IMG/VR virus record: IMGVR_UViG_3300042890_001488
Location: 1 to 37,912 of that record
Reading direction: 5' to 3' (one strand)
Origin: a virus
DNA: 37,912 nt
The position numbers were made by a program, and so were the translations under genes. How positions within the stretch are numbered: position 1 is the stretch's first letter; each line of letters starts with the position of its first letter. The notes below the pieces were generated by a model, which was given only the letters and a program-made list of their open reading frames with translations, searched no databases and was not told the DNA's origin. This document shows positions 1 through 37,912 of this stretch, piece after piece.

Positions 1-127
1 GCCTGTAAGAGTGTGAGCCTGTAAGAGTGTGAGCCTGTAAGAGTGTGAGCCTGTAAGAGTGTGAGCCTGTAAGAGTGTGAGCCTGTAAGAGTGTGAGCCT
101 GTAAGAGTGTGAGCCTGTAAGAGTGTG
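1..127. repeat. 16-bp tandem repeat array
   Basis: Eight head-to-tail copies of GCCTGTAAGAGTGTGA; the last lacks its final base. All visible copies are identical, and the array may continue beyond the left edge. A 16-bp period cannot keep a reading frame, so it is not a coding repeat. It lies just past the terminator of the leftward operon. The role is unknown: a protein-binding array, a recombination site or a spacer are all possible. Confidence 0.95.
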
Positions 128-141
128 CAAATTATAAGGCA

Positions 142-170
142 CAAAAAAACCCCGCTATTTCTAACGGGGT
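142..170 (-). terminator. Intrinsic terminator of the leftward small-gene operon
   Basis: A 6-bp stem ACCCCG (149-154) / CGGGGT (165-170) has a 10-nt loop. On the minus strand it is followed by a run of T (the A-run at 143-149 on the plus strand). It sits 64 bases past the last leftward gene, so it probably ends that operon. Confidence 0.8.
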
Positions 171-233
171 GGCATTACTAAAAAATGTTTACGTTTGTGC
201 GAGAATTGAAAAGGTTGTCTATTGGTTTTTTTG

Positions 234-365
234 TTAACTTTCTTTAAAATCGTACTTAATTACGTATTTATTATTTAAAGTTTTTATTATTTTACAATTG
301 CATTTCATTAAACTAACTCTTTTTAATGCCTCTTTTTTTGTTTTAAATTCTATACTACTATACAT
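234..365 (-). CDS. Small unknown protein (43 aa)
   Basis: A 43-residue basic protein (MYSSIEFKTKKEALKR...), rich in lysine, with a Cys-Asn-Cys near the middle. Its ATG overlaps the stop of the preceding gene by 8 bases, the same arrangement seen twice more in this operon, which supports it as real and translationally coupled. It is the last gene before the terminator. No family recognised. Confidence 0.6.
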   Translation of the reverse strand: MYSSIEFKTKKEALKRVSLMKCNCKIIKTLNNKYVIKYDFKES

Positions 366-705
366 TTTTTAATTTAATTAGGGTTAAATTTCTTTTTATT
401 GCATCGTTTGGGTTTCTATTGAAAAATTCAATTTCGCTTAGTATAGAACCATATCCAAAAATATCATTATTAATAGTGTAGACCGTTTGACATTTGGCAA
501 AATTAACGCTTTGCACCCGTGCAAAAGTTGGGCAAAATTGCATATTGTCGCCTATTGTTGTGACCTCATAAATGCAAAAGTTTTTGTCGAATGTACTTAT
601 TCTAATTTTTGGCGTCTTATTTATATGTCGCATTCTATCGGCTAAAAATTTTTTTAATTCCGTTTTTGTCAAAATTTTATTTAAATTATTCATAAGTTTA
701 TACAT
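358..705 (-). CDS. Hypothetical protein (115 aa)
   Basis: A soluble basic protein with no recognised domain. It has an N-terminal lysine-rich helix (about residues 5-25) and a mixed beta-like centre. The ATG at 705 overlaps the stop of the upstream 35-aa gene by 8 bases; an in-frame ATG at 693 is the alternative start. It is a member of the leftward operon of unknown small proteins. Confidence 0.75.
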   Translation of the reverse strand: MYKLMNNLNKILTKTELKKFLADRMRHINKTPKIRISTFDKNFCIYEVTTIGDNMQFCPTFARVQSVNFAKCQTVYTINNDIFGYGSILSEIEFFNRNPNDAIKRNLTLIKLKNV

Positions 706-805
706 TTAAAATTAATCCTATCATTGCTATAATTCCATAAATACTACCTATTATTCCAAAAGCCATAAGGTAGACTAAAAATGCGGGAGGTTGTTCGTTA
801 TTCAT
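698..805 (-). CDS. Membrane microprotein (35 aa)
   Basis: After a short polar start (MNNEQPPAF) residues 10-34 are almost wholly hydrophobic (LVYLMAFGIIGSIYGIIAMI), so this is a one-helix membrane peptide. The ATG overlaps the upstream stop by 8 bases and the stop overlaps the next start by 8 bases. It is preceded by the leader AAAAACCTTAAAAAATG that is shared with two other genes of the operon. Function unknown; an anti-host or membrane-modulating role is only a guess. Confidence 0.6.
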   Translation of the reverse strand: MNNEQPPAFLVYLMAFGIIGSIYGIIAMIGLILNV

Positions 806-1061
806 TTTTTAAGGTTTTTAATTCTATTAAATTAGTTTCGTATAAGTTATTTTTAATCATTAGATTAAATTTTGCGTTTGCGGTCTCTATTGTTTTAAAT
901 AAACCATTTGAACAAAAGGGACTTTTTGTAGTCTCATAGACCGCGAAACTATTGCCATTTTTATAGGGCTTTATTAATTTAATTAAGTTAATATTTGAAC
1001 CGTCGGCAAAATTTGCATACTTAATTAAAGGACTGTTAAAAACTCGTTTAGGTAGTATCAT
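798..1061 (-). CDS. Hypothetical protein (87 aa)
   Basis: A small soluble protein with no recognised family. Residues 40-75 (YETTKSPFCSNGLFKTIETANAKFNL) resemble a short alpha/beta fold. The start overlaps the upstream stop as ATGA and the end overlaps the 35-aa gene, so it is translationally coupled inside the operon. Confidence 0.75.
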   Translation of the reverse strand: MILPKRVFNSPLIKYANFADGSNINLIKLIKPYKNGNSFAVYETTKSPFCSNGLFKTIETANAKFNLMIKNNLYETNLIELKTLKNE

Positions 1062-1663
1062 TGTTTTGTTGTTATATCGTTAAAATTATAAGCCTGTAAC
1101 ATTACATAATCAAAATTACCGTCATATAAACTATCTACTATATCGAAACCCTCATTTTCACAAATGAAATTCAAAATAGAGTGTATTTCGTTGTGGTCTA
1201 ATTGTTTAAAATTCTCCATTCTGTCAAGCCAAAAATCGAGGTCATACTCATAAAAAGAGTTAAAACCGTCACGGCTTTTGTGGTTCTCAATCAAATGTTT
1301 TTCAAACTCCTCTAAATTATTATTAATATATTTTCGTATATTTTTAGGGTTCACGTCGATTTTACATTCTATTAAATCATTTGTAAAATTGTAATATTTC
1401 GGACTATGTAAGGCTATAAATTCAATCGATTTAATAATGTCTAATTCAATTAAAAAGTCTTCGACACAGTTACAAAGTTGTATATTTAATTCACTGTAAT
1501 AGGTTTTATAGTCCCATTCTATTAAATCATCGTTTTCTAATTCATTCAAACCGTTTTCGGTTCTAATTTCGTTAATATAGTCTAATTCGCTTGACGTGTC
1601 TACATCGTCAAAAATACTACCATAGTAACCATAAAAAGCGGGTAAATTTGTGTTAAGTATCAT
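1058..1663 (-). CDS. Acidic hypothetical protein (201 aa)
   Basis: The largest gene of the leftward operon. The protein is strongly acidic and rich in Asp, Glu, Asn and Tyr, with a mainly helical C-terminal half. Residues 6-60 (LPAFYGYYGSIFDDVD...) recall the N-terminus of phage antirestriction or host-interaction proteins, but no family can be assigned by eye. Highly acidic small phage proteins can act as DNA mimics; that is a speculation for this one. Confidence 0.8.
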   Translation of the reverse strand: MILNTNLPAFYGYYGSIFDDVDTSSELDYINEIRTENGLNELENDDLIEWDYKTYYSELNIQLCNCVEDFLIELDIIKSIEFIALHSPKYYNFTNDLIECKIDVNPKNIRKYINNNLEEFEKHLIENHKSRDGFNSFYEYDLDFWLDRMENFKQLDHNEIHSILNFICENEGFDIVDSLYDGNFDYVMLQAYNFNDITTKQ

Positions 1664-1665
1664 AA

Positions 1666-2043
1666 TTATATATTTTTAAAAAGTTCGTTAATTTCGTTTT
1701 CGTACTGGTAAAATTGGTCACTTGAATTAAAACTAGCCAATAAACTAGCTAATAACTCACTATTAATATTTTTAAGTTCGTACCCATATTGTAAGGCGAT
1801 TTCAATTGATTCCATTAGACTAGGGTCGTTTTCTTTTAGATACTGGATTGCATCGCTGTAATATATAATTTCAATATCAAATCCATTATTATCGTCAATA
1901 GCTTCGTATATGCTATCAAATGGTTTTTCTAAATCTATATCCTGTAAATTGATATAAGATAAAATTTCTATTTTCGTGTCGTTTTCAATTTCGGTTAAAA
2001 AATCCACTATTTTTTGCGTTTGCGTTTCGTTTAATGTTTTCAT
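1666..2043 (-). CDS. Acidic hypothetical protein (125 aa)
   Basis: An acidic, probably helical soluble protein with no recognised domain. Its composition resembles that of the following gene (Asp/Glu/Asn/Ile rich). It is preceded by the AAAAACCTT-N5-ATG leader shared with two other genes, and it ends 2 bases before the start of the next gene. Confidence 0.78.
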   Translation of the reverse strand: MKTLNETQTQKIVDFLTEIENDTKIEILSYINLQDIDLEKPFDSIYEAIDDNNGFDIEIIYYSDAIQYLKENDPSLMESIEIALQYGYELKNINSELLASLLASFNSSDQFYQYENEINELFKNI

Positions 2044-2056
2044 TTTTTAAGGTTTT

Positions 2057-2170
2057 TTATATTGTTGTTAATATTGCTATTGTTATTCCGTTTTTTGTTA
2101 CAAAAATTTGTTTTTTAGGTTCTATATATTTAGTATAGTCTATTTTTTTAGGTTTAGGAAATTTTATCAT
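2057..2170 (-). CDS. Small unknown protein (37 aa)
   Basis: A short ORF with an N-terminal Lys/Pro-rich stretch (MIKFPKPKKIDYTKYIEPKK) and a hydrophobic end. It is packed between neighbours with 1-13 base gaps in the same operon. No family recognised. Confidence 0.45.
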   Translation of the reverse strand: MIKFPKPKKIDYTKYIEPKKQIFVTKNGITIAILTTI

Positions 2171-2171
2171 T

Positions 2172-2261
2172 TTATCTAAGTATTAAATTGATTAAAAAAT
2201 ATGCTGCAATTATTGCAACAGTTAAAATTTGCGGGGCTTGTTTTGATAGATAGTTTTTCAT
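2172..2261 (-). CDS. Membrane microprotein (29 aa)
   Basis: MKNYLSKQAPQ is followed by an uninterrupted hydrophobic helix (ILTVAIIAAYFLINLIL) and a terminal Arg. It sits 1 base from each neighbour. Small size limits certainty, but tight packing and a clean membrane helix argue that it is translated. Confidence 0.45.
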   Translation of the reverse strand: MKNYLSKQAPQILTVAIIAAYFLINLILR

Positions 2262-2262
2262 T

Positions 2263-2358
2263 TTATTTATATTGTATTGGGGTTAATAAATGAATTGTAA
2301 CAATAGTTACTAAAATAATTGTAAAAAATAAGGCTGTTTTAAATGTTTGTGTTTTCAT
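2263..2358 (-). CDS. Membrane microprotein (31 aa), first gene of the operon
   Basis: A short basic start is followed by a hydrophobic helix (about residues 9-27, ALFFTIILVTIVTIHLL). It is the first gene after the leftward promoter and carries the leader AAAAAACCTT-N6-ATG. Function unknown. Confidence 0.5.
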   Translation of the reverse strand: MKTQTFKTALFFTIILVTIVTIHLLTPIQYK

Positions 2359-2404
2359 TTTATTAAGGTTTTTTATAGGTTGCTTTATTGCTTCCTTTCT
2401 TCTA

Positions 2405-2412
2405 CAAATATA
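2405..2412 (-). promoter_or_regulatory. Leftward promoter -7 box (TATATTTG)
   Basis: The minus strand reads TATATTTG, an exact match to the Bacteroidetes TAnnTTTG box, 46 bases before the first leftward ATG. A clear TTTG at -33 is not seen. Confidence 0.5.
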
Positions 2413-2674
2413 CGTCAATAGTTTGATTAATAAACTACTTTTATCAATTATTTTGTAACATTTATAGCCTTTTTTGTTACATTCATAACAATTTATATTT
2501 TTGGGTTATTTTTTCGATAGCTTTTTTAGTCAATTTAAGGCAATAAAAAACTTTTTTGGTATATTGATACGTTTTGATTAAAACAATGCTTTAAACAAGC
2601 TAAAAATCATTTTGATGTTTTTTGTAACATTTTGTTATATTTGTAACATTTTGTAATTTTTCACTTTTTTACCC

Positions 2675-2818
2675 ACCGACCAAACGGAACTAACCCCACC
2701 GACCAAACGGAACTAACCCCACCGACCAAACGGAACTAACCCCACCGACCAAACGGAACTAACCCCACCGACCAAACGGAACTAACCCCACCGACCAAAC
2801 GGAACTAACCCCACCGAC
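2675..2818. repeat. 23-bp tandem repeat array (iteron-like)
   Basis: Six perfect copies of a 23-bp unit that begins ACCGACCAAACGG and ends AACTAACCCC, plus a 6-base partial copy. The period is about two helical turns and no frame is kept. The array is much more GC-rich than its flanks. It lies between divergent transcription units next to an AT-rich stretch, as expected for iterons bound by an initiator. Confidence 0.95.
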
Positions 2819-2852
2819 ATAAAAGAAATTAGGATATATAAATATTATTTTG

Positions 2853-2860
2853 TATCTTTG
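2853..2860 (+). promoter_or_regulatory. Rightward promoter -7 box (TATCTTTG)
   Basis: An exact TAnnTTTG box right after the 23-bp array, about 92 bases before the HNH gene. There is no TTTG at -33. Confidence 0.45.
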
Positions 2861-2870
2861 TTTTAGTATT

Positions 2871-2925
2871 GTCGCTGATACAAATAAAAATTTAATAAAA
2901 TTCCTGCATTGATATAGACAGCGAC
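2871..2925 (+). promoter_or_regulatory. Inverted repeat in the 5' leader of the first HNH gene
   Basis: GTCGCTG (2871-2877) pairs with CAGCGAC (2919-2925) around a 41-nt AT-rich loop, between the predicted promoter and the HNH start. It could be a leader hairpin or an operator. Confidence 0.45.
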
Positions 2926-2951
2926 CTATTGATATGTGGGTTTTTTGTATT

Positions 2952-3428
2952 ATGGAAGAAGTATATAAAGATGTTGTTGGGTACGAAGGAATTTATCAAG
3001 TTTCTAATTTTGGTAATGTTAAATCCTGTAAAACTAATTTAATTAGGAGTCCTTATTTAGAGAAAAGCGGATATTATTCACTTAGACTATATATTAATAG
3101 CATTGGAAATACAAGAACTATTCATCAATTAGTTGCAGAATCATTTTTAAATCATAAAAGATGCGGATATAAATTAGTAGTAAATCATATTGACTTTGAT
3201 AAATCTAATAATAAAGTGGACAATTTAGAAATAATAACAAATAGAGAAAATTCTAATAGAAAACATATTGAATCATCTTCTAAATATGTAGGTGTCCACT
3301 GGAATACAAAAGATAAAAAATGGAAATCAACTATAAGAATAAATGGAAAATCTAAATTTTTAGGATATTTTATAACTGAATTAGAAGCATCAGAAGCATA
3401 TAAAGAAGCATTGTTAAACTTTTGTTAA
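2952..3428 (+). CDS. NUMOD4-HNH-AP2 homing endonuclease (copy 1)
   Basis: A freestanding homing endonuclease of the type common in phages. It has a NUMOD4 motif at the N-terminus (YKDVVGYEGIYQVSNFGNVKS), then an HNH_3 nuclease core (NHIDFDKSNNKVDNLE) and a C-terminal AP2-like DNA-binding domain (SSKYVGVHWNTKDKKW...GYF). The family cleaves DNA site-specifically and spreads into homologous sites. I chose the ATG at 2952 (MEEVYKD) because it matches the N-termini of the other copies; the ATG at 2934 would add an odd hydrophobic hexapeptide. About 158 aa. It is the first gene of the rightward region and close kin to the copy at 9624. Confidence 0.93.
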   Translation: MEEVYKDVVGYEGIYQVSNFGNVKSCKTNLIRSPYLEKSGYYSLRLYINSIGNTRTIHQLVAESFLNHKRCGYKLVVNHIDFDKSNNKVDNLEIITNRENSNRKHIESSSKYVGVHWNTKDKKWKSTIRINGKSKFLGYFITELEASEAYKEALLNFC

Positions 3429-3433
3429 TGTAG

Positions 3434-3463
3434 TTTGTAATCCAAATAGTCGCCATATATTTG
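3434..3463 (+). promoter_or_regulatory. Promoter TTTG-N18-TATATTTG
   Basis: Both Bacteroidetes elements are present with 18-base spacing, 18 bases before the 51-aa gene. The -33 region (TTTGTAATCCAAATA) matches that of the SSB promoter at 10113 in 14 of 15 bases. Confidence 0.75.
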
Positions 3464-3481
3464 CAGAAGAAAATAATAATT

Positions 3482-3637
3482 ATGAGAACATATTACGCAA
3501 GTTCAGAAAACGGATATTACAGATTTGTAGCAAAAAACATATCAGAAGCAAAACACTGGGTTATAAATCATTTAGACAGTTCAAAAGAATGGATTGTAGG
3601 TGAGATTATAAACCCAACAGATATAAACCCCAATTAA
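3482..3637 (+). CDS. Small unknown protein (51 aa)
   Basis: MRTYYASSENGYYRFVAKNI... is a compact protein with a predicted beta hairpin, a helix (ISEAKHWVINHL) and a beta strand (SKEWIVGEII), and then a Pro/Asn tail. It follows a strong promoter directly and so is probably a highly expressed early protein. No family recognised. The gap after it (3638-3824) holds only a possible 19-aa ORF at 3668-3727 that I do not call. Confidence 0.6.
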   Translation: MRTYYASSENGYYRFVAKNISEAKHWVINHLDSSKEWIVGEIINPTDINPN

Positions 3638-3812
3638 CAAAAAGGAATCTATATAAAAGATATATCGATGGCGGTGTATATGCGTGAGTCAAAGTTAGGT
3701 GTTAATCAATGGGGAAAATATTCATAAGCCTAACAAATATACATATTCTTTGGCGTTTCGGAAAGACGAAAAAATATAACCCTTATAGCATTAATTTGTT
3801 GTAAGGGTTTCT

Positions 3813-3820
3813 TATATTTG
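3813..3820 (+). promoter_or_regulatory. Promoter -7 box TATATTTG, 4 nt before ATG
   Basis: TATATTTG is followed by CAAT and the ATG of the next gene at 3825. Transcription from it would start at or beside the ATG, giving a leaderless message. A TTTG lies 14 bases upstream, shorter than usual spacing. Confidence 0.5.
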
Positions 3821-3824
3821 CAAT

Positions 3825-4103
3825 ATGACAGAAGAAAAATTATTAGAAATAGCTAAAAATAATCAAACCATACTGGACAGTAAGGAAATTGATATTGACT
3901 TTGTAAACCTGACAAGGCAACTTATGCACTCAACTGCTGTTGACTACTTCAATTGGAAGAAGCGGACAGTTCTACTTAAAAGAATTAGCTGGAAAACCAA
4001 TACAACCGATGAGGTTATGAATATAGTCGAAAGAGGTTTGGCTCAAATGAAGTACGACACCAAATCTGAAGTGGACATTAACCTATTGAAGTTCTTTAGA
4101 TAG
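3825..4103 (+). CDS. Hypothetical protein (92 aa)
   Basis: A helical, basic soluble protein (MTEEKLLEIAKNNQTILDS...). The C-terminal half (TTDEVMNIVERGLAQMKYDT) looks helical and could contact nucleic acid, but no domain is recognised. It has its own predicted promoter 4 bases before the ATG and is followed by two leftward genes, so it may be a single-gene transcript. Confidence 0.75.
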   Translation: MTEEKLLEIAKNNQTILDSKEIDIDFVNLTRQLMHSTAVDYFNWKKRTVLLKRISWKTNTTDEVMNIVERGLAQMKYDTKSEVDINLLKFFR

Positions 4104-4120
4104 CCACCGAGTAAAGGCAG

Positions 4121-4489
4121 TTATTTACATTTACATTCAACTACATTGTATGAATTATTTGTAGTTGATGATGTTGTTCCGCTAAAAGTATTTGCATACA
4201 ATCCTAATTCCTCATCAGCCTTCATAATATCAATTATGTGTTGCTTAGATTTTAGCTTCTCAATATATAAAATACCATCAAACATTTCTTCTTGGAGATG
4301 TTGTAGCCATTCTAAGGTACTTAAATCTTTTCTATCCATCGTAGTGCCGTATTTAGCAATTCCTACCTCAGAACGCTCTTTAAATCGATTTACAACGCTT
4401 TCTACAATTGTATCTTTGACTACTTCAGGTTCTTTATAAGGTTTTGCTTCAGTTCCAAAGTAAACCATTCCAGTGTGACTTATACTCAT
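4121..4489 (-). CDS. MazG-like phage protein (122 aa, tentative)
   Basis: The middle of the protein (KYGTTMDRKDLSTLEWLQHLQEEMFDGILYIEKL, roughly residues 45-80) matches a phage protein type with the pattern YGxTxxRxDLSxLEWLxHLQEExxDxxxYxExL. The EE-x2-D signature resembles the metal-binding helix of all-alpha NTP pyrophosphatases (MazG/dUTPase superfamily), which hydrolyse nucleotide triphosphates. The other helices are not verifiable by eye. The C-terminus is Ser/Thr/Asn rich and ends ECKCK. The start overlaps the upstream gene as ATGA. The function is an inference. Confidence 0.65.
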   Translation of the reverse strand: MSISHTGMVYFGTEAKPYKEPEVVKDTIVESVVNRFKERSEVGIAKYGTTMDRKDLSTLEWLQHLQEEMFDGILYIEKLKSKQHIIDIMKADEELGLYANTFSGTTSSTTNNSYNVVECKCK

Positions 4490-4782
4490 ATTTCTTCTAA
4501 TATTATATATTCTCCATTTTTAGCTTGACCACTTATTTTTCCTTCTGTAATATTAACAGGATTAGATTTAACAAACATTTCTTTGGACATACTTAAAAAA
4601 GTATATTTCTTATACTTAGACTTTAATAATAATAAATCCAAATAGAAGTCAGTGTCCACTGTAATTACAGCATCAGTTTCGTATTCTATATAATTATCAT
4701 AGTGTAACACATAACCATCTATATAAACTAAGTTGTTTTCTTGTTTAAATGGTTTTGTTTTTAAATAAAAGTAAACAATCAT
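4486..4782 (-). CDS. Hypothetical protein (98 aa)
   Basis: A small, beta-rich soluble protein (MIVYFYLKTKPFKQENNLVY...), first gene of a two-gene leftward unit with the MazG-like gene. A predicted -7 box lies 7 bases before its ATG. It is an island of leftward transcription within the rightward early region. No family recognised. Confidence 0.7.
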   Translation of the reverse strand: MIVYFYLKTKPFKQENNLVYIDGYVLHYDNYIEYETDAVITVDTDFYLDLLLLKSKYKKYTFLSMSKEMFVKSNPVNITEGKISGQAKNGEYIILEEI

Positions 4783-4789
4783 ATTGCTA

Positions 4790-4797
4790 CAAAGATA
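4790..4797 (-). promoter_or_regulatory. Leftward promoter -7 box (TATCTTTG), 7 nt before ATG
   Basis: The minus strand reads TATCTTTG, then TAGCAAT and ATG. An exact box match, very short leader, no evident -33 element. Confidence 0.45.
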
Positions 4798-4905
4798 CTA
4801 AATTATATTTTAATATTTATATATATTTATTATTATTATTATTTGTAGGAAATATATATATATAAATGGCTATTATTAAAAAAACTAAAAAAAAATAGAA
4901 AATAG

Positions 4906-4946
4906 ACCCCCCCCCTATTTCTTGATACACTTTTTAGGGGGGGGGT
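4906..4946. repeat. C9/G9 stem-loop in an AT-rich intergenic gap
   Basis: A perfect 12-bp stem: A C9 TA (4906-4917) pairs with TA G9 T (4935-4946) around a 17-nt loop. It lies in the 319-base gap 4783-5101 between divergent genes; the rest of that gap is AT repeats, A-runs and a T9 tract at 4963-4971. Both 3' flanks are T-rich, so it could terminate transcription in either direction, but nine consecutive C and G pairs are unusual for a terminator. Confidence 0.85.
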
Positions 4947-5045
4947 GTAAAAACGCACTTTTTTTTTATAAAAATTGAAATATGGCACTTATCAATACTT
5001 TTTTCCTACAAAACACTACTTTTATGTTAAAGTTTTCTAAATTAT

Positions 5046-5076
5046 TTTGTGGATTAATATAACTTATATAGATTTG
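5046..5076 (+). promoter_or_regulatory. Promoter TTTG-N19-TAGATTTG
   Basis: Both Bacteroidetes elements are present with 19-base spacing, 25 bases before the GTG of the next gene. It probably drives the long rightward operon that starts at 5102. Confidence 0.7.
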
Positions 5077-5101
5077 TACTCGAAGTCAAGGAAACAAATT
5101 T

Positions 5102-5368
5102 GTGGCAGACTTTAAATATATTCTTATGGAAGAACAATTAGGAACTGCATTAGAAAATCTTATTGATTATGCAGAAACAGAGTACAACGATGATATTTTA
5201 AATTCGTTGATTGAAGAAATTAATGGTATTGCTGGAACAATTGATAGAGTTAATAGAGCTATTAATGACATTGAGGAAGAACTTATTTTTGGTGACCTTA
5301 ATTTAGAAACCGCAGTAAAACTTGACAAATTAAAAACAAAATTAACCTTAGAAATATCAAGACTATAA
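5102..5368 (+). CDS. Acidic coiled-coil hypothetical protein (88 aa)
   Basis: An acidic, fully helical protein with heptad-like leucine and isoleucine spacing (about residues 35-88), so a coiled coil is likely. The GTG at 5102 is used here; an ATG at 5126 (MEEQLGTALEN) would give 80 aa and is equally plausible. The stop overlaps the next start by one base. First gene of the main rightward operon. Confidence 0.7.
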   Translation: MADFKYILMEEQLGTALENLIDYAETEYNDDILNSLIEEINGIAGTIDRVNRAINDIEEELIFGDLNLETAVKLDKLKTKLTLEISRL

Positions 5369-5556
5369 TGGAAGAAGTAATCCTACAACAAATAGAATCA
5401 TTAGAATTAATAATGAATAGCCAACAAAGAAGATTAGATATTGCTACAAATCATTTAAAAGAATTAGCTAAAATTGAAGCAAATTTTATTACCTTTGGTT
5501 CGTTATCATCAGAAGAACAATTAGATAAACAATTAATCCTATCACAATACTTATAA
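5368..5556 (+). CDS. Small helical hypothetical protein (62 aa)
   Basis: A helical protein (MEEVILQQIESLELIMNSQQRRLD...) with a coiled-coil-like N-terminal half. It shares one base with the stop of each neighbour (TAATG), typical of coupled phage genes. No family recognised. Confidence 0.7.
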   Translation: MEEVILQQIESLELIMNSQQRRLDIATNHLKELAKIEANFITFGSLSSEEQLDKQLILSQYL

Positions 5557-5663
5557 TGAAAGAGATAAAAAGATTTGACAAATGGATGAGAAAAATAGTA
5601 CAATCCATTCACTACCACGACAACGAACAAATGTGCAACGCTTACGAAAGAATTAAGAAATGA
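5556..5663 (+). CDS. Small basic protein (35 aa)
   Basis: MKEIKRFDKWMRKIVQSIHY... is a short helical peptide coupled to the upstream gene by TAATG and overlapping the next gene by ATGA. Both junctions support translation. Function unknown. Confidence 0.55.
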   Translation: MKEIKRFDKWMRKIVQSIHYHDNEQMCNAYERIKK

Positions 5664-5821
5664 AGAACGGATATAAAGTTAATCAAGTAATAGGCAACGG
5701 TTCATTTATAGAAGTATATAATTGGAGTAACTTAAACGAAGTAGGTCACTTTAGATTTTATATAATGCCTAAAAAACATAGTAGTAATTTAGTAGGAATT
5801 TGGAAACTAAAAAACAAATGA
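5660..5821 (+). CDS. Small hypothetical protein (53 aa)
   Basis: A beta-rich basic protein (MKNGYKVNQVIGNGSFIEVY...) located between two ATGA overlaps, the second with the exonuclease. No family recognised. Confidence 0.6.
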   Translation: MKNGYKVNQVIGNGSFIEVYNWSNLNEVGHFRFYIMPKKHSSNLVGIWKLKNK

Positions 5822-6495
5822 GCAATAGACATCAAGCATTAGAGTATAGCGAACAATACACAATGAACCATACCAACGAGGCAACCAATGCCTACGAGGC
5901 AACCCAGCGTAGCAACGAATGGTTTAAAGACAGATATGGTAAGTTTACCGCATCAGAAATTCATAAACTTTTAGGAGTTCGTGGATTAGGAGAAACTGGA
6001 AAATCTTACGCTATTGAAAAAGCAATAGAACAATTGTACGGTCAAGTCGAAGATAGTTATCGTGGTGCAGACATGCAACGTGGAGTTGAATTAGAGCCAT
6101 TAGCATTTGCTAAATTCCAAGAAATGCACCCTGAAGCAACTGAATCATTTATGTTTCCTTATGGACAACACGCAGGAGCGTCACCCGATGGCGTTGTAGG
6201 AAAAGATGCAATACTTGAGATTAAGTGTCCACGAGCAACAAAGTTCTTTAAGATTGTGGCTGATGAAAATATTGATAAGGAATACTATGCTCAGATGCAG
6301 ATGCAGATGTTATGTAGTAATTCTGATAAGGCATATTTCTTTAATTACTGTATCATTGATGGCGAGGAGTTTCATCACACAATTGAAGTAAAAAGAGATG
6401 AGGAAATGATTGCTCTTATTAAAGAAAGACTTGAGGAAGCAATAGCTATTAAGGAGGATTACATTGCGAAAATCAATAGTAAATTACAAGTATAA
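5818..6495 (+). CDS. YqaJ/lambda-type 5'-3' exonuclease
   Basis: A viral recombinase exonuclease of the PD-(D/E)XK superfamily, which digests one strand of duplex ends so that the other can be annealed or bound. Diagnostic motifs are RYGKFTASEIHKLLG (N-terminal), a conserved RGADMQRGVELEPLA helix, and the catalytic GASPDGVV...LEIKCPRA, with the acidic Asp and the Glu-x-Lys pair. Length 225 aa is normal. The start at ATG 5818 overlaps the previous stop as ATGA; an in-frame TTG at 5800 is less likely. It acts with the SSB encoded at 10206. Confidence 0.92.
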   Translation: MSNRHQALEYSEQYTMNHTNEATNAYEATQRSNEWFKDRYGKFTASEIHKLLGVRGLGETGKSYAIEKAIEQLYGQVEDSYRGADMQRGVELEPLAFAKFQEMHPEATESFMFPYGQHAGASPDGVVGKDAILEIKCPRATKFFKIVADENIDKEYYAQMQMQMLCSNSDKAYFFNYCIIDGEEFHHTIEVKRDEEMIALIKERLEEAIAIKEDYIAKINSKLQV

Positions 6496-6845
6496 TGGCT
6501 CACTATGTAACTGCATTAGATATAGCAAGTCAATTAAGAATAAGTAAAAATACAGTAGTGCAAAGATTTGATAAACTGGACATCCAGCCATTAAACCTAA
6601 ACCACAAATTGTATTACTTAAAATCAAATGTTGATTTGTTAAAGACGATGAAAAACCCACGCAATTTTATCACTCCTAACGAGAGATTTGCGATTGTAGA
6701 ATACTTCCTTACCCACCGTGATAACAGAGCTATGGATATAGAAAAAGTATTCTTCATCCCTCAACATAGGATTGATAGAATTTTAAGTGAGTATTTAAAA
6801 AATGATTTATGTATAACAGTACCAAGTAAAATGAACAAAGAATAA
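6495..6845 (+). CDS. Helix-turn-helix DNA-binding protein (116 aa)
   Basis: The N-terminus (VTALDIASQLRISKNTVVQRFDKLDIQPL) is a clear helix-turn-helix of the excisionase/MerR-like type. A helical domain follows with a second HTH-like stretch (MDIEKVFFIPQHRIDRILSEYL). It is coupled to the exonuclease stop by one base. Role: a transcriptional or replication accessory factor, not resolvable by eye. Confidence 0.7.
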   Translation: MAHYVTALDIASQLRISKNTVVQRFDKLDIQPLNLNHKLYYLKSNVDLLKTMKNPRNFITPNERFAIVEYFLTHRDNRAMDIEKVFFIPQHRIDRILSEYLKNDLCITVPSKMNKE

Positions 6846-6849
6846 AATT

Positions 6850-7110
6850 ATGGCAAGTATTTCAGTAGATGTAGATTTAGACGATTTCGAATTAGACGAA
6901 ATTTTAGATGAGTTAGAAGATAGATATAATTCTTATAGAAATAAAGAGAAAAATCAAAAAATAATAAATGAATTTATTAAAAGAATGAAGATTGATTGTG
7001 AAGAAGAAGGTGGATATAAAAATATGTCGATTATAGACAACATTAAGATTGATTTCTTATTAAATAATTTGAATAAGATTACATTAAACGATTTAGAAAA
7101 CTTAATATAA
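6850..7110 (+). CDS. Acidic hypothetical protein (86 aa)
   Basis: A strongly acidic N-terminus (VDVDLDDFELDEILDELED) followed by a basic middle and a helical end. The N-terminal DxDLDDF pattern resembles small acidic proteins found beside phage recombination genes. No catalytic motif seen. Confidence 0.7.
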   Translation: MASISVDVDLDDFELDEILDELEDRYNSYRNKEKNQKIINEFIKRMKIDCEEEGGYKNMSIIDNIKIDFLLNNLNKITLNDLENLI

Positions 7111-7117
7111 CAATAAA

Positions 7118-7405
7118 ATGAAACAACAAATTTTTATAGATGATGTACACGAGTATAACTACGAATTAACTGATGATAATCTTCATACTTTATATTATAG
7201 CAATGGAAGTGAATGGGTGGAAAACGTAAAAGAAACGGTAGCAAATACTGTAATTGATGATGGAAATGGATTAATAATTAGATTTGATAAGGCAAATAAA
7301 ACTGGAATTAGATTAGATTATTCAGAAGCAGAACGATTATTTATATTGCTAAAACTTATAAACCAACCAGCAAAATATGAAATAGCTGAAAAGAAATTAT
7401 TGTAA
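7118..7405 (+). CDS. Hypothetical protein, paralogue A1 of a duplicated module (95 aa)
   Basis: This and the gene at 8212 are clear paralogues: both begin MKQQIFIDD(V/I)HEY and end SEAERLFILLKLIN-PAKYEI-KKLL or close to it. They are identical in DNA sequence from 6 bases before the ATG through the first seven codons. The middle differs. Function unknown. A zinc-protein paralogue pair follows each copy. Confidence 0.75.
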   Translation: MKQQIFIDDVHEYNYELTDDNLHTLYYSNGSEWVENVKETVANTVIDDGNGLIIRFDKANKTGIRLDYSEAERLFILLKLINQPAKYEIAEKKLL

Positions 7406-7554
7406 TGGGAATATACGTACCGAAGAAAACACCTGAAGAACACGCTGCTTATATGCGTGAATACAGAGCAAAAAATAAAGAACGTATCAAGATTATAAAT
7501 CAAAGATGGTGGGCAAACAACAAGGATTTTATTAAGTTTAAAAAATTATTATGA
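7405..7554 (+). CDS. Small basic protein (49 aa)
   Basis: A lysine/arginine-rich helical protein (MGIYVPKKTPEEHAAYMREYRAKNKERI...). It shares one base with the stop before it and overlaps the next gene as ATGA. The AAYMREYRAKNKE segment resembles the basic repeat found in phage HNH-associated and DNA-binding proteins. Probably nucleic-acid binding, but unproven. Confidence 0.65.
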   Translation: MGIYVPKKTPEEHAAYMREYRAKNKERIKIINQRWWANNKDFIKFKKLL

Positions 7555-7841
7555 AAAAAAGTAAAATTAAAAAGCATTTAGTTAAGACTGAAGAAGAAGC
7601 TATAAAGGAAGAATACTACAAACCAAAAAAGTTTGGAGAAGGAAAAACAGTTGAGTACGAAATTGATGGAATGAGAAAGTCATATTGTAAATTAACTGAA
7701 TGGGTAAATGGAGAAGGGTACGATATAAGTTTTGAAAGCGAAGTCAGTAAAGGAAAATGGGAGAATAAAAGAATTGACATTCACATTGATGAATTAGATA
7801 CACTTTTTGCTTGTTTAAATCACTTTAAATATTTTGGATAA
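7551..7841 (+). CDS. Hypothetical protein (96 aa)
   Basis: A basic N-terminal 35 residues followed by a beta-rich half (YDISFESEVSKGKWENKRIDIHIDELDTLFACLNHF). The C-terminal HIDELDTLFACLNHFKYF recalls the end of the A1/A2 paralogues (EAERLFILLKLIN), so all three may be distantly related. It shares one base with the next start. Confidence 0.7.
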   Translation: MKKSKIKKHLVKTEEEAIKEEYYKPKKFGEGKTVEYEIDGMRKSYCKLTEWVNGEGYDISFESEVSKGKWENKRIDIHIDELDTLFACLNHFKYFG

Positions 7842-8068
7842 TGGCAGATATTTGTAAATGTTCAGGAAAGAATTGCGACAAGAGAGAGTTTTGTTATCGA
7901 TTTACCGCAATGGCAGATAAATATAGACAATCTTATTTCGTAGATGCACCGATAAAAAAAGACGGAACTTGTGATGAATACTGGGAAATAAAATGCCCAT
8001 ATTGTGGTCAATATGCTGGAATACATAAATTAAGTTGTTCAACAGGTAAAATTACAATAAAATTATGA
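7841..8068 (+). CDS. Cys-rich zinc-binding protein, paralogue B1 (75 aa)
   Basis: Cysteines at 5, 7, 12 and 18 (CKCSGKNCDKREFC) and a second cluster at 44, 52, 55 (CPYCG) and 66 suggest two small zinc sites. The sequence is closely related to the protein at 8492, with the shared core NCDKREFCYR(F/Y)TAM and IKKDGTCDE. Likely protein or nucleic-acid binding; function unknown. The stop overlaps the HNH stub as ATGA. Confidence 0.8.
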   Translation: MADICKCSGKNCDKREFCYRFTAMADKYRQSYFVDAPIKKDGTCDEYWEIKCPYCGQYAGIHKLSCSTGKITIKL

Positions 8069-8199
8069 TAGAGATATATAAAGATGTTATTGGTTATGAA
8101 GGTGTTTATCAAGTTTCAAATCTTGGTAATGTTAAATCATATAGAAATAGTAAAGAAAGGCAATTAAAATTAGTTAAAAATTATTACAAATCTTGGTAA
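8065..8199 (+). pseudogene. Truncated NUMOD4 homing-endonuclease stub (44 aa)
   Basis: MIEIYKDVIGYEGVYQVSNL is nearly identical to the start of the HNH gene at 9624, but the frame stops after 44 residues. The HNH core and AP2 domain are missing. A 13-bp direct repeat CAAATCTTGGTAA occurs at 8117-8129 (within the motif) and again at 8187-8199 (at the stop), so the deletion may have arisen between short repeats. The stub sits exactly at the join of the duplicated module. Confidence 0.8.
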
Positions 8200-8211
8200 A
8201 TGCGAAATAAA

Positions 8212-8490
8212 ATGAAACAACAAATTTTTATAGACGACATACACGAGTATGATTACGAAGAACTGACTCAAGGAGATGTGATATATCATAATCTTTACTT
8301 CAGCAACGCAGAGCAATGGAACGACCATATAAAAGGAAAAATTGCAATGGTAATTAAAGATGATGGTAATGGATTAGAAGGAGATGAATCAGGTAGAATT
8401 GATTACCACGAAGCTGAGCAATTATTTATATTGCTAAAGTTGATTAACTCTCCAGCGAAATACGAAATAGGAACTAAAAAATTATTGTGA
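8212..8490 (+). CDS. Hypothetical protein, paralogue A2 of a duplicated module (92 aa)
   Basis: Paralogue of the gene at 7118, sharing MKQQIFIDD-HEY at the start and LFILLKLIN-PAKYEI at the end. The ATG at 8212 is chosen because it aligns with the paralogue and with the identical AATAAA upstream; an in-frame ATG at 8200, next to the HNH stub stop, would add MRNK. Function unknown. Confidence 0.75.
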   Translation: MKQQIFIDDIHEYDYEELTQGDVIYHNLYFSNAEQWNDHIKGKIAMVIKDDGNGLEGDESGRIDYHEAEQLFILLKLINSPAKYEIGTKKLL

Positions 8491-8491
8491 T

Positions 8492-8716
8492 ATGGATATA
8501 ACGAAATGCAAAGGCACTAATTGTGACAAACGAGAGTTCTGTTACCGATACACCGCAATGGAAAGTAAGTATTATCAATCTTGGTTTGTTGATGTACCGA
8601 TAAAAAAAGATGGAACTTGTGATGAGTTTTGGGAAATGAAATGCGAACATTGTGGTCAATATAATGGTATTCACAAACTTAGTTGCAAAACTGGAAAATT
8701 AACCGTACATTTGTAA
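8492..8716 (+). CDS. Cys-rich zinc-binding protein, paralogue B2 (74 aa)
   Basis: Second copy of the zinc protein at 7841. Cys 6, 11 and 17 (KCKGTNCDKREFC) and the CEHCG pair keep the metal ligands, except that the CKC double is reduced to one Cys. The rest is strongly conserved (VPIKKDGTCDEFWEMKCEHCGQY). Preserved ligands suggest that both copies are functional. Confidence 0.8.
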   Translation: MDITKCKGTNCDKREFCYRYTAMESKYYQSWFVDVPIKKDGTCDEFWEMKCEHCGQYNGIHKLSCKTGKLTVHL

Positions 8717-8717
8717 G

Positions 8718-8963
8718 ATGACAAGGCAAGATTATATCAGATTAAAGCAGACTAACCCAACCGAGCTAATATACATATATTACAAGGAAAAATTTGATGG
8801 GTACAAACATAAACCTGAATTGAGTAGAAACGAACTTATGATGTACGTTCAGATGTACAACGATGTAAATTCTATACTTAATTATGTTGTACAGGAATAC
8901 GATAGGAAATTTGATATAGTCTTGCTTATGAATACTAACGGACAATACATAAAATCATTATGA
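8718..8963 (+). CDS. Hypothetical protein (81 aa)
   Basis: A basic, Tyr-rich helical protein (MTRQDYIRLKQTNPTELIYIYYKEKF...). It overlaps the next gene as ATGA. The middle (HKPELSRNELMMYVQMYNDVNSILNYVVQEYDRKF) is a likely helical bundle. No family recognised. Confidence 0.75.
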   Translation: MTRQDYIRLKQTNPTELIYIYYKEKFDGYKHKPELSRNELMMYVQMYNDVNSILNYVVQEYDRKFDIVLLMNTNGQYIKSL

Positions 8964-9340
8964 GAAACCACGAGATAAGTAAAGTCTTACGAGATGCTGG
9001 AATAAAAGAACATCGGTTATGGGATAAGCCAAGACCTAAATGGGATGATTATGATTTCATAGTCTTAGAATGCATCAAGCGTGGATTACCAATTCCAAAT
9101 AAGAAAAGTGAAAGTGAAGTTTCTATTATTAGAAAAATAAAAAGATTAAAAGATGGCAAAGTATATGATTCAGTTAAATTAGCTTCTGAAGATAATGGAA
9201 TAGGTTTAAATCTAATATACGATAATTGCAACGGAATAAAAGAACAACAAAAATTTATATATATTTATGAAAAGAAAGTACAGTCCTTATCAGAGAGTTT
9301 TAAGAATTATGGAATTTTACCACAAGAGGGGCGTGAATAA
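8960..9340 (+). CDS. Protein with NUMOD1-like DNA-binding motif (126 aa)
   Basis: Residues about 58-95 (KIKRLKDGKVYDSVKLASEDNGIGLNLIYDNCNG) follow the NUMOD1 pattern seen as DNA-binding repeats in homing endonucleases (dG..yDSi.eAa...gi....I...). No nuclease domain is present. The N-terminal 50 residues resemble small phage proteins with a conserved WD-DYDFIVLEC-KRG stretch. It may be a DNA-binding accessory protein, or a homing-endonuclease module grafted on a phage gene. Confidence 0.7.
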   Translation: MRNHEISKVLRDAGIKEHRLWDKPRPKWDDYDFIVLECIKRGLPIPNKKSESEVSIIRKIKRLKDGKVYDSVKLASEDNGIGLNLIYDNCNGIKEQQKFIYIYEKKVQSLSESFKNYGILPQEGRE

Positions 9341-9395
9341 AGAACTCGTAAACGAAGTGTATAGAAAAATTAACTTAATAAGATTAGAAAAATGA
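9309..9395 (+). CDS. Small unknown protein (28 aa)
   Basis: MEFYHKRGVNKELVNEVYRK... is a short basic helical peptide that overlaps the end of the previous gene by 32 bases and the next gene as ATGA. The coupling supports it only weakly. Confidence 0.35.
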   Translation: MEFYHKRGVNKELVNEVYRKINLIRLEK

Positions 9396-9604
9396 TAACA
9401 ATAATAGGATTAGTAATTGCAGTAGTTTGGTTCTTAATGGAATTAATTTACCATTATCAAGGAGAAATAACAATAGTTCCAATAAAGGGAATAATGCTCG
9501 GAGCGTTATATAATAGTGAGGAAATCGAAGAAGAAGATACCGAACATATCATCCAAATACTTTTTTTTGTATTTTCTTTCAATTTTATTTGGGTGACAAA
9601 TTAA
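9392..9604 (+). CDS. Membrane protein with two helices (70 aa)
   Basis: An N-terminal helix (residues 2-22, ITIIGLVIAVVWFLMELIY), a short loop with acidic SEEIEEEDTEH, and a second hydrophobic helix (IIQILFFVFSFNFIWV). Inner-membrane location likely. A run of eight T in the codons for FF is a slippage-prone site. Function unknown. Confidence 0.65.
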   Translation: MITIIGLVIAVVWFLMELIYHYQGEITIVPIKGIMLGALYNSEEIEEEDTEHIIQILFFVFSFNFIWVTN

Positions 9605-9619
9605 TAATGGTTATATTTG
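9588..9619 (+). promoter_or_regulatory. Promoter TTTG-N20-TATATTTG, 4 nt before ATG
   Basis: Full two-element promoter. The -7 box is followed by AATT and then the ATG of the HNH gene at 9624, which predicts a leaderless transcript. Confidence 0.65.
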
Positions 9620-9623
9620 AATT

Positions 9624-10106
9624 ATGGTAGAGATATATAAAGACGTTATCGGTTACGAAGGAATTTATCAGGTATCTAATTTAGGTAATGTTAAAAGTTT
9701 TAAATGTGGCAAAGAAAAACAAAGAAAACTTTCTAAAGATAAAGATGGTTACTTGTTAGTTGGATTAAGCAAAAATGGAATATTAGATGTTAAAAAAGTT
9801 CATCAGTTAGTTGCTGAATCATTTCTAAATCATAAGAGATGTGGGTTTAAGCTTGTTATTAATCATATTGACTTTGATAAAGCTAACAATATAGTTGAAA
9901 ATTTAGAAATAGTAAGTGCTAGAGAAAATTGCAATAAAAAACATTTAAAATCAAGTTCAGTATATACTGGAGTTAGTTGGAATAAAGAAAAAAGAAAATG
10001 GATAGCTTCTATAAAAATAAACAATAAGAACAAATACTTAGGCTACTACAACGATGAATTAGAAGCATCAAAAGCGTATCAAAAAGAATTGTTAAATATT
10101 TCTTAA
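9624..10106 (+). CDS. NUMOD4-HNH-AP2 homing endonuclease (copy 2)
   Basis: NUMOD4 (EIYKDVIGYEGIYQVSNLGNVKS), HNH_3 core (VINHIDFDKANNIVENLE) and AP2-like domain (SSVYTGVSWNKEKRKW...GYY) in order, 160 aa. It is closely similar to copy 1 and to the stub at 8065, so these spread recently within the genome. It sits between a membrane protein and the SSB gene and has its own promoter. Confidence 0.94.
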   Translation: MVEIYKDVIGYEGIYQVSNLGNVKSFKCGKEKQRKLSKDKDGYLLVGLSKNGILDVKKVHQLVAESFLNHKRCGFKLVINHIDFDKANNIVENLEIVSARENCNKKHLKSSSVYTGVSWNKEKRKWIASIKINNKNKYLGYYNDELEASKAYQKELLNIS

Positions 10107-10112
10107 ATAAAA

Positions 10113-10142
10113 TTTGTAATTCAAATAAAAGTATTACATTTG
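10113..10142 (+). promoter_or_regulatory. SSB promoter TTTG-N18-TACATTTG
   Basis: Both elements with 18-base spacing. The -33 region TTTGTAATTCAAATA is shared with the promoter at 3434, and the core AAAGTATTACATTTGTCAA is repeated with one change before the gene at 17031. Confidence 0.75.
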
Positions 10143-10163
10143 TCAAGATAAAAAAAGGTGCTA

Positions 10164-10188
10164 TATCGGAGCATCATAATTTCCGATA
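10164..10188 (+). promoter_or_regulatory. 5' leader hairpin of the SSB gene
   Basis: TATCGGA (10164-10170) pairs with TCCGATA (10182-10188), 11-nt loop, between the predicted SSB promoter and ATG. Possibly an autoregulatory target or an mRNA stabiliser. Confidence 0.5.
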
Positions 10189-10205
10189 ATTAATATTTAT
10201 ATGCA

Positions 10206-10868
10206 ATGAGCAATCGCACAAATGTTTTCGCAGGAGGAACTAAAAATCCTGCACAGAAGTTCCTCGATTGGAAGTCCGACCAAAAAGGATTTTCTTATTA
10301 CGACAAAGGATTGTCAAAAAATGTTGAAGTATCACTTCCATTTAAATTTGTTTTCCTTGATGAACTATCAACTGTTAAAGGTTGGAATGATGCCAGTAAT
10401 TCAGGTATCTTCGCAAATGAAGTTAAGTATCTTTCTAAAGAGAAAATGACTGTAAAATCATTTAAAGGAGGAGAGATTGCACAAGGTTATTACAACGAGA
10501 TTAAAGACCGTGTAAAGAACTCGGGTGGACACTACTCAAAGTCTATCTACATTATGTTAGAAGATGGTGCATTAGCTAACATCCAGCTGAAAGGTTCTGC
10601 TACCCAACAATGGGGAGAGTTTGTGAAAGCAAACAGACAAAGCATTACTCGTACTTGGATTAATGTAGCAAGTGCTACGGAGAACAAAAAAGGTAAAGTT
10701 GTATTCTCTATTCCAAACTTCACAATCGGTGCTGATATTGAGGATTTAGATGCAAGAGATGCTGATGCAAAGTTTGATGAGTTAGAAGCATACCTTAAAA
10801 CATATCTTGCTAAAGTTGATATTACAGAGATTGAGGTTGAAGAAGAAGTAGAAGATATGCCATTTTAG
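10206..10868 (+). CDS. Phage single-stranded DNA-binding protein
   Basis: A 220-aa protein with a beta-rich core (KNVEVSLPFKFVFLDEL...; KMTVKSFKGGEIAQGYYNEIK; HYSKSIYIMLEDGALANIQLKG) and a long acidic C-terminal tail ending EVEEEVEDMPF. The tail resembles the DDIPF tip by which SSBs recruit replication proteins. The layout matches the OB-fold SSB-like proteins often encoded beside YqaJ exonucleases in phages. It should protect ssDNA in replication and recombination. It has its own strong promoter and a leader hairpin. Confidence 0.78.
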   Translation: MSNRTNVFAGGTKNPAQKFLDWKSDQKGFSYYDKGLSKNVEVSLPFKFVFLDELSTVKGWNDASNSGIFANEVKYLSKEKMTVKSFKGGEIAQGYYNEIKDRVKNSGGHYSKSIYIMLEDGALANIQLKGSATQQWGEFVKANRQSITRTWINVASATENKKGKVVFSIPNFTIGADIEDLDARDADAKFDELEAYLKTYLAKVDITEIEVEEEVEDMPF

Positions 10869-11134
10869 CATAAAGTAACTGGCTTTAGAAAGTAAAGAAA
10901 ACTAAAGGGAATACAAATCCACTTTACAGGATTGTGGTATCGGGAGCTAAAAAATGAAGCGTTAATTAGCGAGTTAGTAAGAACGGTGGGAAAGGCTAAC
11001 ATTTTATTACCTTTGATGGTAAGAAAGACCCTAAAAAATGGGGTTTATCTAACAAGCATAACATCCACAATGCTTTAAGAAATTAGGTGTAAAAACCGTA
11101 AGAGCCTTAATGATTTGGAGTGGATGCCAATGAG
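10869..11134 (+). pseudogene. Possible eroded gene between SSB and methyltransferase
   Basis: No ORF with a start spans this stretch, yet protein-like fragments appear in shifting frames: KTKGNTNPLYRIVVSGAK (about 10898-10954), then NEALISELVRTVGKANI in the next frame, then HFITFDGKKDPKKWGLSNKH, and LGVKTVRAL near the end. They are colinear and change frame three times or more. A gene broken by several indels explains this better than chance. Other explanations are sequencing indels or an untranslated RNA. The family is not recognised. Confidence 0.4.
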
Positions 11135-11146
11135 TTAAGGCTTTTT
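11103..11146 (+). terminator. Possible intrinsic terminator before the methyltransferase gene
   Basis: AGCCTTAA (11103-11110) pairs with TTAAGGCT (11135-11142), followed by TTTTT. The 24-nt loop is large and the stem AT-rich, so it is a weak candidate. Confidence 0.4.
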
Positions 11147-11159
11147 AAATTATAATTAT

Positions 11160-11795
11160 ATGAAAAGAATATTAGTAGCTTGTGAAGAAAGCCAGGCGGT
11201 AACAAAAGCATTTAGAAAATTAGGTTTTGAAGCATTTAGTTGCGATTTATTACCTTGTAGTGGAGGTCATCCCGAATGGCATTATAAAGAAGATATGTTT
11301 GAGGTTATTAAAAGAGAGCCCAAATTTGACTTAATGATTGCCTTTCCACCTTGTACTGATTTAGCAGTTAGTGGAGCAAGACATTTTGAAAGAAAGATCG
11401 CAGATGGAAGTCAAGCAAAAAGCATACAGTTTTTTATGGATGTAGTCAATGCAGATGTAGAAAGAATTGCAGTTGAAAATCCAATTGGTATTATGAGTAG
11501 ATTACATAAAAAACCTAATCAAATAATACAGCCATACTGGTTTGGAGATAAAGCACAAAAAAGTACTTGCTTATGGTTAAAAAATTTACCTAACTTAGAA
11601 CCTACCGACATAGTTGAAAAAGGAGAGTTTAAAGAGTGGAATGATAGAAAAACAGGTAAATTGAAAAGACAAGCATTATGGTATTATGAAGCTTTACAAA
11701 AAGCTAAATCGCCAGAACAAAGAAGAACATTAAGAAGTAAAACATTTCAAGGTATTGCCGATGCAATGGCAGAACAATGGGGAAAACAATTGTAA
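11160..11795 (+). CDS. Phage C5-cytosine methyltransferase-like protein (211 aa)
   Basis: A short Dcm-like fold: SAM-binding start (MKRILVACEESQAVTKAFRKLGFEAFSCDLLP), catalytic loop FPPCTDLAVSGARHF with the motif IV Pro-Cys at 64-65, and VENP at 106-109 corresponding to motif VI (ENV in classical enzymes). There is little room for a target-recognition domain, so it belongs to the compact phage group often annotated as cytosine methyltransferase. It would modify phage DNA against host restriction. Substrate specificity is not visible, and a nucleotide-level modification is an alternative. Confidence 0.78.
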   Translation: MKRILVACEESQAVTKAFRKLGFEAFSCDLLPCSGGHPEWHYKEDMFEVIKREPKFDLMIAFPPCTDLAVSGARHFERKIADGSQAKSIQFFMDVVNADVERIAVENPIGIMSRLHKKPNQIIQPYWFGDKAQKSTCLWLKNLPNLEPTDIVEKGEFKEWNDRKTGKLKRQALWYYEALQKAKSPEQRRTLRSKTFQGIADAMAEQWGKQL

Positions 11796-11799
11796 TAAT

Positions 11800-14118
11800 A
11801 TGAAAGTATCAGTTTTTAGAGATTTATTAAAATCAAAAGAAGTTCCTTTTATCGTGCCAATCGAAAAGGTTGTTGCGAGAATTAGAGATGGCAAGAGCAA
11901 AGATTTAATTGAGCGTATTAGAAAAGGAGAAGATTTGAAAAAACAACTTCCTTGCATCTTATTCGCTGGAGAATTTACCGAAAGAAATTCAAATGGATTA
12001 GTTAATCATTCAGGACTAATGGTTGTAGATTACGACAAATACCCCGATATTGTACATATTAACGAACATTTTGAGTTATTGAAGCAAAATCCACACTTCG
12101 TTCTTTTGTTTATTTCTCCTTCAGGGAATGGTATAAAAGGAGTTGTGAAAATACCTCTATCCACCAAAGAAACGCATCCTAAATATTTCAAGGCATTTCA
12201 GAAGAAATTTGACTTTGATTATTTTGACATTGCCAATTCCAATGTGGACAGAGTTTGTTTTGAATCCTACGACCCGAATATCTATGTTAATTACGATGCT
12301 GAAATGTTTGATGCAAAATTAATTGATGAAGGATTTACAATTGCTGAACGTGTGCCGTTAATTCCAATTGGAGATGAAGATAAAATCATTGATAAAATAA
12401 TGCGATTTAATTGGGGAAAAGGATTTAATGATGGAGAGCGTAACGCATTTGTATTCGATATAGCTGGAGCATTTTGTGAGTACGGAATCAGTCAATATAG
12501 TGCTGAAGGATATATTATCAATAACGTAATCATTGGAGATTTTACAGAGCAAGAAGCAAAGAACACGATAAAGTCTGCCTACCGTAAAAGGCAATTCGAT
12601 TCTAAATACTTCGAGGATTATCAGAAAATAGACAGAATTAAACTGGACTTACATCGTGGCAAAGCAGAAGTAATGAAAATCCACAATATCGATGAGAGTA
12701 CTTTTGATGACTTGAAAGAAGTTAGTGAACACGATAATTTTTGGCTCTTTGACAAGAAGGATAATGTAAAAATTGATTCGCTTAAATATAAATTGTTTTT
12801 AGAGAATAGTGGATTCAAAAAGCATTATGCTAATGGAAGCGACAAGCCAATGTTTGTATTCATTAAGGAAAATAAAGTAAGAGAATCATCTATATCAAGG
12901 ATTAAGGATTTTGTTCTTACCTACCTACTTCAAGGAAAGCATATTGATGTATTTAATTACTGCTCAACTTATCATAACTTGTTTACAGAGCAATATTTGA
13001 TAATGCTTGAGACTATCGACCTAATGATGCTGAAGGACTTAAAGGACACATCATTTATTCCATTCAACAATGGTATATTAGAAGTAACTAAAGACGATGC
13101 AGTTTTAAATGATTATATCGATGTTGATGGATATATATGGGAAAGTCAAATATTGGAGCGTGATTGGATAAAAACAAAAACAACTAACAATGACTATCAG
13201 AAATTCATAGAAAACATATCACACGATGATTCTACTGCAATGAAATGCACGATAGGTTACTTACTATTGAATTATAAAAATCGTTCTCAAAACAAGGCTG
13301 TAATCCTTAATGATGAAATTATATCAGAATCACCCGAAGGAGGAACTGGAAAAGGATTGTTCGTACAGGGCATCGGTCAGATTAGAAGGACAGACATTAT
13401 AGATGGGAAGCAATACGACAATAAGAAATCATTTGCATATCAGACCATATCTTTAGAAACAAAAGTTCTTGTGTTTGATGATGTTAAGAAAGGATTCGAC
13501 TTTGAAAACAATTTTAGCTTAATTACAGAAGGGATTACGCTGGAGAAGAAAAATAAGGATGCAATCAAATTAAATGTACACGAATCTCCAAAGGTAATTA
13601 TATCAACCAACTATGCAATCAAAGGAGATGGACACTCGCAAGACCGTAGAAGGCACGAATTAGAGATTGCTCAATTCTATGGTAAAAACTTAACACCTGA
13701 GCAGGATTTCGGAAGGCAATTATTTGATGATTGGGAGCTGGATGACTTCCATAGATTTGATAACTATATGGTTGAATGTTTGCAAGATTACTTTACCTTT
13801 GGTCTTATTGCACAAAATAGTAAGAATACCCAACTACGTAAGTTCATTGCAAGTACATCTCCTGAGTTTAACGAATGGACAATGGATAGTGAAAACCTAC
13901 CGATGGGAATAAGATTAGATAAGCAGATTTATTTAGATAACTTCAAAAGAGATTATCCCGATTTTGCACAATTCAAATTGACTCACAAACGATTCCAAAT
14001 ATTCATACAGAAATATTGCCAGTTTAAAGACTTGAAATATACAGATGGCAATAGCAACGGAATGAAATGGTTTATGATTGGAGAAGTAGAAGAAGAAGAT
14101 AACGATTTAAAATTTTAA
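11800..14118 (+). CDS. Primase-helicase (BT4734-like N-terminus, SF3 helicase)
   Basis: A 772-aa multidomain replication protein. Residues 1-170 match the BT4734-type (VirE N-like) primase domain, with acidic MVVDYDKYPD (about 74-83) and FISPSGNGIKGVVKI. A helical linker follows (GKGFNDGERNAFVFDIAGAFCEYG, about 205-230), as in primase C-terminal domains. The helicase core carries Walker A SPEGGTGKG (about 515-523) and Walker B TKVLVFDDV (about 552-560). It primes and unwinds DNA at the phage origin. ATG 11800 is chosen because upstream in-frame codons lie inside the methyltransferase gene. A 20-bp palindrome follows the stop. Confidence 0.9.
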   Translation: MKVSVFRDLLKSKEVPFIVPIEKVVARIRDGKSKDLIERIRKGEDLKKQLPCILFAGEFTERNSNGLVNHSGLMVVDYDKYPDIVHINEHFELLKQNPHFVLLFISPSGNGIKGVVKIPLSTKETHPKYFKAFQKKFDFDYFDIANSNVDRVCFESYDPNIYVNYDAEMFDAKLIDEGFTIAERVPLIPIGDEDKIIDKIMRFNWGKGFNDGERNAFVFDIAGAFCEYGISQYSAEGYIINNVIIGDFTEQEAKNTIKSAYRKRQFDSKYFEDYQKIDRIKLDLHRGKAEVMKIHNIDESTFDDLKEVSEHDNFWLFDKKDNVKIDSLKYKLFLENSGFKKHYANGSDKPMFVFIKENKVRESSISRIKDFVLTYLLQGKHIDVFNYCSTYHNLFTEQYLIMLETIDLMMLKDLKDTSFIPFNNGILEVTKDDAVLNDYIDVDGYIWESQILERDWIKTKTTNNDYQKFIENISHDDSTAMKCTIGYLLLNYKNRSQNKAVILNDEIISESPEGGTGKGLFVQGIGQIRRTDIIDGKQYDNKKSFAYQTISLETKVLVFDDVKKGFDFENNFSLITEGITLEKKNKDAIKLNVHESPKVIISTNYAIKGDGHSQDRRRHELEIAQFYGKNLTPEQDFGRQLFDDWELDDFHRFDNYMVECLQDYFTFGLIAQNSKNTQLRKFIASTSPEFNEWTMDSENLPMGIRLDKQIYLDNFKRDYPDFAQFKLTHKRFQIFIQKYCQFKDLKYTDGNSNGMKWFMIGEVEEEDNDLKF

Positions 14119-14120
14119 CA

Positions 14121-14140
14121 ATAGTCGAAATTTCGACTAT
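14121..14140. repeat. Perfect 20-bp palindrome
   Basis: ATAGTCGAAATTTCGACTAT is its own reverse complement, 3 bases after the primase-helicase stop. No T-run follows on the plus strand. It may be a dimeric-protein operator or a weak hairpin. Confidence 0.75.
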
Positions 14141-14158
14141 AAATACAAAGTTTTAGAT

Positions 14159-14383
14159 ATGACACTAAGAGATAAATTAAAGCCAACCACATCTATAAAT
14201 ACACAAGGCGAAGCTGTAAGATTTGCAGATAAATCAGTAAAAGTAGCAGAAGAATTTGCTATTGGGTTTGCAGAGTGGTGTGATAACAATTACTTTAGAA
14301 TGGGTAGATTGTCTTTTTGGTCTGAATCAACAGATTGGGATAATAATAAAAAACTTACAACAAAAGAATTATTAGAAATTTAA
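14159..14383 (+). CDS. Hypothetical protein (74 aa)
   Basis: A small mixed-charge protein with a helix (AVRFADKSVKVAEEFAIGFAEWCDNNY) and a Trp-rich end (FWSESTDWDNNKKLTTKELLEI). The FAIGFAEW-DNNYF stretch is common in small phage proteins of Flavobacteriia, by my recollection only. Starts 18 bases past the palindrome. Confidence 0.72.
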   Translation: MTLRDKLKPTTSINTQGEAVRFADKSVKVAEEFAIGFAEWCDNNYFRMGRLSFWSESTDWDNNKKLTTKELLEI

Positions 14384-14394
14384 AAAAGAAAATT

Positions 14395-14643
14395 ATGACA
14401 GTAAAACAAATTTTAAAATTACGTCCTGAATTTAAAATAGGAAATATGACAATGAGAGATTATTTTATAGTAACTCAATCAGATTCATTTTGTTCTATAA
14501 GAAGTGGACTTTGTCATGCTGATGGAGAAACTAAATCACCTTTTCTTTATGAAAGAACTATTATAGGTAAAAACTCTTTAAAAGAATCTATACATAAATT
14601 TGAAGAATGGTATCAGCAATTACTAACAAATCATATTTTCTAA
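14395..14643 (+). CDS. Hypothetical protein (82 aa)
   Basis: A soluble protein with a helix-like start (MTVKQILKLRPEFKIG) and a Cys-containing centre (CSIRSGLCHADGETKSPFLYERTI). No recognised domain. Operon spacing 11 bases before and 6 bases after. Confidence 0.7.
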   Translation: MTVKQILKLRPEFKIGNMTMRDYFIVTQSDSFCSIRSGLCHADGETKSPFLYERTIIGKNSLKESIHKFEEWYQQLLTNHIF

Positions 14644-14649
14644 GATAAA

Positions 14650-14805
14650 ATGATGAAGAAAAAAGAATACATAGGTGCTTTTCTAGATGGATACTTTGTA
14701 GATAAAAAGTTTGATCAATACAATTTTGAATATATAAGAGCATTAGAAGAAGGAGAGAAAAAAGCAAAGAAAAAGTGGAAGCAATATAAAAAGCAAAAAT
14801 TATGA
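14650..14805 (+). CDS. Small basic protein (51 aa)
   Basis: MMKKKEYIGAFLDGYFVDKKFDQYNFEYIR... ends in a long basic helix (GEKKAKKKWKQYKKQKL) suggestive of nucleic-acid contact. It overlaps the next gene as ATGA. Confidence 0.6.
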   Translation: MMKKKEYIGAFLDGYFVDKKFDQYNFEYIRALEEGEKKAKKKWKQYKKQKL

Positions 14806-15056
14806 GTGAAAATTTAACAGAAGGCCTATGTGAATGGCTTAAAACAACCAAGGGTATTACTAAAATAGACCTTGAAGATTTAGTTAGTTATATTCCTGAG
14901 TATGAACAACACTTAGAGGATAATAAACTAAGTTGGACTAGTAACAATGTTGAATGTGATTTATGTGGACATAAATGGGTTGCGGTTTATCCTATTGAGT
15001 TAGATAGATTAGAATGTTCTAATTGTAATAATATGGTAATGTTTGAAACAATTTAA
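14802..15056 (+). CDS. Zinc-ribbon protein (84 aa)
   Basis: Two Cys-x2-Cys pairs (CDLCGHKW and CSNCN) about 20 residues apart in the C-terminal half make a classic zinc ribbon. The N-terminal 45 residues are acidic and helical. Zinc ribbons of this size often bind RNA polymerase or nucleic acid; the specific partner is unknown. Confidence 0.78.
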   Translation: MSENLTEGLCEWLKTTKGITKIDLEDLVSYIPEYEQHLEDNKLSWTSNNVECDLCGHKWVAVYPIELDRLECSNCNNMVMFETI

Positions 15057-15061
15057 AAATT

Positions 15062-15304
15062 ATGGAAGCAAGATTAACATTTATTTTACCCGAAGAACAA
15101 ATGGAGTTTAATAGAGCATCACAGTCTTTAGATATGGCTTGTGCTTTGTTTGATATACTGCAATTGCGTAAGGCTATGGAGAGAAGATTTGAGAGTATAG
15201 ATAATACTAATAACGATGTGTTCGATGGAATAGATGCAATGGCAAAAGGAATATCGGATATACTTGAGGAACATAATATAAACATTGATAAATTGATAGA
15301 GTAA
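15062..15304 (+). CDS. Conserved small phage protein (80 aa)
   Basis: The start ARLTFILPEEQMEFNRASQ follows a pattern widespread in small proteins of replication regions (A-LTFNLPEE--EF--A), by recollection. The rest is helical. Function unknown. It ends one base before the next ATG. Confidence 0.75.
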   Translation: MEARLTFILPEEQMEFNRASQSLDMACALFDILQLRKAMERRFESIDNTNNDVFDGIDAMAKGISDILEEHNINIDKLIE

Positions 15305-15305
15305 T

Positions 15306-15818
15306 ATGGAAGAATGGAAAAAGATTAAAGATTTTGAAAGTTATGAAATAAGTAACTACGGTAATGTAAAAAGTTTGCCAAAAAAGCTAAAAAATAGATA
15401 TGGATATTATTATTCAAAAGAAAAGATATTAACTTCTAATATTGGCTATCAGGGATATAGATTCCAAAAAATAAATGATAAAATGTTTTCTATTCATAGA
15501 TTGGTTGCCGAATATTTTTTAGATAAAGTAGATGGTAAAAACATAGTAAATCATAAAGACTTAAATATATTAAATAATAATGTAGATAATTTAGAATGGG
15601 TTACAAATAGAGAAAACATACATCACTATGAAAAAAATCAAAATAGAAGTTCTAAATACATTGGAGTTAGCTGGGATAAAGACAGAAGCAAATGGACTTC
15701 TAAAATAAAAGTAAATGGAAAAACCATTAATTTAGGAAGATTTGAAAATGAATTAGATGCTTATAAAAAATATTTGAATTATGCAAAAACTGAGGGATTA
15801 TCAAGTTCGTATAGCTAA
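15306..15818 (+). CDS. NUMOD4-HNH-AP2 homing endonuclease (copy 3)
   Basis: NUMOD4 (EEWKKIKDFESYEISNYGNVKSL), HNH core (VNHKDLNILNNNVDNLEWVTNREN) and AP2-like domain (SSKYIGVSWDKDRSKW...LGRF), 170 aa. It is more diverged than copies 1 and 2, with a Lys replacing the usual Ile of HID. Its last 13 residues (about AKTEGLSSSYS) run 38 bases into the helicase gene in another frame, so its normal stop was probably lost on insertion. Confidence 0.93.
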   Translation: MEEWKKIKDFESYEISNYGNVKSLPKKLKNRYGYYYSKEKILTSNIGYQGYRFQKINDKMFSIHRLVAEYFLDKVDGKNIVNHKDLNILNNNVDNLEWVTNRENIHHYEKNQNRSSKYIGVSWDKDRSKWTSKIKVNGKTINLGRFENELDAYKKYLNYAKTEGLSSSYS

Positions 15819-17013
15819 TGAAGCTAATAATTTATTAAAAGAAAAAGGATTTGTATTTTTAAATATGCAAGTTCGTTTAGGTAAAACTTTGACCGCTCTT
15901 GAAACTTGTAAACTATATGGAGCTAAAAGAGTTCTATTTATAACAAAGATTAAAGCGTTTAGTTCCATACAAGGAGATTATAACAACTTTGGATATAACT
16001 TTGACTTAACTATTATTAACAAGGAATCAATCCACAAAGTATTGACTAATGATTTTGATATAGTAGTCTGTGATGAAAGCCATGGGCTGTTCGGAACATT
16101 TCCCAAGATTAATAAGTTCACTAAAATATATAAGAAACGATTTCATAAAATACCTTCTATATCATTAAGTGGAACAATGTCGCCTGAAAGTTTTTCTCAA
16201 ATATTCCATCAATTTTGGATTAATGATTTTGCCCCATTTAAACAGTACACTAACTTCTACAAATGGGCGAATGATTACGTTAATGTTATCGAGCAGAATC
16301 TTGGTTATGCAAAAGTAAAGGTATATAAATATGGGGTTGAAAGTAAAATTTTACCACAAATACAACCGTATATTATAACTTTTACCCAAGCACAAGCTGG
16401 TTTTACTTCAGAAGTAAACGAACATATATTGGAGTGTCCGATGGAGGATATTACTTATGACATTATTAAGCGATTAAAACGTGATAAAATTGTGCAAGGT
16501 AAAAGTGGATTGATACTCGGAGATACTGGAGTAAAACTTATGCAGAAAGTACATCAATTGTGTTCAGGCACTTGTAAGTTTGAGGATGGCACATCGATGG
16601 TTATCGATTATAGCAAGGCAAAGTTTATTAAATGGAAGTTTGAAAACGAAAAGATTGCGATATTCTACAAGTTCAAAGAAGAATTAAATGCTTTGCGTCA
16701 AGTATATGGAGCAGAAAACTTGACAGAAGATTTAGATGAATTTAATAATACTGATAAATGTATTGCCCTTCAGATTGTGTCAGCGAGAGAAGGAATCAGC
16801 CTTAAAAACGCAAAGTATCTTGTCTATTATAATATTGATTTTAGTGCTACATCTTATTGGCAATCAAGAGATAGGCTCACCACAATGGACAGAAATACTA
16901 ATGATGTTTACTGGATATTTTCTAAAGGAGGGATTGAGAAAAACATCTACAAATCTGTTATGAATAAAAAAAATTACACATTATCGAATTTTAAACGTGA
17001 AAATATTAATTAA
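15781..17013 (+). CDS. SNF2-like DEAD/H helicase (410 aa)
   Basis: A superfamily 2 helicase/translocase. Motif I is VRLGKTLTAL (GKT at 34-36, related to the MGLGKT of SNF2 proteins), motif II DESH (98-101), motif III SGTM (130-133) and motif VI QSRDRL (about 361-366). It starts with RDYQ, a Q-motif-like element. It probably remodels or unwinds DNA in phage replication or recombination. The ATG at 15781 lies inside the end of the HNH gene. Confidence 0.9.
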   Translation: MQKLRDYQVRIANEANNLLKEKGFVFLNMQVRLGKTLTALETCKLYGAKRVLFITKIKAFSSIQGDYNNFGYNFDLTIINKESIHKVLTNDFDIVVCDESHGLFGTFPKINKFTKIYKKRFHKIPSISLSGTMSPESFSQIFHQFWINDFAPFKQYTNFYKWANDYVNVIEQNLGYAKVKVYKYGVESKILPQIQPYIITFTQAQAGFTSEVNEHILECPMEDITYDIIKRLKRDKIVQGKSGLILGDTGVKLMQKVHQLCSGTCKFEDGTSMVIDYSKAKFIKWKFENEKIAIFYKFKEELNALRQVYGAENLTEDLDEFNNTDKCIALQIVSAREGISLKNAKYLVYYNIDFSATSYWQSRDRLTTMDRNTNDVYWIFSKGGIEKNIYKSVMNKKNYTLSNFKRENIN

Positions 17014-17018
17014 AGTAT

Positions 17019-17026
17019 TATATTTG
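17019..17026 (+). promoter_or_regulatory. Promoter -7 box TATATTTG, 4 nt before ATG
   Basis: The box is followed by TCAA and then ATG at 17031. The surrounding AAAGTATTATATTTGTCAA repeats the SSB promoter core with one change. No -33 TTTG is evident. Confidence 0.5.
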
Positions 17027-17030
17027 TCAA

Positions 17031-17309
17031 ATGAAAGTAAAGAAGCCGATTGAGTTTATTCCACTACCTCCTGAATGTATAAATTTCAAAGGTGTTGAGT
17101 TTTGGTTAGACCAACGTATTCAATTAACTCCATTAGGGAAAGAAATTAGATATAGTGGAATTAGAATAAATGAGAATATGCCAAATAAGTACGGAAGGTA
17201 TCATTGGATATATACATTTATTTATTTAGATGGAAGCGGATTATTAGAGTTTGAATGTGATTACGATAACAATATAAAAAGATATGTTAGAAAGTGCGAT
17301 ACAGAGTAG
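17031..17309 (+). CDS. Hypothetical protein (92 aa)
   Basis: A beta-rich basic protein (MKVKKPIEFIPLPPECINFKGVEFWLDQR...). The repeated aromatic-glycine pattern in HWIYTFIYLDGSGLLEFECDYD suggests a small beta barrel. It overlaps the VRR-NUC gene by 26 bases. No family recognised. Confidence 0.72.
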   Translation: MKVKKPIEFIPLPPECINFKGVEFWLDQRIQLTPLGKEIRYSGIRINENMPNKYGRYHWIYTFIYLDGSGLLEFECDYDNNIKRYVRKCDTE

Positions 17310-17544
17310 TATTAAAAAGAAAATGCAAGATGATGGTTGGATTGTTATAAAGTTGATAAAGACTTCGATGAATGGTATTCCTGATTTATTGGCACTAAAA
17401 GGCGGTTGTTGCCGATTTATAGAAGTAAAGCAAAAAAAAGGAGTTTTAAGCGAAATCCAAAAATACAGAATAAACCAACTAAGAGAAATGGGTTTTGATG
17501 TTAGAGTTTGGATAGGATATGAACAAGATTATGTTTGGGATTGA
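17284..17544 (+). CDS. VRR-NUC domain nuclease (86 aa)
   Basis: A minimal VRR-NUC member of the PD-(D/E)XK superfamily: ESAIQSSIKKKMQDDGW, then the catalytic MNGIPDLLALKGG (Asp 34) and RFIEVKQKKG (Glu 47, Lys 49), then a helix and VRVWIG. These phage proteins cut branched or structured DNA, such as Holliday-type junctions, or assist replication. Length is typical of stand-alone phage forms. Confidence 0.9.
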   Translation: MLESAIQSSIKKKMQDDGWIVIKLIKTSMNGIPDLLALKGGCCRFIEVKQKKGVLSEIQKYRINQLREMGFDVRVWIGYEQDYVWD

Positions 17545-17561
17545 GGTGTCCTCGGTCGGGA

Positions 17562-17621
17562 AGTCAGGCGAAATGGTTCGGTAGTTTAAACTACAAGTAG
17601 GTTCGATTCCTACCCTGACAC
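17562..17621 (+). ncRNA. tRNA-like sequence lacking an anticodon arm
   Basis: A 60-nt segment has a canonical T-arm (GTAGG-TTCGATT-CCTAC, 17597-17613) directly followed by CCTGACA. That pairs with AGTCAGG (17562-17568) in six of seven positions as an acceptor stem. A D-arm-like AAAT-GGTTCGGTA-GTTT (17571-17587) sits in place. Only nine bases remain before the T-arm, so the anticodon arm is absent and no anticodon can be named. No CCA is encoded. It may be a decayed tRNA or a tRNA mimic. It lies between the nuclease gene and small genes. Confidence 0.6.
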
Positions 17622-17638
17622 TAAATAAATTATAAACT

Positions 17639-17818
17639 ATGAAAGAAAACGCAATGATTAAAGTAAGTGCTATGATTGAAGTAGCAAAAAGAGAGTTAGA
17701 CAATGAACCATTTTGGAAAATTGGAGTTGAAGACGCTATTAAGTTAGTTGATTCCCAATTGAGAGAGATTGAAACATTGGAGTATATTTATTCACTAATA
17801 CAAAACGATAATGAGTAA
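17639..17818 (+). CDS. Small helical protein (59 aa)
   Basis: MKENAMIKVSAMIEVAKREL... is a mixed-charge helical protein, starting 18 bases after the tRNA-like sequence. It overlaps the next gene by 8 bases. No domain recognised. Confidence 0.65.
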   Translation: MKENAMIKVSAMIEVAKRELDNEPFWKIGVEDAIKLVDSQLREIETLEYIYSLIQNDNE

Positions 17819-17972
17819 CACACAAGGCGGAAAAAGAGAAGGGGCAGGTCGTAAGAAATTAGATTACGATTTCAAAATATTACAATTACGTGTTCCAACA
17901 GAAATGGAAGGAGCAGTAAAAGATTTCATTAAAAAACTTAGAAAAGAATGGCATATAGCAAACACACAGTAG
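17811..17972 (+). CDS. Possible ribbon-helix-helix DNA-binding protein (53 aa)
   Basis: A glycine/arginine-rich start (GGKREGAGRKK) followed by a beta strand and two helices (KILQLRVPTEMEGAVKDFIKKLRKEW) fits the small phage ribbon-helix-helix type. It probably binds DNA as a dimer; a transcriptional role is plausible. The stop overlaps the next gene. Confidence 0.6.
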   Translation: MSNTQGGKREGAGRKKLDYDFKILQLRVPTEMEGAVKDFIKKLRKEWHIANTQ

Positions 17973-18091
17973 AAAAAAGACTCTCTATATGGGAGTATGC
18001 CGCAGAGCAAAAACAAAAAGCAAAAGAACTATTAGAAAAATGTAAAGAACGTGAAAAAGAAAAGAATTTGGCACATAAGCGACACACATAG
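17948..18091 (+). CDS. Small basic coiled-coil protein (47 aa)
   Basis: A Lys/Glu-rich helix (MAYSKHTVEKRLSIWEYAAEQKQK...). It overlaps both the RHH gene (25 bases) and the phosphoesterase (41 bases) in other frames, which makes translation less certain. Confidence 0.45.
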   Translation: MAYSKHTVEKRLSIWEYAAEQKQKAKELLEKCKEREKEKNLAHKRHT

Positions 18092-18740
18092 CTATCACGA
18101 TTTATTAGAAATTCCTAAAGATATTGATATAGTAATTCATTCAGGAGATTGCAGTAACGTAAGAGACCCTTACAATAATGAACCTGAAGTTAGAAAATTT
18201 ATTGATTGGTATAGCGAACTTCCTATTAAACATAAAATCTATGTAGCTGGAAATCACGATTCGTCAATTGAAAAGAAGTTAGTTACTAAAGATGATTTTG
18301 AAGGTAATGGTATTTTTTATCTTGAAGATAGTTGGATAAGTATGTGTGGATTTAAAATTCACGGAAGTCCAATATCGCCAAACTTTGGTAATTGGAGCTT
18401 TATGAAAAGTAGAGACAAATTAGATAGGCATTGGGAACGAAGTGTTGATGATGATGTCGATATATTGATTACTCACACACCGCCTAAAGGAATATTAGAT
18501 ATTTCTGAAGATAGAGATGGTAAATTAGAATTTTGTGGCTGTAAAGCGTTAAAACGACACGTTATAACAAGAATAAAGCCAAAACTAATGTTATTCGGGC
18601 ATATTCACAATAGCGATGACATTATTAACGCTGGAACAATGAAACTATCTATTTGCGATACGATATTCAGCAATGGTTCGGTAGTAACTGATAGAAGGTT
18701 TGGTAAGTTGAGCAGTAATGGAAATATATTTGAATTGTAA
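18051..18740 (+). CDS. Calcineurin-like metallophosphoesterase (229 aa)
   Basis: All metal ligands of the family are in order: ISDTHSY (D-x-H), SGDCSN (GD), AGNHDSS (GNHD), THTPPKG and FGHIHN (GHxH). The overall pattern resembles the MPPED-type two-metal phosphoesterases. It hydrolyses phosphodiesters or monoesters; the substrate is unknown, with nucleic-acid repair or nucleotide turnover likely for a phage. It begins with GTG at 18051 inside the previous gene and is the last rightward gene before the terminator. Confidence 0.9.
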   Translation: MKKKRIWHISDTHSYHDLLEIPKDIDIVIHSGDCSNVRDPYNNEPEVRKFIDWYSELPIKHKIYVAGNHDSSIEKKLVTKDDFEGNGIFYLEDSWISMCGFKIHGSPISPNFGNWSFMKSRDKLDRHWERSVDDDVDILITHTPPKGILDISEDRDGKLEFCGCKALKRHVITRIKPKLMLFGHIHNSDDIINAGTMKLSICDTIFSNGSVVTDRRFGKLSSNGNIFEL

Positions 18741-18741
18741 T

Positions 18742-18775
18742 AAAAAACCCCTAATAGATTTATTTATTAGGGGTT
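18742..18775 (-). terminator. Terminator between convergent transcription units
   Basis: AACCCCTAATA (18746-18756) pairs with TATTAGGGGTT (18765-18775), an 11-bp perfect stem with an 8-nt loop. On the minus strand it is followed by a T-run (A6 at 18742-18747), so it is strongest for the leftward late unit; on the plus strand only ACTTATT follows. It sits between the ends of two convergent genes. Confidence 0.85.
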
Positions 18776-18809
18776 ACTTATTGCGGTGATTATCGCCTTT
18801 ATTTACCGC

Positions 18810-19712
18810 TTACTTAAACTTATCCTTCATTTCTAAATGAAGTTTGTAGGCTGAATTGCTTATTTCGTAAACTTGACCACAATCTTGACATTCCATTAGT
18901 CTTTTGATAGTTCCAAGTGGAGTTACAACATTTTTAAGTAGCACTACATTTTCACTTGAGCAAGAAGGGCAACTGTATTTTAGATTTCCATTTATAACTC
19001 CAGCGTGAGTGTTCGGTTTAATATAATTCTGCATCGTTAAGAATACATCCTCTAACACAACTATATCCCCATCGCAGTAATTACCCATTTCCTCAAGAGC
19101 GTCAGGATTACCTCTCATTACTTCTTTCCACATATCAAATCCACTATGCTTTACTTTTGCTCCAACTCCTAAAAATTGTGCAATATAATCCAGCTTATTG
19201 GAATTGAAATTGAAGCCACTTTTAGCCTTTTTAAGCGTATCTAATGTCTTGTATGAGGGAAACATTGAAACCCTATGAAATATGCAACGTGTTCTTATCC
19301 ATTTGATGTCAAACCTATCTCCATTATGTGCAATCATTTCATCAGCCTTGTTAGCCACCGATATAAAATCAATAAGCATTTGCTTATCGCACATATCTTT
19401 ATCCCAAGTTAGTCTATGGATTTTATCCTCGTGTTCCCACTTGTAAGAGATACATATAATTTTACGCTCATCGACAATGCTGTCAGGGTGAATAGTTAGA
19501 TTATATCCAATTCTCCAAGCATATACAAGATTTGGCGAAGTTTCGATGTCAAAGAAAAGTCTTTTGATATGCTCTTGGTTTTGAACAATGTCGAAATACT
19601 TATTTTCTTGTTCAGGAGTTAGTCGATAACGACCTTGCTTATTAATAGTAACTCCAATTTTGTTGGCAATATAGTGGTTAAATCTATATCTCCTTTCCGC
19701 ATTTTTTTTCAT
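18810..19712 (-). CDS. DnaQ-like 3'-5' exonuclease with zinc ribbon (300 aa)
   Basis: An RNase H-fold exonuclease: DIETSPN (Asp 55, Glu 57), AHNGDRFDIKW and YCDGDIVVLEDV (YxxxD) give the DEDD catalytic set. Residues 1-46 form a basic helical N-terminal domain that also exists as a separate protein at 19744. The C-terminus carries a zinc ribbon (CPSCSS...CQDCG). Proofreading-type exonucleases trim 3' ends. ATG 19712 is preferred because the homologous small protein starts MKKN; an in-frame TTG lies at 19733. It is the last gene of the leftward unit. Confidence 0.88.
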   Translation of the reverse strand: MKKNAERRYRFNHYIANKIGVTINKQGRYRLTPEQENKYFDIVQNQEHIKRLFFDIETSPNLVYAWRIGYNLTIHPDSIVDERKIICISYKWEHEDKIHRLTWDKDMCDKQMLIDFISVANKADEMIAHNGDRFDIKWIRTRCIFHRVSMFPSYKTLDTLKKAKSGFNFNSNKLDYIAQFLGVGAKVKHSGFDMWKEVMRGNPDALEEMGNYCDGDIVVLEDVFLTMQNYIKPNTHAGVINGNLKYSCPSCSSENVVLLKNVVTPLGTIKRLMECQDCGQVYEISNSAYKLHLEMKDKFK

Positions 19713-19730
19713 ATTAAATGGTTTAAGTTC

Positions 19731-19738
19731 CAAATATA
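19731..19738 (-). promoter_or_regulatory. Leftward -7 box (TATATTTG) before the exonuclease
   Basis: An exact box on the minus strand, 18 bases before ATG 19712. No TTTG at -33. Confidence 0.45.
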
Positions 19739-19743
19739 TGAAT

Positions 19744-19878
19744 TTATTTTCTAATAATGCTTAATTTCTTCTCTTGTTCTTTGGAAATCATATATCTACC
19801 ACTCTTATTTAGCTTTGCACCTATCTTTTTAGCAGTTGATTTATCCATTCTATATCTCCTGTTTGAGTTCTTTTTCAT
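19744..19878 (-). CDS. Stand-alone copy of the exonuclease N-terminal domain (44 aa)
   Basis: MKKNSNRRYRMDKSTAKKIG aligns without gaps to the first 44 residues of the neighbouring exonuclease (MKKNAERRYRFNHYIANKIG), 22 of 44 identical, including RRYR, KIG, NK-GRY and EQE. It is a basic helical peptide that overlaps the spanin gene as ATGA. It may bind DNA or compete with the exonuclease, or it may be a duplicated remnant. Confidence 0.75.
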   Translation of the reverse strand: MKKNSNRRYRMDKSTAKKIGAKLNKSGRYMISKEQEKKLSIIRK

Positions 19879-20351
19879 ATCAATTTGAATTTATAAATTA
19901 TATACGCAAATAGTGGAATTAATAACCATAGCAAGATAAGAAATGGATTAGAAGTTCTCTCTATATCTTTAACTTTTCTATTTTGAGTTACTTTTGTGTC
20001 TTGTACTTCTAACTTTTTTTCAGACACTTTTATATTCTGTATTGTATTGTCTTTTGTCTTTTTGTAGCTTAAAACAGCGTTTCTGTAAGTTATGCCATTT
20101 ACTACAATATCTTTACAAGTATCCAATGGAGTTATCGTAATCTCATCAATCACAATATCGTTTTCAATTTTTATATCTTCTTTCGTCTCTATTTTAGTAG
20201 ATATTTGAGACAAACTATCCTTCTTAACCTCATCTATCACTACCTTTCTTGTGCCACAAGATGATAACATTGTAATTACAATTGTAGCTAATAAAACAGA
20301 TAGCCAAAACGTAATAAATCCTTTATTCCTTGAAATAAATGTCTGCTTCAT
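19875..20351 (-). CDS. Probable unimolecular spanin (u-spanin)
   Basis: 158 aa with a basic N-terminus, a hydrophobic segment (about residues 12-29) and a lipobox LSSC with Cys 32, marking an outer-membrane lipoprotein. A polar periplasmic middle (about 33-134) with coiled-coil-like segments follows, then a C-terminal transmembrane helix (PFLILLWLLIPLFAYIIYKF). A lipoprotein N-terminus plus C-terminal helix is the u-spanin architecture, which joins outer and inner membranes in the last lysis step. It directly follows and overlaps the endolysin gene by 29 bases. Confidence 0.8.
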   Translation of the reverse strand: MKQTFISRNKGFITFWLSVLLATIVITMLSSCGTRKVVIDEVKKDSLSQISTKIETKEDIKIENDIVIDEITITPLDTCKDIVVNGITYRNAVLSYKKTKDNTIQNIKVSEKKLEVQDTKVTQNRKVKDIERTSNPFLILLWLLIPLFAYIIYKFKLI

Positions 20352-20772
20352 AAATTCTTCTTTTAGTTAAACCTGCTAATTTTTTTGTTCCTACTTTATC
20401 CCATTTTAAAAATTCATCTTTAATTGTATGGTCTAATCTATTATTATTTACCTTCTTTAATAATGTACTTCTCATAAAATTTGCTACTCCTACATTATAA
20501 GCAAATGAAACTAAAGAGTTAAATTGATTTTGAGTTAAAGGTTGTGTAACACATTTAGAAACTTTTTTAGCAAAATTATCAGCAATATCTTTAAACATAT
20601 CAAATGCTTCAGCTTTAGTTATTGATTTATCCACCATAGTAACTTTTTTACCATCTTTATAAAATGTGTTACCATATCCAATAGTAGCTAATTTAGCAGG
20701 ACATAAATAAGGTTTAGGACTAAATCCTTCAAACTCACAAATCATTAAATAACCTTTATTGTCTAACTTCAT
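20323..20772 (-). CDS. Endolysin, GH24 lysozyme (149 aa)
   Basis: A T4/P21-type lysozyme fold that cleaves peptidoglycan between MurNAc and GlcNAc. The active site is CEFEGFSPKPYLCPAKLATIGYGNT: Glu 15, Cys 24 (the D-to-C variant common in this family) and Thr 30. The helix LTQNQFNSLVSFAYNVG is also diagnostic. There is no signal peptide or arrest helix, so release depends on a holin. It lies between holin-like genes and the spanin. Confidence 0.93.
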   Translation of the reverse strand: MKLDNKGYLMICEFEGFSPKPYLCPAKLATIGYGNTFYKDGKKVTMVDKSITKAEAFDMFKDIADNFAKKVSKCVTQPLTQNQFNSLVSFAYNVGVANFMRSTLLKKVNNNRLDHTIKDEFLKWDKVGTKKLAGLTKRRIYEADIYFKE

Positions 20773-21062
20773 TTTGATAAAAGTTTTATAATTGTTCCAA
20801 CTAATCCAGCAGTTAATAAACCTGCTACAAATTTCAACTGTCCTATATAAACAGACTTTTTAGCCATATCTAATTCAATAAACTCTAACTTTTCTTTTAA
20901 TGCTTCTATATCGTGTTTAATTGAATCAATATCAGAAATAACACCTTTATTACCATTTACTTTTGAACCGATAAGTGCGGAAGAAATATACTGTAAATCT
21001 TCTTTTATAAGTCGAAGGTGTTGTTCCATTCGGTCTAATCTTTCTTTGTCTTGAAATTCCAT
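20769..21062 (-). CDS. XhlA-like coiled-coil membrane protein, lysis accessory (97 aa)
   Basis: A long coiled coil (about residues 8-70, DRMEQHLRLIKEDLQYI...) is followed by one transmembrane helix (LKFVAGLLTAGLVGTIIKLL). This is the plan of XhlA-type proteins that help holin or endolysin function. It overlaps the endolysin start as ATGA. Confidence 0.6.
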   Translation of the reverse strand: MEFQDKERLDRMEQHLRLIKEDLQYISSALIGSKVNGNKGVISDIDSIKHDIEALKEKLEFIELDMAKKSVYIGQLKFVAGLLTAGLVGTIIKLLSK

Positions 21063-21063
21063 T

Positions 21064-21246
21064 TTAACTTTTTAATTTTGCAACTATATCCGTAAATCCT
21101 TGAATGCTTACATAAGCAGTAGCTATTATAACCCAATCTTGAGATGTTAAATTTCCTAAAAATAATCCGCAACAAGCTATTATGAATACCATTAATTTAC
21201 GTGATATGAATTTACTTAATATTCTATCTAAATTTTCTTTACTCAT
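21064..21246 (-). CDS. Candidate holin (60 aa)
   Basis: A short protein with a basic N-terminus (SKENLDRILSKFISRK) and two hydrophobic segments (KLMVFIIACCGLFLGNL and WVIIATAYVSIQGFTDIV). The size, the two helices and the position just before the lysis genes fit a small holin. It overlaps the next gene as ATGA. Confidence 0.6.
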   Translation of the reverse strand: MSKENLDRILSKFISRKLMVFIIACCGLFLGNLTSQDWVIIATAYVSIQGFTDIVAKLKS

Positions 21247-21554
21247 ATTGATTTTATTGCGTGATTGTTATCTATTTTATCTAATATCCAAACTAATAGA
21301 TTCCCACATTTCGTAAGAGTATTTGTTAGTTGATTCTTGCCTAATACACTTGATATTGTCTCATTGATGTCTCCAAATTTATGTCCACTTTCAAGTATTA
21401 ATGTTTTATTAAACAATGTTCTAAATTCTCTATTTCCAAACTTATCTAAATTGATTGCTGAGCTTTTAAAATAACCTTTTTTATCTTTAACAAATAACCA
21501 GTTGATTATAGTTAGTGGAAGATAGAGTACGTATGCTATTACAAATAAAATCAT
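21243..21554 (-). CDS. Membrane-anchored hypothetical protein (103 aa)
   Basis: An N-terminal transmembrane helix (LFVIAYVLYLPLTIINWLFV) is followed by a basic, mostly helical soluble region. It is located between the fibre chaperone and the holin, so a lysis or late-membrane role is possible. Confidence 0.65.
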   Translation of the reverse strand: MILFVIAYVLYLPLTIINWLFVKDKKGYFKSSAINLDKFGNREFRTLFNKTLILESGHKFGDINETISSVLGKNQLTNTLTKCGNLLVWILDKIDNNHAIKSI

Positions 21555-21967
21555 AATAATATCGCTTCAGATTGTACAAATAAATCATCCACCTGCTCGT
21601 CTGTAAGTTGCAATGCAGACTGTAATAATAAAACCGTTTGACTTGACCTTTCTACTGTTGTGCCATAATTCCAAATATAATTAGCAGCAGTTTTTGAAGG
21701 TTCAGGTAATGCTTCTAATGCAGTCTCTATTTGAGTCTCTAATTGCATCAATTTTAATACAGTTCTAATTCGCCATAATTGCACTTCGTAAGGAACAGTT
21801 ATAGCAGGCATATCTACATACTGTACAAATTCAGGTAATTCATCCTCTGAAATTTCAAACACGGTTGGATTATTTACAATTGACCTATGGCTCTCTAATG
21901 GTTCTTCAGCTATAACAACTGTATAACTATTTGTCCCTACACTATTGATTTGTCTTATGTGTCTCAT
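21551..21967 (-). CDS. Tail-fibre assembly / XkdW-like protein (138 aa)
   Basis: The C-terminal half (LETQIETALEALPEPSKTAANYIWNYGTTVERSSQTVLLLQSALQLTDEQVDDLF, about residues 80-132) matches the helical domain that recurs in small proteins downstream of phage tail fibres. It probably assists folding or assembly of the adjacent 1061-aa fibre. The stop/start overlap with the fibre is one base. Confidence 0.65.
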   Translation of the reverse strand: MRHIRQINSVGTNSYTVVIAEEPLESHRSIVNNPTVFEISEDELPEFVQYVDMPAITVPYEVQLWRIRTVLKLMQLETQIETALEALPEPSKTAANYIWNYGTTVERSSQTVLLLQSALQLTDEQVDDLFVQSEAILL

Positions 21968-24900
21968 TATGCGAAATATGTTAAATTAACAATTACTACT
22001 CTTGTGCTTACAGCTACACTTACATTCACAAAGAACTCATATCCAGTGTTTGCTGCATTTCTTCTTAACAAACAGTTTCTAGCCCCTGTCACAGCTGTTG
22101 ATATTTTAGTAACTAACATCATACCACTTCCGTATGAAAGTATGTCTGATGCCGCAGTGAATCCAGTTATAGATGCAGGTATTGGCATATCGGCTGGCAT
22201 TGGAAGTATTACACTTGAATTAGTTGCGGCAGTATCATAACTTAAACTTATTCTAACATTTACCGTACTTCCTATTCGACTCCATTCGTATGTGTTTGCT
22301 AATATAGTTGTTGGAGCTGATGTTGACCAAGTAGGTGTTTCTGTATAATTTTGTTGTGCTACATCTTTAAATACTTGTTCCGTAGGTACTGCACTTGCAC
22401 TGGTATTATTGGCTAATACGGTAAAAGCACCTTGAGATGCAACAGAAGCTGAAATTGTTAAATCTCCACTTCCTAAAATACTATTTCCATTTATAGATTT
22501 AATATTGTTTCCTGAAATTAATGTAGCTTGTTTTCCACTAAATTGAGTTTGTATAGAACTTGTAACTCCTTTTAAGTATGTTAATTCAGTTAAATCAGGA
22601 TATGTAGTTGTCAAAAGTCCACTAACTGTACCACCAGAACTTGTACTTAATATTAATGGTGTACCTGTAGCAGGAATTACAATATTAGAACTAAATGTTT
22701 TTGTTCCTGCAATAGTTTCTAGTCCTGTTAAGTGAACTACATTTGAATCATTGGCTTTTAAGTCTAATTGACTTTTAACCACTACATCTGTACTCGCTGT
22801 TCCTGCTGTAGCTGTTATTTTACCATCGTTTTGGATTGCTGCTTTAAGTACGTTATCTTTTTTAAACTCTACAATATTTGAAGTGTTTGTTGATGACAAA
22901 TTAAAGACTCCTGCTTGTTGAAGAATACTTTCTACTTCAATTCCAATGCCTTCTGCATAAACATTAATTCCAATATCCCCGCTATTAACTTGAAGTCCTA
23001 AATCTGCACTATTTGTTTCAATACCTATTGCTCCTGTAAATGTTTTAGTTCCAGCGAATGTTTGACTTGTTGTTGAAACTAATCCTTTTTGAGTTGCAGT
23101 TGCTAAAGGAACTAAATTTTCAACAAGTGAATGTTCCCATAAACTATCTACATCATTCCAATATAATATCTCATTGTTTAAAGCATCAACATTCTCTACA
23201 TCAGCTAAATCTCTTAAATATATATTTGGCATTACAGATGTAGGAATAGCTGCTGAACTTCTAACAGGACTTGCTCCTCCAAATTGGAATTGATATGTAG
23301 GGTCTGAACCAACTGGCGATGCAAGTCTATTTGCATAGTATTTTAAAACAACTCTATCTGTATCTAAAAAGATACCATCATTCCAAAGTGCAGTTGCAGA
23401 AAACTCAACATAACCACCATTTGTTACAGGTAGTGTATAATCTGATTCTGCTATTAATGTTTCAGTTCCTGCTAAATTTCTTTTATAAATTCTAAAGAAG
23501 AACTCTGCTTGACCTGTTCCATTTGTTCTACTTATATTACCAATAGTTTTAAAATCAAAAACACCAGGATTTCCTGATATAATATTTGCATCTGTAATAA
23601 GTGAACCTACTAATTGTCCAACTGACGCGATAACACCTGTTGATACATCTTGTGCAGTTGCATTATATCTTGTGTCTGCAATATTTCTAACAAGTACAGT
23701 ATATCCACTTATATCTGAAGCAGTTGTTGTAGCATATAAATCTAATGTAGAAGGTAAATCAGCGGAAGTTAAATAAATATTATTATCTACTGAACCATCA
23801 GCCTTTAAGAATTGATAATCAAAACCACCTGATTTTATTAATTTTTCAGCAGTTATATCATTCAATCCTAAATTAACATCAGTTGTAGCACCTGTATATG
23901 GAACTAAATTTGTTATTGAAGGTATTGTTGGTTTATTTAATATCTGAGCATCTCCACTTGTAGCGTTCCAATCTGCATTTACATTTACTTCAGCACCTGT
24001 TGCTATTCCTGCTAATTTATTCTTTTCAGCAGTTGTGTAGTCATTTAGTGTCGCTCCTGCTAATGTACCATTTCCTAATGGAATAGTTGCATCTGTTCCT
24101 GTGTCAGAATTAATAGTAAAGTTAGTTGCAGTTTGAGATGGAGATAAATTAGTTGCTCCTGCACCGCCAATAACACTTGCAACATATTCTTTAGTAGCTA
24201 CTGCTTTGCCACTTGCATCGCCATTTATTAATGTGTTTGTTTGTGCAGGAACTGTTGTCAATCCTGTTTCAGTAGTTCTAAATCTTATATTTCCCTGTCC
24301 GTCTGCTAATATAACATTGTTTGCCATTGCACTTGGAAATGTCCCGTCAAAAGCACCTATAATCGTATTATACGACCCTGTTGTTACGCCTGCCTTGTTT
24401 TTAGGATTTAATATTATATTGAAACTGCCTGAACTTATAGAGGCATTAGTTATGTTTTCAATTAATAAATTATTACTTCCTGTGGTTATATCCCTACCTG
24501 CTTGAAATCCTACAAGTATATTAGAACTACCTGAAGAAGTTGCATTGCCTCCTGCTCCATTACCAATTGCAGTATTAAAAGAACCTGTATTTTGCATTAA
24601 TGCAGAATTTCCTACCGCAGTATTTTTTGAACCTGATATATTATCCCTAAGAGTATATTGTCCAATTGCTGTATTTATAGTAGCAGTTGTTGAATTTGCC
24701 ATTGCTTGATTACCAACAGCTAAATTAAATGTTCCAGTTGTACAAAGTCTTAAAGCATATTGTCCAAAAGCATCATTTACATAACCAGTAGTTAGCGTTT
24801 TTAATGCTTCGCTCCCAAATGCAGTATTAAAACGACCTTCATTTCCAGTAGTATTTATATTTGATTGTAACGCCTGATACCCTACTGCTGTGTTTGATGT

Positions 24901-25152
24901 TGAAGAAGCAATATTTCCTCTACCAACTCTTACCCCATTAATTGTAGAATCAATAGTTGTAGTTATAGAATTTGCAGTTATTGTATTAGTAGTTGTTGCA
25001 CCAATATCCGTAACAGATTGTAAATCTTGAGAACCACCACCTGTTCCTTGAATAGTAACTTTATTAATGTTAATAACATCAGTATTTGGTTCTACTTCAA
25101 AACTAACTGACGTTACAGTCTGAAATACATCTATGTCTTTTATATCTGCCAT
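21967..25152 (-). CDS. Tail fibre with YadA-head-like repeats (1061 aa)
   Basis: A large structural fibre. Residues about 60-290 hold many copies of the NTAVGYQAL / NTAIGQYTL pattern (YadA-head-like beta-roll), preceded by INGVRVGRGN, and later sections repeat GTKTF(T/S)-I motifs and TPEN-like glycine-rich beta regions. It shares its N-terminal INGxRVGxGN segment with the protein at 25633. The C-terminus has no S74 chaperone, so folding may need the 138-aa protein after it. It is likely a trimeric receptor-binding fibre. No signal peptide. Confidence 0.85.
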   Translation of the reverse strand: MADIKDIDVFQTVTSVSFEVEPNTDVININKVTIQGTGGGSQDLQSVTDIGATTTNTITANSITTTIDSTINGVRVGRGNIASSTSNTAVGYQALQSNINTTGNEGRFNTAFGSEALKTLTTGYVNDAFGQYALRLCTTGTFNLAVGNQAMANSTTATINTAIGQYTLRDNISGSKNTAVGNSALMQNTGSFNTAIGNGAGGNATSSGSSNILVGFQAGRDITTGSNNLLIENITNASISSGSFNIILNPKNKAGVTTGSYNTIIGAFDGTFPSAMANNVILADGQGNIRFRTTETGLTTVPAQTNTLINGDASGKAVATKEYVASVIGGAGATNLSPSQTATNFTINSDTGTDATIPLGNGTLAGATLNDYTTAEKNKLAGIATGAEVNVNADWNATSGDAQILNKPTIPSITNLVPYTGATTDVNLGLNDITAEKLIKSGGFDYQFLKADGSVDNNIYLTSADLPSTLDLYATTTASDISGYTVLVRNIADTRYNATAQDVSTGVIASVGQLVGSLITDANIISGNPGVFDFKTIGNISRTNGTGQAEFFFRIYKRNLAGTETLIAESDYTLPVTNGGYVEFSATALWNDGIFLDTDRVVLKYYANRLASPVGSDPTYQFQFGGASPVRSSAAIPTSVMPNIYLRDLADVENVDALNNEILYWNDVDSLWEHSLVENLVPLATATQKGLVSTTSQTFAGTKTFTGAIGIETNSADLGLQVNSGDIGINVYAEGIGIEVESILQQAGVFNLSSTNTSNIVEFKKDNVLKAAIQNDGKITATAGTASTDVVVKSQLDLKANDSNVVHLTGLETIAGTKTFSSNIVIPATGTPLILSTSSGGTVSGLLTTTYPDLTELTYLKGVTSSIQTQFSGKQATLISGNNIKSINGNSILGSGDLTISASVASQGAFTVLANNTSASAVPTEQVFKDVAQQNYTETPTWSTSAPTTILANTYEWSRIGSTVNVRISLSYDTAATNSSVILPMPADMPIPASITGFTAASDILSYGSGMMLVTKISTAVTGARNCLLRRNAANTGYEFFVNVSVAVSTRVVIVNLTYFA

Positions 25153-25490
25153 TATCGTGTTACATCATTAGTTATAATAAAATCTCCTTTGATTAATGTT
25201 TCAATCACACCATTGATATTAAATTCAATATCATATATATAGTTACCAGCTTGGATATTAATTACTTGCGTATTAATTTTAAATGACCCAGTTGCTGGAT
25301 TTGTGATTGTAATACCTGCGTTAGCAACGGATGTTAATTCCAAATAAGATACGCCATCTTTTTCTTTTCTTAATTGCATACGAATGATAGCACCCGTTAA
25401 ATCTTGTGGTGTACCATTAAGTTTATATACCATCGGTATTTGCTTAAACGTATCGCCTTTATAATGCTCTATATTTGGAAATTCTACCAT
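25152..25490 (-). CDS. BppU-N-like baseplate/tail protein (112 aa)
   Basis: YKGDTFKQIPMVYKLNGTPQDLTGAIIRMQLRK... is a beta-sandwich of the BppU N-terminal type, used to anchor receptor-binding proteins to a tail tip. It shares one base with the fibre start. The pairing with fibre genes supports a tail-tip adaptor role. Confidence 0.7.
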   Translation of the reverse strand: MVEFPNIEHYKGDTFKQIPMVYKLNGTPQDLTGAIIRMQLRKEKDGVSYLELTSVANAGITITNPATGSFKINTQVINIQAGNYIYDIEFNINGVIETLIKGDFIITNDVTR

Positions 25491-25498
25491 AATTAAAT

Positions 25499-25633
25499 TT
25501 ATTTACCCTGACCAACATTTTTCTTAGTGTAATTCTTTGAACTCTTTAAAGATGACATTTTCGATTTTGAGTGAATGCCTTTTCTTCTTACTTTAACCTT
25601 TACTTTCTTAATATTTTCAGTATTCTTTGCCAT
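25499..25633 (-). CDS. Small basic protein (44 aa)
   Basis: A highly basic peptide (KVKVKVRRKGIHSKSKMSSLKSSKNY...GQGK) in which VRRKGIHSK-K-S-LK-SKNY is a pattern I recall in small phage proteins near tail genes. It shares one base with the stop of the S74 fibre. Role unknown; nucleic-acid binding is possible. Confidence 0.7.
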   Translation of the reverse strand: MAKNTENIKKVKVKVRRKGIHSKSKMSSLKSSKNYTKKNVGQGK

Positions 25634-26853
25634 TAGTTACCTTCTAATACGTTAATTCTTGCTGTTAATTCTTGAATTGCTTTAATCATTGGAGCTATAA
25701 GTTCAGTATATCCAATCGATAACACATCGTTACCTCCATTTACTTTATGGTCTTGAAACCCTCCGAAATCAACTCCACTTGTTTCGATAACATCTTGTAC
25801 TTCTTGAGCAATTAAACCGTGATGATACCTTGTTCTTGTATGCGTACCATCGTGAGTTATGTTATCTAATTTTGACGCTTCTAACCATTCATCCATTGCT
25901 ATCTTATGAGCTTCTTTTTCTTCATCTGTTGCGTTGTTATTTAAATAAGATGGTTTTTCACTTCTGTAATCTTCACGCATATCCCATTTGTAATCAACTG
26001 CTCGTAATGAATTTACAAAATCAAGTCCTAAAACTGTATCTCTAACTTCAACCTTGTCACGTAAATCAGAACGGTTTTGTAATGCTCCATTAGTATAGCA
26101 AGTAGTAACTCCACTTCCTAATTGAATTTGACTGTCACCAGTTACTTGTGCATTATAACCAAGTGCAGTTGCGTTATTCCTGTTCCCTATATCCAATGCA
26201 TTAACTCCAACCGCAGTATTGTAACTACCATCTGTGATATCAGTCATAGAACCAGTGCCTAATGCTACATTTGAAATGCCCGTTGTATTTTTATTTAAAG
26301 CCACCCCGCCAATTGCAACATTGAAATCTCCTTGGGTATTTAAAGTCAAAGTACTAATTCCAACCGCAGTATTATAATCGCCATTTGTATTTTTATTTAA
26401 TGCAGCGCCACCTACCGCAGTATTGTTTTCTCCAGTTGTGTTGAATTCCATTGCTAATCCTCCAATTGCTACATTTACACTTCCTCCTGAATTACTAAAA
26501 AGTGTATTAGAACCTACCGCAGTATTGTTTGCTCCAATTGTATTATTTGCCATTGAATTTGTACCAACCGCAGTATTCATATAACCACTTGAATTGTTAG
26601 TCAATGCAGTATAGCCTATCGCAGTATTATCAAAAGACCCTAAAGCTTGACTATTCAAAGCAGCTACTCCTAAAGCAGTACTTAAGCCAATGGAATTATT
26701 ACCTTTCCCTACTCTAATTCCATTTATTTCTAAATCCCCACTTGCTAATTTAGTAGTGGTTGAAAACATATTATTTACTTTAGTAAATGCTTCAAATAAA
26801 GTATCTCCATTTGTACTTCCTGCTCCGCTTCCTAAATCTATTGATATTGCCAT
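25633..26853 (-). CDS. Tail fibre with C-terminal S74 chaperone (406 aa)
   Basis: Residues about 43-250 are NTAVG-AL-N type YadA-head-like repeats. The C-terminal ~150 residues form an intramolecular chaperone of peptidase family S74: RSDLRDK with the candidate catalytic Ser at about 259, then FVNSLRAVDYKW, HHGLIAQEVQDV and LSIGYTELIAPMIKAIQEL. The domain trimerises the fibre and usually cuts itself off. It shares the INGIRVGKGN segment with the longer fibre at 21967. Confidence 0.9.
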   Translation of the reverse strand: MAISIDLGSGAGSTNGDTLFEAFTKVNNMFSTTTKLASGDLEINGIRVGKGNNSIGLSTALGVAALNSQALGSFDNTAIGYTALTNNSSGYMNTAVGTNSMANNTIGANNTAVGSNTLFSNSGGSVNVAIGGLAMEFNTTGENNTAVGGAALNKNTNGDYNTAVGISTLTLNTQGDFNVAIGGVALNKNTTGISNVALGTGSMTDITDGSYNTAVGVNALDIGNRNNATALGYNAQVTGDSQIQLGSGVTTCYTNGALQNRSDLRDKVEVRDTVLGLDFVNSLRAVDYKWDMREDYRSEKPSYLNNNATDEEKEAHKIAMDEWLEASKLDNITHDGTHTRTRYHHGLIAQEVQDVIETSGVDFGGFQDHKVNGGNDVLSIGYTELIAPMIKAIQELTARINVLEGN

Positions 26854-26892
26854 AATGTTAAATTTTTTGTAAAGTTACGATTTTTTTCTTTA

Positions 26893-27741
26893 TTAATTAT
26901 TTGGTGCTAAAGTGAATTTTATTTTAGCAAAGTTCTCTTGTTGTGTTAGTTCAGGTATTTTAATTGCTTCAAACAAACTGTACCTTGTACTGCCTATATA
27001 TAAATATGGACTTTCAAGTATTTCGGTAGTCATAATTAAATCATCCATACTCATAAACTCTGATTCATACATCTCTAAATTATGTGTTTTTATAGCTTGA
27101 GTAACTGTATTTCTTGTTGATGATTCATAGTATGTAGTCAATTCAGATTGTCTTGATTTTTGTCTAAACCATACTTTTAATCCTATTGATTGATAATTAT
27201 CTGATGCTAAATTTTTATATGTAAGCTTCGTAGTATTATCCTCATCTAATGAAGTTATATAAAAAGGGCTTGTATAGTAATTATAATTGCTATTTGAGTT
27301 TGAATTAATATAGCTATTTGAAGCAGCGTAAATCGTGTTTGAAGCAGCATAAACAGTGCTATTATCAACATCACTAAATGCGATATATATTAAATCATTA
27401 TTACAATCTTGTGAAGGGGTTATTGAAAGATAAGTAATAGAATCAGTATTTGAACCAACAGTAATTGTATTTGAAGCAGCATAAATAATATCTGAAGCAG
27501 CATAAATAACAGCATAATTAGCTTCTTGAATTGAATATGGCAGATTGCCAATTGCAGAATCATCAGACACTCTTAATATTGTCGCTTTATATGTGTCTTT
27601 TAACTGTATATCAGTAAGTTTTTGAATATAAGTTTCATTAGGAATAAGTTGTATTCCTCCAAACTCATAAAAACTATTTCTTTGGCTATCTTTAAAATAA
27701 AGAGCTTCTGCCTTTGTCGTGTATAAATTTATTGCACTCAT
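26893..27741 (-). CDS. Tail-associated structural protein with YAAS repeats (282 aa)
   Basis: A beta-rich protein between the large tail-tip gene and the fibres. The motif (I/V)YAAS(N/D) occurs five times in two clusters (about residues 79-95 and 130-145), and an Asn/Ser/Tyr-rich stretch follows. It probably belongs to the tail tip or to a fibre connector. No named family recognised. Confidence 0.7.
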   Translation of the reverse strand: MSAINLYTTKAEALYFKDSQRNSFYEFGGIQLIPNETYIQKLTDIQLKDTYKATILRVSDDSAIGNLPYSIQEANYAVIYAASDIIYAASNTITVGSNTDSITYLSITPSQDCNNDLIYIAFSDVDNSTVYAASNTIYAASNSYINSNSNSNYNYYTSPFYITSLDEDNTTKLTYKNLASDNYQSIGLKVWFRQKSRQSELTTYYESSTRNTVTQAIKTHNLEMYESEFMSMDDLIMTTEILESPYLYIGSTRYSLFEAIKIPELTQQENFAKIKFTLAPNN

Positions 27742-27754
27742 ATTTAATCTTTTA

Positions 27755-30700
27755 TTAATCTTTTATTAATCTTACTGACATACCAAAAGACTTATAGTCA
27801 GCGTACTTAAAAGCAAATGAATTATACCAACCTAGCAGAACTACCGTAGCATTTGTGGTATTATACTCTGAAGAACTCCAAAGATAATTTTCTTGTGTAA
27901 TAGAGAAGAACGTACCATTAGTGTTGCGAAATCCGCCTGGTAGTGCCGTAAATCCACTTTCATTTGTTGCCAATGAGTTATCTGATTGCCAATGTACTAT
28001 ACCTGCTTCTTTCATCTTACCTCCAGCAACCGTATCTCCTCCTAAATAGTTTGTTAAAACTCCAAATTCTGCATCTGAAGGAACGTGATAACCTAATGGA
28101 GCTAATCCCCTCGAGTCTTTAACAGCATACCAATTATATAACTTACCATATACAAGTCCGTTAGCTGATGAATTAGCGTACCAACACCAAGCCCCTATTC
28201 CATTTGTGCCTTTACTTATCCAATCTGCATCAGTAGTCGATTGCGGTATTGTATCTCCATTTCTATATTTAACTATATCTAAGTTTTCAAGCATCCAAAT
28301 TTGATTTCCAATTTGAATATCAGTAATTCCTGCTAAAAAATTTATTTCTTGTCCATAAGAAGTTCCTTTTACATTTGTAGCATAAGCTCTTGTATAGTAA
28401 TTTTCATATTGAACTAATGGAGAAATTAAACTAGAAAAAGTGTTATTTCCAGTTCCTTCATTTGTTTTAGTACTTAATGCAATTGTTGGATTAGAAATTG
28501 TACTCCATACCACTCCTTTTGCTGTTATTGAAGAATAACCATCTGACAATATATTTCCTCCTGACGTAGTACTTGTTGTAGATGTCTTAATTATTGCTTT
28601 TGTTTCAACAGCAGGAGTAAGTATTGAATTAAACTTTTCTTCTGCTTTTATAGTTAATTCCTTACTTAAATTCTCATACTTCATACTCATTGGATATAAT
28701 AAAATAGGCAATCCATTATTGTCATAAGTCTTAATATATCCTCTTATTGTTCTTAAACTATCTTGTAATGCTATAAAATCAGAAAACTCGATATTTGCAA
28801 AAACGACTTCATTATACATAAACGGAGTTAAATTTGGTTTTACATCTATAAATCCAGTTGTAATCGGGTCTGATTCTGTAAGCGTTAATCCTGCATAAGT
28901 GGCTGTAAAATTTTTATTATTTTTATACCAAGTGTTAGTTATAGCTTGTTCTTTTTTATATAAATTACAAGTAGCTAAATATTTACTCCAATATCGTTGT
29001 ATATTTCTTTTTGTTGAATATCTTAAATTTGAATATTTATCACTCGCTATTAAATTACTTATATTTGTAAATCCCCCATTCGTGTAATTAGTATAAGGAA
29101 TTGTTGATATGTTTAAAGTATAACTAAAATATGTTAAAAAAGCATCTGTATATCCTGATGGAATTGAACCACTTATTAATTGCAAAGTTTTATTCAAACA
29201 GGAAACAACTGTATAAGTTCCAATATTATATATTGTAGGAGAAATTATTGAAAAAGACGTTCCAACCTTTATTCCTAATGCTACAAAATTTATTTCTCCA
29301 CTACTACTTAATGTTAGTATAGCAGTTGTTGAGTTATAAGAGTGTAATAGTGTTATTTTTTCTGAATATGTTACATCAGATGTCGTATTTAAAGTATCAA
29401 TAGCAAATAAAGTATCATCATTTTGAGAAGAAGTATCTAGTGATATTTCTAAGGCTTTTCTTCTATTTGTTTCAATTAAAAAAGCATCCCTTGTCCATTC
29501 AATAGATATTTCTTTTTTATTTTCAACCATTTTATTACCTAATACCCATTTAGATTCTCCGTGAATAACGTCAGCAGAATTAGGTTCTTCATTCTCTTTT
29601 AATGATTGGAAATTTTTATATCCATAGTTAAATTCATTTATAGAAAAACGTGGATTAAATGATTTATTAAATGATGAGAATTGAGTATTAGGAAATACCT
29701 TCACTTCATTATTAGTATAAAAATCATCTTCAATACCAAAGAAAATATCTCCATCTGCATTTATCTCCCAATCTACATTTAATTCTACAAGTGATTTTTC
29801 CAAATCCTCTAATGAAACATAAAAAGGCTTGTCCGATATTGCTCTTAATGAATTACCGTTAAATAATCTGTTGTCATAAAAATCTTGACCAATTTCGAAT
29901 CTTGGAGCTGATATATTCAATCCTGAAATAGATTTAACAACTTGTCGCATTACATCAACTAATCTAAATGATGGAGCTACTGAATTAAATGTATCGCTTT
30001 CTGCCGAGATATTAACATTCATTCCTTTACAAGTGACAGATGCGACTACATAATTATAGTCTGTTTGGTTTCTAATTTTTATTTCGTGCCATATAAATAA
30101 ACTTTGACCAGAAGATAATGAAGGTATTGTTGCTTCAAAAGATTGATTATAAGTATAAACAGCTCCTTCTGTATTTAGTGTTACTGTATTTATAAATCTA
30201 TTTTCTGTTGGAAAATTATCGGAGGGACTATCTGTTATTCCATAATTAAATGAATAGGTTAAATATCCATCAGGATTATAGACATTTATTCCATTTAGTC
30301 TTACATAAAAATAAAACGCAGGAATTGATATTTTAATATTTTTTAAATTTGTTAATGCTGTTATACATTGCAAATCAGCTTCGCCAGACCCTAAATCAAT
30401 TCTTTTTGACTCAACAGGCACTAAAGTATCTGCTATATCGCCCTGTATTATTTGTCTAGAAAAATTTATACCCCAAGTCCTAGTTCCAGCACTAAAAGTG
30501 GAATAATATCTTGCAGCATCTTCGGCTTGTTTCCATTTACTTACTTGATATATTGGCTTACTTATTAATAATGTATTTTCAGGAACTAATGGAGTAATCG
30601 CATTACCATCTACATCTTTATCACTCAATAAATCAACTTTAACAGACTTTCTCCTTTTTACTATCTGTTTACTTGACTGTTGAATAACTTTGCATTTAAA

Positions 30701-31021
30701 GTACTCCAAATCGTCTGTAACAGCAGTAGCGAAATCTAACTCTCCAATTATAGTTGTTACAGTTCCGCAAGTGATGATTAACTCTACAATAGATTCAAAA
30801 CCATAAGTATTGTTATATATTAATAATTTATCTAAATAATGATTACGATATTTAACAAATTCAAATTGTGTTTCGCCACCATTAAAAGACACATCACGAC
30901 CATAACCTTTGTCCTTTTGGCTTAACTGAAAATCAACCGTAGCAAAGTTGATAGGTTCATCAATGCTTACAGTTATATTTTCGTTATTTCTAAATATTAA
31001 TTGAAAAGTTTCTCCTGCCAT
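27755..31021 (-). CDS. Large tail-tip protein with C-terminal FISUMP domain (1088 aa)
   Basis: The N-terminal ~800 residues are a beta-rich tail protein (starting AGETFQLIFRNNENITV), downstream of the tape measure and so likely part of the distal tail or tip. Residues about 817-895 resemble an Ig/fibronectin-like domain of Bacteroidetes surface proteins (GVVWSTISNPT...AYATNVKGTSYG). Residues about 900-1088 are a FISUMP domain (IGNQIWMLENLDIVKYRNGD, GKLYNWYAVKD, LAPLGYHVPSDAEF, WSSSEY, GMSVRLIK). This is the probable receptor-contact end. Confidence 0.85.
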   Translation of the reverse strand: MAGETFQLIFRNNENITVSIDEPINFATVDFQLSQKDKGYGRDVSFNGGETQFEFVKYRNHYLDKLLIYNNTYGFESIVELIITCGTVTTIIGELDFATAVTDDLEYFKCKVIQQSSKQIVKRRKSVKVDLLSDKDVDGNAITPLVPENTLLISKPIYQVSKWKQAEDAARYYSTFSAGTRTWGINFSRQIIQGDIADTLVPVESKRIDLGSGEADLQCITALTNLKNIKISIPAFYFYVRLNGINVYNPDGYLTYSFNYGITDSPSDNFPTENRFINTVTLNTEGAVYTYNQSFEATIPSLSSGQSLFIWHEIKIRNQTDYNYVVASVTCKGMNVNISAESDTFNSVAPSFRLVDVMRQVVKSISGLNISAPRFEIGQDFYDNRLFNGNSLRAISDKPFYVSLEDLEKSLVELNVDWEINADGDIFFGIEDDFYTNNEVKVFPNTQFSSFNKSFNPRFSINEFNYGYKNFQSLKENEEPNSADVIHGESKWVLGNKMVENKKEISIEWTRDAFLIETNRRKALEISLDTSSQNDDTLFAIDTLNTTSDVTYSEKITLLHSYNSTTAILTLSSSGEINFVALGIKVGTSFSIISPTIYNIGTYTVVSCLNKTLQLISGSIPSGYTDAFLTYFSYTLNISTIPYTNYTNGGFTNISNLIASDKYSNLRYSTKRNIQRYWSKYLATCNLYKKEQAITNTWYKNNKNFTATYAGLTLTESDPITTGFIDVKPNLTPFMYNEVVFANIEFSDFIALQDSLRTIRGYIKTYDNNGLPILLYPMSMKYENLSKELTIKAEEKFNSILTPAVETKAIIKTSTTSTTSGGNILSDGYSSITAKGVVWSTISNPTIALSTKTNEGTGNNTFSSLISPLVQYENYYTRAYATNVKGTSYGQEINFLAGITDIQIGNQIWMLENLDIVKYRNGDTIPQSTTDADWISKGTNGIGAWCWYANSSANGLVYGKLYNWYAVKDSRGLAPLGYHVPSDAEFGVLTNYLGGDTVAGGKMKEAGIVHWQSDNSLATNESGFTALPGGFRNTNGTFFSITQENYLWSSSEYNTTNATVVLLGWYNSFAFKYADYKSFGMSVRLIKD

Positions 31022-31023
31022 AA

Positions 31024-33717
31024 TTATACGCTTATACCAATTGCTTGAGAACGGTTACTATTTGACCTTGTTATGCTGTTACCATTTTTAACATAAGATT
31101 GAAATCCGTTCTTGTCAAAGATAGTGTTTTGTGTTTTAATATTGCTAAGATTTTTTTGGAATATCTCATTCATCTCGTCATAAGTCAATCCACTTGCTTG
31201 TTGTGATGACATTGATATATTATTACTTTGTAACATTTCAAATAATTGTTGTTCGTGATTCAATACCTTTGTTCCTTTAGGAGCATCCATAAGTACGTTT
31301 CTACCTTGTGGTCTAATTACTTTTCCACTTGGCAATATTACTTTCTCTTGGAAATTACTTCCTGCTCCATCATTTACAAGCATCAAGCCTCCTTTATGAT
31401 TATCTGTACCTTCTGCATAAGCAGGAAATTGTTGAGCAGCAACCATTGCTAATTGAGCAGCTCCAAATGCTCCCATTATTATAGCTAATGGCGTTCCAAA
31501 GAATCCTGTTTTTTTGTATGTAGACATAATTGCCTGAGCAGTATCTATAACTATATTAACCATAGATATTTTCTTCTCATCCTCAAATTGTCTCTTATCT
31601 ATTTCTTTTTTCTTTGCAGCGTAATCTTTTTCAATTTTTTCTTTAGCAGCAGTACTATCTCCAGCAAATTTCAATGAAGTTTCTTTTTGTGCTTCTAAAC
31701 GAGCGTACTCTTGTTCATAATTAGCCATACTATACTCAGCCATTTTATTAAACATTTCTTGAGCAGATTCAGCAACAGCATTAAATGTAACAGCAGTATC
31801 TGTTCCAAATCCTTCTATTTCACCTGACATCATTTTAAATGTTTCGGTAAGTCCTGATTTAGAAGCAAACTCATCTGCAAATGATTTTAGATAATCAGCT
31901 TTCTTTTTATCTCTGTCTTTTTGGTCTTTGTCTACTATGTCCTCTAATTCTTTTAATAAAGCACTTTGTCTTTTTTGTTCGTCTAATTGATTTTTTAATG
32001 ATTCTGCTTGTATATCTTCTTCTTCTTTGTACATATCCTGTACTCTCTTGATGTTTTCATCACGAATATTACCAATGGCTATGAATTTATGATTTTCAGC
32101 AGCAGCAATTAAGTCAGCGTTTCCATCTGCTAATCTCAATTCTTCTTCATATTTAGCTTCTACTATTTTTACTTCATCAGCAGCTACTTTACCTGATAGT
32201 ATTTGTCTTTCTTGAAGTACACCGCTAAACGAATCTAAAGCATCAGAATCTATATCTTTTTGCTTTTCTAAATCAGATATTTTTCTTTCAAATGCGTTTT
32301 TAGCATTTTCTTCTGCTGTCTTATCGTTTTTAGCATTTTCTTTATCTATATTTTTCTGATTTTTTTTATTTTCATTAAATTCTTCTACTTTTTGACCGCT
32401 TTGCAATTCAGAAACTATGAAACCTTGTGCTACTAAAGCCTTATTTGATTTATCGTAAGCCTCCTTTTTTAAAGCCAATCCTTCTTCTGATTCTTTCCAA
32501 TTTCTATATTTATTTACTATTGCAAGATTTTTGTAATATTCTTGTTGTTCCTTTGCTCTTTGTATTTCTGTTTTTGATGATAATGTAGAAGAAGCAGACG
32601 TTAATTCGTCAATTCTAATTTTTGCATCTGCATATTTTTTAGAATTTTCATATTTCTTTTTATTGCTTTCGTTTACTATAACAAGATTAGCTTGAACATC
32701 TTTTTGAGTTTGTAAATCAATTGCTCTTATTTCATCTGCTGATTTACCAGCTAATACAGCAGCATCTTTTCTCATTTTACCTTGATGCAATATATTTTTA
32801 GTTGTCTGTTCTATTTGGTCATCCATTAACTTTTGAGAAATTTCAAATGCTTCTTGCTTTCTTTTTAATGCATCAAGACCGCTTACCAAGTCCCATATTT
32901 TAGCACCATATACTGTAAGTATAGTTACTCCTAATGATATAGCGGTTTGCCAAGAGAAAAACGCTCCAGCGACTGTTTTTAATATTGATTCGGTTGGTTT
33001 ACCATCTTTTTGAAGGTCTTTATTTTTCTGAATAAGAACGCCTAACTCATCAGTTAATATTGGAATGTTATTAGACAATGCCATAAAACCTGTCTGAACG
33101 CTATTAGCAAATGCAGGTGCTTCACGAGTAAGTTGGTTAATCGAGTTCCCTAATCCATTCCAAGATGATGAATAGTTACCAACATTACGAGTATGCGAAC
33201 CAGTCATAGCATCAACAGCCTTTAATCTATTTCCTAATGCGGCTAATGCTTTTTCTTTGTCTATAAATGCTTTAGTTCCTTCTTTTCCTTCAAAAGCCAT
33301 AGCTTTTAAAGACTTTGCCATTTGTCTAAATTGAGCATCAGCTACTTGATAAGCATCAGCTTTTTTTGATAGTTCGGTATATGTTTGTGCTAATTCTTTA
33401 TTTTGTAATCTTATGTCAATTGTTTCTTGAGTGATAAGTTTACTTGATGTAGCTCTTGTAGTATTTGCTTTAGCTAATCCACTATCGATAGAAGCATAAC
33501 TTGCTCTTAATTCAGTTAAGACCTTATTAAGTTTTTCATTTTCAGCAGTAAGTTTTGCTAGTTCAGCGGTACTTTGTGGATTAGCTCCCTTGCCTAAATT
33601 AGAAAATTTAGTTGCTATTTCACCAAATTTAGTATCTACTTCTCCTAACTTTAATAATAAATCACTTATTTGCTTAAATGCAGCATCTCCAATTATTAAA
33701 TCTATCTCGTTTGCCAT
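31024..33717 (-). CDS. Tail tape measure protein (897 aa)
   Basis: The length-setting ruler of a siphovirus tail: long coiled coils (about residues 20-130 and 430-690), Lys/Glu-rich helices, and central hydrophobic segments (SWQTAISLGVTILTVYGAKIW near 260; FFGTPLAIIMGAFGAAQLAMVAAQQ near 760). The end (GGLMLVNDGAGSNFQEKVILPSGKVIRPQGRNVLMDAPKGTKVLN) is typical of tape measures. It has its own predicted promoter and leader hairpin. Confidence 0.92.
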   Translation of the reverse strand: MANEIDLIIGDAAFKQISDLLLKLGEVDTKFGEIATKFSNLGKGANPQSTAELAKLTAENEKLNKVLTELRASYASIDSGLAKANTTRATSSKLITQETIDIRLQNKELAQTYTELSKKADAYQVADAQFRQMAKSLKAMAFEGKEGTKAFIDKEKALAALGNRLKAVDAMTGSHTRNVGNYSSSWNGLGNSINQLTREAPAFANSVQTGFMALSNNIPILTDELGVLIQKNKDLQKDGKPTESILKTVAGAFFSWQTAISLGVTILTVYGAKIWDLVSGLDALKRKQEAFEISQKLMDDQIEQTTKNILHQGKMRKDAAVLAGKSADEIRAIDLQTQKDVQANLVIVNESNKKKYENSKKYADAKIRIDELTSASSTLSSKTEIQRAKEQQEYYKNLAIVNKYRNWKESEEGLALKKEAYDKSNKALVAQGFIVSELQSGQKVEEFNENKKNQKNIDKENAKNDKTAEENAKNAFERKISDLEKQKDIDSDALDSFSGVLQERQILSGKVAADEVKIVEAKYEEELRLADGNADLIAAAENHKFIAIGNIRDENIKRVQDMYKEEEDIQAESLKNQLDEQKRQSALLKELEDIVDKDQKDRDKKKADYLKSFADEFASKSGLTETFKMMSGEIEGFGTDTAVTFNAVAESAQEMFNKMAEYSMANYEQEYARLEAQKETSLKFAGDSTAAKEKIEKDYAAKKKEIDKRQFEDEKKISMVNIVIDTAQAIMSTYKKTGFFGTPLAIIMGAFGAAQLAMVAAQQFPAYAEGTDNHKGGLMLVNDGAGSNFQEKVILPSGKVIRPQGRNVLMDAPKGTKVLNHEQQLFEMLQSNNISMSSQQASGLTYDEMNEIFQKNLSNIKTQNTIFDKNGFQSYVKNGNSITRSNSNRSQAIGISV

Positions 33718-33731
33718 AGTATATTAAATTT

Positions 33732-33762
33732 AAAAAGGGATTACCGCTTTCACAGTAATCCC
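33732..33762 (-). terminator. Hairpin with T-run between the chaperone-region gene and the tape measure
   Basis: GGGATTAC (33737-33744) pairs with GTAATCCC (33755-33762), 10-nt loop, followed on the minus strand by TTTTT. It sits just downstream of a predicted leftward -7 box, so it could be an attenuator or a stabilising 5' hairpin instead of a full stop. Confidence 0.6.
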
Positions 33763-33769
33763 CGAGCTA

Positions 33770-33777
33770 CAAAGTTA
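33770..33777 (-). promoter_or_regulatory. Leftward -7 box (TAACTTTG) before the tape measure
   Basis: An exact TAnnTTTG on the minus strand; the start point would fall at the hairpin 33737-33762. No TTTG at -33. Confidence 0.4.
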
Positions 33778-33785
33778 CAACATTT

Positions 33786-34412
33786 TTACTTATTAGCTTT
33801 CGCTTGTTGAGCATTTTTTTCCTCTAATAGTTTGCATAATTCTATCCATTCACTAACTGTCGTTTGTTTTGAATCTATTTTATAAGCTAATCCTAATCCT
33901 AAACTCACTAAAACCATTTGCTTATTAAGACTATATGTTTGCTTTTTTTCGTCAGTTTTTAATTCTGATTCAAGCATTTCAATTTGAGTTTTAATATTCT
34001 GCATAGCTTGAGTAATCAATGCAATTTCCTCAGCATCTCCTTCTACTGTATTTATTATCGGCATATTAAATCCGAATTTATTTATTATCTCAATATATTG
34101 TTGCCTTAATTCCATCTGCATATCTCCGAATCCTAACCAAAGTCTTTGACATAACATCGCTATCACATTGTAACGTGTGCGTAGGTTGTCGATTTTAGCC
34201 CATTTCTGCAACTTTTTTACAAAAGTCCTATCATCAACTGCTTTAAAATATTCCTCTTGTAATTTGCTCTCTAATGCAGTCAGTTCTTCATTGTCTATTT
34301 TAGGCTGTCTACCATTGAAATCTATTATCAACCAATTGTTATCTCGTGTCGTTGTGTATTTATCCCAATTGTATAATGGTAATACCTCTATGCTGTCGTA
34401 GTATTCAATCAT
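33786..34412 (-). CDS. Possible tail assembly chaperone (208 aa)
   Basis: A helical protein immediately upstream of the tape measure, the usual place of the tail chaperone. Residues 50-120 (ESKLQEEYFKAVDDRTFVKKLQKWAKIDNLRTRYNV...) and a coiled coil near 140-160 are seen. I see no slippery sequence for the common programmed frameshift. The assignment is positional. It overlaps the upstream gene as ATGA. Confidence 0.55.
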   Translation of the reverse strand: MIEYYDSIEVLPLYNWDKYTTTRDNNWLIIDFNGRQPKIDNEELTALESKLQEEYFKAVDDRTFVKKLQKWAKIDNLRTRYNVIAMLCQRLWLGFGDMQMELRQQYIEIINKFGFNMPIINTVEGDAEEIALITQAMQNIKTQIEMLESELKTDEKKQTYSLNKQMVLVSLGLGLAYKIDSKQTTVSEWIELCKLLEEKNAQQAKANK

Positions 34413-34852
34413 AAATATGTTTTTATAAATTTCATTAACTCAGGATATATTATTTCGTAATTTAGTTTTCGTTTATTTTCTTCTGTTAATCCTACAAACT
34501 CTCCATATTTATCAGCAAGTAATTTCGCTTTACCATCTGTATTTTCTATTGTCATTTTATTTTGGTTTCCTTTAGATAATAAATTGAATTTACTAAATAA
34601 TTGACCAGTATCAAAAAAGTTAAATGGAGTTCCTCCTTCTTTTGGATAACCTCTTGTATTTCCTTTGTAATCGTCTTTGTATTTTCCTAACAACGTGCCG
34701 TTTATATCTAAACCTCTTTTAAATATTTGTTCTTCTCTATTCAAGTCTAATATTTCATCTTCAAAACTACGGGCAATGTCATCAATCTCATTTCCTATCT
34801 GTGACTGAACTCTTTTTGCTTTATCTATATAATCTCTAACTGTCGTTGCCAT
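34409..34852 (-). CDS. Hypothetical tail-region protein (147 aa)
   Basis: A basic protein with an N-terminal helical half (DYIDKAKRVQSQIGNEIDDIARSFEDEIL) and a C-terminal region (LLADKYGEFVGLTEENKRKLNYEIIYPELMKFI). A phage head-tail/tail-completion protein pattern is suggested but not certain. The -7 box TACCTTTG lies 4 bases before the ATG. Confidence 0.65.
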   Translation of the reverse strand: MATTVRDYIDKAKRVQSQIGNEIDDIARSFEDEILDLNREEQIFKRGLDINGTLLGKYKDDYKGNTRGYPKEGGTPFNFFDTGQLFSKFNLLSKGNQNKMTIENTDGKAKLLADKYGEFVGLTEENKRKLNYEIIYPELMKFIKTYL

Positions 34853-34856
34853 AATA

Positions 34857-34864
34857 CAAAGGTA
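34857..34864 (-). promoter_or_regulatory. Leftward -7 box (TACCTTTG), 4 nt before ATG
   Basis: The minus strand reads TACCTTTG, TATT, ATG. It has the same 4-base spacing as the predicted leaderless promoters at 3813, 9612 and 17019. Confidence 0.45.
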
Positions 34865-34878
34865 ATGATTTTAAACAA

Positions 34879-34908
34879 TAGACCCGCTACAAATATGCAA
34901 CGGGTCTA
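34879..34908 (-). terminator. Hairpin after the major tail protein gene
   Basis: TAGACCCG (34879-34886) pairs with CGGGTCTA (34901-34908), 14-nt loop; a TTGTTTAAAA follows on the minus strand. Probably a partial terminator that raises the tail-protein transcript above downstream genes. Confidence 0.6.
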
Positions 34909-34930
34909 ATAAAATAATCTAATCTAAATA

Positions 34931-35899
34931 CTACAATACAACACCTGCTGATGCTCCTTTGTAAAGCAATTTAGTAGCAGTTAATTGAATTGTGTTAGAT
35001 GCGATTGAACTTGTTGTAGGAGTTGTAGCTGTAATAACTGAAGCTGTAAATCCTGAACCGATTGCAGTATGAGTAAGAGTAACTGTTTTTGTTACTGCAT
35101 TTTCAGACACAACTGTCGGAATGATATAGGTAACTGCACCACCTGAAGTAGCTACTTTTTTAATCGCCCAGTTTGACAATGGAATACCTGCAACATATTG
35201 AGAACGGTCTGCTAATGTGTTAGTAAATGACCAAGTAGTAGAAGCGGCAGTAACTGTACTTGTTGTTCCAAGATATAAGTCATTTATACCATCTAAATCA
35301 GATTTAGCATCAAAATCAAGAGTATCTCCTGAAATCCATACTTGTCTATCCATTTCTCCGTTATCAGCTAATTGAATGTTCATTTTAACCTCAGCTGGGT
35401 TATTTCCTTCTTTACCTTTGTATTGTCCTGTGAACAACATTTTAGTTTGGAATCCTTTGAAAACTGTTCCTGCTTTGTTGGTTGTGAAGATTTTATTTCC
35501 TTCAACATCGTAAAACGCACAGTTGTAAGAATCTTTAGAGTTCAATTTTCTTAATGCTTTCCAAACATTTACACCGTTATTATCGAACATTACCTCATAT
35601 TCGTAAGGAAGTTCTCCTGTTACAGTTTTGTAACCTGACCCATCCGCAGTATTGATTTGTGGCTCAACAGCGGTAATTTTAAAGGATTTAATCCCTTGAA
35701 GGATAATTAAGTCATTAGATACTTGAGCAGCTTGAACTGACGCTAATGTTTGGTCTGTCGCTGTTGGGTAAACATAACTTCTTGCAGAAAGCTCAATCGT
35801 TTCTACTCTATCCCAATCGAAAGCTGTTGCTTCCAATCCTGTTCCTAATAAGTCTGCTTTAGAGCTTGGAACTACTATAATTTGATTTGCTAATGGCAT
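34931..35899 (-). CDS. Probable major tail (tube) protein (322 aa)
   Basis: A beta-rich protein of suitable length, placed before the tape measure, with its own predicted promoter and a downstream hairpin, as expected for an abundant structural protein. N-terminal ~230 residues (MPLANQIIVVPSSKADLLGTGLEATAFDW...) form the presumed tube fold; the last ~90 residues are Thr/Ser/Ala/Val-rich (TSTVTAASTTWSFTN...), like an added Ig-type domain. The assignment rests on position and composition. Confidence 0.7.
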   Translation of the reverse strand: MPLANQIIVVPSSKADLLGTGLEATAFDWDRVETIELSARSYVYPTATDQTLASVQAAQVSNDLIILQGIKSFKITAVEPQINTADGSGYKTVTGELPYEYEVMFDNNGVNVWKALRKLNSKDSYNCAFYDVEGNKIFTTNKAGTVFKGFQTKMLFTGQYKGKEGNNPAEVKMNIQLADNGEMDRQVWISGDTLDFDAKSDLDGINDLYLGTTSTVTAASTTWSFTNTLADRSQYVAGIPLSNWAIKKVATSGGAVTYIIPTVVSENAVTKTVTLTHTAIGSGFTASVITATTPTTSSIASNTIQLTATKLLYKGASAGVVL

Positions 35900-35950
35900 T
35901 TTTTATAATGTATTTGTTATTAATTAAACGTTTTATTAATTTTTGTGTAT

Positions 35951-35994
35951 GGAGATTAATTACTTCTCCTTTGTTGTAATACTTATCAAATGTA
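35951..35994 (-). promoter_or_regulatory. Promoter box and leader hairpin of the major tail protein
   Basis: The minus strand reads TACATTTG (35987-35994), followed by a leader that contains a 5-bp hairpin (TCTCC 35965-35969 with GGAGA 35951-35955). The leader of about 80 bases is AT-rich. No -33 TTTG. Confidence 0.45.
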
Positions 35995-36020
35995 AATGGT
36001 TTAATTACTGTAAACTCCAT

Positions 36021-36539
36021 CTACTTTAGTTTAAAATCACTAACTTCAAATGTAACCTTAAAACAATGATTTGGATGCAAATCATTTACAAGTTTGAAAT
36101 CATATCCACTAAATACATTTGTAATATCAGTTGTTATCTTTTTTGTAACTTCTACATATCCAATATTAGATAAAATATCAATTACATCCATTCTAACCTC
36201 CTCATCAGCTCGATGCTGTATCGATGGCTTACAATCTTTTACATTTACTATGAAATATACTTCTATTTCTGCATTATAGGTAGTAAAGCTATTTTGAACT
36301 ATATCTTTTTTACAAGTGAAGAAAAATTTATTCACATCACTATGTATTAAAGACACATATTCTCCTTTTCCTTTATAATGTTCAAGAGTAGTTTTCTTAT
36401 CTCTTTTTACTTCATAACATCTTGGGTAACCATCTAACTTTACATTCCATAAAGCAGTCAATTTATCGTACAATTTCTTTTGTACTTTATCAACTACTAC
36501 ATCTAATCCAACTGGATTTACTTTTGTATAGTTAGCCAT
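36021..36539 (-). CDS. Tail terminator/completion-like protein (172 aa, tentative)
   Basis: An alpha/beta protein directly upstream of the major tail protein, the common location of tail completion or terminator proteins. Beta-rich central part (EYVSLIHSDVNKFFFTCKKDIV...AEIEVYFIVNVKD) then a helix (EEVRMDVIDILSNI). Function inferred from position. One-base overlap with the upstream gene. Confidence 0.55.
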   Translation of the reverse strand: MANYTKVNPVGLDVVVDKVQKKLYDKLTALWNVKLDGYPRCYEVKRDKKTTLEHYKGKGEYVSLIHSDVNKFFFTCKKDIVQNSFTTYNAEIEVYFIVNVKDCKPSIQHRADEEVRMDVIDILSNIGYVEVTKKITTDITNVFSGYDFKLVNDLHPNHCFKVTFEVSDFKLK

Positions 36540-37612
36540 TATCTTAATGTATAAGCAAAGATTTGATTAGCTTTAACTAAACCTTTCTTCAATTTACCTA
36601 TTTCTGTTCTTATCGAAGCAATCTCACCTAATAACTGATTCTCTAATCCAATTACTTTTACCGTACTTTCATTTGCAGTTCCTTTCAATTCAATCATTAA
36701 TTTCTCGTATAACTGAGCTGACTGTGATTGATTTGAGTTACTTCTTAATGATGATAAGTATAATTGAATACAACCTATAATGCCATTTATTTGAATTGCT
36801 CTCGCAAATAACATTTTGTTGTTTATAATGAAATCAGTATAATCTTCATATACAGTTATGTCTAAGTTAAGTCCTGAATCTTCTGACAATCCATCCACAT
36901 CATCTAAATCGAACAATGTAGTAGTCAAATGATTTGGTACTTTTACTCTTTCAACTTGCAAATAGGTTGGAGAAGATAAAACATTACCTGCGTTCCAATC
37001 TCTTTTGTAAGGAGTTACTGTAAGTGAATTTGCAATATAACCAATGTAGTATTCTCCTTTATAAGTTGTATCTGTATTATCTACAACCCAATCCAAAGTA
37101 ACTTCTTGATGGTCTGTTGTTATTGTTATTACCTTAGATTGTATCGCTGCTTTCTTTGCAGTATTCCAAAGTAGTAAGGTAAATGTACCAGTACCTTGAA
37201 AATCGAGTAACACACGGCTTATTTTAAAAGCAATATTCTTCTGACTTGTTACTCTAATTTGATAACCGACAAATCCTGTTGGTAATACTTCTACTTCTGC
37301 TTTATTAGAAGCGTTTTTGAACAATAATGTTCTATCAATGAAATCGTAATCGCTAAATACTTGATTACATACACTTGATATTGATGAATTTTTAATATCA
37401 CTAAGCAATAAATTGAAACCTGTTGTAGATATATCAACGTAATCTTGGTTGTCCTTAATGTATTCGATTTTTGCATACGGATTATCCGTTACATAATACC
37501 CTGAAGAACTTGCTTGATTTGTTGAATCTACAATAGCATAATCAGGATTGTAAGGCTGTTTAAACCCTACAAGTCCCGATAACGCTGTTTGTATTTTAGT
37601 GATGTTTATCAT
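36539..37612 (-). CDS. Structural hypothetical protein (357 aa)
   Basis: Residues 115-215 (GFVGYQIRVTSQKNIAFKISRVLLDFQGTGTFTLLLW...) look like a jelly-roll beta-sandwich carbohydrate-binding-like domain. The C-terminal ~90 residues are helical (QSAQLYEKLMIELKGTANESTVKVIGLENQLLGEIASIRTEI). Its place near the connector genes suggests a head, neck or decoration protein, but no family can be named. Confidence 0.65.
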   Translation of the reverse strand: MINITKIQTALSGLVGFKQPYNPDYAIVDSTNQASSSGYYVTDNPYAKIEYIKDNQDYVDISTTGFNLLLSDIKNSSISSVCNQVFSDYDFIDRTLLFKNASNKAEVEVLPTGFVGYQIRVTSQKNIAFKISRVLLDFQGTGTFTLLLWNTAKKAAIQSKVITITTDHQEVTLDWVVDNTDTTYKGEYYIGYIANSLTVTPYKRDWNAGNVLSSPTYLQVERVKVPNHLTTTLFDLDDVDGLSEDSGLNLDITVYEDYTDFIINNKMLFARAIQINGIIGCIQLYLSSLRSNSNQSQSAQLYEKLMIELKGTANESTVKVIGLENQLLGEIASIRTEIGKLKKGLVKANQIFAYTLR

Positions 37613-37615
37613 CTA

Positions 37616-37912
37616 CTAGATAATTGCAAAAGCAATGATAGGAGTTTCAGTAGATACTGTAAGTGGAGCTTTAGCAAATGACATATCTTGAGATATTTCG
37701 TATTGCGTAACAACGTCTTGAGTATAACCGTTATTTGAACTATCATCATTAGCAGTTACATAAGTATGCAATGCGTAAGATTCACCATCGATAGGGTTGA
37801 TGATATTAGAGTAGTTACCTACTACTGTATCAACTCCAACTCTGTTTTGTTTAGGAATCCAAGGCAATGTAGATACAGTTCCATCAGGAACAACAATCCA
37901 ATATCCTTTTGT
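37616..37912 (-). CDS. Partial structural gene cut by the right edge
   Basis: The frame is open from the right edge (TKGYWIVVPDGTVST...) to the TAG at 37616, at least 98 residues; the start lies outside. The sequence is beta-rich and polar (NYSNIINPIDGESYALHTYV...). It ends 3 bases from the next gene. Family not recognised. Confidence 0.7.
   Translation of the reverse strand, partial: TKGYWIVVPDGTVSTLPWIPKQNRVGVDTVVGNYSNIINPIDGESYALHTYVTANDDSSNNGYTQDVVTQYEISQDMSFAKAPLTVSTETPIIAFAII

Follow-up and report, generated by a model that had tools for sequence, protein, structure and literature searches.

The Ogr/Delta boxes of phages P2 and P4 are upstream activator sites of phage late promoters and form inverted repeats near -55. 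Promoters of the N4 virion RNA polymerase contain a DNA hairpin that is extruded from supercoiled DNA and has a short stem and a 3-nt loop inside the promoter core. The boundary sequences of lambdoid phages are short and conserved, lie at module junctions, and are usable as recombination joints.

We analysed a viral contig of 37,912 bp (IMG/VR IMGVR_UViG_3300042890_001488; the whole stretch is called the window here) that carries a C9/G9 hairpin comparable to each of these systems in part. Like the Ogr/Delta boxes, the hairpin is an inverted repeat conserved at a set of promoters within one genome, and these promoters, which would be co-regulated, serve several units including a packaging gene. 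Unlike those boxes, it is a C/G homopolymer, placed upstream at a distance of ≈70-160 bp, and an activator like Ogr was not found. As with the N4 promoters, the phage promoters here have a conserved DNA hairpin; however, its 12-bp stem, its 17-nt loop, and its distance of 108 nt from the -7 box depart from the N4 arrangement, and the window ORFs searched (a subset of the large ORFs) gave no match to a virion RNA polymerase. Like the lambdoid boundary sequences, it belongs to a short sequence that is conserved, lies where modules join, and may serve as a recombination joint, but this cassette is much more structured, is oriented with respect to a promoter, and is repeated within one genome.

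A C9/G9 hairpin between divergent transcription units

On the plus strand, the hairpin region reads TAGA-C9-TATTTCTTGATACACTTTTTA-G9-TGTAAAAACGCACTTTTTTTTT, preceded by AAATAGA. The C tract (CCCCCCCCC) occupies 4907-4915 and the G tract (GGGGGGGGG) 4937-4945. The perfect 12-bp stem pairs 4906-4917 with 4935-4946 (A4906-T4946, nine C-G pairs, T4916-A4936, and A4917-T4935) and encloses an AT-rich loop of 17 nt (4918-4934). Read on the minus strand, the hairpin is A-C9-TAAAAAGTGTATCAAGAAATA-G9-T, with the C arm distal and the G arm proximal relative to the leftward promoter. The C9/G9 stem reported in the preliminary description was confirmed from the letters of the window, as were the neighbouring homopolymers (T9 at 4959-4967 and A9 at 4887-4895) and the position between divergent units, in a gap (4783-5125) that is bounded by a leftward ORF (4486-4782) and a rightward ATG at 5126. 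The rarity claimed for such tracts was borne out as well. Runs of at least 7 C or G gave 6 overlapping matches in the window compared to 0.28 expected, a number reached in 0 of 100 shuffles, and no such run occurs outside the hairpin across the 37.9 kb. Likewise, a scan for perfect stems (7 bp or more, at least 6 of them GC, and a loop of at most 40) picked out no other site in the window. Folding of the flanking 86 nt gave z = -2.6 as DNA and -3.0 as RNA, and positions 4500-5500 reached the gathering score for none of the Rfam families.

The features of the region are as follows, where group 1 is the window's own type and group 2 a second lineage.

4121-4489, minus strand: next leftward ORF, 122 aa, common to group 2
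4486-4782, minus strand: first ORF of the leftward unit, 98 aa, function unassigned
4784-4797, minus strand: leftward promoter core TATCTTTGTAGCAA, Bacteroidetes -7 type TAnnTTTG, 108 nt from the hairpin
4798-4905, minus strand: spacer of A/T tracts and (TA)n between the hairpin and the leftward promoter
4906-4946, no strand assigned: C9/G9 inverted repeat, 12-bp stem and 17-nt loop, from sequence, folding, and stem scan
4907-4915, minus strand: G arm in the orientation of the element (C9 on the plus strand)
4937-4945, minus strand: C arm in the orientation of the element (G9 on the plus strand)
4928-4991, plus strand: CACTT repeats at 4928, 4956, and ≈4986, spaced 28-30 bp apart, in group 1 only
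5002-5012, minus strand: TTTGTAGGAAA motif, ≈60-70 nt upstream of the hairpin, kept in group 1
5046-5076, plus strand: early rightward promoter TTTG-N19-TAGATTTG (TAnnTTTG type), leading into the RecE/primase operon

The rightward early unit encodes a RecE-like exonuclease, a primase, and a helicase, and its promoter points away from the hairpin. Because the hairpin sits between the leftward and rightward promoters, it is upstream of both. One of the CACTT copies falls inside the hairpin loop, and an exact inverted copy of TTTGTAGGAAA lies at 4842-4852 on the plus strand. We considered TTTGTAGGAAA as the start of an RNA leader and rejected this, as it bears no match to the Bacteroidetes -7 box; it is also missing from group 2, where coding sequence lies upstream. 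Elsewhere in the window, a 787-aa primase-helicase-like protein (11755-14118; BT4734-like_N, PriCT_1, and DUF5906) is among the early proteins best conserved between groups 1 and 2, and three genes for HNH-type endonucleases (2934-3428, 9624-10106, and 15306-15818), patchy among relatives, are probably homing elements.

Conservation of the hairpin in three phage lineages

Relatives were found through the 98-aa protein and RecE, and the set was widened by a pattern scan of viral contigs. The relatives found with the 98-aa protein and RecE have the hairpin at the equivalent position. In all, 48 matches had 260 nt on either side; four lay outside the family, leaving 44 distinct genuine copies in three lineages (group 1, group 2, and L314). 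The presence of the hairpin on many separate contigs ruled out an assembly artefact. The first scan pattern required an unbroken C arm, a demand that the promoter-keyed searches did not make; no copy has a break in its C arm, which spans C7-C10 in groups 1 and 2 and is C5 in L314. Among homologues, the G arm ranges from G4 to G10 and is at times interrupted, as GGG(T/A)GGGGG(GG), and the loop measures 16-25 nt among relatives, with TAAAAAGTGTATCAAGAAATA and TAAACGAAATACCAAAATA among the loops of group 1. The homopolymer is retained in three lineages although the loop and flanks diverge. A general C8...G8 scan of viral contigs returned mainly unrelated GC-rich or low-complexity contigs.

Group 2 is 76-85% identical to the window in RecE, 81-82% in primase, and 76-78% in helicase, with no terS or structural matches among those tested save one partial match to a large protein. 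L314 is the most distant lineage with the hairpin (primase 61% identical); its copy, TATACCCCC-TA...TA-G8-TCAAAAAGA, is directly upstream of the primase gene. An element of host genomes was rejected, as in 84,980 genomes of bacteria and archaea the pattern had no more than scattered chance matches, none of them with the cassette. The cassette was also unmatched among the cultured phages of the collection searched, and Flavobacterium phage vB_FspS_mymlan6-1 (terS 39% identical) has no such stem. No paper on a C/G hairpin element was found among the open-licence papers to which the literature search was limited. The carriers are uncultured phages that probably infect Flavobacterium.

Two further patterns were seen near the hairpins. 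Palindromes with compensating changes, which look like operators, occur in L021 (4140-4200) and group 2 homologues (TAGGAAAAATCCTA / TAGGAATTTTCCTA / TAAGAATTTTCTTA; ACAGATTATAATCTGT). Small loops bordered by A/T runs, on the upstream side of the C arm, seem to be inverted between copies (AAAAAGTGCGTTTTT compared to AAAACGCACTTTT; GTGCC compared to GGCAC), as though hairpin loops had flipped between L004 (11460-11503) and the window (4946-4990).

Usually two co-oriented copies per genome

In whole-record pattern counts, two co-oriented copies were found in G001, G002, G004, G007, G008, G009, G010, G011, G012, and G013; the remaining records have one copy each, and many of those are clearly partial. 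G001 and G009 are effectively complete circles (end overlaps of 104 and 127 nt, respectively) with exactly two copies each, which are their sole strong GC-rich stems, and the near-complete G007, G008, G011, and G012 also have two. In group 1 the copies are ≈5 kb apart, one before the left block and the other before terS (PF20901, E 5.7e-27). In group 2, the early operon follows one copy, and the other stands before a late-block gene whose 143-aa product (370-798 of G009, in hairpin orientation) has a weak match to transcription regulators (PHROG 36, E 0.0098); by eye, this protein resembles a small sigma-like or HTH regulator. Compared to G001 (≈44 kb, circular), the window is without ≈6.5 kb, which would be expected to hold the second cassette and terS.

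Contigs frequently stop close to the hairpin, a few hundred bases away or less, and L278 starts and L280 ends exactly at the C run; these ends are probably assembly breaks at the repeat, hairpin, or homopolymer. L004 has short tandem repeats (unit like CACTCTTACAGGCT), which are possible iterons, at 10960-11100, 400-550 nt ahead of its hairpin copy at terS.

A promoter cassette of constant order and orientation

On the G-arm side, a TAnnTTT(G/A) promoter motif followed by an ATG is present in all 44 genuine copies, 67-162 nt beyond the G arm, whereas the C-arm side has a promoter motif almost only where the early promoter diverges. A strict pattern of T-run, A-run, and (TA)n was matched on the G-arm side in 18 of the 48 matches and on the opposite side in none. 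The order is constant and in a single orientation: hairpin, A/T tracts and (TA)n, TAnnTTTG-type promoter, and gene. Searches keyed to the promoter by itself, or to the distal flank by itself, recovered the hairpin wherever a cassette had enough DNA upstream. The genes that follow encode terS, the regulator-like 143-aa protein (a weak match), a 130-aa protein, the 98- and 122-aa ORFs, and, in L314, primase. From the sequences compared, it is the promoter, not the downstream gene, that is common to the hairpin copies. A special control element, as the preliminary description had proposed, is well supported by this conservation and by the link to promoters in 44 of 44 copies; beyond that description, the hairpin proves to recur within the genome, to be conserved from phage to phage, and to be linked with promoters.

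Relatives that lack the cassette are also informative. L014 (RecE 91-92% and primase ≈65% identical) has the same divergent gene pair, separated by a 134-bp gap (2689-2822) with ordinary TAnnTTTG promoters and no hairpin cassette. The hairpin is also missing from L026 (a 25.8-kb record) and from a set of more distant RecE relatives (≈60%, records of at most 36.9 kb). These relatives imply that the cassette is replaceable and lineage-specific and is not required by the gene arrangement. The preliminary description had held that related phages lacking the tract with no other change would count against a special role. L014 does lack the tract, but the whole cassette is gone with it and the promoter differs.

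Proposed role and alternative explanations

We propose that the hairpin works at the DNA level, as an upstream element of a promoter cassette that is duplicated and regulated, a predicted role to which we assign a probability of about one half. The hairpin would be the distal part of a cassette of ≈200 bp placed before the main regulated transcription units, serving the leftward block in the window and, in relatives, also terS or another late-block gene. At ≈70-160 bp upstream of the promoter, in duplex or supercoiled DNA, its homopolymeric inverted repeat would either be bound by a regulator of phage or host origin or act in an extruded form, and the two blocks would thereby be controlled together. 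The early rightward unit would start from an ordinary host-type promoter (5046-5076). The variable spacing of hairpin and promoter (67-162 nt) argues against simple direct contact with RNA polymerase, and the ability of L014 to do without the cassette also counts against the proposed role. As to candidate regulators, zinc-ribbon-like matches at 7841-8068 and 8492-8716 of the window are weak and below the Pfam cut-offs.

Judged from the sequence features discussed below, an ordinary transcription terminator is most likely a poorer description of the hairpin than a DNA switch element at these promoters. A strong, partly bidirectional Rho-independent terminator would insulate the downstream promoter from read-through, and we consider this somewhat unlikely. 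The hairpin does resemble such terminators in its GC stem within AT-rich DNA, in the T-rich edge of some copies, and in its position at operon boundaries in group 2, where the genomes are co-directional and each of the two hairpins coincides exactly with an operon end, late or early. As RNA, it is stable (mean ≈-25 kcal/mol in group 1). Moreover, the downstream edge is T-rich in group 1 copies, and T5-6 follows the X copies of group 2, a terminator-like trait that counts against a DNA-level element; the X copy of G012, GTATACCCCC/GGGGGTATAC, is followed by CTTTTTT. However, the loop of 16-25 nt compares with a short loop of ≈3-8 nt in intrinsic terminators, the stem is homopolymeric, and termination would not need an unbroken C7-10. 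The Y copies of group 2 and L314 have TCAAAAA after the stem instead of T; T residues after the stem number, out of 10, ≈6.4 in group 1, ≈5.3 in X, and ≈1.6 in Y, with TCAAAAAGA in L314. The hairpin is at the 3' end of a unit in X and Y but not in the window, where it lies between divergent promoters with no unit there to terminate and where a terminator scan did not call it. Canonical hairpin-plus-T-run terminators are already present upstream in two lineages, ≈600 nt away in L004 (group 1, copy 2) and ≈40 nt away in L314, and the window's own terminators have mixed stems with C3-5, 4-8-nt loops, and immediate T-runs. The bidirectional terminator suggested initially is therefore a poor fit, given the long loop, the missing U-tract in Y and L314, and the separate terminators upstream, and termination is at most a secondary property of some copies. 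A terminator-like site of a make unlike the hairpin's lies at 18746-18775, where the early and late units of the window converge, and is likely a bidirectional intrinsic terminator.

A replication origin, or an element recognised by primase, in which the A/T tracts would form the unwinding region, is an unlikely reading of the hairpin. The combination of hairpin, T-run/A-run, and (TA)n is origin-like in make-up, GC skew flips sign at the hairpin (≈5 kb) in the window, and groups 1 and 2 have the replication module in common (primase 80-92%, helicase 76-90%) but not most of the structural module. However, GC skew stays positive across both hairpins in the essentially co-directional G009, G011, and G012. 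Because no flip occurs at the hairpins of group 2, where nearly every gene points the same way, the window's flip follows transcription; an origin inferred from GC skew was rejected as confounded by gene direction, so that skew lends no positive support to the origin element of the preliminary description. A clean linkage of hairpin and primase was suggested by the hairpin-less L014 and L026, whose primases are divergent (64-66% identical) despite ≈91% identity of RecE in L014. It was weakened by L314, whose hairpin adjoins the primase gene, as the reading would have it, yet is kept with a primase of only 61% identity. Further unlike an origin, the element is present in two co-oriented copies per genome and is always promoter-linked, and conserved iterons are absent across lineages. 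The comparisons lent no support to the replication-fork block of the preliminary description.

Quite unlikely, in our estimation, is a mechanism in which negative supercoiling between divergent or tandem promoters would extrude the hairpin or expose the C/G tract. A phage protein would then recognise the extruded form beside the easily melting A/T tracts and couple replication or late timing to the two main promoters.

Maintenance of the repeat as a recombination joint at module boundaries, for shuffling early, left, and late blocks, seems very improbable. The cassette lies at junctions of the shared replication module with unrelated late modules, and loop types are common to different positions. 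L011, whose only cassette is directly between the early operon and terS, looks recombinant, combining the upstream flank of copy 1 with the downstream flank of copy 2 (terS), and such a single hybrid cassette is the expected outcome of recombination between two direct copies. This would account for the repetition, but not for the promoter orientation or the upkeep of the homopolymer, and any repeat is expected to recombine in a phage with a RecE-like exonuclease. Finally, a length-variable (phase-variation) switch, the last of the roles suggested initially, is hardly credible: homopolymers slip and run lengths differ between relatives (C7-10, G4-10), but the window tract lies outside promoter spacers (≈100 bp away) and coding frames, and C7 is the minimum in every group 1 and 2 copy (C5 in L314).

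Implications for uncultured Bacteroidetes-type phages

The DNA-level promoter element proposed here would be a control element shared among uncultured Bacteroidetes-type phages, for which we found no study of regulation. The hairpin and promoter cassette together provide a sequence handle for locating co-regulated blocks, and the cassette marks sites of module exchange among these phages. Should the homopolymer work through the structure it forms in DNA, phage gene expression would be timed in an unusual way.
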